Part shown: positions 1 to 63,299 of the stretch, piece after piece
Numbering within the stretch: the stretch's first letter is position 1
Layout of the letters: every line of letters starts with the position of its first letter
Origin: Thermomicrobium sp. CFH 73360
Lineage (GTDB): Bacteria; Chloroflexota; Chloroflexia; Thermomicrobiales; Thermomicrobiaceae
Reading direction: 5' to 3'
NCBI RefSeq assembly: GCF_023806465.1
Contig: NZ_JAMSLS010000008.1
Location: forward strand, 352 to 63,650
DNA: 63,299 nucleotides
Notes under the pieces: model-generated
The model's input: only the letters and a program-made list of their open reading frames with translations
The model's database searches: none
Told to the model about the DNA's origin: nothing
Made by a program: the position numbers and the translations under genes

Positions 1-1
1 G

Positions 2-334
2 GTTTCGTTGGTGACTGCTGAGGTGATTGGTACTGCGGTTCGGGCAACCCGCAAAGCGGGACGAACCGTGATTGTCGGGGCATCAGACCGACGGATGCAG
101 CGTATGAACATTACTCCGGTCGATTTCATGCTACTCGCGAAGGAAATTGTCGGGACAATCTTCGGCCACAATGTGCCGCGTGTGGATATCCCGCGCTTGC
201 TGAGTCTCTATCGCGACGGAAAGCTGAAGCTGGACGAGCTCGTGACGAAGCGTTATCGGCTGGACGAAATTAATCAGGCTTTCCTGGATCTCGAGGAAGG
301 TCGGCTCATTCGAGGTGTTCTGGTCTTCGATTGA
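2..334 (+). CDS. Zinc-dependent alcohol dehydrogenase, C-terminal fragment
   Basis: The reading frame is open from the left edge and ends at TGA 332-334, so the gene begins outside the window. The visible 110 residues are the end of the Rossmann domain and the C-terminal part of the catalytic domain of a medium-chain dehydrogenase: 'GRTVIVGASD', then 'VGTIFGHNVPRVDIPRLLSLYRDG', then the usual tail 'YRLDEINQAFLDLEEGRLIRGVLVF'. Family members oxidise alcohols or related substrates with NAD(P)+ in the cytoplasm. The zinc ligands lie upstream and cannot be checked, so substrate and zinc content are unknown. Confidence 0.82.
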   Translation, partial: VSLVTAEVIGTAVRATRKAGRTVIVGASDRRMQRMNITPVDFMLLAKEIVGTIFGHNVPRVDIPRLLSLYRDGKLKLDELVTKRYRLDEINQAFLDLEEGRLIRGVLVFD

Positions 335-651
335 GGAGAGGGTAAACCAATTACGGCCAACCTCGTGGGCGATGTCCTGGATGATTGGGGTGAGCGAGGC
401 CAGCGCTTGTTCGCTGATACCGTTTGCGTCTGGCGGGATGTGCGCGATGAAAAAAGTGCCTCTTTTGGTTTCTCGGCCGTTGAAGTGAAGTGTTCGTGGC
501 GAACGCAACCACGGTACCTGCATGAGGAGGTAATCACCTGAGATGGTGCCATCCGCGAACTCGAGGATTCTCTCGGCACGTTGGATGCAAAGTGGTGCGC
601 ACAGTGCGCTGCATCGGAGAGGCGTGGTGTTTTGGACGATCAGGCACCCCC
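335..651. other. Intergenic stretch with a weak minus-strand coding signal
   Basis: No gene can be called with confidence. On the minus strand a frame is open from about 650 through 523 (first ATG) and on into the antisense of the alcohol dehydrogenase. The part from 590 to 340 reads like protein ('ILEFADGTISGDYLLMQV', 'FFIAHIPPDANGISEQAL'), but there is no convincing ribosome site or natural stop outside the neighbouring gene. It may be a decayed gene remnant. Confidence 0.3.
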
Positions 652-680
652 TTGACAGCCGGAGCCGTGAGGACTATAGT
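652..680 (+). promoter_or_regulatory. Sigma70-type promoter of the aroF leader
   Basis: TTGACA (652-657) and TATAGT (675-680) are separated by exactly 17 bases, close to the housekeeping consensus. The predicted transcription start at about 686-688 is only a few bases before the leader ATG at 691, so the leader peptide would be translated from a leaderless or nearly leaderless mRNA. Confidence 0.85.
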
Positions 681-690
681 GAGTGACGCT

Positions 691-783
691 ATGGGTTGCG
701 TGTCGCTTCAGCACCAGGCTTGGTTTGCGTACTACTTTAGCCCGCCGGCGTTGCTGGCGGGGCACCGGGTGTTGAAGCGCTGA
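691..783 (+). CDS. Aromatic-rich leader peptide of the aroF attenuator (30 aa)
   Basis: A short frame runs from ATG 691 to TGA 781-783. Residues 11-16 are WFAYYF, with codons TGG 721, TTT 724, TAC 730, TAC 733 and TTT 736, so all three aromatic amino acids are sampled within six codons. It lies between a strong promoter and a perfect intrinsic terminator, upstream of DAHP synthase, the first enzyme of aromatic amino acid synthesis. Ribosome stalling at these codons when charged aromatic tRNAs are scarce would allow antitermination. No Shine-Dalgarno sequence is evident, and the short distance from the predicted transcript start suggests leaderless initiation. An in-frame GTG at 679 overlaps the -10 box and so cannot be the start. 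The role is inferred from position and composition. Confidence 0.78.
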   Translation: MGCVSLQHQAWFAYYFSPPALLAGHRVLKR

Positions 784-816
784 CCCCGTAGCCCGAAAAG
801 CCAGTGACGCCGGCGA
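741..816 (+). promoter_or_regulatory. Competing hairpins (pause and antiterminator) of the aroF attenuator
   Basis: Segment 1, CCCGCC (741-746), pairs with segment 2, GGCGGG (756-761). Segment 2 extended to 751-759 can instead pair with 808-816 (nine pairs including two G-U), and that pairing covers the first four bases of the terminator stem (813-816). A ribosome stalled at the aromatic codons 721-738 would cover segment 1 and free segment 2 to form the antiterminator. A ribosome at the stop codon 781 would cover segment 2, and the terminator would form. This is the same logic as the trp and phe attenuators of enteric bacteria. Confidence 0.65.
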
Positions 817-848
817 GCAGAGGTGATGACCTCTGCTCGCTTTGTTTT
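813..848 (+). terminator. Intrinsic terminator of the aroF attenuator
   Basis: A perfect 12-base-pair stem, GCGAGCAGAGGT (813-824) and ACCTCTGCTCGC (829-840), closes a GATG loop and is followed at once by TTTGTTTT. It lies between the leader peptide stop (783) and the aroF start (881), so it must be read through for aroF expression. Confidence 0.9.
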
Positions 849-880
849 ATGGAGACCCAGAAGGGAAAGGAGCTGAGGTG

Positions 881-1903
881 ATGATTCTCCGGCTGCGGCC
901 CGATGTTGATCCGCATGACCAGCAGGCACTGTTGGACGACTTACACCGTTGGGGGTTCACAGTCACGACACTTCTGCGGGGCGGCCAACCGATCTTGGCG
1001 GTGAATGGACAGGAAATCACGGCAGGTATTGCCGCAGAACTCGCAAGGTACCCGGGCGTCGAGGCAATCGTGACACCTTCCGAACCATACCGTTTGGCCG
1101 CTCTCGCGAGTCGGCCCCGAGGAACAACCGTACGAGTTGGAGATGTTGTTGTCGGCGGTCATGAGCCGGTTATCATCGCCGGGCCCTGCACGGTTGAGAA
1201 TCGAGAGCAGCTGCTCCGCACTGCAGAAGCAGTGCGAGACGCAGGGGCATCGCTGCTGCGGGGAGGCGCATTCAAGCCACGAACTTCCCCATATAGTTTT
1301 CAAGGTCTTGGCGAGCGTGGCTTAGAACTCCTTGCGGAGGCACGGGAGCAGACCGGACTACCAATCGTGACGGAGGTATTGGATACCGAGCAGGTCGATC
1401 TTGTCGCTCAATATGCAGACATGCTCCAGATTGGCAGCCGGAACATGATGAACTTCGCACTTCTGCGGAAGGTAGCGGCAACTGGGAAACCGGTTCTTCT
1501 GAAGCGTGGTTTTGCCGCCACCATTGAGGAATGGCTGCTTGCTGCGGAATACCTTCTTGCTGGTGGGAACGATCAGGTGGTCCTCTGCGAACGAGGGGTG
1601 CGGAGTTTTGAACCAGCGACGCGATTCATGCTCGATCTCAATGCAGTCCCGCTGGTGCGCCAGTTGAGCCATCTACCAGTGATTGTCGACCCAAGTCATG
1701 GGACGGGGAGACGTGAACTCGTGCCACCTCTGTCGCTTGCAGCGATTGCTGCCGGAGCGCATGGTCTTCTCGTTGAGGTTCATGTCGAACCAGATGCCGC
1801 GCTCGTCGATGGTCGCCAGTCGATCGACCCCGCCACGCTTGCGAGCATCGTCCGGCGAGTGCGGGTGCTCAGCGAGCTCGCTGAGGAACTTGTGACTGCC
1901 TGA
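881..1903 (+). CDS. aroF: 3-deoxy-7-phosphoheptulonate (DAHP) synthase, AroF/AroA-beta type
   Basis: Condenses phosphoenolpyruvate and erythrose 4-phosphate, the committed step of the shikimate pathway. The 340-residue protein has an N-terminal ferredoxin-like regulatory domain (about residues 1-70, 'MILRLRPDVDPHDQQ'), as in Thermotoga-type enzymes, followed by the TIM barrel. Barrel motifs include 'AGPCTVENREQ', 'GGAFKPRTSPYSFQGLG' and the C-terminal 'VDPSHGTGRRE'. ATG 881 is chosen because AAAGGAG (866-872) lies 8 bases upstream; the open frame extends back to 842 but overlaps the terminator's T-tract. Expression is very probably controlled by the leader attenuator just upstream. The gene converges on the next one with a single base between stop codons. 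Confidence 0.95.
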   Translation: MILRLRPDVDPHDQQALLDDLHRWGFTVTTLLRGGQPILAVNGQEITAGIAAELARYPGVEAIVTPSEPYRLAALASRPRGTTVRVGDVVVGGHEPVIIAGPCTVENREQLLRTAEAVRDAGASLLRGGAFKPRTSPYSFQGLGERGLELLAEAREQTGLPIVTEVLDTEQVDLVAQYADMLQIGSRNMMNFALLRKVAATGKPVLLKRGFAATIEEWLLAAEYLLAGGNDQVVLCERGVRSFEPATRFMLDLNAVPLVRQLSHLPVIVDPSHGTGRRELVPPLSLAAIAAGAHGLLVEVHVEPDAALVDGRQSIDPATLASIVRRVRVLSELAEELVTA

Positions 1904-1904
1904 A

Positions 1905-2888
1905 TCAGAGGTACGCCATTGCGGCCAGTCCAGAGCGCGCGGCCCGATGGGCGCTCTCGAGGGTCCGCACTACCCCGAACGGATCGCGGGGCCCTCCACT
2001 GAACGCGTGCGAGGCGCGGGCGGTCCAGGCGATGAGAGTTCGCTCGACAATATCGAGCAACGCGCGGGCGGGTGCATCAGCCAGCGTTGAGCCACCTGCC
2101 TGTAAGTAGCTGGCTTGCACAACGGAGAGAAAAAGCGCGCGGACCGCGTCGTCAAAAGGCGCAAGTTCGGTGAGAAGGCCGGCAAAGTCTGCGGCGGCCG
2201 GGCGAAGAGCGAGCTGCTCCCAACCGAACGCGCAGGTTACTTCACCGTTGTCTACAAACACACTCGCCAGCGGGAGGTGGCCGAGCGTCGGTACAAGGGG
2301 TGCACTGACATGCAATTGGTCATCGATCCAGTCGAGGATGCTCTCGAGTGTCCCCCGCAACAAATCTGGAGTGTCGCGTATTACCTCGCGGAGTGTTGCA
2401 AGGCGGGTACGGTCGAGCTCAGCAGTACGCTCTGCAGTTGCCTCGATGCCAAGCGCGCTGGATGGAGTGCGATGTAGCCGTACCAGGAACCGAGCCAGGC
2501 TCACTGCAGCGGCACTGATCTGCCACGGAGCATCACACTCGCGCAAGACCTTGGTGAGTGCGGTTCCCGACGGGAGCGAGCAGAGGAAGAGCACGTTTTC
2601 AGGGCCTTCAGCCACGCTGCGGATCGTTGGCGTCGGTAATCCGGCAGACGTCGCGATGGCGTACGAGGTTGTGGGAGTGGAGTACTCCAATGTTCGGGGA
2701 ACGAGAAGTGCCAGCAGAGAAAGGGTACTCCGACTCTTGTCGGAGCGGTCACGGAAGATGACGTGCCAGGCGTTCCGTCGGAATGAGGGCAGCGGGCGAA
2801 ATTCTGTGAGTATCACCTGCTGCGCGGGAACGAGACGAGCGAGGGCGGCGTCCAAAAGTTCGGGATACGGAAACGTGTGTGACTCCAT
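1905..2888 (-). CDS. Degenerate phosphotransferase (APH/choline kinase fold)-like protein
   Basis: A 327-residue protein with the outline of the aminoglycoside phosphotransferase fold: a hydrophobic helix with 'ARFLVRLHR' (about residues 132-140) and a segment 'LGHLPLASVFVDNGEV' (about 202-217) where active kinases carry HGDLHxxN. The catalytic Asp and Asn are missing here. The later IDWE-type metal site reads 'FGWEQLALRPAAADFAGLL', with the Asp lost. Start ATG 2888 follows GAGGAG by seven bases; a GTG at 2915 also keeps the frame. It probably binds a ligand or is a pseudokinase rather than an active enzyme; family assignment by pattern only. No operon partner is evident. Confidence 0.6.
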   Translation of the reverse strand: MESHTFPYPELLDAALARLVPAQQVILTEFRPLPSFRRNAWHVIFRDRSDKSRSTLSLLALLVPRTLEYSTPTTSYAIATSAGLPTPTIRSVAEGPENVLFLCSLPSGTALTKVLRECDAPWQISAAAVSLARFLVRLHRTPSSALGIEATAERTAELDRTRLATLREVIRDTPDLLRGTLESILDWIDDQLHVSAPLVPTLGHLPLASVFVDNGEVTCAFGWEQLALRPAAADFAGLLTELAPFDDAVRALFLSVVQASYLQAGGSTLADAPARALLDIVERTLIAWTARASHAFSGGPRDPFGVVRTLESAHRAARSGLAAMAYL

Positions 2889-3029
2889 AAGAGACTCCTC
2901 GTCATCCAACGACACGAATCGGCTTCACTGCCGAGGATAACCTGTTCACGCATACTTTCCCACCGACTCGTTACAATGACGCGGCGGTGGAAGAGATGGA
3001 GTTTTGAGAAAGGAAACGCGGAGATCTCG

Positions 3030-4241
3030 TTGCGCGTCCTGGTTGTTTCGCCATTATTGCCCTACCCAGTGAGAACGGGAGGAGCGCTGCGCATCTGGCA
3101 GCTCCTCCGCGCTCTCGCGTTGGAGCATGATGTCACGCTCCTTGCCAGCACTCCGCCCGATGTTCCGTGGGAGGAGGCAAGCGAGGTATTCGCTCCGGTT
3201 CGTCTCCTCCGGGTGCCAAGCGCCTGGACTCCGGGTGAGGGACCAACGCTTGCGAAGCGCGTTCGTCAACTGCGCTCGCTTTTCTCGCGGCGATCCGCCT
3301 TTTACTGGACGTTCGCGTGGCCGCTTGCTCCTGTCGTCCGGAAACTCGGGGAGCATGCATTCGATGTGGTGCAGGTGGAATATGGACCTTTAGGGCTGTT
3401 GCCATTTTCACCGGAGATGCCGCTTGTCCTCGACGCGCACAACGTGGAGTACCGGGCGCTGGAGCGTATTGCTGGGCAAGCCCCCGTGTGGCGCCGACTG
3501 TGGCTACACCTGGAAACCGCTCGTGTCCGGCGGGACGAGCGGGCGGCTTGGCAACGAGCGACGTGGTGTCTTGCCACGTCCCGTGTCGATGCACACGAGA
3601 TTGCTGCGGTCAGCGAAGCACGCGTAGCGATCGTCCCGAATGGCGTCGAATTGGACCGCTATCCGTTGCAACCTCCTGAACTAGCGGAGCCAGATCATGT
3701 GCTTTTTGTTGGGAGCTTTCGGTACTGGCCGAACGTGGATGGAATCCGGTGGTTCACCGAACAGGTGTGGCCGCGAATCGTCCGTTGTCGTCCCACGGCG
3801 CGGCTAACCCTCGTCGGTTTTGATCCGCCTGCGGAGGTGCGGCGTCTCCAAAGGATACCTGGGGTTGTGGTGGTCGGTACCGTACCGGACGTCTGGCCCT
3901 GGCTCGCCCGGGCAAGTGTCGTCGTTGTGCCACTGCGCGCGGGAAGTGGGACGCGTCTCAAACTCTTGGAGGCGCTCGCAGCGGGGAAAGCGGTGGTCTC
4001 CACGCGGCTTGGGGCCGAGGGGGTGGAGTGCGAACATGGACGCCATCTCCTCCTCGCGGAGGAGCCACAGGCCTTCGCCGAGAGTGTCTTATCACTGCTT
4101 GCTTCTCCGGAACAGCGGCGAGCGCTCGGTAGGGCGGGGCGGCAGCTTGTCGAGGAGGAGTACGCGTGGGAGCGGATTGCGGAGAAACTTCTCGCTGTCT
4201 ACCGCCGATTGACGAGCGGATATGGTGGCTGCGGCACGTAG
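3030..4241 (+). CDS. Glycosyltransferase family 4 protein
   Basis: A 403-residue GT-B glycosyltransferase, expected to move a sugar from a nucleotide-sugar donor to a cell-envelope or exopolysaccharide acceptor in the cytoplasm. The N-terminal acceptor domain begins 'RVLVVSPLLPYPVRTGGALR'. The C-terminal donor domain has 'IVPNGVELDRYP', 'VLFVGSFRYWPNVDGI' and the donor-binding stretch 'VVPLRAGSGTRLKLLEALAA' with 'VVSTRLGAEGVE', as in EpsH/PEP-CTERM-associated sugar transferases. TTG 3030 is preferred because GCGGAG sits six bases upstream and the strand begins at once; an upstream ATG (2976) has no ribosome site. The 3' end overlaps the convergent DUF429 gene by 43 bases. Donor and acceptor cannot be told. 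Confidence 0.85.
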   Translation: MRVLVVSPLLPYPVRTGGALRIWQLLRALALEHDVTLLASTPPDVPWEEASEVFAPVRLLRVPSAWTPGEGPTLAKRVRQLRSLFSRRSAFYWTFAWPLAPVVRKLGEHAFDVVQVEYGPLGLLPFSPEMPLVLDAHNVEYRALERIAGQAPVWRRLWLHLETARVRRDERAAWQRATWCLATSRVDAHEIAAVSEARVAIVPNGVELDRYPLQPPELAEPDHVLFVGSFRYWPNVDGIRWFTEQVWPRIVRCRPTARLTLVGFDPPAEVRRLQRIPGVVVVGTVPDVWPWLARASVVVVPLRAGSGTRLKLLEALAAGKAVVSTRLGAEGVECEHGRHLLLAEEPQAFAESVLSLLASPEQRRALGRAGRQLVEEEYAWERIAEKLLAVYRRLTSGYGGCGT

Positions 4242-5035
4242 ATCCAGCCCTCGCGACTGGCTTCAGGCGGTAGGTTTGATGACGGAGGGTTCCGCATCGT
4301 CACGAGCCAGGCGGTCACGGCAGCGACAATGCTATCGAGTCCATCACCCCCAGGTTGCGCGATCACGGTATCAGAGAGCGCCGGTGAGAGCGTGACACCA
4401 AGGCCCTGGAGACCCCTGAGGATCTGCTCCCGGGCAGCTTGTGCGTCAGTGGTTCTCCCCTTGTAACGACAGTGTGGTAGGTCGAGTGCCCGGAGTGATA
4501 CTGCAGGGCACACTTCCAGAAGATAGGGCCGATCTAAGGCACGTGAGTGAAACGGGGCGACCGCGACCATGCGTTGCTCGACGAGGGGGTGGAGAACTTC
4601 TCTTAGCCATGTATCAGTCTGGAGAAAAAGGCGCAGGTTGGTGGGGGCAAAGGGAGCGTGTACCAGGCGATCCGTGAGTCGCTTGCGCTCGCGGCCAGAG
4701 GGGTCTCGCCCGGCGCGTCGGAGGGCGTCAGGATCAGGAAAACGACGGGGATACGTGCACAACCAGTCCTCCCAGATTGTATCCACGAGCGGAAGCGGCA
4801 AACTGAAGCATGCATCACAGCCGATGACGCTTGGTCCGCTGCGTGCGATGAAGGAAACAAGTGCTGTCGGAATCGGCTGGGATGGATATTCGAGTAACGT
4901 CCGCACCGGTCGGCTTTCTGCCACCGTGAGGTGATCGTGATCACCAAAAGCGACGGTGACCCAAGTTCGATCGGCAGCGTCTCGGGCAGCACTAAAGTCG
5001 ATGCCGATGAAGCGCGTGTGCGGTTCTACTTCCAT
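4199..5035 (-). CDS. DUF429 family protein
   Basis: A 278-residue protein whose start 'RFIGIDFSAARDAADRTWVTVAF' matches the RNase H-like fold of DUF429 (predicted nuclease) proteins. Other features are 'VIGCDACFSLPLP' and, late, 'LDSIVAAVTAWLVTM', where the family has conserved Asp residues. Start ATG 5035 overlaps the stop of the upstream 131-residue gene by ten bases, implying translational coupling. A longer frame to 5188 is only the antisense-like overlap with that gene. The 3' end overlaps the convergent glycosyltransferase. Function is unknown; the nuclease suggestion comes from the family fold alone. Confidence 0.75.
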   Translation of the reverse strand: MEVEPHTRFIGIDFSAARDAADRTWVTVAFGDHDHLTVAESRPVRTLLEYPSQPIPTALVSFIARSGPSVIGCDACFSLPLPLVDTIWEDWLCTYPRRFPDPDALRRAGRDPSGRERKRLTDRLVHAPFAPTNLRLFLQTDTWLREVLHPLVEQRMVAVAPFHSRALDRPYLLEVCPAVSLRALDLPHCRYKGRTTDAQAAREQILRGLQGLGVTLSPALSDTVIAQPGGDGLDSIVAAVTAWLVTMRNPPSSNLPPEASREGWIYVPQPPYPLVNRR

Positions 5036-5421
5036 GCGCGTTCTTCGAGTTCTCGCTCCAATGCGGCAGCCAGACGGGCAAAGGCGGGAGGATACTGTCG
5101 GGTAAGAATAGCCTGGACAAGGGGCAGGAGTTCCAGGTCGACTGCTTCCGCGAGCCGGAGAACCGGTCCACCTGGCCGCTCGATCCATCTGCCTCCAAAG
5201 GCCAACCGAATAGTCTCACCAACGTAGGCAGCAAGTGGCTGCGCAAGCTCTGTGAGGTCTTGCGGACGCTCGCCACCATAGACCTCGGCGAGATGCAACC
5301 ACTCGTCGAGGAGGTCATCGAGCACGACAAGCGCGTCCAGCGAGAAATCGAGTTCCTGACCTGTTGCCTCGCGAACTCGCTCGGCAAACTCTCGTGCCAG
5401 GCGAGACTGATCCTGTGCCAT
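5026..5421 (-). CDS. Hypothetical 131-residue protein
   Basis: A small acidic, mostly helical cytoplasmic protein with no signal or membrane segment. Recognisable points are 'LDALVVLDDLLDEWLHLAEVYGG', 'LAAYVGETIRLAFGGRWIER' and an Arg/Glu-rich helical end. The 'YVGETIR.AFGG.W' block occurs in several uncharacterised DUF families, but I cannot name one. ATG 5421 is taken as the start because upstream residues are not protein-like. It is the first gene of a two-gene unit with the DUF429 gene, which overlaps it by ten bases, so the two may act together. Confidence 0.7.
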   Translation of the reverse strand: MAQDQSRLAREFAERVREATGQELDFSLDALVVLDDLLDEWLHLAEVYGGERPQDLTELAQPLAAYVGETIRLAFGGRWIERPGGPVLRLAEAVDLELLPLVQAILTRQYPPAFARLAAALERELEERAWK

Positions 5422-5700
5422 CACTCTCCCTGAGGTCAGTGTACCGCATGTTGGAGGGGATCGACTGGACAAGTATGGAAAGACGCAACCGTCTTGCTGA
5501 GATTCCCACTATTGCGAGAGCGGGGGACACAAGCTTCCTTGGCGCTTGTTTGGATAATCTCCCGTGGTTGGCGACGTAGCGATTCGGCTGCAGAGTCAAT
5601 TGTGGAGCGATAGCGTCGGAGAACATAGAAGAGATGACAGTAGAGCCGCTCCTGCTCTATCCTGCGCCTGGGGAAGGACAAGAGGAGAAAGGAGTTGACG

Positions 5701-6618
5701 GTGCTGCATCCGGAGCGAAGCGTCCTTTCCGTTCCCGGTTCACGGCCAGAACTCTTCGAGAAAGCGTTGCGTTCTGAAGCGGATCTCGTTTTTCTCGATC
5801 TTGAAGATTCGGTCGCGGAGACTGCCAAGGGGGAGGCGCGCCGTCATGTGGTGCGGGCCTTACAGGAACTGGATTGGCGCGGACGTCCACGAGCGGTGCG
5901 GATTAACCCGCTGGACTCTCCGCATTGCTATCGTGACCTCGTCGAACTTGTCGAATCGGCTGGCAATCGTCTTAACATCATCATTCTGCCTAAAGTTGAC
6001 CACCCCGACGAGGTCCGTGCGGTTTGCCTGCTGTTGAACCAGCTGGAAACGGCGGGTGGTATTGGGCATCGCGTCGAGTTAGAGGTTCAGCTTGAAACGG
6101 CGAGTGGCATTCTGCATGCGGCAGCAATTGCAGCAGCGAGCGATCGGCTGCGCAGTCTCGTTTTCGGCCCGGGGGACTACGCTGCCTCAATGGGAATGCC
6201 AATGACCGCGATCGGCATGACCGATCGCTGGGACGAAGTGTACGGCGGTTCTCGGCTCCACTATCCGATGCACCACTTGCTGGTCGCGGCGCGGGCTTAT
6301 GGACTCCGGGCGATCGATGGCCCCTACGCTGATTATCGAGATCTTGACGGATTACGCCGTGCTGCTCTGCAGGCGAGGGCGCTCGGGTATGACGGCAAGT
6401 GGTGCATCCATCCAGCGCAGATCTCGGTCGTCAACGAGGTGTTCACACCGACAGAAGAGGAAATCGCGTGGGCAAAGGAAGTGCTGCGTGCCTATCACGA
6501 AGCTGAGCAGCAGCGCCGTGGCGCGACGGCAATTGGGACGACGATGATTGATGCGGCGAGCTTGCGGATGGCCGAGAGCACGCTGGCACGTGCTCGCGCG
6601 GCAGGCCTAGGGTTCTGA
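5701..6618 (+). CDS. HpcH/HpaI aldolase/citrate lyase family (CitE/malyl-CoA lyase-like) protein
   Basis: A 305-residue TIM-barrel lyase that cleaves or forms C-C bonds in CoA thioesters such as malyl-CoA or citramalyl-CoA. Family motifs are 'ADLVFLDLEDSVAE' (metal-binding Glu/Asp), the Arg of 'AVRINPLDS', 'LEVQLETASGILHA', 'LVFGPGDYAASMG' and the C-terminal 'GYDGKWCIHPAQISVVNEVF'. Length fits stand-alone CitE-like or Mcl enzymes. GTG 5701 follows AAAGGAG (5688-5694) by six bases; the TTG at 5695 would sit directly on that site. The gene is monocistronic. In Chloroflexota relatives such enzymes serve malyl-CoA metabolism, which could connect to the glyoxylate genes at 54-57 kb, but the exact substrate is not shown. 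Confidence 0.87.
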   Translation: MLHPERSVLSVPGSRPELFEKALRSEADLVFLDLEDSVAETAKGEARRHVVRALQELDWRGRPRAVRINPLDSPHCYRDLVELVESAGNRLNIIILPKVDHPDEVRAVCLLLNQLETAGGIGHRVELEVQLETASGILHAAAIAAASDRLRSLVFGPGDYAASMGMPMTAIGMTDRWDEVYGGSRLHYPMHHLLVAARAYGLRAIDGPYADYRDLDGLRRAALQARALGYDGKWCIHPAQISVVNEVFTPTEEEIAWAKEVLRAYHEAEQQRRGATAIGTTMIDAASLRMAESTLARARAAGLGF

Positions 6619-6876
6619 CCCTAACACCAAGTGTTGGTGCGACTGTCGGATAAGGTTCAGTGAGCAGCATGACCTAACGTTGGCTTTTTCGCGAGGTGAA
6701 CTCGCGTGCTGCTCGAGAAGAGGCTTTGCGGGATTTGCTGCCTTGCACTGCGCGCTCAGCCCTTGTGGTGGGCGATTGTCGGGGGCCGCGGTTCATGGTA
6801 GGGTATCGCTCAGCCGTCGCACTCCGCGAAGCGGTGGTGCAGGTCCGTCTGGCCATGCCTTGGTTGGAGGCGGGTC

Positions 6877-7335
6877 GTGTCGTTCGACCTGCGGCTCTGG
6901 TTGCTTATTCTGGTGAGCGCACTACTGCTGGTCACCATCGAGTTAACAGAAGACTATTTGGAGCGGAGTTGGCCGCGCGTACGTCGGCCAGCTAATGGCT
7001 GGGCTTCGTCGGAGGGGGTGCAGCAACTTTGGACAGTGGTAGGCGCGTTGGTTTTCCCAGGTATCGTTTTGCTTCTCTTGAATCTTGCTGTACTTGTTTG
7101 GCGTGACTTGTCTTTGACCCCGGTCTTGGTGCTGGGCGCGATGCTCATCGGCCTCGGCTGGGCCGGATACCTGCTACTGATCAGCCAAATCGGCGGACTC
7201 GATGATTATCTCGAAGGGATTGGAGCGACACTTCCGCTCGCACTGATGGCCGTCCTACTGGTCGGTGATCTGCTCCTCCTGATCGGTTTCCTTAGCTCGT
7301 TACCGGACGTCTCTCTGCGGCGATTGTTGCCCTAA
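6877..7335 (+). CDS. Hypothetical four-helix integral membrane protein
   Basis: A 152-residue protein with about four hydrophobic spans: residues 7-24, 52-75, 80-102 and 118-142. The short polar linkers include 'GGLDDYLEGIG'. Start GTG 6877 is supported by GGAGG about six bases upstream. No domain is recognised. Its last 44 bases overlap the convergent rex gene. There is no clear operon partner, and the upstream 258 bases hold only a small CACCAA/TTGGTG hairpin after the lyase gene. Confidence 0.7.
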   Translation: MSFDLRLWLLILVSALLLVTIELTEDYLERSWPRVRRPANGWASSEGVQQLWTVVGALVFPGIVLLLLNLAVLVWRDLSLTPVLVLGAMLIGLGWAGYLLLISQIGGLDDYLEGIGATLPLALMAVLLVGDLLLLIGFLSSLPDVSLRRLLP

Positions 7336-8005
7336 GCGCTGGAACTAAGGTCGCGTGTCCGTTCTCCTCTGAGCGATATCCATTTTCGCGAACATAGTAC
7401 GTCATGCTCTGGAGCATACTGATCGGGTCAATTTCGCGTACTGTGACATCGGGGGGAACGTGGAGGACCACGGGAGCATAGTTAAGGATGGCCCGCACTC
7501 CGCCTGCCACAAGACGATTGGCGACTTCTTGTGCCGCCTCTGCCGGAACAGCAATGATGCCGATGCGGATGCTCAGCTCGCTGATGACCCGTTCGATCTC
7601 AGTCTCGGGGAGGACAACTATTCCGTTGACAACTTGACCAACGTGCTCTGGATTCTTAGCGAAGATTGCCGCGATCCGGAAGCCGTTTGGCTCGAAGCCG
7701 CGGTAATGGGCGATGGCTTGACCGAGATTTCCATATCCAACGAGCGCCACATTCCAGACCCGATCGAGCTGCAGCACACCTTCGAGTTCGCGGATGAGTG
7801 CCTCAACCGAATAACCATAGCCCTGTTTGCCGAAACGGCCAAAGTAGGAGAGGTCGCGTCGGATCTGTGCCGCAGTCGAGCCGAGCTGCTGGGCGAGCTC
7901 TTCGGACGAGATTGTTCGCCAGCCGTCACGATGCAGCTGGCGGAGGGTCCGCAAGTACAGTGGTAAGCGTCTGATGACGATATCAGGAACCGCTCCGTTG
8001 CGCAC
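7292..8005 (-). CDS. rex: Redox-sensing transcriptional repressor Rex
   Basis: A DNA-binding homodimer that senses the NADH/NAD+ ratio; NADH releases it from DNA. The 237-residue protein has an N-terminal winged helix ('SSEELAQQLGSTAAQIRRDLSYFGRFG', recognition helix around residues 40-55, then 'GYGYSVEALI') and a Rossmann domain with 'NVALVGYGNLGQAIAHY', and 'FAKNPEHVGQVVNGIVV'. The late 'NYAPVVLHVPPDVTVREIDPISMLQ' is diagnostic. It lies 98 bases downstream of nadE on the same strand. A near-perfect Rex operator occurs at 25477-25494 in front of the ACIII operon. GTG 8005 is the start, with AGGAAAGG upstream. Confidence 0.95.
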   Translation of the reverse strand: MRNGAVPDIVIRRLPLYLRTLRQLHRDGWRTISSEELAQQLGSTAAQIRRDLSYFGRFGKQGYGYSVEALIRELEGVLQLDRVWNVALVGYGNLGQAIAHYRGFEPNGFRIAAIFAKNPEHVGQVVNGIVVLPETEIERVISELSIRIGIIAVPAEAAQEVANRLVAGGVRAILNYAPVVLHVPPDVTVREIDPISMLQSMTYYVRENGYRSEENGHATLVPALRATIAAERRPVTS

Positions 8006-8103
8006 CGCTCACTCGCCTTTCCTCGGTCGAGTTTCATCACAAAGACATACTCACCATGAGTCGTGTGGCGCAACTGTATCAATTCTGTGAGGGACGCGGC
8101 AAC

Positions 8104-9864
8104 TCAACCGCGGAACCAGTTCGCGATAGGCAATCGGCGATCGCGGCCGAAGGCGCGCGGCGTGAGCTTGACCCCTGGTGCCGCTTGACGTCGCTTGTAT
8201 TCCGCGCGATCGACCATTGCAATGACACGATCGACAATTTCGGGATCGAACCCCTCACGGATCAGTTCCTCTCGCCCCATGTCCTGCTCGACATAGAGTT
8301 CGAGCAGTGGATCGAGGATCTCGAACGGCGGAAGGGTGTCGACGTCTTTCTGATTGGGGCGGAGTTCCGCGGAAGGGGGTTTTGTGAAGACGCGCTCGGG
8401 GATGACCGGCGACAGACTATTGCGATACCGCGCCAGTTCGTAGACGAGAAGCTTCGGAACATCCTTGAGTACTCCGAATCCCCCAGCCATGTCGCCATAC
8501 AATGTAGCGTAACCGCAAGCCATCTCAGACTTGTTGCCGGTTGTCAGGACGATCGGCCCAAAGCGATTCGAGTAGGTCATTAGGATCGTTCCACGGATAC
8601 GGGCCTGGAGATTCTCGTCAGCGACATCGGGTTCTTCGGGTTGGTTACCCAACGGTGCAAGTACCTCGCGGAAGACGCGGTGTACTGGCTCAATGGGAAT
8701 GACAATGAAGCGGATTCCGAGATTGCGGGCGAGCGCTTCAGCATCCTCCATACTGTGCCGCGAAGAATACCGGCTTGGCATCGAAAGACCGGTTACATTC
8801 TCCGGCCCAAGGGCGTCTGCTGCGATGCAGGCTGTCAATGATGAGTCGATGCCGCCCGAGAGGCCGATGACCGCGGTACGGAAACCCGTCTTGCGCACAT
8901 AGTCACGGACGCCGGTCACTAGTGCTTGGTAAATCTCGGCGGTTCCCTCAAGGGGTATCCGTTGTCGGCGGACATGCTCCGGCAGCGATGGGAGCTGTCC
9001 ATCTGGCACCGGCAGCGGGATCTCATGGTCAATGACAGGGAGCGTGGGATGCGGCTCGGAGCGTGCAAGCCACCGTCGGCGGGGATCGTGGAGCCAACTG
9101 GAAAGCACACGCGTGACAGGCAGATCAACGATAATAAGGTCCTCGTCGAACGAGGCACCTCGGGCGAGAACTGTCCCGTTCGGGTCAAGGACGAGACTGT
9201 TCCCGTCGAAAACAAGCTCGTCCTGACCACCGACCATATTGACGTACGCGAGATAGCAGCCGCAATCTGAAGCACGCGTTTGGAGCATCGTCTGACGCTG
9301 TTGCCACTTTCCACGGTGATATGGGGAACCGTTGATGTTGACCAGAAGGTCGATTCCCTGTGTGGCGAGGCTGCTGGCTGGTCCCACGGGGTACCAGATA
9401 TCCTCGCAGATCGTCACGCCAAAGCGCAGATTCCCCCAGAGGAATCGATACGTCTGCGTCCCGCGAGCAAAATAGCGATCTTCGTCGAAGACACCATAGG
9501 TCGGCAGGTGGTGCTTGGGTACGACGGCGACGAGCTCGCCGCGGGCGAGGACGGCCGCTCCGTTGTAGAGCATGCCGCCTTCCACCCAGGGGACACCGAC
9601 GATGAGCACCCGATCAGGGACGACATCGAGGAGCTGAAGGAGTGCACGGCGGGCTGCCTCGACGAAGCTCACCTTGAGGAGGAGGTCTTCTGGCGGATAG
9701 CCAGTGATGACAAGCTCTGGAAAGGCGATAATGGAGCTGCCAAGTTCTGCTGCCTGCCGTGCTAGGTCACGAATCAATCGGACGTTCCCAGGAAAGTCCC
9801 CAACCGTTGGATCGACTTGTGCCAGTGCAATCCGCCAGGTATCGCGTGTCACTTCGTCTGCCAC
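8104..9864 (-). CDS. nadE: Glutamine-dependent NAD+ synthetase
   Basis: Makes NAD+ from nicotinate adenine dinucleotide, ATP and glutamine. The 586-residue protein has an N-terminal nitrilase-type amidase with the Glu-Lys-Cys triad visible in 'FPELVITGYPPEDLL', 'VVPKHHLPTYG' and 'GVTICEDIWYP'. The C-terminal synthetase has the PP-loop 'GLSGGIDSSLTACIA' and 'TTGNKSEMACGYATLYGD'. GTG 9864 is preferred because the protein begins there (ADEVTRDTWRIALAQ) after GGGGGAAGG; the frame continues upstream to 10053 into the recN region. The next gene on the same strand is rex, so the enzyme that makes NAD and the protein that senses its redox state are probably co-transcribed. Confidence 0.95.
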   Translation of the reverse strand: MADEVTRDTWRIALAQVDPTVGDFPGNVRLIRDLARQAAELGSSIIAFPELVITGYPPEDLLLKVSFVEAARRALLQLLDVVPDRVLIVGVPWVEGGMLYNGAAVLARGELVAVVPKHHLPTYGVFDEDRYFARGTQTYRFLWGNLRFGVTICEDIWYPVGPASSLATQGIDLLVNINGSPYHRGKWQQRQTMLQTRASDCGCYLAYVNMVGGQDELVFDGNSLVLDPNGTVLARGASFDEDLIIVDLPVTRVLSSWLHDPRRRWLARSEPHPTLPVIDHEIPLPVPDGQLPSLPEHVRRQRIPLEGTAEIYQALVTGVRDYVRKTGFRTAVIGLSGGIDSSLTACIAADALGPENVTGLSMPSRYSSRHSMEDAEALARNLGIRFIVIPIEPVHRVFREVLAPLGNQPEEPDVADENLQARIRGTILMTYSNRFGPIVLTTGNKSEMACGYATLYGDMAGGFGVLKDVPKLLVYELARYRNSLSPVIPERVFTKPPSAELRPNQKDVDTLPPFEILDPLLELYVEQDMGREELIREGFDPEIVDRVIAMVDRAEYKRRQAAPGVKLTPRAFGRDRRLPIANWFRG

Positions 9865-10002
9865 CGTCGCTTCCTTCCCCCTTCTTGGCGATTGTCGCTT
9901 GTTTCTCAGTGTAACAGCGGTCAGCTGTGCTCGGTGCCGTACAATTTGAATCAGCATCCGGAACGAAGCGGCCCGAACGGGCTCGGATGGATCGTGAGGA
10001 CA

Positions 10003-11748
10003 ATGTTGCTGCAACTCACAATCCGAAACATTGCAATCATCCGCGAAGTCCAAGTGGAGTTCGGCCCGGGTTTCACCGCGCTGACTGGGGAGACCGGCGC
10101 TGGAAAGTCAATCCTCATCGATGCGTTGGGGCTCGTGCTCGGAGCACGTGCCTCGAGTGATCTCGTGCGCAGCGGCGCGTCGCGTGCCTGGGTCGAGGCG
10201 ATCTTCGACGTCTCTCAGCTTAGTGCAACCGGGTTAGCCGCGGCACTTGCTGAGTCTGGAATCGTGCCGGAGGACGATCAATTGATCCTTTCCCGAGAAG
10301 TGCAAGCGAACGGGCGCAGTATCGCTCGAGTGAACGGGCAGGCTGTGCCGGCCGGGGTGCTTGCGACGATCGGCGCAGCTCTGGTCGATATTCATGGGCA
10401 GAGTGACCATCTCTCGCTTCTCAAGACTGAACGGCAGCTTGAGCTCCTCGATCGGTTTGGCGGATTGCTCCCGCTGCGCAGTGAATTGGCACGAGCAGTT
10501 CGTGAGTTTCGCGCGACGCTCCGCGAACTTGACCAGTTACGGGCCCAGGAGCGCGATCGAGCGCATCGCATCGACTTCCTGCGGTACCAGCTCCAAGAGA
10601 TTACGGGTGCTCGGCTGCGGCCGGACGAAGAGGAGGAACTCCAGCGAGAGCGAGCTCGTCTGCAGAATGCTGAGCGTCTCGCGATGCTCGCCGCAGAGGT
10701 CGTCGCCAACTTGGACGGCGAAGACGACACACCGTTGGACGCGCTGCGGCGTGCAAGCTTGCGATTGGAGGAACTTGCACGCTTGGATCCCGACCAGCAA
10801 GGGCTTGTTGGGCAGCTTCGAGAAGCACTCTATAGTATTGAAGATGTCGTGCGAACGATGCGGGTGTACGCGGAGACGGTTGAGTCTGACCCCGATCGTC
10901 TGGCAGCGATTGAAGACCGACTCGAATTGCTCAGACGCCTCAAGCGCAAGTATGGCGCGACGGTCGAAGAGATCTTAAGCTACGCTGAGCGGGCGCGACG
11001 AGAGTTGGAGACGCTGGAATCGAGTGATGAGCGGATCGCTGAGCTGGAGGCGCGGGCCGAGGCGCTCGCGGCTGAGGTGGTTCAGCGCGCAGAGGAGTTG
11101 AGCCAGCGTCGGCGCAGAGCGGCTGTCGACTTGGAACGCGCGATGAGCGAGGCGATGCGGGCGCTGCGGCTTGGCCAAGGACGATTTACCGTGCTCTTTG
11201 ACGATTCGGCTCGCCTGGAGTCGATTGTCGGGCGTGCTGCGACCTGCAGTGAAAGCGGTTGGGATCGGGCGGAATTTCTCATCGCGCCAAATCCGGGTCA
11301 GGAACCGCGGCCACTCGCGCGGATTGCTTCTGGTGGTGAGATGGCACGGTTGATGTTGGCCTTGAAATCGATCTTGTCTGAGGTGGATGAGACGCCGACA
11401 CTGGTATTTGACGAAGTTGATGTGGGGATCGGAAGCCGGAGCGCACAGGTTGTGGGTGAACGGTTGTGGGAACTCGCCCAACGACACCAGGTCATTGTGA
11501 TCAGCCATCTTCCACAGATCGCAGCGTTTGCGGATCGACACTATAAAATCACGAAGCATGTCGAGGAAGGAACGACGGAAACTCTTGTCCACGAACTCCG
11601 TGGAGAAGCGCGCCTGGAGGAGCTGGCAGCGATGATGGATGGCGTGCCGATCACCCCAGAGTCGCTGGCGAATGCACGGGCGATGGTGGAGCGCGTGGAG
11701 CAGCGGAAGGCGGCGCTCGCGGGCATCCGCGTCAGCTCGAACCGGTGA
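10003..11748 (+). CDS. recN: DNA repair protein RecN
   Basis: An SMC-like ATPase of double-strand break repair. In 581 residues it has the Walker A 'GETGAGKSILID' near the start, a long coiled-coil middle rich in Glu/Arg (roughly residues 160-380), the ABC signature 'ASGGEMARLMLALK' and Walker B 'TLVFDEVDVGIG'. ATG 10003 follows GTGAGGAC closely and begins the conserved 'MLLQLTIRNIAIIREV'. The 138-base region shared with divergent nadE holds TACAAT (9940-9945), a possible -10. I see no obvious SOS box. It is followed by ybaB and the LLM genes with short gaps, suggesting one transcript at least to 13 kb. Confidence 0.95.
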   Translation: MLLQLTIRNIAIIREVQVEFGPGFTALTGETGAGKSILIDALGLVLGARASSDLVRSGASRAWVEAIFDVSQLSATGLAAALAESGIVPEDDQLILSREVQANGRSIARVNGQAVPAGVLATIGAALVDIHGQSDHLSLLKTERQLELLDRFGGLLPLRSELARAVREFRATLRELDQLRAQERDRAHRIDFLRYQLQEITGARLRPDEEEELQRERARLQNAERLAMLAAEVVANLDGEDDTPLDALRRASLRLEELARLDPDQQGLVGQLREALYSIEDVVRTMRVYAETVESDPDRLAAIEDRLELLRRLKRKYGATVEEILSYAERARRELETLESSDERIAELEARAEALAAEVVQRAEELSQRRRRAAVDLERAMSEAMRALRLGQGRFTVLFDDSARLESIVGRAATCSESGWDRAEFLIAPNPGQEPRPLARIASGGEMARLMLALKSILSEVDETPTLVFDEVDVGIGSRSAQVVGERLWELAQRHQVIVISHLPQIAAFADRHYKITKHVEEGTTETLVHELRGEARLEELAAMMDGVPITPESLANARAMVERVEQRKAALAGIRVSSNR

Positions 11749-11792
11749 AGGTGCGGTCAGGGCCCGTAGGGGCAAGTGAAGGAAGGTGCGTC

Positions 11793-12104
11793 GTGCAGCC
11801 AAATTTGCGTCTTTTGAAGCAGGTTCAAGAGCAGCTCGCAAAGGTTCAGGCTGAATTATCTGAATTGGTGGTTGAGGGCTCGGCTGGCGGCGGGGCGGTA
11901 CGCGTGGAAGTGGACGGTCTCCGGCATGTGCGTCGTGTGACACTTGATCCAGCAGTGGTCGAGACCGGTGATACGGAAATGCTGGAGGACCTCATTGCAG
12001 CGGCGGTAAACGATGCGCTGCGTCGCGTCGATGAGGCGGTCACAGCAAAGGTCGGGGCACTGGCGGGAGGGCTTGGTCTCCCGTTCCCCAGTGGATCTCT
12101 GTGA
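11793..12104 (+). CDS. YbaB/EbfC family nucleoid-associated protein
   Basis: A 103-residue dimeric DNA-binding protein. The N-terminal helix 'LRLLKQVQEQLAKVQAELSEL' is followed by the beta part 'EGSAGGGAVRVEVDGLRHVRRVTLDP' and a second long helix 'EMLEDLIAAAVNDALRRVDE', which is the family pattern. GTG 11793 follows AAGGAAGG by about seven bases. In most bacteria the gene sits beside recR or dnaX; here it lies 44 bases after recN and 9 bases before an LLM oxidoreductase gene, so it keeps a link with DNA repair but not the usual partner. Confidence 0.9.
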   Translation: MQPNLRLLKQVQEQLAKVQAELSELVVEGSAGGGAVRVEVDGLRHVRRVTLDPAVVETGDTEMLEDLIAAAVNDALRRVDEAVTAKVGALAGGLGLPFPSGSL

Positions 12105-12113
12105 GGAAGAGCC

Positions 12114-13088
12114 ATGAAGCTCGGGATCATGGTGGAGGGGCAGGAAGACGTTACCTGGGAGCGCTGGCTGCGCGTGGTGGATCTTGCCGAGGCCCTTGGT
12201 TTCGATTCCATTTGGCGCTCAGATCACCTCACTTCGGTCGTTGGAGCTTCAGAGCGGGCTTCCCTTGCACTGTGGCCGTCGTTGACCGCGGCCGCGCTTC
12301 GTACGAAGCGGATTCGCTTCGGGCAGCTCGTCTCTCCGGTGACTTTCCGCCATCCAGTAGAACTCGCCCAGCATGCGGTTGCGCTCGACCATCTCTCTGG
12401 AGGACGCTATGTGCTGGGCATTGGTGCGGGATGGTTCGAACGGGAACATCGGGCGTTCGGCTTTGTTCTACCGCCAGTTCGTGAGCGTTCAGAGCGTCTA
12501 CGCGAGGCGCTAGAGGTGATTCGGCTGCTGTGGAGTGGAGAGCCAAGAACCTATCGTGGGCAACATTTCTGTCTTGAACAAGCTGTTCTCCGGCCACGGC
12601 CGCTTCGTCCGAGTGGCGTCCCCATCATGATTGGGGGAGGTGGAGAGCGAAAGACGCTGCGCCTTGTGGCTGAGTTCGCTGACGAGTGGAATCCAGGATT
12701 CACCGATCCAGATGGATTCCGTCGAAAGGACGAGCGTCTTCGCGCTTACTGTTCGGAGTTGGGCCGTGATCCTGCGACTATTCGGCGAACCTTGATGGCA
12801 GGATACGTCATCGGCCGGACGGAGGCGGAGCTCCGGAAGCGAGCGATGCGGCTCCAAGAATATTTGACTGGGGAGCAACCACTGTACTTCACGCGACGTT
12901 ACGAGGCAGATGAGTTCTTAGCCGAATTGCGCCGGCGTTCGTGGTTCGTCGGGCGGCCTGCGGAGATTGTCGATCAGCTGCGAACGTGGGCTGCACTCGG
13001 CGTCGACCTGGTCATGCTCCAGACGCTTGATCTCGACGATATCGACCAGATTGAACTGATCGCCCGCGAAGTCCTACCACACGTGTGA
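12114..13088 (+). CDS. LLM class flavin/F420-dependent oxidoreductase, copy 1
   Basis: A luciferase-like TIM-barrel monooxygenase or F420-dependent dehydrogenase of 324 residues. Motifs shared with its two neighbours are 'GQEDVTWERWLRVV', 'SDHL', 'FGQLVSPVTFRHPVELA', 'DHLSGGRYVLGIGAGWFEREH', 'GVPIMIGGGGERKTLRLVAEFADEWNPGF' and 'DLDDIDQIELIAREVLP'. The GGGGE turn and the DHLSGGR block belong to the flavin or F420 binding site in this family. Start ATG 12114 follows GAGGAAG. It is the first of three consecutive paralogs. Substrate is unknown, and whether FMN or F420 is used cannot be told from sequence alone. Confidence 0.9.
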   Translation: MKLGIMVEGQEDVTWERWLRVVDLAEALGFDSIWRSDHLTSVVGASERASLALWPSLTAAALRTKRIRFGQLVSPVTFRHPVELAQHAVALDHLSGGRYVLGIGAGWFEREHRAFGFVLPPVRERSERLREALEVIRLLWSGEPRTYRGQHFCLEQAVLRPRPLRPSGVPIMIGGGGERKTLRLVAEFADEWNPGFTDPDGFRRKDERLRAYCSELGRDPATIRRTLMAGYVIGRTEAELRKRAMRLQEYLTGEQPLYFTRRYEADEFLAELRRRSWFVGRPAEIVDQLRTWAALGVDLVMLQTLDLDDIDQIELIAREVLPHV

Positions 13089-13144
13089 GTTCGGAAAGTG
13101 CGTCCAGTGGTCAGGACAGGGTTTTTGCGCGTTTTATAAAGTTC

Positions 13145-13150
13145 TAAAAT
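13145..13150 (+). promoter_or_regulatory. Possible internal -10 element before LLM copy 2
   Basis: TAAAAT (13145-13150) lies in an unusually AT-rich patch of the 128-base gap between LLM copies 1 and 2, 17 bases after TTTTTG. It could give copies 2 and 3 their own promoter. The -35 match is poor. Confidence 0.35.
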
Positions 13151-13216
13151 AGCGAGGCTCCTGTGTTGGAATGGTGATGCGCGGGGCGCGTTTGTGGTTG
13201 GGAAAAGGACAGTCGC

Positions 13217-14185
13217 ATGCAACTTGGAGTGATGGTGGCCATCCAGGAAGACGTAACCTGGGAGGGTTGGCTGCGAGTAGTCGAGCATGCGGAGCGCCTA
13301 GGCTTCGAGTCGGTCTGGACCTCCGATCACTTATGGACCGTCTTTCCAGGAGCTGCACGCGAATCCCTGGCGATGTGGCCGGCGCTCACAGCGGCGGCGC
13401 TGCTGACCTCGCGCGTGCGCATTGGGCAGCTTGTCTCACCGACCACCTATCGGCACCCTGTCGAACTCGCGCAAAATGCAGTCGCGCTGGATCACCTCTC
13501 CGGCGGACGGTACATCCTTGGGATCGGGGCAGGTTGGCAGGAGCGAGAGCATCAGGCGTTTGGATTCCAGCTCCCGCCACCTAGTCTGCGGGTCGAGCGG
13601 CTACGGGAGAGTCTGCAGATAGTCCGGGCGTTGTGGCGTGGCGGGCCGGTGCACCACAAAGGCCGCTTCTTCTCGCTGGACGGTGCGGTGCTTCGTCCGA
13701 CTCCCCTCCGTGGTGAAGGGGTGCCGATTCTGATTGGAGGTGGAGGAGAACGGCGCACACTTCGCGTGGTGGCGGAGTTTGCTGACGAATGGAATCCCGG
13801 ATTCGTCGATCCGGAGTCGTATCGTCGGAAGAATTCGATTCTTGAAGAGTTCTGCCGGGAATTGGGTCGGGATCCAGCGTCGATCCGCCGAACGCTCATG
13901 ATGACCTCTGTGATCGGGCGCTCGCAAGCCGAGCTCCGAGAGAAGGCGTTACGGTTCGCGCATTGGCGAGGAGAAGACCGAGATAGGCCCGATCCAGAGC
14001 GGATTCTTGAGGAGCTACGACGGCGGTGGTGGCTGGTTGGCACACCGCGGGAGATCGTGAGCCAAATTCGGGGTTGGGCGGCATTGGGTATTCAACGAAT
14101 CATGCTGCATTTGTTCGATCTAGACGACGTGGACGGCTTGGAACTCATGGCGCGAGAAGTGCTCCCCGCTGTCAGTCGTTCGTAG
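13217..14185 (+). CDS. LLM class flavin/F420-dependent oxidoreductase, copy 2
   Basis: A 322-residue paralog of copy 1, colinear from end to end: 'IQEDVTWEGWLRVVEHAE', 'TSDHLWTV', 'DHLSGGRYILGIGAGWQEREH', 'GEGVPILIGGGGERRTLRVVAEFADEWNPGF' and a tail 'FDLDDVDGLELMAREVLPAV'. ATG 13217 follows AAAAGGA by seven bases. It is separated from copy 1 by 128 bases and from copy 3 by 89 bases. The main differences from copy 1 are in loops after residue 210, the region that shapes the substrate pocket in this family, so the copies may have different substrates. Confidence 0.9.
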   Translation: MQLGVMVAIQEDVTWEGWLRVVEHAERLGFESVWTSDHLWTVFPGAARESLAMWPALTAAALLTSRVRIGQLVSPTTYRHPVELAQNAVALDHLSGGRYILGIGAGWQEREHQAFGFQLPPPSLRVERLRESLQIVRALWRGGPVHHKGRFFSLDGAVLRPTPLRGEGVPILIGGGGERRTLRVVAEFADEWNPGFVDPESYRRKNSILEEFCRELGRDPASIRRTLMMTSVIGRSQAELREKALRFAHWRGEDRDRPDPERILEELRRRWWLVGTPREIVSQIRGWAALGIQRIMLHLFDLDDVDGLELMAREVLPAVSRS

Positions 14186-14274
14186 AGAGTGCCGGCGGCG
14201 TAGTGGTCGCTCCGCCCTGATGGCACGGAGCAGGCATTCCTAGAAACGAGTCGGTGTCCGGAAGGGAGTAGCGA

Positions 14275-15237
14275 ATGCGAATCGGCATTATGGTCGAGGG
14301 TCAGGAGGATGTTACCTGGGAGCGCTGGTTCCGTGTAGTGGCACTTACGGAGGAGCTCGGCTTTGATTCACTGTGGCGGTCCGATCATCTCTTCTCGGTT
14401 ATCGGCGTGGTCGAGCGCGAGACCCTCGCGCTCTGGCCATCACTCACTGCAGTGGCGCTGCGCACGACTCGGATCACCTTTGGACAACTCGTTTCACCGG
14501 TGAGTTTCCGGCATCCGGTCGAACTTGCTCAGCATGCGGTGGCGCTCGACCATCTTTCCGGTGGGCGATACGTCCTCGGAGTAGGCGCCGGGTGGTACGA
14601 GCGAGAGCACGAGGCATTCGGATTTGCGTTGCTCTCGGTGCGGGAGCGGATGGAGCGTCTGGCTGAAGCACTTGAGGTGATCCGCCTCCTCTGGACGGGT
14701 GAGGTTGTCTCTCATCAGGGAACATACTACCAGCTTGTACAGGCGCAGCTTCGTCCTCGGCCGTTGCGTGAGGCTGGCCTGCCTATCGTGATCGGTGGGA
14801 GAGGAGAGCGCCGTACGCTACCGCTTGCAGCAAGGTACGCGGCCGAGTGGAACGTCACGAATGTTGGCGTGGAGGAGCACGCGCGCAAGGTTGCACTCTT
14901 GCATGAGCATTGCCGGGCGATTGGGCGAGATCCGGAGACGGTCGTCTGTTCGTGGATGGTAGCGCACCTTATCGGTCGCGATGGCTCGGAGCTGGAGGAG
15001 CGAGCTCACCGGTTGCGGCGGTGGTTCCCCTTCTGGAGTACGCTGAGCCCCGCAGAGGTGATCGCGGAGGCGAAGCGGCGCCATTGGCTCGTTGGTACGC
15101 CTGAGGAGGTTCTTGAGCAGATCCGGGCACGTGCCGCGATTGGTGTCCGCCGTCTCATGCTCCAAACCTTCGACCTTGACGACGTCGATGCACTCCGCTT
15201 GATCGCGACGGAGATTGTGCCGGCTGTCGCCCAGTGA
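14275..15237 (+). CDS. LLM class flavin/F420-dependent oxidoreductase, copy 3
   Basis: A 320-residue paralog, closest in its N-terminal half to copy 1 ('EGQEDVTWERWFRVVALTEE', 'FGQLVSPVSFRHPVELAQHAVALDHLSGG'). It departs from copies 1 and 2 in the cofactor-site turn, which reads 'GGRGERRTLPLAARYAAEWN' rather than 'GGGGERRTLRVVAEFADEWN'. ATG 14275 is preceded by GAAGGGAG. The 3' end converges on the FAD oxidoreductase gene with an 18-base gap. The diverged site suggests a changed cofactor or substrate preference, which is inference. Confidence 0.9.
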   Translation: MRIGIMVEGQEDVTWERWFRVVALTEELGFDSLWRSDHLFSVIGVVERETLALWPSLTAVALRTTRITFGQLVSPVSFRHPVELAQHAVALDHLSGGRYVLGVGAGWYEREHEAFGFALLSVRERMERLAEALEVIRLLWTGEVVSHQGTYYQLVQAQLRPRPLREAGLPIVIGGRGERRTLPLAARYAAEWNVTNVGVEEHARKVALLHEHCRAIGRDPETVVCSWMVAHLIGRDGSELEERAHRLRRWFPFWSTLSPAEVIAEAKRRHWLVGTPEEVLEQIRARAAIGVRRLMLQTFDLDDVDALRLIATEIVPAVAQ

Positions 15238-15255
15238 GGGAGAGCACCGCGGGGA

Positions 15256-16821
15256 TCAACCCGCGCGGTGCTCAAGGTCAGCGATGACTTGGAGCGCGCA
15301 GTTTCGACCCGGTGCGCCGAAGACAGCACCACCTGGCCAGGCCCCGGAGCCACACAAGTAGAGCCTTTCAATGGGTGATTCATAGCCCGAAAAGCCTGGT
15401 GCAGGGCGAAAAGCGAACATCTGGTCGGGCGTTATTTCGCCGTGGAAAATGTTCCCACCGGTGATACCGATAATCTCTTCGATATCGCGTGGCCCGAGGA
15501 CGGTCATGTAGTCGATAGCGTCCCAGATGTTTGGCGCGTATTCGGCAAGGGTATCGATGATGTTCCGCCCAATTTCGTCTTTTCGCTCTTCCCAGCTACC
15601 TTCTGCCAGATCGTACGGGGCGTACTGCACGTAGAGCGACATGACATGCTTGCCTGGAGGGGCGAGGCCATCCTCCGTGGCGGATTGGATATAGCAATCC
15701 ATGAACGGACGTGCCGAGGGACGTCCATGCTTGCAGTCCTCCCAGGCCCGCTCGAGATAATCGATCGATGGGTTGATCACGATGCCGCCCGTATGCTGCG
15801 GTCCAACCTCCGTACCGGGGTAGCAACGGAAATTCGGCAGCTGGTTGAGGCCGAGGAGGACTTTCACCACTGACCCCTTGACTTTCATCCGCGCGATCGC
15901 GTCGCGGAACGACGCTGGCAGATGGTGGGCGGGTACCAAGCGGAGGAATGTCCGCTGCGGGTCAGCATTGGAGAGAATCGCGCGGGCGGTGAAGCGGCGG
16001 CCATCGACAAGTCGCACACCTCGCGCTCTGCCGTCGATAACGTCGATCTCCGCCACTTCGGCGTCCGTGAGGATGCTGACACCGTGATCGCGACAAAAGC
16101 CGGCGAGGGCTTCGGCGATCGTACCCATCCCGCCGCGGACAAAACCCCAAGCTCCTTGATGGCCGTTGAGATTACCGAGCAAATGGTGAAACTTCACATA
16201 AGCGGTGCCCGGTGACTTGGGGCCGAGGTTCACACCAATGACTCCGCCCGTGCACAGAGGGGCCTTGATTTCTTCACTTTCAAAGAACAAATCAAGCACC
16301 TCAGCGATGCTCTTCATTAAGAGAGTGCGGAGATCCTCGAGTCCTTCTGGTCCCTGGAACGCCTGCTCGAGTTCAGCCAGCGTTGGAGCAGGTCGCAGGA
16401 GGAACGGACGGAAACGGGCGATCATGCGGTTCCACATTGCCCAGTATTCGTCCCAGCGCTCAGCGTCGCGACGAGAGAACTTCCGGAGTTCCTCGCGTGT
16501 GCGGCGTTCGTCCAGGAAAACCATGAGAGAGCGGCCGTCTGGGAAGGGGACGAAGTATTGTGGATCGAAGGGACGCACCTCATAACCGTACTTTGGGAGC
16601 TCGAGATCACGGACTACTTCTGGCAAGAGTAAGCTGCAAACATAGGAGCAAGTTGAGAGCCGGTATCCAGGAAAGTGCTCCTCGGTCACGGTCGCGCCGC
16701 CGATGATGGAACGCCGTTCGAGCACAAGCACGCGCTTGCCGGCGCGGGCCAGATAACCAGCTGCGATGAGGCCATTGTGGCCAGAGCCAATGACAATCGC
16801 GTCGTAGTCCGGTCTCGTCAT
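15256..16821 (-). CDS. FAD-dependent oxidoreductase, PYROXD2/phytoene desaturase-like
   Basis: A 521-residue flavoprotein of the carotene-desaturase-like group. The N-terminal dinucleotide fold is 'YDAIVIGSGHNGLIAAGYLARAGKRVLVLERR'. Then come 'GGATVTEEHFPGYRLSTCSY', 'WGFVRGGMGTIAEALAGFCRDHG' and the C-terminal FAD-binding block 'LYLCGSGAWPGGAVFGAPGRNCALQVI'. ATG 16821 has AGGAGG five bases upstream. It lies alone on the minus strand with a 559-base gap to the ACIII operon. A shorter paralog is at 60202-61698. Neighbouring carotenoid genes are absent, so the PYROXD2-like assignment is favoured over a true phytoene desaturase; substrate unknown. Confidence 0.85.
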   Translation of the reverse strand: MTRPDYDAIVIGSGHNGLIAAGYLARAGKRVLVLERRSIIGGATVTEEHFPGYRLSTCSYVCSLLLPEVVRDLELPKYGYEVRPFDPQYFVPFPDGRSLMVFLDERRTREELRKFSRRDAERWDEYWAMWNRMIARFRPFLLRPAPTLAELEQAFQGPEGLEDLRTLLMKSIAEVLDLFFESEEIKAPLCTGGVIGVNLGPKSPGTAYVKFHHLLGNLNGHQGAWGFVRGGMGTIAEALAGFCRDHGVSILTDAEVAEIDVIDGRARGVRLVDGRRFTARAILSNADPQRTFLRLVPAHHLPASFRDAIARMKVKGSVVKVLLGLNQLPNFRCYPGTEVGPQHTGGIVINPSIDYLERAWEDCKHGRPSARPFMDCYIQSATEDGLAPPGKHVMSLYVQYAPYDLAEGSWEERKDEIGRNIIDTLAEYAPNIWDAIDYMTVLGPRDIEEIIGITGGNIFHGEITPDQMFAFRPAPGFSGYESPIERLYLCGSGAWPGGAVFGAPGRNCALQVIADLEHRAG

Positions 16822-17323
16822 CTTATCCTCCTTGTGGATCGAGTGCCACCTTCAGCTATATGGCATCGTCGCTGACAACGCAGCGGTTTGCAAGAGCGTG
16901 GTGGCTCCGCGTTACTGCGTTGCTCACGGGCATCATGGGACGAGTTCGGACCACTCTGTTCTCCATTCGCTCGTCCTTCATCGAGTGCAGGTGGGGGTGG
17001 TTGGACGGTAAAGGGGCTCCAGTGTGGTCAAAGATGTGGCAGTGGGGGACTATGCTGCTGCAAGCTGTGGATGTTTGGGGAACGGACTCTTTTCCTGCCG
17101 GCAGTCTTCCTCCCGGACAGCGCTGACGTTATCCGCGGTGCGAGGGGGCGTACTGTGCGTAGCAAAGGGGTTGAGGTCACAGCGGTGCTGCCATGGATGG
17201 TAGGGGATGTCGACACTGTTCGAGTCGAGAAAGGGCGTGAAACAGCGCACGAGGGGCTGGAATGGGACTGGCACCGCGATGCGGTGAGGAATGCGCACTG
17301 TGCCACGGAGTTCGAGAGTATGC
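16822..17323. other. Intergenic stretch, no gene seen
   Basis: Frames exist on both strands, the longest a plus-strand 175-codon frame at 16888-17415, but they are low-complexity, lack ribosome sites and overlap the end of actE. I see no recognisable protein, RNA gene or repeat apart from the hairpin listed next. Confidence 0.5.
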
Positions 17324-17351
17324 GACGCCCAGCCGTGAACGGCTGGGCGTC
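17324..17351 (-). terminator. Perfect 12-bp hairpin downstream of the ACIII operon
   Basis: GACGCCCAGCCG (17324-17335) and CGGCTGGGCGTC (17340-17351) close a TGAA loop (TTCA when read on the minus strand). It lies 30 bases after the actE stop on the transcribed strand. No T-tract follows on either strand, so a protective mRNA 3' hairpin or a site left by a mobile element is also possible. Confidence 0.5.
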
Positions 17352-17380
17352 CGACGGAGGTGCGGTCTCTGAGGGTGAAC

Positions 17381-17977
17381 TTATGGCTGCTGTTGGAGCT
17401 GACGGATGTAGCTGACCAGCGCCCAACGCTGCTCGGGAGTGAGCAACTTGCCGAACCCGGGCATGTTCGTTAGGCCACCGGGATATTGGGTCTGGTGCTG
17501 GGGTGAGGTGTAGCCATTGGTCAGGATCCAGTACAACTCTCCATCGGTGCGGGCGACGACTGCCGGATCCTTAAGGTTGGCTGGCGGTACGGCGCCCTGC
17601 ACGAGGCCCCAGTACACCGCGAGTGGTCCCTTACCATCCCCTTGCGGACCGTGGCAGGCGACACAGTTAACCTGGAAGAGTTGTTGCCCACGAGCCGCAG
17701 CTTGAGGATCGTTGGCCAGGGGATTCTGGAGATTGCGCGCTTCTTCGAAGGTGTACTGCGGCTCCCCGCCAGTGATCGGAACAACCCCAGCAGGGATGTC
17801 AAGTCGGGGCGGCTCCTGGGCACGGAACGAGTTCTGATAATGCATTTCGCTAAAAAAGTCAATAGGATAGGTGTTGCTCGAGACACAAGCACTGCCGAGA
17901 ATGGTGAGCAGCGAACCTGCCAGCACTCCGAGTAGGAAACGGCGGCTCAGACGTGAGCTGAAGAACTGCCACATCAT
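17381..17977 (-). CDS. actE: Alternative complex III monoheme cytochrome c subunit ActE
   Basis: A 198-residue membrane-anchored cytochrome c that passes electrons from the quinol-oxidising complex to the terminal acceptor. It has a lipoprotein signal ending in 'LTILGSAC', the ActE hallmark 'PIDFFSEMHYQNSFRAQEPPR', the heme c motif CVACH ('FQVNCVACHGPQGDGKGP') and a probable axial Met in 'LTNMPGFG'. ATG 17977 follows GAGGGAG. It is the last gene of the ACIII operon, 20 bases after actD. The length and single heme match ActE of Rhodothermus and Chloroflexus. Confidence 0.92.
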   Translation of the reverse strand: MMWQFFSSRLSRRFLLGVLAGSLLTILGSACVSSNTYPIDFFSEMHYQNSFRAQEPPRLDIPAGVVPITGGEPQYTFEEARNLQNPLANDPQAAARGQQLFQVNCVACHGPQGDGKGPLAVYWGLVQGAVPPANLKDPAVVARTDGELYWILTNGYTSPQHQTQYPGGLTNMPGFGKLLTPEQRWALVSYIRQLQQQP

Positions 17978-17997
17978 TCTGTCTCCCTCTCACCCCG

Positions 17998-18537
17998 TTA
18001 GCCCCGTGCCGGCTGTTGCCCGGCCTTGCTACCCTCGGTGAGGATGTCCTCAGGATTTGCCTTGCGGAGGGCTTCGATGGCGCGCGCTTCGCGCTCCGGT
18101 GCGGTGCGGACTAGGATTCCGATGTATCCCTGCGTAATGCGCGGATCGTAGAGTGCGCGACCGATCCAAGGAAGGCGCGATTCAAAGAGCACGCCGAGTA
18201 CCGTGAAGATGAGGGCACCGAGCATCGTGCCCTCGTACATGATGATGATCATCGGAGGAATGGACAGGAGTGGTTTCCCTCCAGTCATGAGAGGGAAGGA
18301 GAGCTGCGTGCCGCCAGTAATGAGAAGACCAGCAGCGAAACCGCAGGCCGCTCCGATGAGGGGGAAGACGAAGAGTCGGTGAATACCAGACTCTTCACCG
18401 AAGGTCCCCTCAGGGTACGGTGCGTTGGAGAGCACCTCGAATTCGTTCCGGCTGAACCCAGCCTCGCGGAGCGCATCGGCTGCCGCCACTGCCGAATCGA
18501 GATCGCGGTAGAGTCCGAGAACTTCACGAATGGCCAT
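17998..18537 (-). CDS. actD: Alternative complex III subunit ActD (DUF3341)
   Basis: A 179-residue subunit with two transmembrane helices (about residues 54-76 and 93-118). The start 'VLGLYRDLDSAVAAADALREAGF' is the DUF3341 soluble ferredoxin-like part, and 'YPEGTFGEESGIHRLFVFPLIGAACGF' leads into the first helix. It contributes a structural membrane part of ACIII and binds no known cofactor. It lies between actC (33-base gap) and actE (20-base gap) on one transcript. Confidence 0.92.
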   Translation of the reverse strand: MAIREVLGLYRDLDSAVAAADALREAGFSRNEFEVLSNAPYPEGTFGEESGIHRLFVFPLIGAACGFAAGLLITGGTQLSFPLMTGGKPLLSIPPMIIIMYEGTMLGALIFTVLGVLFESRLPWIGRALYDPRITQGYIGILVRTAPEREARAIEALRKANPEDILTEGSKAGQQPARG

Positions 18538-18570
18538 TGTCGCCTCGCTTTCCCTTGCCTGCCCGCCGAC

Positions 18571-19944
18571 TTAGAACTCCCGCACGATCGCGTTGACCAC
18601 GCGCTTACCCACTTGCAGCTGCTGTGCGAAGTGCTGTCCTTCTTTCTCCTCCCAAACCGAGATCGGTGGGAAGATCTTGGAGAACACGAGCAAGAGGAAT
18701 CCGACCAACGCGAAGGACCCAAGGACGATGCTGATCTCAACGATCGACGGCCGGTACCAGTTCCAATCAAAGGTAAATTCATACTTTCGCATGAGTCCGG
18801 GCTTAATAAGCCAGTAGCGTTCGGCCCACATGCCAACATTCACGAGGATCGAGGTCCAGAACATAATCTTCACGTTGCGGCGGAAGCGCTGGAAGATCCA
18901 GATGGGAACTGGGATGAAGTAGCCGAAGATAAAGATGAGAGCAGTGAAGACATTGAATGGCCACTCAAAGAGGCGGAAAGTCATGATCTCTGTCTCGCGT
19001 GGTTCCTGGGGATAGATCGCGAAGAAGATGTCGAGGAGGAAGAACCAGAGCCAGCCGGTTCCGACGGCGATAAGGAGCCGGCCGATCGCGTCGAAGTGCT
19101 CGAGCCGGATGTAATGATCGAACCGGAACAACCAGCGCATCAATGCCATAAGCGTGACAACCGCGGAGACACCAGAGTGAATAGCTCCGATAACGAAGTA
19201 CGGTGCGAAAACTGTCGCATGCCAGGTTGGAACCAGCGAAACAGCGAAGTCCCAGGACACGATGGAGTGGACGGAGACGAAAACCGGCAAGATGAGACCG
19301 GAAAGCAGGAATCCAGCAATCGTCTGCATCTTCCACTGGCGTTCGTTCCCACGCCATCCCAGAGCGAGAATGGTGTACAGCACCTTACGCCAGCCGGTGG
19401 TGCGGTCGCGGGCGAGTGCCATGTCGGGGATCATCGTCGTGTAGAGGAAAAGCGTCGAACCGGTGAGGTATGTCAAGATCGCGCTCGGATCCCAGACGAG
19501 CGGGCCACGGACGTCCGGCCAGAGGTTACGCCAGAAGTCGTAAGGGAAGACCCAGTAAAGGGTCCGCCAGGGACGGCCGGTGTGGATAACAGGGTGGAGC
19601 ATCGCCGTCATGAGGCTAAAGATTGTCATTACCTCGGCGGCGCGAGTGACCGGTCGGCGCCACTCTGCTTGAGTGAGACGAAGAATTGCCGAAATCATCA
19701 CGCCGGCGTGACTAATACCGATCCAGAACACGAAGTTGACGATCATGAAGCCCCACATGTTCGGGCGTTGGAGGCCAGTGACGCCGAGGCCCCAGTAGAA
19801 CATCCAGCTCACTGCGAACACAAAGATGGCGAGTACGGCGCCCAGGCCGATGAACCCAACCCACATCATCGGGGTCGTTGTGACAAGCGGTCGCAGGAGT
19901 TCTCGCGTAATTTCCTCTTCACCGAGCCGATGACGCTCTTGCAT
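18571..19944 (-). CDS. actC: Alternative complex III quinol-binding NrfD/PsrC-like subunit ActC
   Basis: A 457-residue integral membrane protein with about ten helices, expected to hold the quinol site of ACIII. Signature stretches are 'WIGISHAGVMISAILRLTQAE', 'RRPVTRAAEVMTIFSLMTA', 'HPVIHTGRPWRTLYW' and 'SVHSIVSWDFAVSLVPTWHAT'. ATG 19944 is preferred to 19974 because AGGGGG lies seven bases upstream. It directly follows the second NrfD-like gene (44-base gap). In Rhodothermus ActC comes right after ActB; here the ActF-like gene is placed between them. Confidence 0.92.
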   Translation of the reverse strand: MQERHRLGEEEITRELLRPLVTTTPMMWVGFIGLGAVLAIFVFAVSWMFYWGLGVTGLQRPNMWGFMIVNFVFWIGISHAGVMISAILRLTQAEWRRPVTRAAEVMTIFSLMTAMLHPVIHTGRPWRTLYWVFPYDFWRNLWPDVRGPLVWDPSAILTYLTGSTLFLYTTMIPDMALARDRTTGWRKVLYTILALGWRGNERQWKMQTIAGFLLSGLILPVFVSVHSIVSWDFAVSLVPTWHATVFAPYFVIGAIHSGVSAVVTLMALMRWLFRFDHYIRLEHFDAIGRLLIAVGTGWLWFFLLDIFFAIYPQEPRETEIMTFRLFEWPFNVFTALIFIFGYFIPVPIWIFQRFRRNVKIMFWTSILVNVGMWAERYWLIKPGLMRKYEFTFDWNWYRPSIVEISIVLGSFALVGFLLLVFSKIFPPISVWEEKEGQHFAQQLQVGKRVVNAIVREF

Positions 19945-19988
19945 CGTATTTCCCCCTGCCTTGCTCTCCTGCACTCAACCGTGAGCGA

Positions 19989-21383
19989 TCATTCTGGCTT
20001 CCCAATGACGATGAGGCGTGCGTGTTTAAAGGGCTTGTGGGCACGCAACCAAAGGCCGCCGGCCACCTCTGCGACTGACGGGAAGGGAAGGTAGCGCGCT
20101 GCCCAGAAAATGAGTGCTAAGGCTCCGGCAATCATGCCAACGAGTATGAGGATGTCACCAATCCCCGGGATGTAGGCAGCGGGAAGGGTTTTGAGTTCGT
20201 GAGCATGGCCAAGTAAAGCGCTATCAGGTTGAGAAAATGCAGCGGAGGTGAGTCGGATGCGATCGATGAGGTTCCCGACGAGGACGATGGCCCCTACGAC
20301 TGTTGGGCCAGTGATACTGCGCCGAATGGGGTTCCACATCAGGATGAGGAGTGGCAAGGCGAAGTTCAAGGCGAACGAGAGAATGAAGGGCCATCGATAG
20401 GTTTCAGCCATGAGAAGCTTCAAGATCTCAATCTCACGGGGGGTTCGACCATACCAGAAAATGATGAACTCTGACCACCAGAAGTAGAACCACAGCAGTG
20501 AAAAGGCGAGAAGGAGCTTGCCGAGTGCCCAGAACTGTTCACGTCCCAAGTAGTCGGTCTGGCCTCCCCAACGCCGCAACACCGCCATTGTGACGATGGT
20601 TAAGGCGATTCCCGCTTGAAACGAAGTAATCGTAAAGTACGCCGGGAAAACGGCAGTGAAGTAGCCGGGGATAAGCGCAATGATGAAGTCGGAAGCAAGG
20701 ACGGTCATAGCCGCGACGTAGATCAGCACGTACAGGACACCGATATTGTTCACAACCTTTTCATAGAAGCGCCATTGCAGGTGAGAGCCGATCCAACCAC
20801 GGCTTAGCCAGGCCGCCAGGCCGCGCTGCGCCGGCGCGCCGTGGTCTCGCACGATAGCGAGATCCGGCAAGCTACTGAACCAGGCGAACAGATAGCCGGC
20901 CCCAGTGAGTGTGAGCATCAAAATGGCTCCCCAGAGCCACGGCGAGAGTGGCCAGCCGAACCAGATCGAGAGCCGGTCCTCGGTGCCGGGAAAGGTTGGG
21001 AGCAAGAGGAGATACAGCAAGAAGGGAATGATGAGTGTCACACCCCAGATCTCCGCCGCCCGGTTGACTGGTCGACGCCAGTGACTGCGTGCCACCCGGA
21101 GTGCCGTGGAGAGAGCCGGCGCCGCGGCTGCAGTCGACATCAAGTACAGAAATGCTGCAGCGACGTACGTCCAGGCTTGTCGGTTCGCGAACCCCTGCCG
21201 CAGGGGTATTACTACGATCGCAATGATCCCGACGACGAACAGGAGGAGACAAATGAGGAGGGGTGTGCGTAGGCGCCGTCCGACCTCTCGGAGCCAGCCG
21301 AGCGCGCTCCCAAGGACGTCGGACGGTGTGAGCTCCCAGGTTCGCTGGAGTTCGTGTCCGTGCGCGTGACCGTGCGTCGCCAT
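19989..21383 (-). CDS. Alternative complex III second NrfD-like membrane subunit (ActF-like)
   Basis: A 464-residue membrane protein with about ten helices, related to ActC. It opens with a His-rich cytoplasmic N-terminus ('HGHAHGHELQ') and keeps 'RRPVNRAAEIWGVTLI', 'FAWFSSLPDLAIVRDHG' and 'WWSEFIIFWYGRTPREIEIL'. It is called ActF-like because it is the second NrfD protein of the set. Its place directly after the iron-sulfur subunit differs from the canonical operon, where ActF is near the end. ATG 21383 follows GAGGTGAGGG by three bases. ActF probably supports the membrane part of the complex. Confidence 0.85.
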   Translation of the reverse strand: MATHGHAHGHELQRTWELTPSDVLGSALGWLREVGRRLRTPLLICLLLFVVGIIAIVVIPLRQGFANRQAWTYVAAAFLYLMSTAAAAPALSTALRVARSHWRRPVNRAAEIWGVTLIIPFLLYLLLLPTFPGTEDRLSIWFGWPLSPWLWGAILMLTLTGAGYLFAWFSSLPDLAIVRDHGAPAQRGLAAWLSRGWIGSHLQWRFYEKVVNNIGVLYVLIYVAAMTVLASDFIIALIPGYFTAVFPAYFTITSFQAGIALTIVTMAVLRRWGGQTDYLGREQFWALGKLLLAFSLLWFYFWWSEFIIFWYGRTPREIEILKLLMAETYRWPFILSFALNFALPLLILMWNPIRRSITGPTVVGAIVLVGNLIDRIRLTSAAFSQPDSALLGHAHELKTLPAAYIPGIGDILILVGMIAGALALIFWAARYLPFPSVAEVAGGLWLRAHKPFKHARLIVIGKPE

Positions 21384-21413
21384 TTGCCCTCACCTCATTT
21401 CAGTCTGTGCCAA

Positions 21414-22142
21414 TCAGTGGGCACCTGCCGGTGCCGTGGTTGCCTCGATATCAATCTTCTTGAGGTAGTACACCTTTGGATCGGTGCCAAGGTCTTCTAG
21501 GAGCCGGTACACGCGATGCTCTTTCTCAGCTTGCGCAAGGAGCTGGCTCACGGCGCTGTTCGGATCGTCCAGGTCGCCGAAGACGATCGCGTTGGTGGGG
21601 CATGCCTGCGCGCATGCCGTTGTCACCTCGTCGGTTCGCAAAGCACGCCCTTCCACTTTCGCCTTCTGCTCGGCTTTGACGATCCGGTGCACGCAGAAGT
21701 TGCACTTCTCCATCACACCACGGCTACGCACTGTCACGTCAGGATTGAGCTGGTTCTTAAGTGAATCGGGCCACTTGGGCTCCCAGAAGTTGAAAAACCG
21801 GACATGCCAGTGGCAGTTGATTGAACAATAGCGAGTGCCGATGCAGCGGTTGTACACCTGCATGTTGATGCCTTCAGTCGTGTGATAAGTGGCATAAACC
21901 GGACAAACCGGCTCACACGGGGCGTTGGTGCACTGCATGCACGGCACCGGGATGTAGCGAGCCTTGACGTTGGGAAACTCGCCCTCCCAATAGCGCTCAA
22001 GGCGAATCCAGGCGATAGCACGGCGTTGGTGATAGACGTCTTCGGTATTGATGGGAACATTGTTCTCTGCCTGACAGGCGACGACGCAGGCACCGCAGCC
22101 GATACATCGATCGAGGTCGATCACCATTCCCCAGCGTGGCAT
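21414..22142 (-). CDS. Alternative complex III iron-sulfur subunit (C-terminal ActB equivalent)
   Basis: A 242-residue four-cluster ferredoxin-type protein. The Cys ligands are seen in 'CIGCGACVVAC', 'CMQCTNAPCEPVCPVYA', 'CIGTRYCSINCHWHVRFFNF', 'CNFCVHR' and 'CAQACPTNAI', a pattern consistent with three 4Fe-4S clusters and one 3Fe-4S cluster. In Rhodothermus and Chloroflexus this is the C-terminal part of a fused ActB; here it is a separate gene 36 bases after the molybdopterin-like subunit. It carries no signal of its own, so it is presumably exported with the Tat-borne subunit. Confidence 0.92.
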   Translation of the reverse strand: MPRWGMVIDLDRCIGCGACVVACQAENNVPINTEDVYHQRRAIAWIRLERYWEGEFPNVKARYIPVPCMQCTNAPCEPVCPVYATYHTTEGINMQVYNRCIGTRYCSINCHWHVRFFNFWEPKWPDSLKNQLNPDVTVRSRGVMEKCNFCVHRIVKAEQKAKVEGRALRTDEVTTACAQACPTNAIVFGDLDDPNSAVSQLLAQAEKEHRVYRLLEDLGTDPKVYYLKKIDIEATTAPAGAH

Positions 22143-22178
22143 GCGTACCGTCCCTCTTCCTTTGCCCGCTTGACGCGT

Positions 22179-24422
22179 TCACGCCGACGGAGCCATGACG
22201 CGCACGATCGGGAACTCCTCCAATTGGAACGCTGGCACCATACCCTCGAATCGAGCCAGTCGTGCGCGCCGTCCCGTCTTCTCAATCCGACAACGCGTCG
22301 CGCACCAGGCCAGCGTACCGGCATCACCATCATTCTCAGGTGCGGCAAGTGTGAGTGGGTTGACGCCTCGGCCTTCGGCATAGCGGCCGAGAGCGGTATG
22401 ACCCTGCCCGAATGGGATCGCAACGAGGCCTGGTTGACCCGCCGGGTTGACGTACACCGGAAGCTCGACAGTTGCCTGCGGAGTAATCAGACGAACGACG
22501 TCGCCGGTCGAGAGGCCGAGTTCGTCGGCTGTCCGTTGAGCGACCTCCACCCAACTCTGCCAGACGTTGGTGCTAACTGGTTCCGGCAACGCTTGGAGCC
22601 ACGGCAAATGCGCGAGCTCTCCATAGCCGATCGCGGGGAGCGGGTAGGGAACAAGGAGATAGGGAAACTGAGCACTGTCCCCAGCGAAAGACGGCTCGCG
22701 AGGCTGCACAACGGGAGAGCTCGGCACAGTACCGCTGCCGCGCGACTGCTCGTCCCACCATCCGCCCTGAGCTTGGAGGGTGACGAGGAATTGCTTGTCG
22801 TCCGCTGCCTGGATATTGCCCCTCCCAAGTCGGCGAAGCTGGAGAGCGAGCGTCTTTGTCGCCTCTTCTTGGGACGCCCAGGGGAGCGGCTGGCCAAGCT
22901 GCGTAGCCAGCTGGATGAGAACGTCACCGAAGGCGTGGGCATCGACGAACGGTTGGACGACGGGCTGGCGGACGGCAACCGCAGCAAAGCCAGGGCCTGG
23001 GTCGGGAACCTCGAGCCCCCACTGTTCCAGCCAGGCTTGGTCGGGTAGCACGATATCCGCGAGTTGCGTCGTTTCATCCACAAAGGGGGAGAAGCTCACG
23101 ACGTGCTGAGCCGCGCGCAGGGCTTCCGCGGCACCGGTCGCTGGCGGAAGGGCGTAGACCGGGTTTGCACGGTAGACGAGAACCGTGCTAATCGCGCCCG
23201 ACTGGATCTGTTGGAAGAGCTCAGCCCACTGTCTCTGCGTCAGGATCGCGTCGTCCGCAATGCGGAGTTCGGGAAGCGGAGGCTCCGGATTCAGCAGCAG
23301 CCCTCCCGGCTGGTTCAATGAGTCGAGAAGAAGATTGAGACCCAGAGTAGCGACCAGGTTGAAGAGACCATTCGTCGATGCTGCAGCGTTCGTCCCGGCG
23401 ATGACGACTGCAGGCTCGTGCTCGACCAACGCGTGCGCCAGTTCGCGGATTTGCTCCGCGGTCAGTCCGCTCGTCGTGGCGACCCGCTCGGGACTGTAGT
23501 CGTTGGTTAATCGTGCCTCGTCGAGGCCGAGTGCGGCGAAGTATGGGGCGAATCGATCACGTGGCACGGCACCCTCAGTGAGGAGGACGTTGGCAATGGC
23601 GAGAGCAATGAGCCCTTCGGTACCTGGCACGATCGGGAACCACCGGTCAGCGTTGGCTGCTGTCGCGGAAAGACGCGGCCCCACATGGTAATAGAGGCCA
23701 CGCTGACCTGGACGCCCCTGCCGAAACTCTCCGTAGGCTCGTGCGAGTTGGACCGGCGCGATCCAACCGTGGAGAAACTCGGCGCCGAAGTTCAAAAGGA
23801 AGGACGCATTCGCGAGATCTGGGATCGGCAGCGTGCTGACGCCAAAGAGCCGGCGCACAGCTGAACGCAGCACGACCAGCTCGTCAGGTTCCAAAATGGC
23901 ATGCCGTATTCCCGTCACACGCTGGAATGCCGCAATGATTGCCGCCTGCAAGCTGCTCGGCCGAGTGGTGATGAGAACAGCGCGCTGACCGCCTGCATCG
24001 CGGAGGATCTGGGCGACCTGCTGTAGTGCACTGTCCCAACCGATCGGCTGGAACTGCCCACTGCCGCGTGTGGTCGCACGCTGTGGTCCGGCAAGGCGAT
24101 CCGGGTGATAGAGCTCCTGAACGAGCGCCTGAGCGCGCGCGTCGCTCTTACCCCGAACTCCAGGAAAGTCAGGGTTTCCGTCGACCTTCTTCGCGCGCCC
24201 CTCGAATACCCGGACGATGAGGCCGTACCCCCCCTGATCTGGCGGCGCGGCGGTCGCGAACCAGGCATCGCGACCGAAAGCCCAATCGTTCGGGGTATAG
24301 ACCGGCTGTGCGATCTTGAATTCGGTTTCCGGCACACCGTCCCCGATGCGACCACAGCCAGCGAAAAGGACGGCGCCCGTCGCGGAAGTTGCTGCGACCT
24401 TCAGGAAATCTCGTCGCCGCAT
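22179..24422 (-). CDS. actB: Alternative complex III molybdopterin-oxidoreductase-like subunit (N-terminal ActB equivalent)
   Basis: A 747-residue subunit with a Tat signal 'MRRRDFLKVAATSATGAV' that ends in a possible lipobox LFAGC. It has the molybdopterin oxidoreductase fold but no Cys-rich N-terminal cluster motif, in line with ACIII, where this part has lost molybdenum. Recognisable are 'VDGNPDFPGVRGKSDARAQA', 'LYHPDRLAGPQ' and 'FSPFVDETTQLADIVLPDQAWLEQWG'. ATG 24422 is chosen because the Tat motif begins there; a GTG at 24449 adds nine residues. It lies between actA (48-base gap) and the separate iron-sulfur gene. Confidence 0.92.
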   Translation of the reverse strand: MRRRDFLKVAATSATGAVLFAGCGRIGDGVPETEFKIAQPVYTPNDWAFGRDAWFATAAPPDQGGYGLIVRVFEGRAKKVDGNPDFPGVRGKSDARAQALVQELYHPDRLAGPQRATTRGSGQFQPIGWDSALQQVAQILRDAGGQRAVLITTRPSSLQAAIIAAFQRVTGIRHAILEPDELVVLRSAVRRLFGVSTLPIPDLANASFLLNFGAEFLHGWIAPVQLARAYGEFRQGRPGQRGLYYHVGPRLSATAANADRWFPIVPGTEGLIALAIANVLLTEGAVPRDRFAPYFAALGLDEARLTNDYSPERVATTSGLTAEQIRELAHALVEHEPAVVIAGTNAAASTNGLFNLVATLGLNLLLDSLNQPGGLLLNPEPPLPELRIADDAILTQRQWAELFQQIQSGAISTVLVYRANPVYALPPATGAAEALRAAQHVVSFSPFVDETTQLADIVLPDQAWLEQWGLEVPDPGPGFAAVAVRQPVVQPFVDAHAFGDVLIQLATQLGQPLPWASQEEATKTLALQLRRLGRGNIQAADDKQFLVTLQAQGGWWDEQSRGSGTVPSSPVVQPREPSFAGDSAQFPYLLVPYPLPAIGYGELAHLPWLQALPEPVSTNVWQSWVEVAQRTADELGLSTGDVVRLITPQATVELPVYVNPAGQPGLVAIPFGQGHTALGRYAEGRGVNPLTLAAPENDGDAGTLAWCATRCRIEKTGRRARLARFEGMVPAFQLEEFPIVRVMAPSA

Positions 24423-24470
24423 GCCCTTCTCCAACGTCTGCCTCCTCACACCGAGACAGTCTCTGTCGAA

Positions 24471-25004
24471 CTAGTAATGGCACACCGAACAGTCAGTCCG
24501 TGCTCCGTTCTGCTGGTGACACGTAATGCAGTCACCCATGCGGAGGTCACGTACCTGCTTGACCCCAGGCTTGCCCATAGCACCAACGTCGCCGTGGCAC
24601 GTCGAGCACTGGAATCCGAAACTGAGATGTACCGAGTGCACGAAGTGGGTGTGGTCAGGAAGCTGATGCACCTTGTTCCACAGAATGGGTTGGTCCTGCT
24701 GAAAGGCCGCGACAAGTTTCTCAAGTTCTGGGCGTCCCTGCGTCGGGACGATCTTGTGGCACTGCATGCACAGTTCGAGTGGTGGAAGTGTCGCCTGAGC
24801 GGAGGTGGTGGCATTGCGGTGGCAGTAGGTACAGTCAAGACCAAGAGCTTGGACGTGGACGGAGTGCGGAAACTGGATCGGCTGTGCCTTGACCGGCTGA
24901 GCCGTTGGGGACAGGAAATACGTGCGTGCCAGTACCAGAGCAAGCGGAATTGCCATGACAACCAGCACGACCAACACGAACAAGATCAATCGGATGTACC
25001 GCAT
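24471..25004 (-). CDS. actA: Alternative complex III pentaheme cytochrome c subunit ActA
   Basis: A 177-residue cytochrome with one N-terminal membrane anchor ('LILFVLVVLVVMAIPLALVLA') and five CXXCH motifs: CTYCH, CMQCH, CSTCH, CITCH and CSVCH. That is the heme number of ActA. It should relay electrons at the periplasmic (outer) face. The last motif ends the protein. ATG 25004 is chosen because the anchor starts there, with GGAG about eight bases upstream; the frame is open to 25058. It follows the 96-residue membrane protein by 62 bases and begins the recognised act genes. Confidence 0.93.
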   Translation of the reverse strand: MRYIRLILFVLVVLVVMAIPLALVLARTYFLSPTAQPVKAQPIQFPHSVHVQALGLDCTYCHRNATTSAQATLPPLELCMQCHKIVPTQGRPELEKLVAAFQQDQPILWNKVHQLPDHTHFVHSVHLSFGFQCSTCHGDVGAMGKPGVKQVRDLRMGDCITCHQQNGARTDCSVCHY

Positions 25005-25066
25005 CCTCTCGGCTCCGTTCCTCAACCAAACCCGCCGACAACGCAGGCGATTCGGCACACCGTGGC

Positions 25067-25357
25067 TTAGATCCAGCGGTGCGGCCAGATCTCATACAGA
25101 ACCTGGATCCCGTTGACAATGTTCACGAAAGCGTAAAGCGCGGCGAGAAAGAAGAGCGCGGCGAGAGCGAAGAGGATGGGACGAATAGCGCCGACCTTTG
25201 CTGGGAGATCACGGGTCGAAATCAACGAGGGGATGATGGCGTAGGCTACAAGCATATTCGCGGCGAACGCGACCACGCAGGCGAGAAAGGCCCAGAACCA
25301 GATCAGCGTTTGGCTGATCTGCTGCCATTGCTCTGCCGTCACATTTGCCGGTGTCAT
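25067..25357 (-). CDS. Small two-helix membrane protein at the head of the ACIII operon
   Basis: A 96-residue protein with two hydrophobic helices: about residues 18-41 ('LIWFWAFLACVVAFAANMLVAYA') and 57-77 ('PILFALAALFFLAALYAFVN'). ATG 25357 follows GGAGGAGCGGAG. It is the first gene after the Rex-controlled promoter region and is transcribed with the ACIII genes. I do not recognise a named family. It may be an accessory or lineage-specific subunit, comparable in position, though not demonstrably in sequence, to small subunits such as ActG. Confidence 0.75.
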   Translation of the reverse strand: MTPANVTAEQWQQISQTLIWFWAFLACVVAFAANMLVAYAIIPSLISTRDLPAKVGAIRPILFALAALFFLAALYAFVNIVNGIQVLYEIWPHRWI

Positions 25358-25476
25358 CTCCGCTCCTCCACGTCGCCCGAGCGGGGAGCTCGGCCTGTCG
25401 CTTCCCTCCAAAGACCACAGCGGATCTTTGTGGCGCGAGTATCCACCGTGATCTTGCCGTCGTCGAGGCGCCGCAT

Positions 25477-25494
25477 CTGTGAGCGCCTTCACAA
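25477..25494. promoter_or_regulatory. Rex operator upstream of the ACIII operon
   Basis: CTGTGAGCGCCTTCACAA matches the 18-base Rex consensus TTGTGA-N6-TCACAA with one mismatch in the first base. It lies in the 222-base region between the ACIII operon (minus) and a small divergent gene (plus). For the minus strand a perfect -35 TTGACA is at 25526-25531, and the operator falls just past the expected -10 (CATCCT, 25503-25508), over the transcription start. Rex itself is encoded at 7292-8005. Confidence 0.8.
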
Positions 25495-25502
25495 CCACAC
25501 GT

Positions 25503-25531
25503 AGGATGCTCAGCAAGGCATCCTGTGTCAA
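25503..25531 (-). promoter_or_regulatory. Probable ACIII operon promoter
   Basis: On the minus strand TTGACA (25526-25531) is followed 17 bases later by CATCCT (25503-25508). The -10 is weak while the -35 is perfect. The spacer carries an inverted repeat, AGGATGC (25503-25509) with GCATCCT (25518-25524), which could be a second regulator's site. Confidence 0.5.
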
Positions 25532-25579
25532 GGGTGAAGTGTGTGTTTGTGCAGTGCAAGGTGTGAGGGGAAAAGTTCG

Positions 25580-25960
25580 ATGCGCATTCCGTCGCAATCC
25601 TACGTCTCCCTTTGCCAGCGTTACCGACGTTGGCTCACCGCCGAACTTCGTCCCGAGCCAGGTGATTGGGTGGCTCCGAAAGATGGTCATCCCGACACGG
25701 TTCGGCTGGTGATGGCGCCGACCGAGTCAGTCCCTGAGGAGGAAGTTCTGGTTCCCAAGTTGGAGCGGCTGCTGGCCCAACTTGCGCAGGAGTGCGCCTC
25801 ATTCGTCCTCGACTATTCGGCCGGCGAGTTCGCCTGTGTGGCGTTCGACGAGCATGGACGGACGCTTGCCAACGTGGTCGCTCCCGAACCCTCCAGTGCT
25901 GTCGCTCAAGCGTTAGTTTTCATCCGAGCAGAACGATCAGCGCATGAGCGCGGATCGTAG
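25580..25960 (+). CDS. Hypothetical 126-residue protein divergent from ACIII
   Basis: A soluble protein starting 'MRIPSQSYVSLCQRYRRWL'. The middle 'LVPKLERLLAQLAQECASFVLDY' is helical, and 'FACVAFDEHGRTLANVVAPEPSSAVAQALVFIRAE' looks like a small alpha/beta domain. No family is recognised. ATG 25580 follows GAGGGG by nine bases; upstream codons are not protein-like. It shares its promoter region, and therefore possibly the Rex operator, with the ACIII operon, which hints at a redox or respiration link. Its end is 37 bases from the convergent XPB-like gene. Confidence 0.65.
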   Translation: MRIPSQSYVSLCQRYRRWLTAELRPEPGDWVAPKDGHPDTVRLVMAPTESVPEEEVLVPKLERLLAQLAQECASFVLDYSAGEFACVAFDEHGRTLANVVAPEPSSAVAQALVFIRAERSAHERGS

Positions 25961-25996
25961 AGACGTGTATGGTCACGGCCACCGCGTTGACATACG

Positions 25997-27943
25997 TTAG
26001 GGGCAACGCGGTGTGCTGTGTTCGTTGGCCCCAGTCGACCAGTCGAGCACGAAACCAGCGCGACGAAGGAGCGATACGAGCCGAGCTCGGTGCCGTGCCT
26101 CAAAGTCGACGACGAGCAAATCGAATTGCCCGAGCGGGGCGACGTGCCACCGTGCGGTCTCTAAGGCTGCGCGAGCACGCTCGCGGTCCTCGCTGCTGCT
26201 GAAACGGAGGTGAAGTGCCGCACGAGCTAACGCCGGTCGGCTCTGTGCGAACCAGGTGAGGAGGGTGTCTCGCCAAACCGGTGGCAGTGGGCGACCGTAT
26301 GCTGCCTCGAGCGTGCGCAGCACCACATGGCCGAGCTCCTCGGGTGCTCGCGGCGCTGACTCACTCCGGACTGCCGCAACGACGTAGCGAGCGACCGACT
26401 GCGGGGTTACCTGCCAACCGGGTTCTCGCTCTGTTTGGCGTAGGTCGCCAAGACGCAGAAGAAGCCAAGCGAGCTCCGGGGTGAGTGTCGCCAGTTCTAT
26501 TGGCGGACAACCCTTCGCACTGAGGCTTGCGGTGACGGACTGTGTCAGAGGGTCGGTTCGGAGCCCGAGGAGCCAAGCACCCCACGGCGTTACGCGAACG
26601 GCGAGGATACCCGCCGTCGTCTGACCGCGCGCAAGAACCCCCACCCAATCGAGTTCGCGCGCGAGGCGCTCGTGACGATATTCGGGCTTACTGGACAGCG
26701 GGCGATGACCGACGATCGCTGCCCACTCATACCAGGTATCGATTGTAAGGGAACGAAGCGTTCTGAGAATGCGGTCTACTTCGGCACGCTGTCCCGGATC
26801 CAACGTGAAGCGCCAGGCGCGGAACAGTTGCCGTCCCTGTTCAGGAAACGAGAGGTGGAGCCAACTCGCATGTCGCACCCGGTCGACCGTTCCCTCAGAC
26901 CCAACCAGACCGAGTGCGCGAACGATGCGCTGGAGGAACTCGACGTATAAGGCTTGTTCGCTGGGCTCGTGGCGGAACCAGCGATGAGTGGCCGCTTGAG
27001 CACTGTCGTCCTTGGTACCGGAGCCAGCTAAACCTGCTGCGTTGCTGTCCCGATGAACGCGTGCCAGGAGCGAAAGGAGATCGAGAAGAGTCACTATTGG
27101 CAGCCAGTGTGTCGTCGACTCGGCAAGATCGATCGGCTGCGGGCAAGTGGGCTTGACACGCACGCTGGTCAGTAACAACGGAAGGAGCAAAGAGAGTCGC
27201 CCACTTTCCTCTGTGCGCCAGACAAGTCCCCAACGAGCTAGTTCTGCGATGGTGCGCCGGAGTTCGCCGAATGACCAGTGTGGCTCGCCGAGCAGGACGG
27301 ACACAGGGAGCGGTCGCTGGTGACTGCTCAGACGGTCGAGAAGTTGCTGTGCACGCGGAGAGAGCGAGGTGCGGATATCGCGTTGTAGTGCAGGATCTGC
27401 GAGTCGCGTGGTGAGATAGGCGGCAGCCTCCTCGCGAGTCGTCACGGTCGGCAGAACCCGCATCCCGTATCGTTCGGCAAGTTCCAAGAGTTCGTAGTCA
27501 GTGAGCCGGTCCAGGAGTTCACTGATACCGGCCTCGACGGAAAGTGGGTAGTCGCGTTCATGTTGGAGCCGGGTGGCGAGGCGAGCGAGCTCGGTGGGCA
27601 GATAGAGCGTTGGTCCGTCATCTGTCGATTGGCTCGCTACAATGGCAGCACTGTAAAGTTTGCGAAGAATGGGGAGAACCGCGGACTCGTCAGCACCAAG
27701 TTCACTTGCCAACTCGGTGGGGCGAAGCGCGGTACGAAGGCGCGCCAGCAAAGCGACTGTCTTCCAGGCCAAGGGGCCGATTCGTTCCAGGCCGAGCGCA
27801 AGTTGCCAGGGATCGGTCAGCAATGGATAGAGTGAACCAACGAGATCGGATGCCCCACTCGTACTAGGCAGATCCCAAAATCGGGCCGCTGCGGTCAAAC
27901 TGTGCAGTGCGCGTTCATGCAGGACGACCAGTAAGGGACGCAT
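25997..27943 (-). CDS. Helicase-associated (XPB/Ssl2 N-terminal domain-like) winged-helix protein
   Basis: A 648-residue protein made mostly of helical, Leu- and Arg-rich repeats with winged-helix character ('LRPTELASELGADESAVLPILRKLY'), ending in 'RWHVAPLGQFDLLVVDFEARHRARLVSLLRRAGF'. The pattern matches the helicase-associated, XPB N-terminal-like proteins found mainly in Actinobacteria and Chloroflexota. No Walker A or DEAD box motor is present. ATG 27943 follows GAGCGGAG. It is probably a DNA-binding accessory protein; any link to a helicase encoded elsewhere is inference. The 68-base gap to the next minus-strand gene suggests co-transcription. Confidence 0.65.
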   Translation of the reverse strand: MRPLLVVLHERALHSLTAAARFWDLPSTSGASDLVGSLYPLLTDPWQLALGLERIGPLAWKTVALLARLRTALRPTELASELGADESAVLPILRKLYSAAIVASQSTDDGPTLYLPTELARLATRLQHERDYPLSVEAGISELLDRLTDYELLELAERYGMRVLPTVTTREEAAAYLTTRLADPALQRDIRTSLSPRAQQLLDRLSSHQRPLPVSVLLGEPHWSFGELRRTIAELARWGLVWRTEESGRLSLLLPLLLTSVRVKPTCPQPIDLAESTTHWLPIVTLLDLLSLLARVHRDSNAAGLAGSGTKDDSAQAATHRWFRHEPSEQALYVEFLQRIVRALGLVGSEGTVDRVRHASWLHLSFPEQGRQLFRAWRFTLDPGQRAEVDRILRTLRSLTIDTWYEWAAIVGHRPLSSKPEYRHERLARELDWVGVLARGQTTAGILAVRVTPWGAWLLGLRTDPLTQSVTASLSAKGCPPIELATLTPELAWLLLRLGDLRQTEREPGWQVTPQSVARYVVAAVRSESAPRAPEELGHVVLRTLEAAYGRPLPPVWRDTLLTWFAQSRPALARAALHLRFSSSEDRERARAALETARWHVAPLGQFDLLVVDFEARHRARLVSLLRRAGFVLDWSTGANEHSTPRCP

Positions 27944-28011
27944 CGAGTCGCTCCGCTCATCGTTGTGGTCAAGAGCAACTGTAGGCTGCAGGGGCCGAAA
28001 CGGCAAGCTGC

Positions 28012-29016
28012 TCAGTCTTGACCCTCAACTGCAAAGTCGAGCGCTGGGGTCGAGGTTGGGGTGGTGACCGGGCGACGCCGGAGCTCGACGAGGAGGTGAT
28101 GGTAGCGGAGGACAAGAATGAGCAGCCCCACCATGGTTCGGAAGCCGAGTCCCAAGGTGCGGTACGTGACTGCGATGGCAGTTGCTCGTGCAAAGCCGAT
28201 GCCGACAACGTTGAGCAGGCCGACGAGGCTCAGTTCACTTGTGCCAAACCCGTTCGGGATCGGTAGGAGCAGGTGAGCCAGCATAGTCATGCCATGGACA
28301 TAGAGGGCTTCGTGGGGGCCGAGACCACGGAGCGTCATGGCATCTGCGAGCAGAAGGAGAATCGCCACAGCGATGAGGGTGGAGAAGATGCTTGCGGCGA
28401 TACCAGGCCCCAGGGCGTGCGGACGGCAAAGCAGAAGCAACGTCCGGCGTGCGTCCTCTTCCGCCGGAACGATGCGACGTGTCAACCGCCGCTTGCCAAG
28501 TGCCTGAGTCAAGGCCGAGGCGATGCGTTCACTGCGGATCGCTGCCACGGCGAGGACGGAAACGAAGACACCTCCGACAGGAACCGTAAGCTGCAGGCTT
28601 GACTGTGCGGTGAGAGCGATCCCGGTGGCTGCCACGAGGGAGACGGCGATGAGGTCGCCAAGTCCTTGGACGAGGAGTGGCGGTGTCGTATGTCGCAGGC
28701 GGACCTGACCATCACCATGTTCTTCCGCGAGACGTGCTGAGAGGAGCGCCCCGCCGGGTACCGCACTGGCAGCCTGCGCGGCGAGATAGCTCGTGAGGCC
28801 ATCGAGAAGGCTTATCGGAAGGCGGGCAGCCCGCAGATACCACGCCCAGCGCAATCCCTTAATCAACTCATTGGCCCCGAGGAGTGCCAGCAACATGAAT
28901 GCGACGGTGGGCGAGAGGCGGCTGAGTGTGGTCGTGATGACATCCGGGTCTCTGAATGCCCAAACCGCACAACTGAAGGCGATAGCGAGCACGAGGAGAA
29001 CGTGCATTCGGCGCAT
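28012..29016 (-). CDS. Lysylphosphatidylglycerol synthetase/YbhN-type (UPF0104) membrane protein
   Basis: A 334-residue integral membrane protein of the flippase-like family that includes the membrane domain of MprF. It has about seven to eight helices, beginning 'MHVLLVLAIAFSCAVWAF', with the family blocks 'LLGANELIKGLRWAWYLRA', 'AAQAASAVPGGALLSARLAEE' and 'LLLPIPNGFGTSELSLVGLL'. ATG 29016 follows TGAGG; longer frames to 29241 are not protein-like. A second member is at 48859-49845. Such proteins are thought to act in lipid or glycolipid translocation; the substrate here is unknown. Confidence 0.82.
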   Translation of the reverse strand: MRRMHVLLVLAIAFSCAVWAFRDPDVITTTLSRLSPTVAFMLLALLGANELIKGLRWAWYLRAARLPISLLDGLTSYLAAQAASAVPGGALLSARLAEEHGDGQVRLRHTTPPLLVQGLGDLIAVSLVAATGIALTAQSSLQLTVPVGGVFVSVLAVAAIRSERIASALTQALGKRRLTRRIVPAEEDARRTLLLLCRPHALGPGIAASIFSTLIAVAILLLLADAMTLRGLGPHEALYVHGMTMLAHLLLPIPNGFGTSELSLVGLLNVVGIGFARATAIAVTYRTLGLGFRTMVGLLILVLRYHHLLVELRRRPVTTPTSTPALDFAVEGQD

Positions 29017-29224
29017 CGAGAACCTCACAGAGACGAGAAATAGCCCGAACTCGGGCGACGCCCAGCGTGTTGCGTCGTCCGCCCGGGCCGTAGTACGACC
29101 GTCCATCTGGTAGGGAAGCCGTTCTTCCGAGTGCCTATGCCCGAGGCGAAGGACTCGGCAGGAAGTATACGGAGCGCCGCCGCGACCGGCAAGACGGCTG
29201 CTCGCTCCTTCACTGTTCAACGCT

Positions 29225-30655
29225 TCACCAGCCACTAGCAACGATCAGTTCAGCCACAAGGCGGCCCCGCGTGATTTCGTCTGGCTGCCCGATTCGATCG
29301 GGCCACCACTCAAGCCGGGCACGCTCGAAAAGCTGAGCCACGTACCAACGTCCATCAGGGAGATCGACTCGGAATTCTTCGGTGATGGGCAGGCCAAAGA
29401 CCTCGCGGCCACCGTGAGCGAGCCAGTATGCTTTGAAACCGTGGCTCAGTGAGTGTCCAGTCTCGTCAAAGTACAGGCGGTCATCGGAATCAGGGAACGG
29501 CTCGATTGGCTGCCACGCTTCGAACGGAGCAGACGCATAGTATCCGATCGGAAGTTCCCGAACGGTGTTTGCAGTAACGTCGTAGAGGAGCACTGCTCGC
29601 TCGAAATACTGGACAAAGCGCACTGAGCCATCAATTTGCACCTCGCGGAAGAACTCACTCAGCGGCAACCCATACCGTTGCCAGCCGCCCCCACGTTCCC
29701 AGGCATCGACCAGAAAACGTGGTACGTTGTGACCGGTTTCCGGGAAATGAACATACCGAGCGGGATCCTGAGGGGGAACAGGAACAAGTGGCGGACGTTC
29801 TCCCGGATGGACGGTGACCGTGTCCTCATATCCGGTCGGTGGTGCAGGCAAGGGAGAGGGAGAATCGCCGACCATCCACAAGAACGTTACCGTGACCCAG
29901 TCTGACTGGGTCATGCCCAGTGCTGCGAATGCCCCATCGGCGATGTCCATACCAGCGGGACTGGCAACGACCCGCCCCCAGCCGTCCTTGCCACCGTTGT
30001 AGCCATCGAAGTACGCCGCCTGTGCAGCCGGGATGCCCTGGGGCAGGCCTTTCCATCGGCGGACCTCGGGTGGGTTCCAAAAGTCGTCGTCAACATTCCA
30101 TGGACCCACGTCCCAGACTGGCAGGACGAGACTTCGTCCACGATATTCCACCAGAACCTGGAACTCTTGGCCGCCCTTACTGGAGAGTGCGCAGCGACAG
30201 GGGAGCGTAACAAAAAAGTCGTTGGGCTGAATCACGTGCCCGTTTGCCGTGCGCTCGCCTACTAAGCCAAGCCGGTGTGCGTAGATGCGGAATGTCGCCT
30301 TCCGCTGCAAGCTCGAACCCAGTCGAGCTTGCGCGCCAGCGGGCGCCAAATAGTCAGCAAGCGCCCAACCCCTGTAGCTTCCCCACTGGACGTTCCACCA
30401 GTGATTTCCGGCACTGTCTCGTTGGGGACCAGCGAGAAGCTGGACAGTGGTACCTTCCGGCATGACGACGAGCACTGCATAGTTATAGCCGGGTCCAGAG
30501 CGCAGGTTGAGTCCGTCTCCGTTTGTCCCGGCGACGCGAGCTGGCTGACCAATACTGAGGAACACCTCGGCACGAGCACGAACAGGAGGAAGCAGGAGAA
30601 GTGCGAGAGTGAGCACGACGGCAACCCTTGAGATCACCCGCGTCCGTTCGCGCAC
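29225..30655 (-). CDS. Secreted SH3b, barrel and repeat protein
   Basis: A 476-residue exported protein. In order: signal peptide ('VAVVLTLALLLLPPVRARA'), a bacterial SH3 domain (about residues 33-95, 'GDGLNLRSGPGYNYAVLVVMPEG'), an RlpA-like double-psi barrel ('LPVWDVGPWNVDDDFW', about 185-200), and two copies of a repeat of the form FxETGH...W...GG...GLPxxExF near residues 315-350 and 400-435. GTG 30655 is used because GGAGG lies eight bases upstream, whereas GTG 30664 touches it. It probably binds cell-wall polymers outside the cell. A minus-strand promoter, TTGTCA-18-TAGATT, is at 30701-30730. Confidence 0.75.
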   Translation of the reverse strand: MRERTRVISRVAVVLTLALLLLPPVRARAEVFLSIGQPARVAGTNGDGLNLRSGPGYNYAVLVVMPEGTTVQLLAGPQRDSAGNHWWNVQWGSYRGWALADYLAPAGAQARLGSSLQRKATFRIYAHRLGLVGERTANGHVIQPNDFFVTLPCRCALSSKGGQEFQVLVEYRGRSLVLPVWDVGPWNVDDDFWNPPEVRRWKGLPQGIPAAQAAYFDGYNGGKDGWGRVVASPAGMDIADGAFAALGMTQSDWVTVTFLWMVGDSPSPLPAPPTGYEDTVTVHPGERPPLVPVPPQDPARYVHFPETGHNVPRFLVDAWERGGGWQRYGLPLSEFFREVQIDGSVRFVQYFERAVLLYDVTANTVRELPIGYYASAPFEAWQPIEPFPDSDDRLYFDETGHSLSHGFKAYWLAHGGREVFGLPITEEFRVDLPDGRWYVAQLFERARLEWWPDRIGQPDEITRGRLVAELIVASGW

Positions 30656-30700
30656 GAAACCCACCTCCGCGTCCGAACGCCTCCATGAGCCATTGCTGCC

Positions 30701-30730
30701 AATCTAGCAGACTGGACCCGCGGTTGACAA
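30701..30730 (-). promoter_or_regulatory. Candidate promoter of the secreted SH3b protein
   Basis: On the minus strand TTGTCA (30725-30730) and TAGATT (30701-30706) are separated by 18 bases, about 45 bases upstream of the start codon. Both hexamers are one or two bases from consensus. Confidence 0.5.
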
Positions 30731-31101
30731 GTTGAGCGTTGTACTTCGGTGTTCCCCCACCAGCGCGTTGCCGCTTCCTGCGATACCTTGTTCGTCACTG
30801 TGCCAATTGGGAGAGTTTCGTCGGTGCGTTTTACGCCCCAAGACGAGTGAGTGCGCGCCAAAGCAGGCGGGGACGCACTCGGGCAACATCTGGCCACGTT
30901 ACAGTGCGGGAAAGCACCTTACCGCACAGTGGTTTTGCGTGCTCCATGACTATCGGATCGAGATTGGGCCGCGTAGACCGGCATGAGGCGCGGAGTGACT
31001 GCTGGCGCGCGATGGCTCGTTCGATGTTCGTTACGGTGTTGTGAAGAGAGCTCGGGCTACAATCGGGAGCGTGTCGTGTAACCGGGGAGCTGGGGGTATC
31101 A
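30731..31101. other. Intergenic region before the transketolase genes
   Basis: No gene is seen in the rest of this gap. TACAAT at 31058-31063 is a plausible -10 for the downstream operon, 38 bases before the start codon, but no good -35 lies at the right distance. Confidence 0.4.
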
Positions 31102-31944
31102 GTGACGGCGCTGGATGGACGACTGAAATCCGAAGACTTGGTTCGGTTGGAAGCGCTCGCGCGGCAGCTGCGGCGCGAGGTGCTCATCATGACGACTGAG
31201 GCGGGTTCAGGGCACCCGACGAGTTCGTTTTCGGCGGTCGAAATCCTTGTCGCACTCTATTTTGGCGGGATTCTCCGCTATGATCCGGGGCAGCCGCGCT
31301 GGCCGGATCGCGATCGCTTCATTCTTTCCAAGGGGCACGCCGCCCCGATCCTCTACGCCGTTCTTGCCGAGGCGGGATTCTTTCCGAAAGACCTCCTACG
31401 GACACTGCGTCGGCTCGGTAGCCCGTTGGAAGGCCATCCAAACATGCGTCGACTTCCCGGGGTGGAAGCCTCGACCGGTAGTCTTGGCCAAGGGTTGTCG
31501 CTCGGTCTGGGTCATGCCGTCGCGGCCCGGCTCGACGGTCGGGATTACCATGTGTTTGTCCTTCTTGGTGACGGTGAGATTGAGGAGGGACAAATCTGGG
31601 AAGCCGCGATGGTGGCTGCCCAATGGCGCGTGCACAACCTGGTCGCAATCGTCGACCACAACGGCTATCAGCAGACAGCTCCTGTCTCTGCAATCACTGA
31701 TCCGCGGGGCTATGTTGAGAAGTGGCGCGCATTCGGGTGGCACGTCAGCGAGGTGGACGGACACGATCTCGCTGCCGTGCACGAAGCGTTGCGTTTCGCG
31801 AAGGTGTACCGCGATGGCCCGGCTTGTATTATTGCCCATACTGTCAAGGGTAAGGGAGTCTCATTCCTCGAACGCGACTTCACTTGGCACGGCCGTGCCG
31901 TCCCGCGGGATCGGCTCGAAAGAGCACTGGAGGAGCTAGCATGA
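31102..31944 (+). CDS. Transketolase, N-terminal (TPP-binding) subunit
   Basis: A 280-residue half-transketolase that transfers two-carbon units in the non-oxidative pentose phosphate pathway together with the next gene. The thiamine diphosphate and Mg motif reads 'LLGDGEIEEGQIWEAAM' to 'IVDHNGYQQT'. The N-terminal 'TTEAGSGHPTSSFSAVEIL' and 'FILSKGHAAPILYAVLAEAG' carry the conserved substrate-site His residues. The split arrangement is common in thermophiles and archaea. GTG 31102 has GGGGG five bases upstream. The stop overlaps the next ATG (ATGA, 31941-31944). Confidence 0.94.
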   Translation: MTALDGRLKSEDLVRLEALARQLRREVLIMTTEAGSGHPTSSFSAVEILVALYFGGILRYDPGQPRWPDRDRFILSKGHAAPILYAVLAEAGFFPKDLLRTLRRLGSPLEGHPNMRRLPGVEASTGSLGQGLSLGLGHAVAARLDGRDYHVFVLLGDGEIEEGQIWEAAMVAAQWRVHNLVAIVDHNGYQQTAPVSAITDPRGYVEKWRAFGWHVSEVDGHDLAAVHEALRFAKVYRDGPACIIAHTVKGKGVSFLERDFTWHGRAVPRDRLERALEELA

Positions 31945-32903
31945 ATCTCGGGACGCGAGCTGGACTTCGGCTGGGCAAGGCCACGCGTGATGCATTCGGA
32001 GAGGCGTTGCGCGAGCTCGGTCGGGAGTTTCCTGATCTTGTTGTTGTCGATGGTGACGTGAGCAATTCGACGCGGACAGAATATTTTGCTCAAGCATTTC
32101 CCGAACGCTTCTTTAATGTCGGCATCGCTGAATCGAATCTTGTCGGAGTTGCCTCCGGTCTGGCAGCAAGCGGCAAGCGGGTGGTTGCTGCAAGCTTTGC
32201 CTGCTTTCTCCTCTGCAATGCATTTGATCAGATTCGTATGGGTGTCGCATTTCCGCGGCTCAACGTGAAGTTGGTCGGCAGCCATGCCGGCATCAGTATC
32301 GGCGAGGATGGCCCCTCACAGATGGGGATCGAAGACGTGGCACTTGCGCTCGCGCTGCCAGGTGTAGCGGTGCTGGTGCCAGCAGACGAGCATGCAACGC
32401 GAGCAGCGACACGAGCGATGCTCACGTGGGAGGGGCCGACCTATCTGCGACTGGGTCGTCCACCGGTACCAGTCATCTACGAGCCGTCGGTCGAGTTTGT
32501 CATCGGCCGCGCATTTCGCCTTCGCGAGGGAAACGACATCACACTGATCGCGAACGGTCTGATGGTGGCTGCTGCGCTCGATGCTGCCGAGGAGCTGGCG
32601 GCGCGCGGTGTCCAGGCACGCGTGCTGGACATGGCCACTGTTCGCCCGCTTGACGTGCAGGCAGTCGTCGGGGCGGCCCGGGAGACGCGCGGAATCGTCG
32701 TGGCCGAGGAACACCTCCACTATGGTGGGCTGGGAAGTGTCGTGGCGATGACGGTGGCGCAGCATCATCCCTCTCCGATGGCATTCGTCGATCTCGACGA
32801 TACGTATGCTGAATCAGGTGCGCCGGACGACCTCCTTCGGGCCTATGGCTTGACGAGTGATCGGATCGTCGCCTCGGCTATCGAGCTTTTGGAACGGACG
32901 TGA
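31941..32903 (+). CDS. Transketolase, C-terminal subunit
   Basis: The 320-residue partner of the upstream subunit, carrying the pyrimidine-binding and C-terminal domains. Conserved blocks are 'VVVDGDVSNSTRTEYFAQAFPERFFNVGIAESNLVG' with the TPP-contacting Glu, 'ASFACFLLCNAFDQIR' and 'LVGSHAGISIGEDGPSQMG'. The C-terminal 'IVVAEEHLHYGGLGS' is also typical. ATG 31941 lies in the ATGA overlap, so the two halves are translationally coupled and probably made in equal amounts. The stop overlaps the rpiA start (GTGA, 32900-32903). Confidence 0.94.
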   Translation: MNLGTRAGLRLGKATRDAFGEALRELGREFPDLVVVDGDVSNSTRTEYFAQAFPERFFNVGIAESNLVGVASGLAASGKRVVAASFACFLLCNAFDQIRMGVAFPRLNVKLVGSHAGISIGEDGPSQMGIEDVALALALPGVAVLVPADEHATRAATRAMLTWEGPTYLRLGRPPVPVIYEPSVEFVIGRAFRLREGNDITLIANGLMVAAALDAAEELAARGVQARVLDMATVRPLDVQAVVGAARETRGIVVAEEHLHYGGLGSVVAMTVAQHHPSPMAFVDLDDTYAESGAPDDLLRAYGLTSDRIVASAIELLERT

Positions 32904-33598
32904 CGGTGCAAAAAGAGCGAGCGAAGGAACGCGCTGCGCACTATGCGGCCTCACTGGTCGAGGATGGCATGGTGGTTGGTCTTGGCTCCGGCTCGACAGC
33001 CGAGCTGGCGGTGCGCGCGCTCGGTGAGCGCGTTCGCACCGGGCTCCGCATTGTCGGTGTGCCGACGTCACGTCGGACGGCTGCTCTTGCGCGGCGTATG
33101 GGGCTGAAACTGTGTGACCCAGAGTCCGTCGACCGGGTTGATCTGGCGATCGATGGGGCCGACGAAGTTGAAGAACGGTCGTTGGCGCTCCTCAAGGGGC
33201 GTGGAGGCGCGCTTGTCCGCGAGAAGCTAGTGGCTCGAGCCGCTCAGCGTCTTGTCATTGTGGTTGACGAGACGAAGCTGGTGCCTTGCCTGGGCGCGCG
33301 CTCTCCTGTCCCCGTCGAGGTAGTGCCGTTCGGGTGGTTCTGGTGCGCCCAGTGGCTCAAGGAACTCGGTGGGCAGCCGACGTTGCGTCGTCGACCGAAT
33401 GGTCGTCCCTACCGCTCGGACAACGGAAACCTAATACTCGACGTGCAGTTCGGGCAAATTGAGGAGCCTGAGCGGTTGGACGCACTGGTGAAGCGGTTGC
33501 CAGGTGTCGTCGACCATGGGCTCTTCCTCCACCTCGCGGATACGGTCGTGGTCGGCAGTGTGAACGACGTACGGGTACTCCGACGGTCTGCGAACTGA
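32900..33598 (+). CDS. rpiA: Ribose-5-phosphate isomerase A
   Basis: Interconverts ribose 5-phosphate and ribulose 5-phosphate. The 232-residue protein has 'GLGSGSTAELAVRALGE' (phosphate loop), 'DLAIDGADEVEERSLALLKGRGGALVREKLVA' (active site Asp, Glu and Lys) and a late 'PGVVDHGLFLHLADTVVVG'. GTG 32900 forms a 4-base overlap with the upstream transketolase subunit. With the two transketolase genes it forms a pentose phosphate operon that also supplies erythrose 4-phosphate, the substrate of the DAHP synthase at 0.9 kb. Confidence 0.95.
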   Translation: MTVQKERAKERAAHYAASLVEDGMVVGLGSGSTAELAVRALGERVRTGLRIVGVPTSRRTAALARRMGLKLCDPESVDRVDLAIDGADEVEERSLALLKGRGGALVREKLVARAAQRLVIVVDETKLVPCLGARSPVPVEVVPFGWFWCAQWLKELGGQPTLRRRPNGRPYRSDNGNLILDVQFGQIEEPERLDALVKRLPGVVDHGLFLHLADTVVVGSVNDVRVLRRSAN

Positions 33599-33787
33599 AA
33601 TACCGGCTCGCTCCAAAGCGAAGTGGACGGAGTTCCCGTTGCTTCCGTTGCCACTCCGCTGCCTGGACGTGGTGGGGCGTGAGATAAAAACGAAGGACAG
33701 AGGCGAGGAAGTCATTATTTCACCCTTGATCCATCACAAGGGGAGAGATCTGAGCCATCTTCGAGCGCGAGCGAAGTCAGCGTCCCC

Positions 33788-33816
33788 TTGGCGATTGGCG
33801 CCGGCAACGCTATAGT
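33788..33816 (+). promoter_or_regulatory. Promoter of the LysM-C39 gene
   Basis: TTGGCG (33788-33793) and TATAGT (33811-33816) are separated by 17 bases. The transcription start would fall at about 33822-33824, inside the palindrome listed next. Confidence 0.7.
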
Positions 33817-33826
33817 GTACGTACAC
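33815..33826. promoter_or_regulatory. Perfect 12-base palindrome GTGTACGTACAC at a promoter
   Basis: The palindrome overlaps the last two bases of the -10 box and spans the expected transcription start, where a repressor operator would be most effective. No regulator gene is adjacent, so the cognate protein is unknown. Confidence 0.5.
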
Positions 33827-33859
33827 ACTGTCCGTGCACGTCCACGGGAGGAGGATGCC

Positions 33860-35113
33860 GTGTCGTGCAGCTTGGTGGAGCACTACGTCAAGCGCGAGCG
33901 TTGGCGACGGCGGCAACAACTTGAGTTGGCAGCATCGGTCGAGCCCGAACCAGCAAGGTGGTTCGGCAGACGAGTTCGACAGGAAAAACCGCGGGCGCGG
34001 CGCGCCGTAGCAGGAATTCTGGCGGCGCTCACGACCCTCGCGGCACAGCGCGTGAGTGCAGCGACATTCCATGTGGTACAGCCGGGGGAGACCCTGAGCG
34101 GGATTGCTGCTCGGTATGGTGTTCCCATTGCGGAAATCGTCGTAACGAATCAGATCGTAAATCCGGATGTCATCTGGGCTGGGAGTCGGCTCGTCATCCC
34201 AGAGCGAGAGCTTGTCAGGGCACGCATCCACCGAGTGCAACCGGGTGAGACGCTCTCGGCGATTGCACGACGGTATGGTGTCTCGGTCGCTGCACTGGTC
34301 GCAGCCAATCGCCTGGCTGATCCCAATCGGATCCTGGTCGGCCAGCCCCTGGAGATCCCAGAGCGGGAGGACACGGGGCAACCCGACGAGATAGTTGGAC
34401 GTTACGTCGTGCAGCCGGGTGATACGCTGACGGCGCTGGCAGAACGATTTGGCGTCCCAGTCGGGGAGCTCGCCGTCGTCAATGGCCTGTCGGATCCAAA
34501 CCGAATTCTGGTCGGGCAGGTGTTAGTCATCCCGCGAACTGCAGGCAGTACTGTTCGTTTGCAGGGAGTGCCGGCGTACCGTCAGTCGCTGCCGCTGAGC
34601 TGCGAAGCCGCCGCCTTGAGCATGGTGACGGCGTACTGGGGGCGTCCGATTTCGGAGTGGGTCTTCATCGAGAACATGCCGCGTCACCCGAATCCGCACC
34701 GTGGTTTCCGGGGTGATATGAATGGGCAATTTGGAGGCACCGACGATTACGGCATCTATGCCGAACCCTTGGTTCCCTTGCTGCAACGCTACGGCTTTCA
34801 GGCCGAGGCCGTCTACGCGCAGGGGAACACCGAGCTTCTGAAGAGCGAACTTCGCGCCGGACGTCCAGTCGTCGTCTGGATAACGAACATGGCATCCGTG
34901 CAACCGCCGCTTGTCGAGGAATTTGAGGGCGAGCAGTTCGTGCTCGTACCGCAGGAGCACGTCGTAGTCGTGTACGGCTACGACGAAGAGCGAGTCTACG
35001 TAGCGGATCCTGGCGATGGTCAGTACCGTGCCTTCGCTTGGGAGGATTTCGTCCGTTCATGGGGTTACTTTGAGGGCATGATGCTCCGGATCCAGCCAGC
35101 TCCGTGGGGCTAG
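33860..35113 (+). CDS. LysM (three repeats) and C39-like cysteine peptidase
   Basis: A 417-residue protein with a basic N-terminal segment, a single hydrophobic helix ('AVAGILAALTTLAAQRVSAA', about residues 50-68), then three LysM repeats beginning 'HVVQPGETLSGIAARYGV', 'HRVQPGETLSAIARRYGV' and 'YVVQPGDTLTALAERFGV'. A C39-like domain (about 255-417) has the candidate triad Cys in 'LPLSCEAAALSMVTAYWG', His in 'PQEHVVVVYGYDEE' and Asp in 'YVADPGDG'. LysM repeats bind peptidoglycan, so the enzyme should act outside the membrane. GTG 33860 follows GGAGGAGG by five bases. The 3' end overlaps the convergent CopD-like gene by four bases. Confidence 0.85.
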   Translation: MSCSLVEHYVKRERWRRRQQLELAASVEPEPARWFGRRVRQEKPRARRAVAGILAALTTLAAQRVSAATFHVVQPGETLSGIAARYGVPIAEIVVTNQIVNPDVIWAGSRLVIPERELVRARIHRVQPGETLSAIARRYGVSVAALVAANRLADPNRILVGQPLEIPEREDTGQPDEIVGRYVVQPGDTLTALAERFGVPVGELAVVNGLSDPNRILVGQVLVIPRTAGSTVRLQGVPAYRQSLPLSCEAAALSMVTAYWGRPISEWVFIENMPRHPNPHRGFRGDMNGQFGGTDDYGIYAEPLVPLLQRYGFQAEAVYAQGNTELLKSELRAGRPVVVWITNMASVQPPLVEEFEGEQFVLVPQEHVVVVYGYDEERVYVADPGDGQYRAFAWEDFVRSWGYFEGMMLRIQPAPWG

Positions 35114-35607
35114 GCGACGAGTCGTGCCGAGAGAAACACGATCGCAAGCGTCAGAAGCAAGTTGAGTGCGGAGACGACAAGAGAAAGGCGGAGGAGGCGG
35201 TGATACCGCTGGCAGTCCGCTGGCTCTCGCGATTGAGCAAGAGCGGCAAGACGCGGACCGAAGATGCGACTATGCATCAGTGTGAGCAGGAGCAGGAGTG
35301 CAACGAGGAGCATTTTCGTTGCCAGAATGCGGCCGTAAGTGTTCCTTGGTTCGAGGAGTGTGCTCCAGACGACGCCTCGGTGTTCACCCGTAAGCCAGCC
35401 CGTCACGATAAGGAGTACGAGACTCACCCAGGCGAGTGGTGAAAAGCGCCGCCCGAGCGTGGCGGTGAGTGTGGTCTGCAGGCGACGGTCGAGCTCGCGG
35501 CGCAGTGCGGGTCGAACGACGAGGATGAGAAAAAGTTGCCCACCAAGCCAGAACGCCATCGCCACAAGATGGATCCATCGTACGGTTGTCCACAGCCACG
35601 CGGTCAT
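35110..35607 (-). CDS. CopD-like four-helix membrane protein
   Basis: A 165-residue protein with four membrane helices. The start 'TVRWIHLVAMAFWLGGQLF' has the His and Gly-Gly pattern of the copper resistance protein D domain. Later helices are 'LAWVSLVLLIVTGWLTG', 'LATKMLLVALLLLLTLMHSR' and 'LLRLSLVVSALNLLLTLAIVFLSA'. Proteins of this size occur alone in Chloroflexota; a role in copper or heme handling is possible by family only. ATG 35607 is preceded by GGGGG. A 7-base-pair inverted repeat, CGTGTCG/CGACACG (35641-35659), lies 34 bases upstream of the start and could be an operator. Confidence 0.72.
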   Translation of the reverse strand: MTAWLWTTVRWIHLVAMAFWLGGQLFLILVVRPALRRELDRRLQTTLTATLGRRFSPLAWVSLVLLIVTGWLTGEHRGVVWSTLLEPRNTYGRILATKMLLVALLLLLTLMHSRIFGPRLAALAQSREPADCQRYHRLLRLSLVVSALNLLLTLAIVFLSARLVA

Positions 35608-35640
35608 CGTCTACCCCCCAGTCGAGCTCCGCTGCGCATG

Positions 35641-35659
35641 CGTGTCGCGAAACGACACG
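35641..35659. promoter_or_regulatory. Inverted repeat upstream of the CopD-like gene
   Basis: CGTGTCG (35641-35647) and CGACACG (35653-35659) flank CGAAA. Its place just upstream of the CopD-like gene suggests an operator or a 5' untranslated hairpin. Confidence 0.35.
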
Positions 35660-35940
35660 AATTGTGATCCTATGGAGATCGACGTCGAGGAGCAAGAGCA
35701 ACCGAGTTCTCTTTTTCCACAAAGAGTTCGTCTCGCACGCAGGGAGAATGACGCTTCCTCAGAAAAGGCCTCTTGCGATCCTCTCGGGTCCTGCTGATCC
35801 CCAGGTTCGAGAGGAAGCGGGCGTCAGCCCCAGGGAGCGTCTTGCACAAGCCTGTCGCTTGGTGAGCGAGAGGAACGGAGAAGGAGTTCATTGTCTCAGC
35901 GTGCTTCGTGAAAAAACGGGGTGAGGGGTGTCTGGTCTCG

Positions 35941-36261
35941 ATGAGCGAGAAAGATCATGCACTCGCGGTTGGGTGCCCTGCGCGACCAGTGGCTGGAGCC
36001 GAGAGGCGGTCTTCGCTTCACCAAATCACGGCGGAGCTTGAGCGACTGCTCCAGTCTGTTGCACGTCAAGCTCTAGAGCACATGGAACGGTGGGTTGCCG
36101 TGTCCCAGAGAGGCAGCGTCCTGCGGGTGTATTCCTGCCAGATGACGTTGGATGGACGGTCGAAATCTCATTCGGAAGACGTAGAGATGGAAGAACAGGT
36201 GGAGCGTGAGACGGTAGGGTGGTGCAGAAGAAGACGCCAGGCATCTGTGAGCGAATTGTGA
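35941..36261 (+). CDS. Possible small hypothetical protein
   Basis: A 106-codon frame starting at ATG 35941. The middle 'ITAELERLLQSVARQALEHMERWVAVSQRGSVLRVYS' is a plausible amphipathic helix followed by a strand, but the ends are low-complexity, and GGTGAGGGG is rather far (about 12 bases) from the start. It lies alone in the 870-base gap between the CopD-like gene and pntAA. No other gene, RNA or repeat was recognised in the gap. Confidence 0.28.
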   Translation: MSEKDHALAVGCPARPVAGAERRSSLHQITAELERLLQSVARQALEHMERWVAVSQRGSVLRVYSCQMTLDGRSKSHSEDVEMEEQVERETVGWCRRRRQASVSEL

Positions 36262-36479
36262 TGACTGAAGAGCACCGGGACTAGCAAGAGGGAAAACTTC
36301 TATGGAAAAGTCCATTCGTTCGTCAATACTGGACGGTCCTTGACTGGTTCGGCGGAGGGCGACTAGAGTTAGCTGAGATGCTGCGTATCCACTCGGGCTG
36401 TGGCTCGAGCCCGAGAAAAGACAATATAGAGAGCGTGGGCGGTCGTGTAGCGGACGTGCTCGACGAAAGGGCGGCGGCG

Positions 36480-37640
36480 GTGCAGCAGGTTTCGAGCGAT
36501 CCCCTTCGGACCATTGGCATTCCCCGAGAACGGGTACCCCGAGAGCGACGGGTGGCAGCGACGCCTGAAACGGTGAAACGGTTCAGGCGACTCGGGTTTC
36601 GGGTTTTGGTTGAGCGTGAAGCAGGGCTGGCCGCGGGATTTACGGACGACGAGTACGCCGAAGCGGGTGCGGAGCTCGTCGAAACAGGACCTGATGTGTA
36701 CCAGCGTACCGACATTGTCCTGAAGGTCCAACGGCCCTTGCCGGAGGAAGTCGAGCTGCTCCGTTCAGGGCAAGTCGTCATCGGTTTCCTCCAGCCACTC
36801 ATCGCACCGGAGCTTGTCGTTGCGCTGGCAGAACGGGGAGTCATCGCGGTCAGTATGGATACGATCCCGCGTATTACGCGGGCACAGCCGATGGACGCCT
36901 TGTCGTCGATGAGCACGGTTGCGGGGTACAAAGCTGTTTTACTCGCGGCGAACGAGCTGCCGAAGTTTTTCCCACTGATGATGACGGCGGCGGGAACAAT
37001 TCGTCCTGCCAAAGTGCTTGTCCTCGGAGCTGGAGTGGCAGGACTGCAAGCGATCGCAACGGCGCGGCGTCTTGGTGCGCTGGTCGAAGCGTTCGACACG
37101 CGGCCGGTGGTGAAAGAGCAGGTGGAGAGCCTTGGGGCGAAGTTCCTCGAACTCGGCGTGACGACTGAAGAGGTCGGAGGGTACGCGAAAGAACTCGCGG
37201 AAGAGCATCTGCGCCGAGAACAGGAGCTGATCCACAACCACTGTCTGGAAGCAGATGTGGTGATCACGACGGCGCTCGTCCCGGGGCGGCGTGCCCCATT
37301 GCTGATCCGTGAGGAGACGGTGCGCCAAATGCGGCCACGGTCAGTGATCGTGGACCTTGCGGCGGAAATGGGGGGGAACTGCGAACTCACCGTACCTGGT
37401 GAGACAATCGTGCGCCATGGGGTCACGATCATGGGCCCGCTCAATCTCCCGAGCGAGATGGCGTTCACAGCAAGTCAAATGTACGCGCGGAATGTGGCTG
37501 CCTTGCTCGAGCACCTTGCGCCGAAGGGCGAGTTCGCGTGGAACTTCGAGGATGAAATCACCCGGGGCGTTGTTCTGACCAAGGATGGCCAGATCCTGCA
37601 CGGCCCAACGCTCGAGCGACTGAAGGAGGAAGTGCGGTGA
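36480..37640 (+). CDS. pntAA: Proton-translocating NAD(P) transhydrogenase subunit alpha 1
   Basis: The NAD(H)-binding soluble subunit (dI) of the enzyme that uses proton motive force to make NADPH from NADH. In 386 residues it has the N-terminal 'IGIPRERVPRERRVAATPETV', the Rossmann motif 'KVLVLGAGVAGLQAIATARRLGA', 'TALVPGRRAPLLIREE', 'VDLAAEMGGNCELT' and 'MYARNVAALLEHL'. The frame is open to ATG 36378, but GTG 36480 gives the normal length of Rhodospirillum-type PntAA; the start is uncertain. The stop overlaps pntAB (GTGA, 37637-37640). Confidence 0.92.
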   Translation: MQQVSSDPLRTIGIPRERVPRERRVAATPETVKRFRRLGFRVLVEREAGLAAGFTDDEYAEAGAELVETGPDVYQRTDIVLKVQRPLPEEVELLRSGQVVIGFLQPLIAPELVVALAERGVIAVSMDTIPRITRAQPMDALSSMSTVAGYKAVLLAANELPKFFPLMMTAAGTIRPAKVLVLGAGVAGLQAIATARRLGALVEAFDTRPVVKEQVESLGAKFLELGVTTEEVGGYAKELAEEHLRREQELIHNHCLEADVVITTALVPGRRAPLLIREETVRQMRPRSVIVDLAAEMGGNCELTVPGETIVRHGVTIMGPLNLPSEMAFTASQMYARNVAALLEHLAPKGEFAWNFEDEITRGVVLTKDGQILHGPTLERLKEEVR

Positions 37641-37990
37641 ATCAGGAACTGCTGCTCGGTCTCTATGTCCTTATGCTCACGATTTTTCTCGGTTTTGAAG
37701 TTATTTCTCGTGTTCCCACCTTGCTTCACACACCCCTCATGTCTGGAACGAACGCTATCCATGGGATTGTCTTGCTGGGTGGGATCCTTGTCGCGGGAAC
37801 GGCTGAGAACACGCTGACGCTCTTGCTGGGTCTCCTGGGTTGTCTCTTCGGAGCTGGCAACCTCTTCGGTGGAATTGTCGTCACGGATCGGATGCTCGAG
37901 ATGTTCAAGAAGAAGGAGCCGGCGGCCACGGCGGCGGAAGCGCCGGCGCCGGCTGCGGTGCGTGAGAAGGAAGTGGTGGGGCAGCGGTGA
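37637..37990 (+). CDS. pntAB: NAD(P) transhydrogenase subunit alpha 2
   Basis: A 117-residue membrane subunit with three helices, beginning 'LLGLYVLMLTIFLGFEVISRVPTLLHTPLMSGTNAIHGIVLLGG', which carries the diagnostic SGTNAIHG. It forms part of the proton channel (dII) together with PntB. The C-terminal tail is an Ala/Pro/Glu-rich extension. GTG 37637 and the overlapping stop codons (GTGA at both ends) show tight coupling within pntAA-pntAB-pntB. Confidence 0.94.
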   Translation: MNQELLLGLYVLMLTIFLGFEVISRVPTLLHTPLMSGTNAIHGIVLLGGILVAGTAENTLTLLLGLLGCLFGAGNLFGGIVVTDRMLEMFKKKEPAATAAEAPAPAAVREKEVVGQR

Positions 37991-39390
37991 TCGAGAACCT
38001 GCGTGACGCGATCATCGATCTTGCGTATCTCGCCTGTGCGATTGGAATCATCCTTGGTCTCAAGCGGCTGAGTTCGCCGCGCACAGCGCGCTCCGGTAAC
38101 CAACTCGTTGCGGCCGGACTCCTCGTTGCGGTTGCCGTGACTTTACTCGATCCACACCTTCATTGGCGACCCGCCAATATCGCGGTCATCCTTGTCGGTA
38201 CCGTCGTGGGTGCCGCTGGGTCGATCTACTTGGCTCGCGTGGTTCCGATGACGGCCATGCCACAGATGGTGGCGCTGTTCAATGGCATGGGCGGCGCAAC
38301 TGCTGCACTGGTTGCGGTTGCAGAGTTTCAGCGTTTTGTCGCCAGTGGCGCAGTGACCAGCGGTGAGCGCGCATCCGTCGCCTTCGGAACCACCGTGGGA
38401 GCGATCGCTTTTACCGGGAGTGTGATCGCATTCTTGAAACTGCAAGAGCTGATGACCGGGCGGCCGGTGCGCTTCCCGCTGCAGATTCCCGTCAATGTCG
38501 CGGTTGCGGCCGGAATTGTGGCGATGTGGATCTGGTTACTGGGGTTCGCTGGCTCGACCCCGAGCGTCTGGATCATGTTTGGTCTGGCGCTCCTCTTTGG
38601 CATTTTGCTTGTGCTCCCCGTTGGTGGTGCCGATATGCCGGTAGTCATCTCGGTTCTGAACTCGATGACTGGCCTGGCAGCTGCTGCCGCGGGGTTTGTC
38701 CTTGAGAACCAGATCCTCGTTGTTGCGGGTGCGCTGGTGGGCGCTTCGGGTTCGCTGCTCACCATCTTGATGAGCCGCGCCATGAACCGCTCACTTGCCA
38801 ATGTGCTCTTCGGAGCGTACCGTGCCCGTGCGGCCGGTGCGGCCGTCGGTGAAGCCAAACCGATTCGCGAAACCACGGTTGACGATGCGGCAGTACTTCT
38901 TGCATATGCCAATCTCGTCATTATTGTTCCGGGTTATGGGTTGGCCGTAGCACAGGCGCAGCACGAACTTGCGGAGCTTGCTAACGAACTCGAAAAGCGT
39001 GGCGTTGGGGTGAAGTTTGCAATCCACCCGGTGGCTGGTCGTATGCCGGGACATATGAATGTGCTGTTGGCTGAAGCCAACATTCCCTATGACAAGTTGT
39101 ACGAAATGGAGCAAATCAACGAGGAATTCCAGCGTGCAGATGTCGCGCTCGTTGTGGGCGCAAATGACGTTGTCAATCCAGCGGCGCGGACGGATCCCTC
39201 CAGCCCCCTCTACGGCATGCCGATTCTGAATGCTGATCAGGCAAAGAACATTCTCGTGTTGAAGCGGAGCATGCGTCCAGGCTTTGCCGGTGTGGAGAAC
39301 GAGCTCTTCCACATGCCGCAGACGCGCATGCTGTTCGGAGACGCAAAGGAAACGCTCAAGCGTCTCGTGGAAGCGGTCAAAACGGTTTGA
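37987..39390 (+). CDS. pntB: NAD(P) transhydrogenase subunit beta
   Basis: A 467-residue subunit: about nine membrane helices ('VVPMTAMPQMVALFNGMGG', 'LPVGGADMPVVISVLNSMTGL') followed by the NADP(H)-binding domain ('IIVPGYGLAVAQAQHELAEL', 'FAIHPVAGRMPGHMNVLLAE', 'VGANDVVNPAARTDP'). It completes the three-subunit transhydrogenase. GTG 37987 overlaps the pntAB stop. An intrinsic terminator follows at 39411-39446. Confidence 0.95.
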   Translation: MIENLRDAIIDLAYLACAIGIILGLKRLSSPRTARSGNQLVAAGLLVAVAVTLLDPHLHWRPANIAVILVGTVVGAAGSIYLARVVPMTAMPQMVALFNGMGGATAALVAVAEFQRFVASGAVTSGERASVAFGTTVGAIAFTGSVIAFLKLQELMTGRPVRFPLQIPVNVAVAAGIVAMWIWLLGFAGSTPSVWIMFGLALLFGILLVLPVGGADMPVVISVLNSMTGLAAAAAGFVLENQILVVAGALVGASGSLLTILMSRAMNRSLANVLFGAYRARAAGAAVGEAKPIRETTVDDAAVLLAYANLVIIVPGYGLAVAQAQHELAELANELEKRGVGVKFAIHPVAGRMPGHMNVLLAEANIPYDKLYEMEQINEEFQRADVALVVGANDVVNPAARTDPSSPLYGMPILNADQAKNILVLKRSMRPGFAGVENELFHMPQTRMLFGDAKETLKRLVEAVKTV

Positions 39391-39410
39391 CGTCGGAGTA
39401 CTTGTGGAGG

Positions 39411-39446
39411 ACGGCCCAGCCGGAAGCATCGCTGGGCCGTTCTTGC
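39411..39446 (+). terminator. Intrinsic terminator after pntB
   Basis: ACGGCCCAGC (39411-39420) pairs perfectly with GCTGGGCCGT (39431-39440) around a 10-base loop, followed by TTCTTG. It lies 20 bases past the pntB stop. Confidence 0.8.
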
Positions 39447-39738
39447 CTCTCTGGTTGGTTGACGCTCCGATGTGCCAACACGGACAACGTTCTCGCGAGA
39501 GTCGACGCAAAGAGGGTCAGCGGCCGGACAGGGCAACAAGGATCTTGCGTCTCGTCGCGTGCCTCCAGCTGGCTCTGCGAAGAGGGGCGAGTCGTCAGTG
39601 CTTGGCTGACTCCCATGCGTCTAGGGAGCGGCGATGGAAGTGTTATTGCCGACGAACTCACACAAGTTCACCCTTTGTCACAAGGTTGCTCTCGCGGTCG
39701 TACCAGTGAAGCTCGGCGAAGGAAAGGGGTAATTGGGG
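39447..39738. other. Intergenic stretch before the AhpD-like gene
   Basis: No gene or RNA recognised. It should contain the promoter of the downstream gene, but I see no strong -35/-10 pair. Confidence 0.4.
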
Positions 39739-40107
39739 ATGAGTGGTGAGAACCGGTTGGAACGGTTCCGAGCCTACCGAGCTCGGATGAACCAGCGAAT
39801 CAGCGAGTTGGGGCATCGGGAGATGAACCGCTTCTTTGCCTTGGATAGCGCGACGTATCGGGACGGAGCACTCGATGCCCGGACCAAGGAACTCCTCGGT
39901 CTAGTGGCTTCGCTCGTCCTACGGTGCAACGATTGTGTCGAATATCACCTAGACCGTTGCGTGGAACTCGGATGGTCAGAGAGCGAACTCACTGACGCCA
40001 TGCAGGTGGCACTCATGGTAGGTGGAAGCATTGTGATCCCACATGTGCGTCACGCGGTGGAGACACTCGACCTTCTGCGCGCCGAGAAGGAGCAGCGTCT
40101 GTCCTGA
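39739..40107 (+). CDS. Carboxymuconolactone decarboxylase/AhpD-like protein
   Basis: A 122-residue all-helical protein of the CMD/AhpD family. The CXXC-plus-His motif of the peroxidase-type members is present in 'LRCNDCVEYHLDRCVELG', preceded by 'LDARTKELLGLVASLV' and followed by 'EALMVGG'-type residues (here 'MQVALMVGGSIVIPHVRHAVE'). The Cys pair suggests an alkylhydroperoxidase or thiol-disulfide role rather than ring-cleavage decarboxylation. ATG 39739 has AAAGGGG upstream. It is a single gene 83 bases before the S41 protease. Confidence 0.85.
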   Translation: MSGENRLERFRAYRARMNQRISELGHREMNRFFALDSATYRDGALDARTKELLGLVASLVLRCNDCVEYHLDRCVELGWSESELTDAMQVALMVGGSIVIPHVRHAVETLDLLRAEKEQRLS

Positions 40108-40190
40108 AGGCCACGGGAAGCCAAAGTCCGCATGGTGACTGGCTATGCTTGTGCCCGTGGTTGTGGATCCCCCTCTCGTGGAGGCGAAGC

Positions 40191-41492
40191 GTGCAAACAA
40201 CAAATGGTAACAAGAACCGGGCACGGCCACCGGCACCGCAAGGGCCCTGGATTCTGATCTCGCTGGCGCTCTTCCTCGCCGGACTTTTGATCGGGCAGGC
40301 ATGGCGGGAACCACTGGCTCCAGTAACTACTGCTGCCGAGGTGCCGACGCCCGTCGCGATCTTCAACGAGGCCTGGACGCTACTTTATGAGCACTATGTC
40401 GATCCGGCAGCGCTTGATGATAAGCGTCTTCTTGCTGGCGCGCTGCGAGGGCTTGCCGATGCAGTAGGGGACAATGGTCATACACGGTATCTCACTCCGG
40501 AGGAGCTTGCACAACACAGCGAGCAGCTTGCTGGCGAATATGCTGGGGTCGGCATCGAGATCGAAGAGCGAGACGGGCTTATCGTCGTCCGTGATGTCTT
40601 TGAAGGGTCGCCTGCGCAGCGGGCGGGTATTGAGGTCGGTGATGTCCTCGTTGCTGTGGACGGACTCCCGGTCAAAGAGCTTGGTCTGGATGGTGTGGTG
40701 CAGCATGTTCGTGGAGCAGAAGGGACTCCAGTGACCTTGACACTTGAACGACCACGTGATGGCCAAACGTTCGAAGTCACCCTCGTGCGTGCCAAGGTTC
40801 GGGCGCCGTTAGTACGCTGGGCGCTCCTGCCCGAGCAGGTTGGCGTGTTGCGAATCAGCTCGTTCTCGACCGGGGCAACGGACGGAGCGCGCGCAGCTCT
40901 GACGCAACTGGAGGAGCTCGGCGTGCGTGGCCTCATCCTTGATCTCCGCGGGAATCCTGGGGGACTGGTGGATGAGGCAGTCAACGTGAGCGGACTGTTC
41001 TTGCCGCCAGATACGGTTGTCTTTCGGTCACGTGACCGGAGCGGGAATGAGACGACGTACCGGACGAAGCCGGACAGCCAGCCGACCACGCTCCCGCTGG
41101 TCGTTCTTGTGGATCGCGACTCCGCCTCAGCGGCGGAGATTGTCGCCGGAGCTCTCCAGGACTATCGTCGTGCCCGGATCGTCGGCGAACGCACGTTTGG
41201 CACGGGGACGGTGCTCATCGAATTCCGGTTGCAGGACGGGTCTGCACTCCTTATCGGCACCCAAATCTGGGTAACGCCGAACGGTCGGGTTATTTGGCGG
41301 AACGGGATTGAACCAGACGTGCCAGTAACACTCGGGCCGAACGAGATGCCTCTGGTTCCTCGGAATGGCCAGCTCCTGACGAAAGATGATCTCCAAACCG
41401 ATGCCCAATTGACGGCGGCCTGGCAGCTTTTGAACGGTGGAGATTCTGTACAGACTGCGGTGGTGGGTCCGGAGTGCGCCGGATGTCGCTGA
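40191..41492 (+). CDS. S41 family C-terminal processing protease, catalytic Lys replaced
   Basis: A 433-residue exported protease-like protein: N-terminal anchor ('WILISLALFLAGLLIGQA'), a helical N-domain ('DPAALDDKRLLAGALRGL'), a PDZ domain ('GVGIEIEERDGLIVVRDVFEGSPAQRAGIEVGDVLVAVDG') and the S41 domain. The nucleophile Ser is present in 'LVDRDSASAAEIVAGALQD' (Ser 311). Where CtpA enzymes have GxTFGKGxV with the general-base Lys, this one has 'GERTFGTGTV' (Thr 338, codon 41202-41204). GTG 40191 follows GTGGAGG. The stop overlaps the DUF309 start. It may be inactive or use a different base; some Chloroflexota relatives may share the change. Confidence 0.88.
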   Translation: MQTTNGNKNRARPPAPQGPWILISLALFLAGLLIGQAWREPLAPVTTAAEVPTPVAIFNEAWTLLYEHYVDPAALDDKRLLAGALRGLADAVGDNGHTRYLTPEELAQHSEQLAGEYAGVGIEIEERDGLIVVRDVFEGSPAQRAGIEVGDVLVAVDGLPVKELGLDGVVQHVRGAEGTPVTLTLERPRDGQTFEVTLVRAKVRAPLVRWALLPEQVGVLRISSFSTGATDGARAALTQLEELGVRGLILDLRGNPGGLVDEAVNVSGLFLPPDTVVFRSRDRSGNETTYRTKPDSQPTTLPLVVLVDRDSASAAEIVAGALQDYRRARIVGERTFGTGTVLIEFRLQDGSALLIGTQIWVTPNGRVIWRNGIEPDVPVTLGPNEMPLVPRNGQLLTKDDLQTDAQLTAAWQLLNGGDSVQTAVVGPECAGCR

Positions 41493-41914
41493 AGGACGGT
41501 CTAGAAATCGCTTGCCGCGGAGCACCGCCTGCCGAGCTTGTGCAGGCCCGTGAGCTCTTTGCGAGCGGCCAGTATTTCACTTGCCATGAGGTGCTTGAAG
41601 AGCTGTGGCGACGCACAGAGGGGCCACTCCGCGACCTCTATCGTGGGTTAATTCAAGTCGCGGTTGGACTCTATCACGCGCAGCGTGGTAATGACGTAGG
41701 AGCGCGAAGGGTGCTGGCACGGGGGCTTCGGCGTGTGCAACAGTACCCGAATGGATGCCTTGCTATCGATATCGAAGCGCTCTGTATCGGAGCATCACGA
41801 TATCTCGCTTGGTTGGAGGCAGGCGCGTTGCCTCCCGCCCCACCACTGCCGGAGTGGCGCTGGTGTGGTGGAACCTCTGAGAAGGACAATGACGAAGAGT
41901 TGACGGGAGTGTGA
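41483..41914 (+). CDS. DUF309 domain protein
   Basis: A 143-residue helical protein with the DUF309 core 'FASGQYFTCHEVLEELWRR' and 'LYRGLIQVAVGLYHAQRGNDVGARRVLARGL'. The conserved His, Glu and Trp of the 'HEVLEELWR' helix look like a metal or small-molecule site, but no function is established for the family. ATG 41483 lies ten bases inside the end of the S41 gene, with GGAG eight bases upstream, so translation is coupled. The next gene starts four bases after its stop. Confidence 0.85.
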   Translation: MSLKDGLEIACRGAPPAELVQARELFASGQYFTCHEVLEELWRRTEGPLRDLYRGLIQVAVGLYHAQRGNDVGARRVLARGLRRVQQYPNGCLAIDIEALCIGASRYLAWLEAGALPPAPPLPEWRWCGGTSEKDNDEELTGV

Positions 41915-41918
41915 AGTC

Positions 41919-42653
41919 GTGCGGATACCAGAGCGACCGCAACGGGCACTGGTGGTGATAGCTCATCCAGATGACGCGGAGTTCGTCTGCGCAGGGACGG
42001 TCGCGCGGTGGGCGAGTGAAGGCAGCGAGATCATCTACTTGCTGGTGACGAGTGGTGACAAGGGCAGCAACGATCCAACGATGACGCCAGAACAGCTGAT
42101 AGCGATCCGTGAGGCCGAACAGTGCGAGGCAGCTCGTCTTCTTGGTGTGCAACACGTGGAGTTTCTCCGGTATCGGGACGCGGAAGTTGTGGCTGACCTT
42201 CGCTTGCGGCGCGATCTCGTCCGAGCGATCCGACGGTTTCGCCCGGATGCGGTTGTCTGCCAGGATCCAACCGCCCGGTATTTTGGCCAAGAGTACATTC
42301 AACATCCCGACCACATTGCCGTTGGTGAAGCAACACTTGCTGCGGTCTTCCCAAGCGCTCGCGATCGGCTGACATTTCCGGAGCTCCTACGGGAAGGTCT
42401 GGAACCTCACGTCGTGCCATACGTGTATCTCACGGGTGCGCGAGAGCCAGATGTGTTTGTGGACATCACAGCCTTCTTTGAGCGGAAGGTGGAGGCCTTG
42501 CGGGCGCATCGGAGTCAACTGGGCGACTGGGATCCGGAACCGATGCTCCGCCTGTGGGCGCAGGATACGGCCGCGGAAGCGCGCCGTCGTGGCTGGCCCA
42601 ATGCTGAGCAGATGCTCTTGGCTGAGGCGTTCAAGTTTTTCGACATTCGATAA
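41919..42653 (+). CDS. PIG-L family deacetylase
   Basis: A 244-residue zinc-dependent N-deacetylase of the MshB/BshB/PIG-L family, which deacetylates glucosaminyl conjugates. The metal site is seen in 'VIAHPDDAEFVCAGTVARW' (His, Asp, Asp) and 'YIQHPDHIAVGEATLAAVFP' (His), with 'PDAVVCQDPTARYF' between. GTG 41919 is the start. It ends a probable three-gene unit with the S41 and DUF309 genes. The substrate could be a thiol-sugar precursor or an envelope glycan; sequence alone does not decide. Confidence 0.88.
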   Translation: MRIPERPQRALVVIAHPDDAEFVCAGTVARWASEGSEIIYLLVTSGDKGSNDPTMTPEQLIAIREAEQCEAARLLGVQHVEFLRYRDAEVVADLRLRRDLVRAIRRFRPDAVVCQDPTARYFGQEYIQHPDHIAVGEATLAAVFPSARDRLTFPELLREGLEPHVVPYVYLTGAREPDVFVDITAFFERKVEALRAHRSQLGDWDPEPMLRLWAQDTAAEARRRGWPNAEQMLLAEAFKFFDIR

Positions 42654-43649
42654 GCCCCGGTTGAGTGGGTGACGTTGGGGTGTTGCGGTGTGAAAGGTGG
42701 CTTGTTGTGGTTGCAAGGGACAATGCCGGGGGGGACAAAGTGATACATACGCATGAGGGGAGCCGCGGCGACAACGAGCCAGGCACGAGGCACAAGAGAG
42801 GCGTCGCTAGGGGCGCGCGGGACAAGGAACGGTTGGTGAAGCGCTCGTGCGGTGCAGCGGTACAGGCGGGGTCTGCGCGAAGCGAAAAGTGATGCTCCGG
42901 TACGGGCATTCCGCACGCAAGGCAAAACGCTTGTCTCCCGGTTGCCAAAGCCTCAGGATAAGCCAAAATCCCAGGTAATATGAGCCAAAGAGCAACCAAG
43001 CCATCGATCACCGCTGAGGACTGAGTCAAGGACCCAAAGTGGGAAACGGTCTTCTGGGGCACGCCACGGATGGTTCACGTCAGCGGAATTCTGGCAAAGA
43101 CCCCAGGGCGGATGCTTGGATGTGATGAAGTGTGTTTGTTTGAATAAGAAGCTATTCTGAGTACATGATCATGTTCTGAAAAATACTGCAACGACTATCG
43201 ACAATAGCACGAAAATAAAAGTCACTAAGCAAAAAATCTCTTGGCATCACAGCGTTATGTGTTTGCTGGGAGCACTCGGGACCGTGAGTAATGAAGCGTC
43301 GATCGTGGGAAACTGCTGTTTGTCTGTGGGTGGGCGCAGACAAGTGTCTGCTGACGAATGGTGACAACGCTAGGGCACGGAGACTCCTGTGGAGTCGGAA
43401 GCAAGAAACAGTGTAATGAAAACTCTCGGGTGATGCTTGCACAGGCGTCGTTCACCGGTGGCAGACCAATTCGACCACAGATAGCACTGGGAAAGATCAA
43501 ACACGAGGACTGCCTACCCCCGACACGGTTACGGTAAGGCATCGAGATCAGACGGCTTTGCTCCTGTAGTATGTTCGTCTTCTTCTTTGCTTCCCCTCCT
43601 AAACAGCTGGTATCGCTTGGCGAAGACTTTCGTGAGCTGCCATTTGCCG
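42654..43649. other. One-kilobase gene-free region, partly AT-rich
   Basis: No protein of a known family or RNA gene is seen on either strand; the frames present are short, lack ribosome sites and overlap each other. The stretch from about 43120 to 43260 is clearly more AT-rich than the rest of the window. It borders the decayed transporter operon and may be eroded sequence or an old insertion. Only minor features are visible, such as the short palindrome CATGATCATG at 43164-43173. Confidence 0.45.
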
Positions 43650-44480
43650 TTAACTTGCCCGCCGCGCACGGAGGAAAATCAGGAGTTGCACCGCGAGCGT
43701 GATTGACACGACGAGTACAAAGGCCGCGACAGCGTTTACGACGGGAGAAATCAGAAAGCGAATGCGACTCTATATTTCCAGGGGCAAGGTGATCACACCA
43801 CTACCTGTAACAAAGAAGGTAAGCACGAACTCGTCAAAGGATAACGTAAACGCGAGGAGAAAACCAGCGACGAGTTCGGGGAAGACAAGCGGAAAGGTAA
43901 CACGCCAAAAGGTTCGCCAAGGTGATGCGCCGAGGTCTTGGGATGCTTCTTCAAGCCGCCGGTCGAAGCCGCTGAAGGCGCTCAGAACGATGGCCAGGGC
44001 ATAGGGAAATGCATGAACAACGTGGGCGATGAGCACACTGGGAAATCCCAGAGGGACCCCAATGCGTTTGAACCAGAAGTCCAGCGCAATACCAGACACG
44101 ATACCAGGAACGACGACCGGTAAGTAGAAGCAGGCTTGGAGGAGACGACGCCGACGCGAGGGAAGCCGAACGAGCCCGAGCGCGGTGAGCGGCGCGAAGA
44201 GAATGGTAAGGAAAACTGTAGTGGTGGCGACGAGCAGGGAAGTCCGCACGGCACGCAGGAGATCACCATCACGTAAAGGTTCTTGGTACCAGGCCAATGT
44301 AAACCCGGTCGGTGGGAAGCTGGTTAGTCCGCTCGTGTTAAAGGATGCGATCACGACGACGATGATTGGAGCGAATAAATACGCATAGACGAGTGCGGTC
44401 ACCGTATAGAGGACGAGGTGGCTCCAAGATCTTGTACGGTGTGGTTGGAGAGTCACTTGTGCGGCGGATCGCTCAGCCAT
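43650..44480 (-). pseudogene. potC-like ABC permease, interrupted by an amber codon
   Basis: A polyamine-type (PotC) inner-membrane permease of 276 codons, intact in frame except for TAG at 43770-43772. The upstream part has the EAA-loop equivalent 'DRRLEEASQDLGASPWRTFWRVTFPLVFPELVAGFLLAFTLSFDEFV' and 'FFVTGSGVITLPLEI'. The frame then resumes after the TAG with 'SRIRFLISPVVNAVAAFVLVVSI', the normal last helix. In family members the residue at the TAG is Tyr (LPLxIYS). ATG 44480 overlaps the potB stop by eight bases. The operon structure is intact while the gene is broken. Confidence 0.85.
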
Positions 44481-45366
44481 AGAAGCGCTCCAGGTCGACG
44501 AGGCGAAAGAGGAGTACCAACGCCAAGAGGACAACTGCGGTGATCACAACGGCTAAAGCTGCTCCAAATGGCCAGTTGAATGCCTCACCAAACTGATCGG
44601 CGATGAGGTTGCCAATCATGAGATCACCGGTACCGCCCAAGAGCTGAGGCGTAACGAACGAGCCGAACACAGCGACGAAGAATAGTGCCGCTCCGGCTAC
44701 AAGACCCGGGAGGGTCAGTGGCAAGGTCACGCGCCAGAATGTTCGCCAGGGGCGGGCTTCGAGATCAGAAGAGGCTTCCAGGAGACGTCGATCGAGCGAG
44801 CGACAGGCCGCGTAGATCGGGAGAATCATGAGCGGCAGGTGAACGTGCACGAAACCGACGATCACTGCTGCTCGGGTGTATAGGAGACCGAGCTCCACTT
44901 GCCCAGGAACGAGCAAAGAGGCCACGCTGTCCAGGAAGCCACCCTTCTGGAGGAAGCCGATCCACCCGTACGTACGGACGATATAACTGGTCCAGAAGGG
45001 AACAATGACAAACAGGAGGAAGAGCGGCTGTCGCCGTCGCGGAATCAGGGTGCCGAGCGTCTATCCGATTGGGTAGGCGAGAAGTAAAGCCACTACGGTG
45101 CTGACACTCGCGATCTCAAGTGAGCGAAGGAAGAGACGGCGATAGACCGGTGAGCTGACGATCCGTGCGTAATTGGCGAGCGTGAAGTCCGGTTGGATGA
45201 GGCTGGTAATCGGGTCGGTTGAATACACACTATAACTAGCAACTAAGAAGACAGGAAGGATAAGAAACAGGAGGAGAAGGAATACTGCCGGAGTCGCGAA
45301 AAGCAACCCGGTCAGGAGACCGGAGTGGTAAGCATAGCGGAGATGGCGCAGCCGCAAGGCGGACAT
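44473..45366 (-). pseudogene. potB-like ABC permease, interrupted by an amber codon
   Basis: The first permease of the transporter, 297 codons, with one in-frame TAG at 45061-45063. Before it: 'LLTGLLFATPAVFLLLLFLILPVF' and 'SLEIASVSTVVALLLAYPIG'. After it the frame continues 'TLGTLIPRRRQPLFLLFVIVPFWTSYIVRTYGWIGFL' and the EAA loop 'LDRRLLEASSDLEARPWRTFWRVTLPLTLPG'. Homologs have an aromatic residue (Tyr or Trp) at the TAG. No frameshift is seen. ATG 45366 is five bases past the ATPase stop codon. Confidence 0.85.
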
Positions 45367-45370
45367 TGCA

Positions 45371-46419
45371 TCACTCAGTGACAACGTGGACACGCGACGG
45401 GTCAACCCCGACGGTGACCGCTTCTCCTACCGAAAAAACGCGCACGCCGGAACCAGTTGGAACATCGACCAAAACGCTAACTGCACCAGGCATCTCGACG
45501 CGGTAGGTGATTGTGGATCCCTTATAGATGCGTTCCGCGACTGTCCCTTGCCACACGACCGAATCATTTTCAGCTGATCGAAGTGTCAGCCAGTGAGGAC
45601 GTACCACGAGGGCTTCGGGTCGGCCCGGAGTGAGACCACGCACCGGAACGGTCAGTCGATGCCCAGCGATCTCGAGGCATGCACTCGTTGCATCAGCAGC
45701 GCGAACAACGGCCGGAAGCACGTTGGCCGCGCCGAGAAACTCAGCAACGAAACGGGTACGTGGTCGCTCGTATAACTCCTCTGGTGTCCCGAGTTGCTCG
45801 ATACGTCCGTGATTCATAACCGCCACACGGTCGGACATGGTGAGCGCTTCCTCTTGGTCATGGGTCACGTAAATAAACGTGATGCCAACCTGTGTCTGGA
45901 GTTGCTTCAGTTCGAGTTGCATTTGCCGACGCAGTTTCAAATCGAGTGCCCCAAGGGGCTCATCGAGCAAGAGGACAGCTGGCTCGATCACGAGCGACCG
46001 ACCGAGAGCAACGCGCTGCTGCTGTCCGCCAGAGAGCTGGCGTGGATAGCGATTCTCGAGTCCTTGGAGCGCGACGAGCTCCAGCATTTCGCGGACACGC
46101 CTCTGGATCGTGATGCGGTCGACGCGACGTTCCCGCAAGCCATAAGCGATATTCTCGGCGACGGTCAGATGCGGGAACAGCGCGTAGTTCTGAAACACCA
46201 TTGAGGTAGGACGCCGGTACGGCGGGGTCCTTCCCATGGGCTGACCGCGGATGACCATCTCGCCACTGTCGGGGTGTTCGAAGCCGCCGATCAGGCGAAG
46301 GGTGGTGGTCCTGCCGCAGCCGGATGGTCCGAGCAAGATTAAGAACGTGGTAACAGTGATCAGCTCGACGTCGTAAATCGCCGTCATGGCGGTATCAGTG
46401 GCACGTTTGTTTCGCTCAT
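45371..46419 (-). pseudogene. potA-like ABC transporter ATPase, damaged N-terminus and Walker A
   Basis: The ATPase of the transporter. The original start is probably ATG 46419, in an ATGA overlap with the binding-protein stop, but that frame ends after 11 codons (TGA 46384-46386). The body is in another frame, from ATG 46387. About 15-20 residues before 'LLGPSGCG' that hold the RYG/A-loop region are missing. Walker A reads GPSGCGRTTT instead of GPSGCGKTTT (AGG at 46310-46312 on the minus strand). The remainder is normal: '[15 protein letters not shown]', '[12 protein letters not shown]', '[13 protein letters not shown]' and a TOBE-type end. Loss of the Walker Lys would abolish ATP hydrolysis. 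Confidence 0.82.
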
Positions 46420-47600
46420 GCCAACCTAATCTCGTTCCAGAGTTCCGAGGCTTTCTGAAGTACTGCAGCAGAAGCAAGGTCGCCAAGGATCAACTTGGCA
46501 CCGGCGGGTGGTTCGAAGCGAGCGCGCTCCTCGGGTGGCAACTCCTCGCGAGCTACCGCATTGACGACATGGTAACGCATACTCAGTAGCTGCAGAAGCT
46601 GGATGTCGGGTCGCAAGAGGAAGTCAATGAATTTGTGTGCATTTTCGACGTTCTTCGCCGTTTTTGGGATCGCACAGGTGTCGATGAAGATCAGCACACC
46701 TTCCTTAGGAACCGTTCAGCCGACCAGGGCGCCAAGGTCCTGTGCCATGCGTACGCGTCCGTCAGTGAGCTGGCCAACCACCGCTTCCTTATTGTTAAAG
46801 AGTTCCATTCCGTTTTGGTAATCCTTCCAATACTTGCGAACCAAGGGCTTCTGCTCAAGAAGCTTCTGTCGGATTTCGTCCCAACGAGTCGGTTGAATCG
46901 GGTCGTCTCCGATCATCAGGGCAGCGTAAGCGATCCGAGAGTACGCATTGTCATGAAGGGCGATCTGGCCTGCGTACGCTCGATTCGAGGTTACGGCCCA
47001 GGAGTTCGGTGGTTCCGAAAAGACGTCAGTGCGGTAGGCCAGGGCGTAGAAGACACGATCAAAAGGAACTGCGTAGGTCTTACCGTCTTTCACGTAGTAC
47101 TCGAGGTTCTGATACTCTGGCATTAAGTTCCGATAGTTCGGGATCACCGTCAAATCCAGCGGAGTGAGCAGATCCGCTGCCATGGCTCGTATGACATAGC
47201 TCGTGGATGGGATGAAAACGTCCTACGATTCACCTGCTGGGAGCTTGGCCCACCATTCATCATTCGACGCGTAGGCACCAAGATAGGTTACTGTAATCCC
47301 CGTCTCCTGCTCAAAGGCCGGGATGGCTTGCTCCTTGATCCATTTCTGGTACCAACTGTAGACAACCAGTTTTCCACCCGAACCGCTGGAGACCGTCGGC
47401 GCTCCACTGGTCGCGGGAGTCGAAGTACTCGCCGTGCTGGCGCCGCTACTCGTCGTGGACGTGGGACTCGTGGCCTCCTGTCCACACGCGGAGAGCAGTG
47501 ATCCGCTGACGAGACCGGCCGAAATCCCAAGCAGAGCGTGTAAGAGCTGCCGCCGCGAGCCCAGTGTGCCGCTCGTCGCAGCTCGGTGTATCTCATTCAT
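46416..47600 (-). pseudogene. potD-like polyamine-binding lipoprotein, two in-frame stops
   Basis: A periplasmic-type binding protein of 394 codons. The lipoprotein signal ends in 'GSLLSACGQ', followed by a Ser/Thr-rich linker and 'LVVYSWYQKWIKEQAIPAFEQETGITVTYLG'. It is broken by TAG at 47223-47225, where family members have the Tyr of 'YDVxxPS' (here followed by 'DVFIPSTSYVIRAMAADLL'), and by TGA at 46716-46718 just before 'TVPKEGVLIFIDTCAIPKTA'. The frame is otherwise open to the stop at 46416-46418. ATG 47600 directly follows the GntR stop codon. Confidence 0.85.
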
Positions 47601-48302
47601 CTATTCTTCCTCACGTCGGACTTGGGTCGGGACCACCGGTGAAGTTTCTCCAAACGAGGCGAGGAGCTTTGTACGGGCATCTCGCAGGTGGTCGCGGATC
47701 GCCGCTTCTGCACGTTCCGGCTTTCCACTTGCCAGGACCGCGAGGAGGTGAGAATGCTCCTGCACAAGCAGTTGCGGATCCGGGTAGATCGATCCAAGCA
47801 AGATGACTGTGCGCGCGATCAGTGTCTCAAGCTGACGAAGCAGCTGGGCAGTGATCGGTCGCCGACTTGCCACAGCGATAGCAGCGTGAAAGGCGGCATC
47901 GGCCTGCACAAGAGAGACCCAATCACTGCGGCTTGCAGCACCGTCCATCCGCTGGAGAATCTCGTCAAGCTCCCGAGCGAGTTCCTCCGTAAACGCTTGT
48001 GCGACCGTGCGGAAGACCGGTGGCTCGAGTGCCAGACGCAGATCAAAGAGTTCCTCGACCATCGTCGCCGTCAGCGGTTGGACGACATAGCCGTGTCGCG
48101 GACGAACGCTAAGGAACCCTTCGTGTGCCAGGCGCTGCAGCGCTTCGCGCACTGGTGCGCGACTGACACCAAGTTCGCGAGCCAGCTGCTCCTCGATGAG
48201 GCGCTGACCTGGCGGGAGTTGGCCGAGCAGAATAGTCTTACGCAATTGCTCTTCCACGCGTTGTGACAATGTGGAGGTCGAGATCGCTCGCAGTCGACGC
48301 AC
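47601..48302 (-). CDS. GntR family transcriptional regulator (FadR/FCD subfamily)
   Basis: A 233-residue regulator that appears intact. The N-terminal winged helix is 'TLSQRVEEQLRKTILLGQLPPGQRLIEEQLARELGVSRAPVREALQRLAHEGF' with 'RPRHGYVVQPLT'. The C-terminal FCD ligand domain has the metal-binding pattern 'ADAAFHAAIAVASRRP' and 'EHSHLLAVLASGKPERAEAAIRDHL'. GTG 48302 is the start. The stop codon adjoins the start of the potD-like gene, so it leads the transporter operon and probably regulated it. A strong dyad at 48330-48367 upstream may be its operator. Confidence 0.9.
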   Translation of the reverse strand: MRRLRAISTSTLSQRVEEQLRKTILLGQLPPGQRLIEEQLARELGVSRAPVREALQRLAHEGFLSVRPRHGYVVQPLTATMVEELFDLRLALEPPVFRTVAQAFTEELARELDEILQRMDGAASRSDWVSLVQADAAFHAAIAVASRRPITAQLLRQLETLIARTVILLGSIYPDPQLLVQEHSHLLAVLASGKPERAEAAIRDHLRDARTKLLASFGETSPVVPTQVRREEE

Positions 48303-48329
48303 GGTCAGCGGATCTCCCGGTCATGAATG

Positions 48330-48367
48330 CCGTGGCCCGTCGATCGTCGACAGTCGACGGACCACGG
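48330..48367. promoter_or_regulatory. Long inverted repeat upstream of the GntR gene
   Basis: CCGTGG (48330-48335) and CCGTCGA (48337-48343) pair with TCGACGG (48354-48360) and CCACGG (48362-48367), leaving a 10-base centre. No T-tract follows on either side, so an operator for the adjacent regulator is favoured over a terminator. Further GTCGAC motifs occur inside it. Confidence 0.5.
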
Positions 48368-48804
48368 CCAGCGTACGTGCCGACGCATTCGCTGTCAACA
48401 GGAGCGATGGGACAACCAAGCAAGGCGTGAGCTTGCAGTTCCAGGAGGATCTGACCGAAACGATGCTGATTCGCCTCGGTAGTGCCTTACGTCCGTGACC
48501 TGTGCACGATGCGGAACCGCACCTCTTTTGTCCGCGTCTTCTCTGAAGACAGAAGACGTAACGGATCGATGTCTCTGGTACCTTAGTGATGGTAGATGGT
48601 TGACGGCAGAGAGGCGAGTGGTCGCCCTATTGGTAGAAGTCGAGAACTCCCGGGCCCGACGAAAGAGATAAAGGAGTGGTACTGGCATTGATTCCGGAGG
48701 TCTCGGGATCATGGGTGCTTCTCATAGGCCGATTGGCCAAATCTGAGAGCTGGCAGTGAGAGCCATCAGCGGTGTGAGGTCCGCCGGCGCTTACAGACGC
48801 GTCC
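48368..48804. other. Intergenic stretch, no gene seen
   Basis: No gene, RNA or repeat recognised between the GntR upstream dyad and the promoter of the YbhN paralog. Confidence 0.4.
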
Positions 48805-48813
48805 TGCTATACT
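48805..48813 (+). promoter_or_regulatory. Extended -10 promoter before the YbhN paralog
   Basis: TGC-TATACT (TG 48805-48806, TATACT 48808-48813) is an extended -10 element, 45 bases before the start codon at 48859. No clear -35 accompanies it, as is usual for extended -10 promoters. Confidence 0.5.
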
Positions 48814-48858
48814 CCAGCGGCGCCGACCGCGAGGCGCGAGGAAGGGACGAGCGAACCA

Positions 48859-49845
48859 GTGCGACGCGTCGTCATTGGTGTTCTGATTAGCATCGTCTTT
48901 CTCTTTCTCGCGCTGCGCGGTCAGGACTTCGCGGCACTGTTCGCTGCACTTCGAGCGGCCGAATACTGGTGGTTGATTCCCGCAATCCTCGTGTACTTCT
49001 TCGGAGTGACCGTGCGGGCAATCCGTTGGTCGGTGCTGCTGCGCCCGGTCTGCCGGGCATCTTGGCGTGATCTTCTTCCGGTTGTGGCGATCGGCTACAT
49101 GGCCAACAACGTCCTGCCGTTCCGCACCGGAGAGGTGGTCCGTGCCTATGCCCTCTCGCAGCGGTTCGGCGCAAGCAAGACGGCGACGCTTGCCACCATC
49201 GTGATCGAGCGCCTCCTTGATGGCCTGACGATGCTTGCCTTTATCCTCGTTGCCTCAGTCGTGGTGGCACTCAACTCAACCTTGCGTCATGTCGCACTCC
49301 TGGCCGCCGGAGTGTTCTTGCCCACGCTCGCGCTGGCGCTTGTTGCGGCGCGATCACGGCACAGTATGAAGTTGGTTCAACGAGTGACGTTGCTCCTGCC
49401 GGGACGATTTCGCCCGCGAATTGACCGGATGGTGCGTGCCGGTTTCGACGGTATTGCTGCGCTTCGCCATGGACCCACCGTAAGAACAGCGGCGGTCCTG
49501 TCGGTTGTTGCTTGGTTGGCCGAAGCGGCGATGTACGGGCTGATTGCTCGGAGTTTCGGGCTGGACCTCTCACCGGCGCTTGTGCTGCTTGCCACAGCGG
49601 TTGCGAACCTCGCAACCCTTATTCCATCGTCTCCTGGGTATGTGGGGCCGTTCGAGGCCGCAATCCTCCTAGCACTCTCCGGGCTTGCTGGACTGCCGCG
49701 TGCGACAGTCTTTTCGTATGCCATTGTCTTGCATGGGGCTCTGTACGTCCCAATAACCCTTGTTGGCCTCGCCTTTTGGTGGCAGCACCAGTTGAGTTGG
49801 ACGGTCATCCGTCGGGCGCAGGCAGAGGAGGCGTCTGGGTCGTGA
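48859..49845 (+). CDS. Lysylphosphatidylglycerol synthetase/YbhN-type (UPF0104) membrane protein, second copy
   Basis: A 328-residue membrane protein with about eight helices. Family blocks are 'ILVYFFGVTVRAIRWSVLLRPV', 'VVAIGYMANNVLPFRTGEVVRAYALSQRFG', 'TLATIVIERLLDGLTMLAF' and 'ANLATLIPSSPGYVGPFEAAILLAL'. It keeps the 'NNVLPFRTGE' and 'PSSPGYVGPFE' motifs better than the copy at 28 kb and so is the more typical flippase-like member. The stop overlaps the uppP start (GTGA), which suggests a joint role in lipid-linked envelope metabolism. Confidence 0.87.
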   Translation: MRRVVIGVLISIVFLFLALRGQDFAALFAALRAAEYWWLIPAILVYFFGVTVRAIRWSVLLRPVCRASWRDLLPVVAIGYMANNVLPFRTGEVVRAYALSQRFGASKTATLATIVIERLLDGLTMLAFILVASVVVALNSTLRHVALLAAGVFLPTLALALVAARSRHSMKLVQRVTLLLPGRFRPRIDRMVRAGFDGIAALRHGPTVRTAAVLSVVAWLAEAAMYGLIARSFGLDLSPALVLLATAVANLATLIPSSPGYVGPFEAAILLALSGLAGLPRATVFSYAIVLHGALYVPITLVGLAFWWQHQLSWTVIRRAQAEEASGS

Positions 49846-50672
49846 ATCCGTTGCAGGCTCTGATCCTCGGGGTGATTCAAGGACTCACCGAATTTCTTCC
49901 GATCAGTAGTTCGGCACATCTGATCGTCGTTCCTTGGCTTCTTGGATGGCCGGAGCCCGGGCTCGCGTTCAATGTCGCTCTTCATCTGGGAACGTTGACA
50001 GCGGTGGTCGTTTACTTTTGGAGGGATCTCCTCGGAATTGCTCGTGGCTGGATGCAGGGTCTCTGGACACGACACCCGTTCGGGACGGTCGAGGGACGGC
50101 TCGGCTGGGCGATCATCGTCGGCTCTGTCCCTGCCGGTGTCGCGGGATTTCTTGGCAATGATCTCTTAGATCACTTCTTTCACGCAGGTGGTGGAGGGAA
50201 ACTGGCGATTGCGATCACCGCGGTACTCCTGGTGGTTTTGGCGATCTTGCTGTGGGTGGCGGAAGTTCGTGCGCGCCATGTCCGTGCCCTGGGCCAGCTA
50301 GGCCTCCGTGACGGATTCTTGATCGGTGTCGCTCAGATGTTCGCACTGTTACCCGGTGTCTCCCGCTCCGGAAGTACGATCACGGCTGGGCTGTTTCTTG
50401 GTTTCGAACGGTCAGCGACAGCGCGATTTTCTTTCCTCCTTGGTACGCCAGCGATCCTCGGTGCTGGATTGCTCGAAAGTCTCCAGCTCCTGCGGACTGG
50501 TCTCCCGCAGGAAGAGTTCATCACGTTCGCACTTGGTCTCGCGAGCGCAAGCATCACCGGATTTCTCGCGATTGCGTTTCTGCTGCGATTTCTCCAACGT
50601 TACAGTACGCGGGTGTTTATTTTGTATCGGCTTGCCCTGGGTACGGTGTTGCTGCTTCTTGTATTACGCTGA
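49842..50672 (+). CDS. uppP: Undecaprenyl-diphosphatase UppP
   Basis: Recycles the cell-wall lipid carrier by dephosphorylating undecaprenyl diphosphate; also called BacA for bacitracin resistance. The 276-residue membrane protein has the two conserved motifs 'ILGVIQGLTEFLPISSSAHL' and 'LLPGVSRSGSTITAGLFLG', plus 'FNVALHLGTLTAVVVYFW'. GTG 49842 forms a 4-base overlap with the upstream membrane protein gene. Confidence 0.96.
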   Translation: MNPLQALILGVIQGLTEFLPISSSAHLIVVPWLLGWPEPGLAFNVALHLGTLTAVVVYFWRDLLGIARGWMQGLWTRHPFGTVEGRLGWAIIVGSVPAGVAGFLGNDLLDHFFHAGGGGKLAIAITAVLLVVLAILLWVAEVRARHVRALGQLGLRDGFLIGVAQMFALLPGVSRSGSTITAGLFLGFERSATARFSFLLGTPAILGAGLLESLQLLRTGLPQEEFITFALGLASASITGFLAIAFLLRFLQRYSTRVFILYRLALGTVLLLLVLR

Positions 50673-50790
50673 CCCACGCATTCGCAGGGTGGGCAGCGGG
50701 TGAGCCAGCTCCCGGGGCGGCGTATCTGGCAGGAGGGCCTGCCGCTCACTTCAACGGGTGTGCAGCAGCCGGCGTCCACCAGTGAACGGT

Positions 50791-52446
50791 TCAAGACGGG
50801 CTTGAGGCAGGGGGTGCAGCCTGAGCCTTGGCACGTATTGCCAGTCGCTCGGCTACCTCGTCCTGCTGGCCGGGACGAATATCCGGGATTAGCCAGCTCG
50901 CGACAAAGCCGATCATGATAAACGCCGCCGCCACCAGGGCCGTACGGTGGGCAGCAGTGGTAAACGCGTCTTCAATGGCACGAACGACTGCTTCAGTGCC
51001 CGGCTGAGCTCGCAGCTGAACAAGGATCTGTCCCGCCGATTGCTTGGTTGCTCTGGCGAGTTGGGTCACTTGCTCTACTGGGAAGCCCGGGAGCGCCGAA
51101 AGACGGCTTTCTGTTCCAGAACTAAGTCCAGCGGACAGCACCGTGCCCAGGATCGCGATTCCAAGGGCAGCGCCGACCTGACGGGTCGTGCTTTGTGTCC
51201 CTGAGGCTTGGCCGGACTGGGCAGTCGGAACCTCCGCCAAGATGACGCTGGTGAGTTGCGCCGTGGCCAACCCGACCCCGAGCCCGTACAGGAAGAGTGC
51301 TGGGGCAATTCGCCACCCGGTCGTGGTCGGATCGAGCACGGGAATGATCGCGAGCAGGCCAACTGCCTCAAGGAGCATACCGGCGCGAACGACTTGGCGT
51401 GCGCCAAAACGTTGGGCAAGGTTCGCTGCAGCAGGCCCACCGAAGAACGCGCCGAGTGCAACCGCAACAAGTACCAGTCCGGTCTGGAACGCTGAATAGC
51501 CGAGGACAGACTGCAAGTATAACGGGAGTACGAAGACGATGCCGAATTCCCCCAGGCTGACAATCAGTGCGGCGAGGTTTCCCCAACGGAAACTGCGGTA
51601 ACGGAAGAGCCGCAAATCCAGAAGTACTGGGTGTCCGCCGCGGACGCGGTTGAGTTCGAACAACGCGAAAGCTGGGAGCAGGACCGCAGCGATGGCGAGC
51701 GCGACTGGGACGGGGGAGGCTGTCTCCAGCGGCCAGGTCCACGAGCCGAGACGGAACGTCTCCGTCGGTTGCCACCAGCCGTACCGTTCCCCTTCGATGA
51801 GTCCAAAAACGAGAGCGCCAAATCCGAGGGCACTCGTCAGAATACCGAGCGGATCCAGACCGCGTTGGGCATATGGATCGCGCGTCTCAGGAACAGTCAG
51901 TGCCGCGAGAGTGGCAGCCACAACGCCGATCGGCAAGTTGATGTAAAAGGCCCAATGCCAAGAGTAATTGGTGGTCAGCCACCCGCCGAGGAGCGGACCG
52001 AGAGCTGCCATGCCACCGATCACGGAGCCCCAAATGCCAAAGGCAATGGCGCGCTCACGCCCACGAAACATGACGTTGACCGAAGAAAGTGTCGAGGGCA
52101 GAATGAGCGCGGCGCCAATCCCTTGAAGTGCCCGTGCCGCGATCAGTTGTGACCCAGATGTCGAGCGGGCTGCAATGAGGCTCGCAATCACGAAGACTGC
52201 AAGACCCAGGAGATACATGCGTTTCCGACCGAAGAGGTCTCCGAGTCGGCCGACAGTAACGAGCAGGGCAGCGAAAACCAGCGAGTAGATCGTATTCACC
52301 CACTCGGCATCAGTGAGTTCGAGCCGAAGGTCCTGGATAATGCTGGGAATGGCGACGTTGACAATCGTTGCATCGACGATGATTATCGCCAGTCCGAGCG
52401 CAAGCCCGGCAAGTCCGAGCCAGCGGCTGCGTGATGGAGTGCTCAT
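50791..52446 (-). CDS. MFS drug exporter, DHA2/EmrB type (14 helices)
   Basis: A 551-residue proton-coupled exporter. The first helix 'LALGLAIIIVDATIVNVAIPSI' has motif D1-like residues, the loop 'GRLGDLFGRKRMYLLGL' is motif A, and 'GPLLGGWLTTNYSWHWAFYINLPIG' is motif C followed by the typical W-R/H-W-x-F-x-I-N-x-P block. Length and the late hydrophobic pairs fit 14 helices. GTG 52449 or ATG 52446 can start it; GGAG lies upstream. No regulator gene adjoins it, and the substrate is unknown. Confidence 0.9.
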   Translation of the reverse strand: MSTPSRSRWLGLAGLALGLAIIIVDATIVNVAIPSIIQDLRLELTDAEWVNTIYSLVFAALLVTVGRLGDLFGRKRMYLLGLAVFVIASLIAARSTSGSQLIAARALQGIGAALILPSTLSSVNVMFRGRERAIAFGIWGSVIGGMAALGPLLGGWLTTNYSWHWAFYINLPIGVVAATLAALTVPETRDPYAQRGLDPLGILTSALGFGALVFGLIEGERYGWWQPTETFRLGSWTWPLETASPVPVALAIAAVLLPAFALFELNRVRGGHPVLLDLRLFRYRSFRWGNLAALIVSLGEFGIVFVLPLYLQSVLGYSAFQTGLVLVAVALGAFFGGPAAANLAQRFGARQVVRAGMLLEAVGLLAIIPVLDPTTTGWRIAPALFLYGLGVGLATAQLTSVILAEVPTAQSGQASGTQSTTRQVGAALGIAILGTVLSAGLSSGTESRLSALPGFPVEQVTQLARATKQSAGQILVQLRAQPGTEAVVRAIEDAFTTAAHRTALVAAAFIMIGFVASWLIPDIRPGQQDEVAERLAIRAKAQAAPPASSPS

Positions 52447-52613
52447 CACTGTATCTCCAATCCTGACCCAAGCTACCTAAAATTATCTCACATTTACTCC
52501 GGCTTAAGTATAGCACAAGCCTCGCTGACGCTTCACCTCTCTGCTGCATGATCATGGATCGCGGTGACGATTACGCCACGAGTACCCCAGTGCGCCAGGA
52601 CGCTACCGTCTCT

Positions 52614-52958
52614 TTAGGCAATTGGAGTTCCCAGTTCGGCTGCATTGTCCGGTTGCAGGAGGATAACCCGACCATCGGGTTGAATGGCTCCAAGGACGAG
52701 CACCTCAGAGGGAAATCCCGCCACGCGACGGACCGGCAGGTTGACGACGGCAACGACGAGCCGACCGAGCAAATCTTCCGGCTGATACCAGGGGCGAATG
52801 GCGGCCGATGAACGCTTGATCCCGAGCGGCCCGAAGTCGATGGTCAATTTATACGACGGTTTACGCGCTTCTGGGAATGGTTCGACACCGATAATGCGCC
52901 CGACGCGCATATCGACCTGCTGGAAGAGCGTCATGTCAATCGGTGATTTGGCGTCCAT
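52614..52958 (-). CDS. CsaA-like tRNA-binding domain protein
   Basis: A 114-residue OB-fold protein of the EMAP/CsaA type: 'QVDMRVGRIIGVEPFPEARKPSYKLTIDFGPLGIKRSSAAI', 'LLGRLVVAVVNLPVRRVAGFPSEVLVLGA' and 'VILLQPDNAAELGTPI'. CsaA is described as a chaperone-like, tRNA-binding homodimer. The length is the normal one. Two adjacent ATGs (52961 and 52958) follow GAAAGGAGG; the second has better spacing. It diverges from the Nudix gene and lies 167 bases upstream of the MFS gene on the same strand. Confidence 0.9.
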   Translation of the reverse strand: MDAKSPIDMTLFQQVDMRVGRIIGVEPFPEARKPSYKLTIDFGPLGIKRSSAAIRPWYQPEDLLGRLVVAVVNLPVRRVAGFPSEVLVLGAIQPDGRVILLQPDNAAELGTPIA

Positions 52959-53037
52959 CATCCCTCCTTTCTCGTCGGCGAAAGAGTACCATCACCACGG
53001 TCGAGTGCTTCGATCGCTGCGTGAAGGTGAAGCCGGC

Positions 53038-53772
53038 ATGGCGAGCTCCATGACAACTGATCCGCAGGATGAGCTGTTTGACGTCCTCACGCCAACGGGT
53101 GAGCCAACCGGACGAGTGGCACCGCGTGGTGTCGTGCATCGGGTGGGTCTGTGGCATGCAGCGTTCCATCTTTGGATCATCTGGCGCGACGAAGATGGTA
53201 CGGTCGTCCTCCTACAGCGCCGAAGTCGAACGAAGGACACAATGCCGGGGCGGATTGACGTCAGCGTTGGTGGACACTTCCGGCACGGGGAGTACCATCG
53301 ACAGTATCTCCGGCAGGGAAAGGCCGTGACACCAATCCTTCGTGAGGTCCACGAGGAGCTTGGCCTTGTGGCGTGCACGACGAACGTGCACTGGATCGGG
53401 ACACGCTGGTCCGAACATCGCGAGACCGGAAAGTGGGATCGAGAAATTCAGGAACTCTTTCTGTGGGTGCTCCCGGCAGCACCAGAGATGCTTTGGCCTG
53501 ATGTACAAGAGGTTGAGCAGGTGGTTGTTGTTCCACTTTCGTCGCTGGCGGAGTTGCTCTCCGGTACGGTCGCCGGTATCTCAGCACGGATCCTGTGGGA
53601 TGCGTCATCGGGGTCAACCCAGGGGCGTGAAACCTGGATCACTCTGGCCAACCTTGTCCCCGGGCGACAAGCCTATTGGCGGGCAGTGGTACCGCAGCTT
53701 GAGGCCGCTGCGGGCGGTCAGCTGCCATCGGCACTAGTGTTTCGTGATGATGGGCCAGAGGAGACGTCGTGA
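53038..53772 (+). CDS. Nudix hydrolase with a nine-residue insertion in the Nudix box
   Basis: A 244-residue protein. The start 'DELFDVLTPTGEPTGRVAPRGVVHRVGLWHAAFHLWI' resembles isopentenyl-diphosphate isomerase/YfcD-type Nudix proteins. The Nudix box (GxxxxxExxxxxxxREUxEExGU) is recognisable as 'GHFRHGE' and 'REVHEELG', but 16 rather than 7 residues lie between the first Glu and the REV. The extra YHRQYLRQG occupies roughly 53296-53322. The C-terminal 100 residues form an added domain. ATG 53038 is chosen; ATG 53050 is an alternative. Substrate and activity are uncertain. Confidence 0.85.
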   Translation: MASSMTTDPQDELFDVLTPTGEPTGRVAPRGVVHRVGLWHAAFHLWIIWRDEDGTVVLLQRRSRTKDTMPGRIDVSVGGHFRHGEYHRQYLRQGKAVTPILREVHEELGLVACTTNVHWIGTRWSEHRETGKWDREIQELFLWVLPAAPEMLWPDVQEVEQVVVVPLSSLAELLSGTVAGISARILWDASSGSTQGRETWITLANLVPGRQAYWRAVVPQLEAAAGGQLPSALVFRDDGPEETS

Positions 53773-54327
53773 CACGAAATCCAGGCGCGGAGGGGAGAGC
53801 TGCGAGGGAATTTACCCAATGTCGACTACATGTACGCCGCGCGCGTGACAGACGTCCGTTCTTCGACACTGCGCCTCAGCACCGAAAGTGCGGCGGCTTT
53901 CGTGCTCGCTTGTCACATAGTTCAGCATCTCGAGTCGTTGTGGTCCTCGGTCAGGTAACCGTACCGGCCCTCACGTCATTCATCGCACTCCAGACGATTA
54001 CGCCCCTGAAGCACTCGGCAGTGGTTGGGGAACCGGTTGGCACGGAGGCGGGTGCGTGAGGCGATGCCTCGGTGGCCAGACGACCTGCCGATGAAAGGGG
54101 ATCGATGCTGTCAAGTTGAGCGGGGCGATGATCGTCTGAGGGCGGCGCCCATTGTACAGTCGACGGTGGTTGGAACTTTCACGTTACCAGCGATTGAAGT
54201 AAAGGCCCGAACGTTGCTCTCCAGCCTCGGCGAAGGCAGTAGCCAGCGGTGCCGAGAATCGAAGTGGGGCGCGAGCCGAAGTACTGTCAGGCCCCGAGGC
54301 ATTTCGAAAGGAAAGGCACGTCATGTT
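53773..54327. other. Intergenic stretch, no gene seen
   Basis: A 96-codon frame (53769-54059) begins with GTG in a GTGA overlap with the Nudix stop, but its protein is low-complexity and has no family likeness. The frame of the Nudix gene also continues past its stop for about 60 codons ('DYMYAARVTDVRSSTLRLSTESAAAF'). Neither is convincing. No RNA gene or repeat is seen. Confidence 0.4.
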
Positions 54328-54376
54328 GCGAGGGCGAGGAGCTGGAGCCTCTCGCGGAGCAACTTCTCGCCCTCGC
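54328..54376 (-). terminator. Long hairpin downstream of aceB
   Basis: GCGAGGGCGAG (54328-54338) and CTCGCCCTCGC (54366-54376) form a perfect 11-base-pair stem around a 27-base loop, starting 25 bases beyond the aceB stop. No T-tract follows on the minus strand; TTCCTTTC follows on the plus strand. Confidence 0.5.
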
Positions 54377-54401
54377 TTCCTTTCAGGAGAACTGTGCTTC
54401 T

Positions 54402-55973
54402 TCAGTCGATATAGTTGTAGGCAATGTACGTGAGGAACTCGGTGAATTCGTCAGCAAGGACAAGCTGATCGAGGATCTCACGAGCTTCGCGGAGCCGCCC
54501 GTTTTGCTCACCGGCAAGCTTCGCAAGTTCTTCGTCACGGATTTGGGAGTAGAGTTCGGACGTGACGGGGCGCCCATCTGCCAGCAGTGCGCCATGATAA
54601 CGCCACTGCCAGAGTTGTGCGCGTGAGATCTCGGCGGTCGCCGTGTCCTCCATCAGGTTAAAGATTGCGGCCGCACCCTGTCCACGCAGCCAGTTGTCAA
54701 GATACTGAAGAGCCACACTCACGTTGTTGCGGAGGCCGCCTTCGGTGATCTGACCGCCGGGGACACGCACATCGAGGAGATCGCGGGCTGTGACGCGGAC
54801 GTCCTCGCGCAGACGATCTTTTTGGTGCGGTTTCTCGCCGAGCACGCGATCGAAGACCTCCATGGCGATAGGAACCAGGTCAGGGTGGGCGACCCAAGTT
54901 CCGTCGAAGCCATCATTGGCCTCGCGTTCCTTGTCCTCACGGACCTTGGCCAAGGCGACTTCATTCACTTGTGGATCGCGGCGGCTGGGGATGAAGGCAG
55001 CCATTCCACCGATGGCATGAGCGCCCCGCCGGTGACAGGTGCGGACCAGCAGTTCGGTATAGGCGCGCATAAAGGGGACTGTCATCGTCACCTGTGCACG
55101 ATCCGGAAGCAGGAATTCGCGGTGGCGTCGGAACTTCTTGATCACGCTGAAGATGTAGTCCCATCGGCCAGCGTTGAGTCCTGCGGCGTGGTCACGGAGC
55201 TCCCAGAGAATCTCGTCCATTTCAAAGGCAGCCAGGATCGTTTCGATCAGGACAGTCGCACGAATCGTGCCACGCGGTATACCAAGGCGGTCTTGGGCGA
55301 AGTTGAAGACGTCATTCCAGAGGCGCGCTTCGAGATGGCTCTCAAGTTTTGGTAGGTAGAAGTAGGGGCCGGTGCCTCGTTCCAGGAGTTCGTGGGCATT
55401 GTGGAAGAAGTAGAGCCCGAAGTCGAAGAGGCTGGCTGAAATCGGCTCGCCGTCGACCAAGATATGTCGCTCGACGAGATGCCAGCCGCGTGGTCGGACG
55501 AGGAGCGTGGCGGTTCGTTCAGCAAGGCGGTAGATCCGTCCATCAGGACTCTCAAAGCTGATCGTCCGTCGGACAGCATCGCGGAGATTGATTTGCCCTT
55601 GGATAACGTTCGACCAGGTTGGTGAGAGAGCGTCCTCAAAGTCGGCCATAAAGACGCGGGCACCGGAGTTAAGCGCGTTGATCATCATTTTCCGGTCCAC
55701 TGGACCGGTGATCTCAACCCGTCGATCCTGCAGATCAGACGGAGCCGGTGCGACCTTCCACTCACTGTCCCGGATGTGGACCGTCGCGGGAAGGAAGTCA
55801 GGAAAATGTCCGGCGTCGATCTCCTGCTGGCGCTCGGCCCGCCGCTGCAGCAGTTCAAGGCGGCGGGGGTTGAATTCGCGGTGGAGCGCGGCGACGAAGT
55901 CCAGTGCTGGCTCGGTGAGGATTTCGGCGAACTCGGCAGTCACCGGGCCGATAATACGGATTTCTCCTCCCAT
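54402..55973 (-). CDS. aceB: Malate synthase A
   Basis: Condenses glyoxylate and acetyl-CoA to malate, the second step of the glyoxylate shunt. The 523-residue protein is the A-type length. Motifs include '[23 protein letters not shown]', '[20 protein letters not shown]', '[27 protein letters not shown]' (catalytic Glu and Asp for Mg) and the signature-like '[16 protein letters not shown]', then '[16 protein letters not shown]' with the catalytic base Asp region. ATG 55973 follows GAGG. It lies 110 bases downstream of aceA on the same strand, with a long hairpin in between. Confidence 0.95.
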
Positions 55974-56030
55974 CAGGTTGCCTCCCTCACCTGATCACCG
56001 CACGATATGCTCGCGGTTAGTGTAACGAAA

Positions 56031-56074
56031 TGACGCCGGGATGCGGAGAGAGCTCTCTCCACATCCCGGCGTCA
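56031..56074 (-). terminator. 44-base hairpin between aceA and aceB
   Basis: TGACGCCGGGATG (56031-56043) pairs with CATCCCGGCGTCA (56062-56074), and the interior GGAGAG/CTCTCC extends the stem. On the minus strand it lies ten bases past the aceA stop and is followed by TTTCGTTAC. It could end part of the aceA transcripts and so set the aceA:aceB ratio. Confidence 0.6.
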
Positions 56075-56083
56075 GCGGTTGCT

Positions 56084-57244
56084 TCAGACTACAGCTTCTT
56101 CAGGAAGTTCCTCCTCGAATTGGATCCCGAGGCGTGGTGCGTTGTATGCCTGACCGAGCAGATGGTGATATGGGACACCGGAGAAGAAGTGATGGCTGCG
56201 TGTGGGGAAGTCGGTGTCTGGTGCCCACTCACGGCGCTGCAAGTCGATATAGGCCTGCTCCTGGCGAGCAGCGAGGTCTTGCAAGAGTTGGCTGAAGCCG
56301 AGTCCCATGGCGTGCTGGGCAGCCAGGGTAATGAAAATAAAGCGGACACCCATCTCGCCGAGTTCGCGGAAGCTGATCGGGTTCGGGTCAGTGAACCACT
56401 TGAAGGACGAGGACCAGTTGAAGGCGAAGCGGGCATCGGGGAAGCGCTTGCGCACCTCTTCCACGAAAGTTTCGAGGGGACGGCGGTCCGAGGTGGGGAA
56501 TTCACACCAGAGAAGGTCAGGCACACCACTGTCAAGATAGCGGAGGGCTCGCTCTATAGCGAGCGGGAGGCCGCGGATTGACTCCGGTGCATCAACGGCT
56601 GAGACGCCGTCAGTGCGAGCAATGATGACGAAGTCACGATTGCCAAGATCATCGGCCACTGCACGCATCATCTTGAGCTTACCGACCATTTCCTGGGCGG
56701 GAATGAGTGCCTTGCCGCCGATATGCCCGCAGCGCTTCGGCATCACCTGGTCTTCAATGTGCGCTCCCGCCACGCCAGCTGTGACATAGAGTTCGGTCGT
56801 GCGCTGGACGTTGAACATGTTCCCATAGCCGGTATCCATATCGGCGACCACCGGGGGGATATGCAGGTGCTTGGGCGGAATACCCTTCTCAGGGTCACCA
56901 ACGGCCATCGTCAGTTGGAACTTGCGGAGCGCTGAGACGATGCGACGGGCAGCGTCGGCGATTTCCACACTTGAGTAGAGGTCCATGTCGGTTGTCCCGA
57001 GATGGCCGATAGCAAATGAGTAGCCGCTGAAGTAGACAGCGGGAAAGCCGTAGTACATCACGAGCTGTGCCCCGTGCGGATCGAACACACCGGGTGCGAA
57101 GACGAAGGGCAGCGTCTCGAGAAGTTGGCGCAGCCGTGTGCTTGGGTGCACCCAACGAGAAGCGGGCACCCGGTATCCGGGTGGGAGCAACGGGGTCTCA
57201 CGGAGTTCGTCAGGATTGGCGACCGGTTGGGGCAACGACCACAT
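56084..57244 (-). CDS. aceA: Isocitrate lyase family protein
   Basis: Cleaves isocitrate to succinate and glyoxylate. The 386-residue TIM-barrel protein has 'PHGAQLVMYYGFPAVYFSGYSFAIG', 'PPVVADMDTGYGNMFNVQRTTELYVTAGVAGAHIEDQ', the active-site loop 'PKRCGHIGGKALIP' and 'FVIIARTDGVSAV'. The loop reads KRCGH where most isocitrate lyases have KKCGH; KRCGH is also seen in methylisocitrate lyases. Adjacency to malate synthase favours isocitrate lyase. It is shorter than the E. coli enzyme. ATG 57244 follows AGGGAGG by six bases. It diverges from a LysR gene. Confidence 0.88.
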   Translation of the reverse strand: MWSLPQPVANPDELRETPLLPPGYRVPASRWVHPSTRLRQLLETLPFVFAPGVFDPHGAQLVMYYGFPAVYFSGYSFAIGHLGTTDMDLYSSVEIADAARRIVSALRKFQLTMAVGDPEKGIPPKHLHIPPVVADMDTGYGNMFNVQRTTELYVTAGVAGAHIEDQVMPKRCGHIGGKALIPAQEMVGKLKMMRAVADDLGNRDFVIIARTDGVSAVDAPESIRGLPLAIERALRYLDSGVPDLLWCEFPTSDRRPLETFVEEVRKRFPDARFAFNWSSSFKWFTDPNPISFRELGEMGVRFIFITLAAQHAMGLGFSQLLQDLAARQEQAYIDLQRREWAPDTDFPTRSHHFFSGVPYHHLLGQAYNAPRLGIQFEEELPEEAVV

Positions 57245-57493
57245 GGCGATCCTCCCTTCTTTTTGCTTGACAATAACCAACAAAGCGTATTGCCGTACGC
57301 GCAGTGAGACCGCGGCGGCGAACGAGGAGGGTGCCGAACCTGTTGTGCCAGGGGATCAGCGTGATACTACAGTGCCATAGGCTTTGTTGCGGTCGGTTGA
57401 GGTGAGCAGGTGTGTGCTCTTCTCTGCGCTGATCTGCCTGGGCATACGATCCCTCCCTCGGACCGATCACTCCTGACGGAGCCGCTCCATCAC
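57245..57493. other. Intergenic control region of aceA and the LysR gene
   Basis: No gene. The region must carry the aceA promoter on the minus strand, though I see no clear hexamer pair, and probably LysR binding sites. Confidence 0.45.
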
Positions 57494-57522
57494 TTCACAG
57501 CATACCGATATGGGCATATAAT
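57494..57522 (+). promoter_or_regulatory. Promoter of the LysR gene
   Basis: TTCACA (57494-57499) and a consensus TATAAT (57517-57522) with a 17-base spacer. The start codon is 43 bases downstream of the -10. Confidence 0.75.
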
Positions 57523-57564
57523 TCGCAATAGCACTTTGTGATGTGTTGCATAGGGGGAATCTAT

Positions 57565-58464
57565 ATGGACGTGAGTTTACGGCAGCTGCAGGTGTTCCGA
57601 GCTGTGGCGCGCCACCGCAGCTTCTCGCGTGCCGCTGAGGAGCTCGTGATCAGCCAACCAGCTGTCTCAGCTCAGATCAAGGCAATGGAACAGATCCTGA
57701 ACGTGCCGCTCTTTCAACGTACCGGACGTGGAGTCGAGTTAACTGAAGCGGGACGCCAACTCCTTCCCTATGCCGAGCGGTTGCTCGATCTTCTGGACGA
57801 AGCGTTGAGTGCGGTGCGCGAGCTGCGTTGTGCCCAGCGTGGTCAAGTACGGGTGGCTGCCAGTACCACAGCGGGCATTTACGTCGTTCCCAAGGCGCTC
57901 GGTGCCTTTCACCGTGCCTATCCTGGTGTGGAACTCTCGCTTGATGTGCTCAATCGCTTTGCTGTTCACCAACGGCTGCTCGCCGGGGACGCCGATCTTG
58001 CAATAATGGGGCTGATCGAGGATCCACAGGACCTAGAGATTGCGCAGTTCCTGCCGAACGAACTTGTTGTTATCGCCTCACCTCGCCATCCACTGGCGCG
58101 CCGTCATCAAATACCGCTCGAGGAAATTGCGCGCGAGCCGTTCCTCGTCCGGGAGATCGGCTCCGGAACGCGAGCCGATACCGAACGTATCTTTGCCGAA
58201 GCAGGTTTCCCGATTCGCGTGGCGATGGAGCTCCGGAGCAACGGTGCCATTAAGCAGGCGGTCGCTGCGGATCTCGGGGTGGCCATTATGCCACGCGATG
58301 CGATTGGGCTTGAACTCGAGACTGGACGCCTCGTCATTCTTGATGTTCAGGGGTTTCCAGTGCGACGCTGGTGGTCACTTGTGCGACGGGTCGGGCGTCC
58401 GGTCTCAGCCGCTGCCGATGCGCTGTGGCACTTCCTCCTCCAATACCGTTTGCAGGTGCACTGA
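57565..58464 (+). CDS. LysR family transcriptional regulator
   Basis: A 299-residue LysR regulator: N-terminal helix-turn-helix 'LRQLQVFRAVARHRSFSRAAEELVISQPAVSAQIKAMEQIL' with 'LFQRTGRGVELTEAGRQLLPYAERLL', and the co-inducer domain 'GQVRVAASTTAGIYVVPKALGAFHRAYPGVELSLDV'. This domain resembles CbbR/CysL-type members. ATG 57565 follows GGGGGAA. Its divergence from aceA across 320 bases is the classic layout for LysR control of a neighbouring operon, so regulation of the glyoxylate genes is inferred. Confidence 0.92.
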   Translation: MDVSLRQLQVFRAVARHRSFSRAAEELVISQPAVSAQIKAMEQILNVPLFQRTGRGVELTEAGRQLLPYAERLLDLLDEALSAVRELRCAQRGQVRVAASTTAGIYVVPKALGAFHRAYPGVELSLDVLNRFAVHQRLLAGDADLAIMGLIEDPQDLEIAQFLPNELVVIASPRHPLARRHQIPLEEIAREPFLVREIGSGTRADTERIFAEAGFPIRVAMELRSNGAIKQAVAADLGVAIMPRDAIGLELETGRLVILDVQGFPVRRWWSLVRRVGRPVSAAADALWHFLLQYRLQVH

Positions 58465-58467
58465 CGC

Positions 58468-59307
58468 TCAAGTCAGGTTTGGCAACGGTGGGTGCTCAAG
58501 ACCAAGGAGATCCATGAGGAGCACGGCGTTTCGTGGTCCTTGATTACCGTAATTCGTATTGAAGAAGACATGGACCTCCTGTGCCTCAGCAGCAGCCCGG
58601 AGCAGCTTCGGTCGCCACTCTTCGAGCTCCTCCTGACGGTACTCCCAGTTGAAGCGCTCGCCGGTCTTGCCTGTGAAACGGTACCAGGTCTCGGCATTTC
58701 GACCGTGAAAGCGTACGACCGCGAGGCGGGGATTGGTCACGGCATAGACCGGTGGAACACAGCCGATTCCAATCTGTGGCTCGTCGACCATCGTGTAGCT
58801 CAAGCCCGCCTCCCTGAGTAGTTCCAAAGTCTCGTGGGCATGGCGCTCATCGAGCCAGTCGCGTCGCCGGAACTCGACCGAGATTGACAGGCCAGGGAAG
58901 AGTTCTGGCAACAGGCGGAGATATTCCCGGTGTTCCTCGGTATTGCGATACGACGGCGGAAACTGGAACGTGATCGCTCCCAACTTCCTCGCAGTGATCA
59001 GCGGCTCGATCGCGTCAAGGAAGCGAGCAGCGATCTCGCTATCGGGAACGGGCGCTTCCCCGCCCGGCTGCTCGGGTGTTCCAGTCAGCTGGCGCGGCGG
59101 CTTTACATCGAAGACAAACTCAGAGGGAGTGCGCTCAACCCAACCTTGTACCACTCGGCGCGATGGGATGGCATAGTAGGTCGAGTTCACCTCAACGATG
59201 GGGAAGTAGCGGGCGTAAAAGCGCAACCGCTCACGGTCGGGAATATTCGGCGGATAAAATCCCTCGTGGTCAGTCCAGGACGACGTCCCGATAAGGATGC
59301 GACTCAT
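58468..59307 (-). CDS. DUF72 (YecE-like) protein
   Basis: A 279-residue TIM-barrel-like protein. The start 'ILIGTSSWTDHEGFYPPNIPDRERLRFYARYFPIVEVNSTYYAIPS' is the DUF72 hallmark, with 'GAITFQFPPSYRNTEEHREYLRLLPELFPGLSISVEFRRRDW' and 'LAVVRFHGRNAETWY'. No biochemical function is firmly established for the family. ATG 59307 follows GGAGG by five bases. It converges on the LysR gene with three bases between the stops. Confidence 0.9.
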   Translation of the reverse strand: MSRILIGTSSWTDHEGFYPPNIPDRERLRFYARYFPIVEVNSTYYAIPSRRVVQGWVERTPSEFVFDVKPPRQLTGTPEQPGGEAPVPDSEIAARFLDAIEPLITARKLGAITFQFPPSYRNTEEHREYLRLLPELFPGLSISVEFRRRDWLDERHAHETLELLREAGLSYTMVDEPQIGIGCVPPVYAVTNPRLAVVRFHGRNAETWYRFTGKTGERFNWEYRQEELEEWRPKLLRAAAEAQEVHVFFNTNYGNQGPRNAVLLMDLLGLEHPPLPNLT

Positions 59308-59509
59308 GCGAACCTCCTGCACCATCGTACCATCAGTGAGCGCCACACGAGAGTTGCGTTCGCAGTGCGTGCTGTAGGAGAACCGCTCTGCGCTTCACGT
59401 CCTCGCGGCTGTCGTCATCACGCCCGTATCATCACGGCTTGAGTTGGTTGGATATCTTTTCGTCGGTTACGCTTGAGCGTGTTGCTGCGTGGAACGGGAA
59501 GGGGGTACC

Positions 59510-60205
59510 ATGCCGATTCTTAGGCAGTCGGACCAGGAATATCTGCGGCAGCTCTTTGCAGAGCGGCTCCACGATCCGGTAACCATCCGTTTGTTCACTC
59601 AACGCGTGACCCAGATCCGCATCCCTGGATACGAGTGCGTGACCTGTCGCGAGACGAACGAGCTGCTTGAGGAGGTTGCAGAGCTCTCTGACAAGATCAC
59701 GCTGGAGGTGCATGATTTCCTGCAGGAGCAGGAGCTGGCGCGTCAAGAGGGGATTGAAGACATCCCGGCTATCGTCCTCAAAGGACACAATAAGGGGACA
59801 GTGCGGTTTATTGGTGTGCCAGCAGGCTATGAATTCGCAACCCTGATCGAGGACCTTGTTGATGTGTCTCGGGGGACGACGGAACTCACTCCGCTCAGCC
59901 GGGAGACTCTGGCGAAGTTGACCCTACCGGTTCATATCAAGGTCTTCGTCACCCCCACCTGCCCATACTGCCCTTCTGCTGCTCGTCTCGCGCACATGAT
60001 GGCGGTGGAAAGCGAGTTGGTTGTTGCTGATGTCATCGAGGTCAGTGAGTTTCCCCATATTGCGCAGCGTTATCGGGTGTACGGTGTGCCAAAAGTCGTC
60101 ATTAACGAATCGCTCGAGTTCGAGGGAGCTCGACCGGAAGCCGCCTTCGTCGCGATGGTTGAGTCGGTGGCAGGTCGACAAAACGAGGAGGCACCGCAAG
60201 GCTGA
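59510..60205 (+). CDS. Protein disulfide oxidoreductase (two-thioredoxin-fold PDO)
   Basis: A 231-residue cytoplasmic thiol-disulfide protein of the type found in thermophiles, where it helps form intracellular disulfides. It has two thioredoxin folds with active sites CVTC ('PGYECVTCRETNELL', about residues 44-47) and CPYC ('KVFVTPTCPYCPSAARLAHMMA', about 153-156), each followed by a cis-Pro strand ('IEDIPAIVL' and 'VYGVPKVVINE'). ATG 59510 follows AAGGGGG. Its stop codon overlaps the proposed CTG start of the next gene, so a redox partnership with that FAD protein is likely. Confidence 0.92.
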   Translation: MPILRQSDQEYLRQLFAERLHDPVTIRLFTQRVTQIRIPGYECVTCRETNELLEEVAELSDKITLEVHDFLQEQELARQEGIEDIPAIVLKGHNKGTVRFIGVPAGYEFATLIEDLVDVSRGTTELTPLSRETLAKLTLPVHIKVFVTPTCPYCPSAARLAHMMAVESELVVADVIEVSEFPHIAQRYRVYGVPKVVINESLEFEGARPEAAFVAMVESVAGRQNEEAPQG

Positions 60206-61698
60206 AAGATACTTCTGCTCTTCTGCGGCAGTCTCGATGGGACGCGGTCGTCGTCGGCTCTGGTCCGAACGGACTGGCGGCGGCGATTAGGCTTGCGCGC
60301 AAGCAGCGGCGCGTGCTCGTCCTGGAGGGGCAGGAACGGAGCGGAGGAGGACTGCAAACAGACTTCAGCATTCTGCCCGGTGGCCGACACGATCACTGTG
60401 CGACGGTGTTGCCGCTTGCAGCGGCCTCGCCCTTCTTCCGTGCGATCGGTCTCACAGAACGTCTCTCCTGGGTTCATTCTCCTGCGGCGCTAGCTCATCC
60501 GTTCGATGACGGGAGCGCGGTCCTGCTCTGGCAAGATCTGGAGCGCACCGCAGGCGAGCTCGGGGCGGATCGAGGAAGGTATCGAGCACTGTTTCAACCG
60601 TTACTTGAGCGTGGTGATGCGCTGCTCGCGACGCTTCTCACCCCTGCTCCCGGCGCGATCTGTTTCCCCGGCTTTTCGGTTCCCTGGAGTGCACTTTTCC
60701 ACTTCGCTCGGGAGGGCACGCGCTCGGCAGCACGGTTGTGCCAGCAGTTTCAAACGGAACAGGCACGGGCATTACTTGCCGGACTCGCGGCACACAGCAC
60801 GCTGCCGCTCGAACGAGTGCCCTCAGCCGCCTTCGCCCTGGTGCTTGCACTGTGCGCGCATCTGGTCGGTTGGCCATTACTGCGAGGCGGCACCGTGCAA
60901 CTTACCGCTCGTTTGATCGACGAACTCGCTGCCTGGGGTGGAAGACTTTCCAGCGGGTGTGGAGTCTATCGACTTACCGAGCTCCCCCCGGCTCGCGCGG
61001 TGCTCCTCGACCTGGTTCCGAAAAATGCGCTTGCGCTTGTCGGTCAGCGTTGGCCCCGCCGGTATCGCCAGCAGCTCGCACGTTTCCGGCATGGCCCTGG
61101 TGTCTTCAAGATCGACTGGCTGCTCCGAGGCGAAATTCCCTGGCGGGCCACGGCGTGTGCTCTTGCCGCGACCGTTCATCTTGGTGGGACAGCCGAGGAA
61201 ATCGCTGCGGCAGAACGAGCGGTCGTGAATGGCCGAATACCGGAGCGACCGTTCGTGATTCTCGTCCAGCCAAGCCAATTTGACCACAGTCGCGCGATGC
61301 CCGGGGTAGCTGTTGCCTGGGGATACTGTCACGTGCCGAACGGCTGGCAGGGGGACGCGACGGAGGTGATTGAGCGCCAGGTGGAACGGTTCGCTCCCGG
61401 GTTCCGCTCGCGGATTCTCGCTCGCCGGGCATGGAGCCCGCTCGAGTTGGAGCAGAAGAACCCCAACCTTGTGGGTGGTGATCTTGCGGCCGGTTGGCCA
61501 ACGCTCGGCCAGTTGTTGACGCGTCCCTCCTGGTGGCCATGGCCACCATATCGAACTCCCGACCCTGCGTTGTTTTTCTGCAGTGCGTCAACGCCACCGG
61601 GTGGTGGAGTCCATGGTCTGTGCGGGTACTGGGCCGCGCGGTGGGTGGATCGTTGGCTGCAGCGTCTGGATCGCGTGGATCGGCTGAAATCGATGTGA
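60202..61698 (+). CDS. FAD-dependent oxidoreductase (PYROXD2-like), probable CTG start
   Basis: A 498-residue flavoprotein related to the one at 15-17 kb. The dinucleotide motif 'WDAVVVGSGPNGLAAAIRLAR' lies upstream of the first canonical start (GTG 60313), so translation must begin earlier. In that frame no ATG, GTG or TTG exists between the upstream stop (60160-60162) and 60313. CTG 60202 forms a CTGA overlap with the previous stop and has GAGGAG (60185-60190) upstream. The C-terminal half has the family blocks 'YCHVPNGWQGDATEVIE', 'QVERFAPGFRSRILARR', 'NPNLVGGDLAAG' and 'FCSASTPPGGGVHGLCGY'. Substrate unknown. Confidence 0.82.
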   Translation: MKDTSALLRQSRWDAVVVGSGPNGLAAAIRLARKQRRVLVLEGQERSGGGLQTDFSILPGGRHDHCATVLPLAAASPFFRAIGLTERLSWVHSPAALAHPFDDGSAVLLWQDLERTAGELGADRGRYRALFQPLLERGDALLATLLTPAPGAICFPGFSVPWSALFHFAREGTRSAARLCQQFQTEQARALLAGLAAHSTLPLERVPSAAFALVLALCAHLVGWPLLRGGTVQLTARLIDELAAWGGRLSSGCGVYRLTELPPARAVLLDLVPKNALALVGQRWPRRYRQQLARFRHGPGVFKIDWLLRGEIPWRATACALAATVHLGGTAEEIAAAERAVVNGRIPERPFVILVQPSQFDHSRAMPGVAVAWGYCHVPNGWQGDATEVIERQVERFAPGFRSRILARRAWSPLELEQKNPNLVGGDLAAGWPTLGQLLTRPSWWPWPPYRTPDPALFFCSASTPPGGGVHGLCGYWAARWVDRWLQRLDRVDRLKSM

Positions 61699-61788
61699 CC
61701 GGGACCTAGTACAACGCGTCGATCCCACATTTTGTCGGCCCGGGGAATCATCTCGAGGACCACTCGTGTGGGAGATGTGCCGAGTGAG

Positions 61789-61817
61789 TTGACGGACGAC
61801 GCAGCGCGCCGTAGACT
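61789..61817 (+). promoter_or_regulatory. Promoter of the riboflavin operon
   Basis: TTGACG (61789-61794) and TAGACT (61812-61817) with a 17-base spacer. The transcript would start about 61824, just before the FMN riboswitch. Confidence 0.75.
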
Positions 61818-61828
61818 GGGCAGTGCAA

Positions 61829-61970
61829 GACCTTCGGGGCAGGGTGAGGCGCGAAGCGCCAATTCCCGACCGGCGGTAAAGCCCGCGAGCGGTCACTGGC
61901 CGCAGGATCCGGTGAGGCGCCAACGGTGCCAATTCCGGGGCCGACGGTATAGTCCGGATGGGAGAAGGTC
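61829..61970 (+). ncRNA. FMN riboswitch (RFN element)
   Basis: All conserved blocks of the RFN element occur in order: 'CTTCGGGGCAGGGTGA', 'AATTCCCGACCGGCGGTAAA', 'GCCCGCGAGC', 'CAGGATCCGGTGAG', 'CCGACGGTATAGTCCGGATG' and 'GGAGAAGG'. The closing stem P1 is GACC(TT) at 61829-61834 with (AA)GGTC at 61965-61970. Two of the side arms carry added GC-rich hairpins (GGCGCGAAGCGCC). It senses flavin mononucleotide and should lower expression of ribD-ribE when FMN is plentiful. Confidence 0.96.
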
Positions 61971-62018
61971 GTTGTTCCGGTCGTTTGCACCGGTCTCTCA
62001 GCGACTTCGACCGATCCT

Positions 62019-62052
62019 GAACCCGGGGGCTCTGCCGCCCGGGTTCTTCGTC
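62019..62052 (+). terminator. Expression-platform hairpin between the FMN riboswitch and ribD
   Basis: GAACCCGGG (62019-62027) pairs with CCCGGGTTC (62038-62046), followed by TTCGTC. Standing about 50 bases after the aptamer and 15-20 before the ribD start, it is the likely terminator that the riboswitch controls. The T-tract is weak, so translational control is also possible. Confidence 0.65.
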
Positions 62053-62066
62053 ATGGGGCGAGGGAC

Positions 62067-63221
62067 ATGAGCGACGCGTACGCCTGCGATGTCGACCAGC
62101 AGTGGATGCGGCGAGCGATCGCCTGGGCCTGGCGCGCACAAGGACGTGTCGCCCCGAACCCGGCGGTCGGGGCGGTCCTGGTTCGCGACGGTGCTGTGGT
62201 CGGCGAAGGTTGCACGCAGCCGCCTGGTGGGCCGCATGCGGAGATTGTCGCCATGCGTCAAGCGGGCGAGCGGGCCCGTGGAGCAACCCTTTACGTCACA
62301 CTGGAACCCTGCGCCCACTACGGGCGGACTCCACCTTGTGTCGATGCGATCCTGCAAGCGGGCATTGCACGTGTCGTTGTAGCGGTTCTTGATCCCTATC
62401 CCGAAGTTGCTGGGCGGGGTATCGCACGGCTCCGCGAGGCCGGTATCGTGGTCACCCTGGGGGTGGAAGCGCAAGCAGCGGCCGAGGTCAATGCTGGATA
62501 TTTCAAGCGATTGCGGCATGGTTTACCGGACATCACCTTGAAGTACGCAATGTCGCTCGATGGGCGTATTGCGACGCGCAGCGGTCATTCGCGCTGGATC
62601 ACCGGTCCTGAAGCACGCCGATACGCACACCAGCTGCGGGATCGCCACGACGCGATTCTGGTCGGAGTAGGAACGGTTCTTGCAGACGATCCGGAATTGA
62701 CAACACGTCTCGATCCGGAGGATGCCGGCGACGGTGGCCCGCACCATCCGCTACGCGTTGTGCTCGATACACACGGGCGGACACCGCCATCGGCGCGCTT
62801 CCTTGCTCCGGATCTCCCTGGTCGTACCCTGATCGTCACAACGGAAGCAGCCCCACCGGAGCGAGTTGGAGCGCTGTGGCGCGCGGGGGCGGAGCTTGTC
62901 TTCGTTCCACAGCGCTGTGGCCGCGTTGATCTCCGGGCTGCGTTGCGCGTTCTTGCCGAGCGCGGGATTAATCGAGTGCTTGTCGAGGGGGGCAGTCGCG
63001 TGCTCGGCGCGTTTTTCGACGAGGAGCTCGCCGATAGTGTGGTGGCCTTTATCGCGCCAGTGCTTATCGGCGGGGCGAACGCACCGGTCCCGCTGGCTGG
63101 GCAGGGCGTCGAGACGATGGAACAGGCTGCCCGGTTACGAGACCTGCGTGTGCGTCAGGTTGGTACAGACGTCGTCATTGAAGGAAGACTCCGACCGCTC
63201 GAGATTCCGGAGGGCGTGTGA
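62067..63221 (+). CDS. ribD: Bifunctional riboflavin biosynthesis deaminase/reductase RibD
   Basis: Carries out the second and third steps of riboflavin synthesis from GTP. The 384-residue protein has an N-terminal cytidine-deaminase-like domain with the zinc site 'GGPHAEIVAM' and 'PCAHYGRTPPC', and 'GRVAPNPAVGAVLVRDG'. The C-terminal reductase has 'LKYAMSLDGRIATRSGHSRWITG', 'DAILVGVGTVLADDPELTTR' and 'RVLVEGGSRVLGAFFDEELAD'. ATG 62067 has GAGG upstream. Expression is controlled by the FMN riboswitch. The stop overlaps the ribE start by one base (TGATG). Confidence 0.97.
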   Translation: MSDAYACDVDQQWMRRAIAWAWRAQGRVAPNPAVGAVLVRDGAVVGEGCTQPPGGPHAEIVAMRQAGERARGATLYVTLEPCAHYGRTPPCVDAILQAGIARVVVAVLDPYPEVAGRGIARLREAGIVVTLGVEAQAAAEVNAGYFKRLRHGLPDITLKYAMSLDGRIATRSGHSRWITGPEARRYAHQLRDRHDAILVGVGTVLADDPELTTRLDPEDAGDGGPHHPLRVVLDTHGRTPPSARFLAPDLPGRTLIVTTEAAPPERVGALWRAGAELVFVPQRCGRVDLRAALRVLAERGINRVLVEGGSRVLGAFFDEELADSVVAFIAPVLIGGANAPVPLAGQGVETMEQAARLRDLRVRQVGTDVVIEGRLRPLEIPEGV

Positions 63222-63299
63222 TGTTCACCGGTATTGTCGAGGAAATTGGTGAGGTTGTGGCGGTGCAGTCGCTCCCGGGGGGAGGGGCTCGGCTTCGCG
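63221..63299 (+). CDS. ribE: Riboflavin synthase alpha chain, 5' end
   Basis: ATG 63221 opens the typical N-terminus 'MFTGIVEEIGEVVAVQ' of the riboflavin synthase that converts two 6,7-dimethyl-8-ribityllumazine molecules to riboflavin. CCGGAGG lies upstream inside ribD. Only 26 codons are in the window, so the gene is cut by its right edge. It continues the riboswitch-controlled operon. Confidence 0.93.
   Translation, partial: MFTGIVEEIGEVVAVQSLPGGGARLR

Follow-up and report, generated by a model that had tools for sequence, protein, structure and literature searches.

The locus raises the question of what controls transcription of the operon for alternative complex III (ACIII), the quinol:acceptor oxidoreductase of many bacteria without cytochrome bc1. 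In the window, by which we mean the whole 63 kb stretch of DNA that was analysed, the ACIII genes run on the minus strand from 25357 down to 17381 (Table 1); ActB is split over two genes, and no Pfam match was found for ActC (19989-21383). A conserved sigma70-type promoter, P1 (TTGACA-N17-CATCCT), transcribes toward the operon, and beside it lies the palindrome CTGTGAGCGCCTTCACAA at 25477-25494, which reads TTGTGAAGGCGCTCACAG on the operon strand. The original prediction took this palindrome for an operator through which the redox-sensing repressor Rex controls ACIII. Our analysis supports that reading, in that the site is conserved at ACIII promoters and the same motif stands at rex promoters, and we therefore treat it as a candidate operator. 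The best explanation of the sequence data, and in our judgement a probable one, is that NAD+-bound Rex would block initiation at this site and that NADH would release it.

With the start of transcription predicted from its spacing to the -10 element, the palindrome spans +3 to +20 of P1, which agrees with the earlier placement of the site at the start of the ACIII transcript; given this predicted start, the site overlaps or adjoins the promoter that it would control, as expected of a Rex operator. The regulator is, as first noted, encoded in the same window: the product of 7292-8005 scores above the cut-off of Rex domain models, and its DNA-binding and NAD-binding domains are both intact, as membership of a Rex regulon would call for. 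Residues that contact DNA in T. maritima Rex (PMC8836258) are kept in the window protein at Q46, R48, S52, G58, G61 and Y64; where the window protein departs from that set, at T43, Q60 and Y62, it agrees with the solved Rex 3wg9. Rex is present in 19 of the 21 genomes of the family, both misses being incomplete assemblies, and in 43 of 45 genomes of the Chloroflexia ACIII set outside the order to which the genome belongs.

Table 1. Features of the window around the candidate operator, the ACIII operon and rex.
Feature	Position	Strand	Remarks
rex, redox-sensing repressor	7292..8005	minus	PF06971, PF02629 and NCBIfam Rex models above cut-off
nadE, NAD+ synthase	8104..10053	minus	directly upstream of rex, same strand
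ActE, mono-haem cytochrome c	17381..17977	minus	
ActD	17998..18537	minus	PF11821
second NrfD-type subunit (ActF/ActC-like)	18571..19974	minus	PF03916
ActC, NrfD-type quinol-binding subunit	19989..21383	minus	resembles solved ACIII chains 6f0k_C, 6lod_C, 6btm_C
ActB2, iron-sulfur subunit	21414..22142	minus	QrcC-like
ActB1, molybdopterin-like subunit	22179..24449	minus	QrcB-like
ActA, multihaem cytochrome c	24471..25058	minus	cytochrome c7/c3 domains; true start probably an internal ATG
small membrane-protein ORF, 96 aa	25067..25357	minus	first operon gene; no family match; conserved upstream of ActA in relatives
predicted 5'-terminal leader hairpin	25459..25495	minus	operator sits in the 5' arm and loop; pairing p=0.0015; two compensatory pairs
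candidate Rex operator	25477..25494	none	TTGTGAAGGCGCTCACAG on the minus strand, +3 to +20 of ACIII promoter; top matrix score in window; TGTGA-N6-TCAC invariant in 14 promoters, 4 genera
predicted +1	25496	minus	7 nt past the -10 element, from spacing
P1 -10 element CATCCT	25503..25508	minus	spacer 17
P1 -35 element TTGACA	25526..25531	minus	CTTGAC conserved before the ACIII operon family-wide
divergent hypothetical gene, 126 aa	25580..25960	plus	no family match; a similar sequence precedes ACIII in other Thermomicrobium

The resemblance of the palindrome to known Rex operators depends on the consensus chosen. It had been described as one outer base off the Rex consensus, which stands for the short form TTGTGA-N6-TCACAA; against the fuller consensus, given as TTGTGAAN4TTCACAA in generalized form (Ravcheev 2012, as cited in PMC5317091) and as TTGTGAAW4TTCACAA for S. 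aureus (PMC2883068), there are two deviations and the description does not hold. The site is the only one in the window to match the short form with at most one mismatch. A pattern search of the whole genome at the same tolerance returned three matches, the same number as for a reversed control pattern, and about eight sites equally good by the scoring matrix described below are expected by chance per 3 Mb. Motif strength alone is thus not significant genome-wide, and the claim must rest on position and conservation. The matrix runner-up in the window, GCGTGAAACAGCGCACGA at 17235-17252, lies about 130 bp past the end of actE and is probably a chance match.

Conservation was followed through the family Thermomicrobiaceae, whose genera include Thermomicrobium, Thermalbibacter and Sphaerobacter. 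In all 14 promoters compared, from these three genera and G009, the core TGTGA-N6-TCAC is present at one fixed distance from the -10 element, while the flanks diverge; one Sphaerobacter promoter reads TCGTGA at the outer letters, and the Thermalbibacter site is a perfect TTGTGA-N6-TCACAA (TTGTGAAGACGCTCACAA). Across the 14 promoters and four genera, invariant positions make up 70% of +1 to +20, 13% of the -35/-10 block (the alignment is gap-free in that region, which depresses the figure for the -35 element) and 0% of the flanks, making +1 to +20 the most conserved non-coding stretch. The original prediction had staked itself on recurrence of the site at related ACIII promoters, and the scan bore this out, with the site in four genera and enriched in Chloroflexales, and absent from two genera, g5 and g6. 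In these two, which belong to the same family and possess Rex, ACIII and P1, the site was not found at P1; the presence of Rex was tried as a way to tell genera that have the site from those that lack it and proved uninformative, because Rex occurs in both kinds. Just outside the family the best candidates are weaker (TTGAGTGGACTTTCACAA at L094 and TTGATAATTCTTTCACAA at L095), and good sites were not found at distant ActA loci in Myxococcota, Bacteroidota and others.

The identity of the motif is indicated by the promoters of rex itself. In sister families within the order, most genomes have TTGTGAAN5[G/T]CAC[A/G]A some 130-440 bp upstream of rex, and sites like TTGTGCTACACTTCACAA, with at most two mismatches, occur at 13 of 30 Chloroflexales rex promoters, against a mean of 0.75 for permuted motifs. 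The occurrence of the motif at rex in both groups marks it as the Rex motif of the class. In the rex upstream regions outside the order (L271-L300), a near-identical TTGTGCTACACTTCACAA lies over the likely -10 element, forming a strongly conserved autoregulatory site. A matrix trained on 19 rex-promoter sites of the sister families, and on no ACIII site, scores 25477-25494 highest in the window, at 15.8 bits, and gives the Thermalbibacter site 21.2 bits; the ACIII site thus matches the motif that its own lineage places at rex.

The association with ACIII also extends beyond the family. ActA was detected in 90 of the 158 genomes of the class, and 60 ACIII upstream regions were collected from Chloroflexia outside the order, mostly, by an inferred assignment, from Chloroflexales. 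TTGTGA-N6-TCACAA occurs with at most two mismatches in 16 of the 60; because the regions are mutually related, these counts are not independent events, the 16 matches coming from about 14 genera. When the half-site was permuted in sixty ways, with the true order among them, the mean was 2.0 and the best of the others reached 6; with the correct half-site, the spacer of 6 yields the 16 matches and any other spacer at most 4, and recA upstream regions taken as a control matched in 1 of 24. By the matrix, 19 of the 60 regions reached p<=0.05 against their own shuffles, where three were expected. Some of the Chloroflexales matches fall on an extended -10 element; these, of the TTGTGATATAAT type, may belong to the promoter and not to an operator. 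The two ACIII operons of genome G067 show no more than weak matches.

Conservation, matrix rank, enrichment in the class, the presence of Rex and the failure to find a CRP/FNR regulator together make a Rex block at P1 the best reading. When NADH is scarce, NAD+-bound Rex on +3 to +20 of P1 would keep RNA polymerase from initiating at the ACIII operon; were the respiratory chain too slow in passing electrons on, NADH would accumulate and release Rex, and with Rex off P1 more ACIII would be made for quinol oxidation towards cytochrome c. Binding, repression by steric block and the direction of the response are what we infer, the last of these from the known behaviour of Rex, which represses when bound to NAD+ and is released by NADH (PMC5317091, PMC8836258). 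These hot-spring bacteria thus likely tune the ACIII step of respiration to the NADH level, and their relatives in the class seem to do so too.

A palindrome of this kind invites a different regulator, since its core is, letter for letter, that of the CRP/FNR consensus, TGTGA-N6-TCACA. Strong-scoring CRP-type helix-turn-helix (HTH) domains do occur in Sphaerobacter, in Thermalbibacter and in one Thermomicrobium MAG, but a CRP/FNR regulator combining a cNMP-type domain with HTH_Crp was not found in the genome under study, which is 99.7% complete, nor in four other near-complete genomes that bear the site. All that this genome holds is a cNMP-binding protein that stands alone, lacking an HTH, and a CBS/nucleotidyltransferase-like protein; its matches to HTH_Crp_2 are partial and weak, as are those in G001, G004, G006 and G009, each of which has retained the site. 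Moreover, the same motif precedes rex itself across the class, and while the core letters cannot separate the two families of sites, the outer T/A of the ACIII site and its likeness to rex-promoter sites fit Rex. Binding by a CRP/FNR-family regulator is accordingly quite unlikely in our estimate. The palindrome could also be nothing but a chance match to a loose pattern, as the eight or so equally good sites expected in a 3 Mb genome and the lack of excess over the reversed pattern would allow; the same letters at the same position in four genera, and the class-wide enrichment at ACIII promoters over permuted motifs, other spacers and recA, render this extremely improbable. As a separate observation, the stand-alone cNMP-binding protein (L076, 1393-1869) lies in a cluster that by eye appears to be of hydrogenase type.

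Inspection of the region around the operator revealed a second feature, an addition to what had been noted before. The operator's spacer can base-pair with a segment 10-30 bases further downstream, a segment that in three genera doubles as the -35 region of a second promoter, and the two are predicted to form a hairpin that begins at the predicted 5' end of the mRNA. Compared with shuffled downstream sequence, the pairing is significant in the window (p=0.0015) and in Thermalbibacter and G009 (p=0.0005-0.002), gives 0.006-0.07 in Sphaerobacter, most of which reach significance, and is not significant in four other Thermomicrobium species (p 0.08-0.24), the hairpin being weak in some Thermomicrobium. 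Changes on both sides, as expected of a structured leader, affect two of the 13 stem pairs in a comparison of only four genera: a GC pair in Thermomicrobium and Sphaerobacter is AU in Thermalbibacter and G009, and a CG pair in Thermomicrobium and Thermalbibacter is AU in Sphaerobacter and UA in G009. The covariation score of 0.191 compares with 0.092 +/- 0.018 for shuffles and tops all 500 shuffles as well as slid controls. With four genera, we regard the hairpin as a moderate claim. It may protect the mRNA 5' end or tune early elongation, a role that is less certain than that of the operator. At the same +1, the g5 ACIII promoters (L022-L024) are without a Rex-like site and show a different predicted hairpin, one with a z of -3.6 and the others weak.

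The hairpin bears on what is being conserved. Stem-loops of the ompA type at the 5' end stabilise bacterial mRNAs, and a leader structure acting in stability or attenuation could leave the palindrome as a by-product. The excess of pairing over shuffles in the window, Thermalbibacter, G009 and Sphaerobacter, the two pairs altered on both sides and the covariation all speak for such an account. However, the letters that never change, TGTGA and TCAC, are those of the operator and include an unpaired G (column 7) dispensable for the stem and the TCAC of the loop, whereas the co-varying letters sit in the free spacer of the operator; the pairing lacks significance in the four Thermomicrobium species mentioned, and the motif is seen again at promoters of ACIII and of rex in other parts of the class. 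We consider it very unlikely that the hairpin alone is under selection. The simplest reading seems to be that the operator and hairpin constraints are both real and superimposed. More tentatively, and with more doubt than conviction, Rex control of ACIII might be ancestral in Chloroflexia, with the same 18 bases in Thermomicrobiaceae doubling as DNA operator and as 5' arm and loop of the hairpin and so tuning both initiation and mRNA fate. Like ompA-type stem-loops, the ACIII hairpin is predicted to start within a few bases of +1; unlike them, it overlaps a candidate repressor operator, and such an overlap, if true, would place two regulatory constraints on one short sequence.

The ACIII site resembles known Rex operators in its half-sites and spacing, in its position near a promoter start, in standing before a respiratory operon and in the presence of Rex in the genome. 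It differs from them in its target, in one inner and one outer letter, and in lying inside a predicted leader hairpin. Our literature search found no paper that makes a link between Rex and ACIII, in keeping with the earlier suggestion that the link is new; RegPrecise has a Chloroflexi collection, in which an earlier prediction may exist. ACIII is a new candidate target of a known regulator. A proteomic study of Chloroflexus (PMC9316378) describes how ACIII switches between respiration and phototrophy and names no regulator; a Rex site that recurs at ACIII promoters across a class with phototrophs among its members provides a candidate.

Unlike known Rex systems, Thermomicrobium showed no site at rex. 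Autoregulation of rex within Thermomicrobiaceae was rejected, as a good site was not found upstream of rex or nadE in the family, and so was a Thermomicrobium-wide Rex regulon, since the motif is no more frequent than its reversed pattern and the weaker matches examined in this genome lie within predicted open frames. With neither a genome-wide excess of the motif nor a site at rex, a Thermomicrobium regulon would be very small. Rex-like sites were seen near other genes of the family. In two genomes of the Thermalbibacter genus (L151 at 2501, L152 at 2455), TTGTGAAGC[C/T]GTGCGCAA is conserved upstream of a gene whose product, by eye, resembles a molybdopterin/2Fe-2S formate dehydrogenase subunit. 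The Sphaerobacter-type genome L155 carries TTGTGAATGGCATAACAA at 2472; an ORF resembling, by eye, haem-copper oxidase subunit I follows some 1.25 kb downstream, and a similar site is found in G012. At 2481 of L153 (G009), CTGTGAAGTGATTCACAA has a LysR-type gene on one side and, on the other, an ORF followed by one judged by eye to be malate-synthase-like. Elsewhere in the window, 12114-15237 holds a tandem of three luciferase-like (LLM class) oxidoreductase genes.
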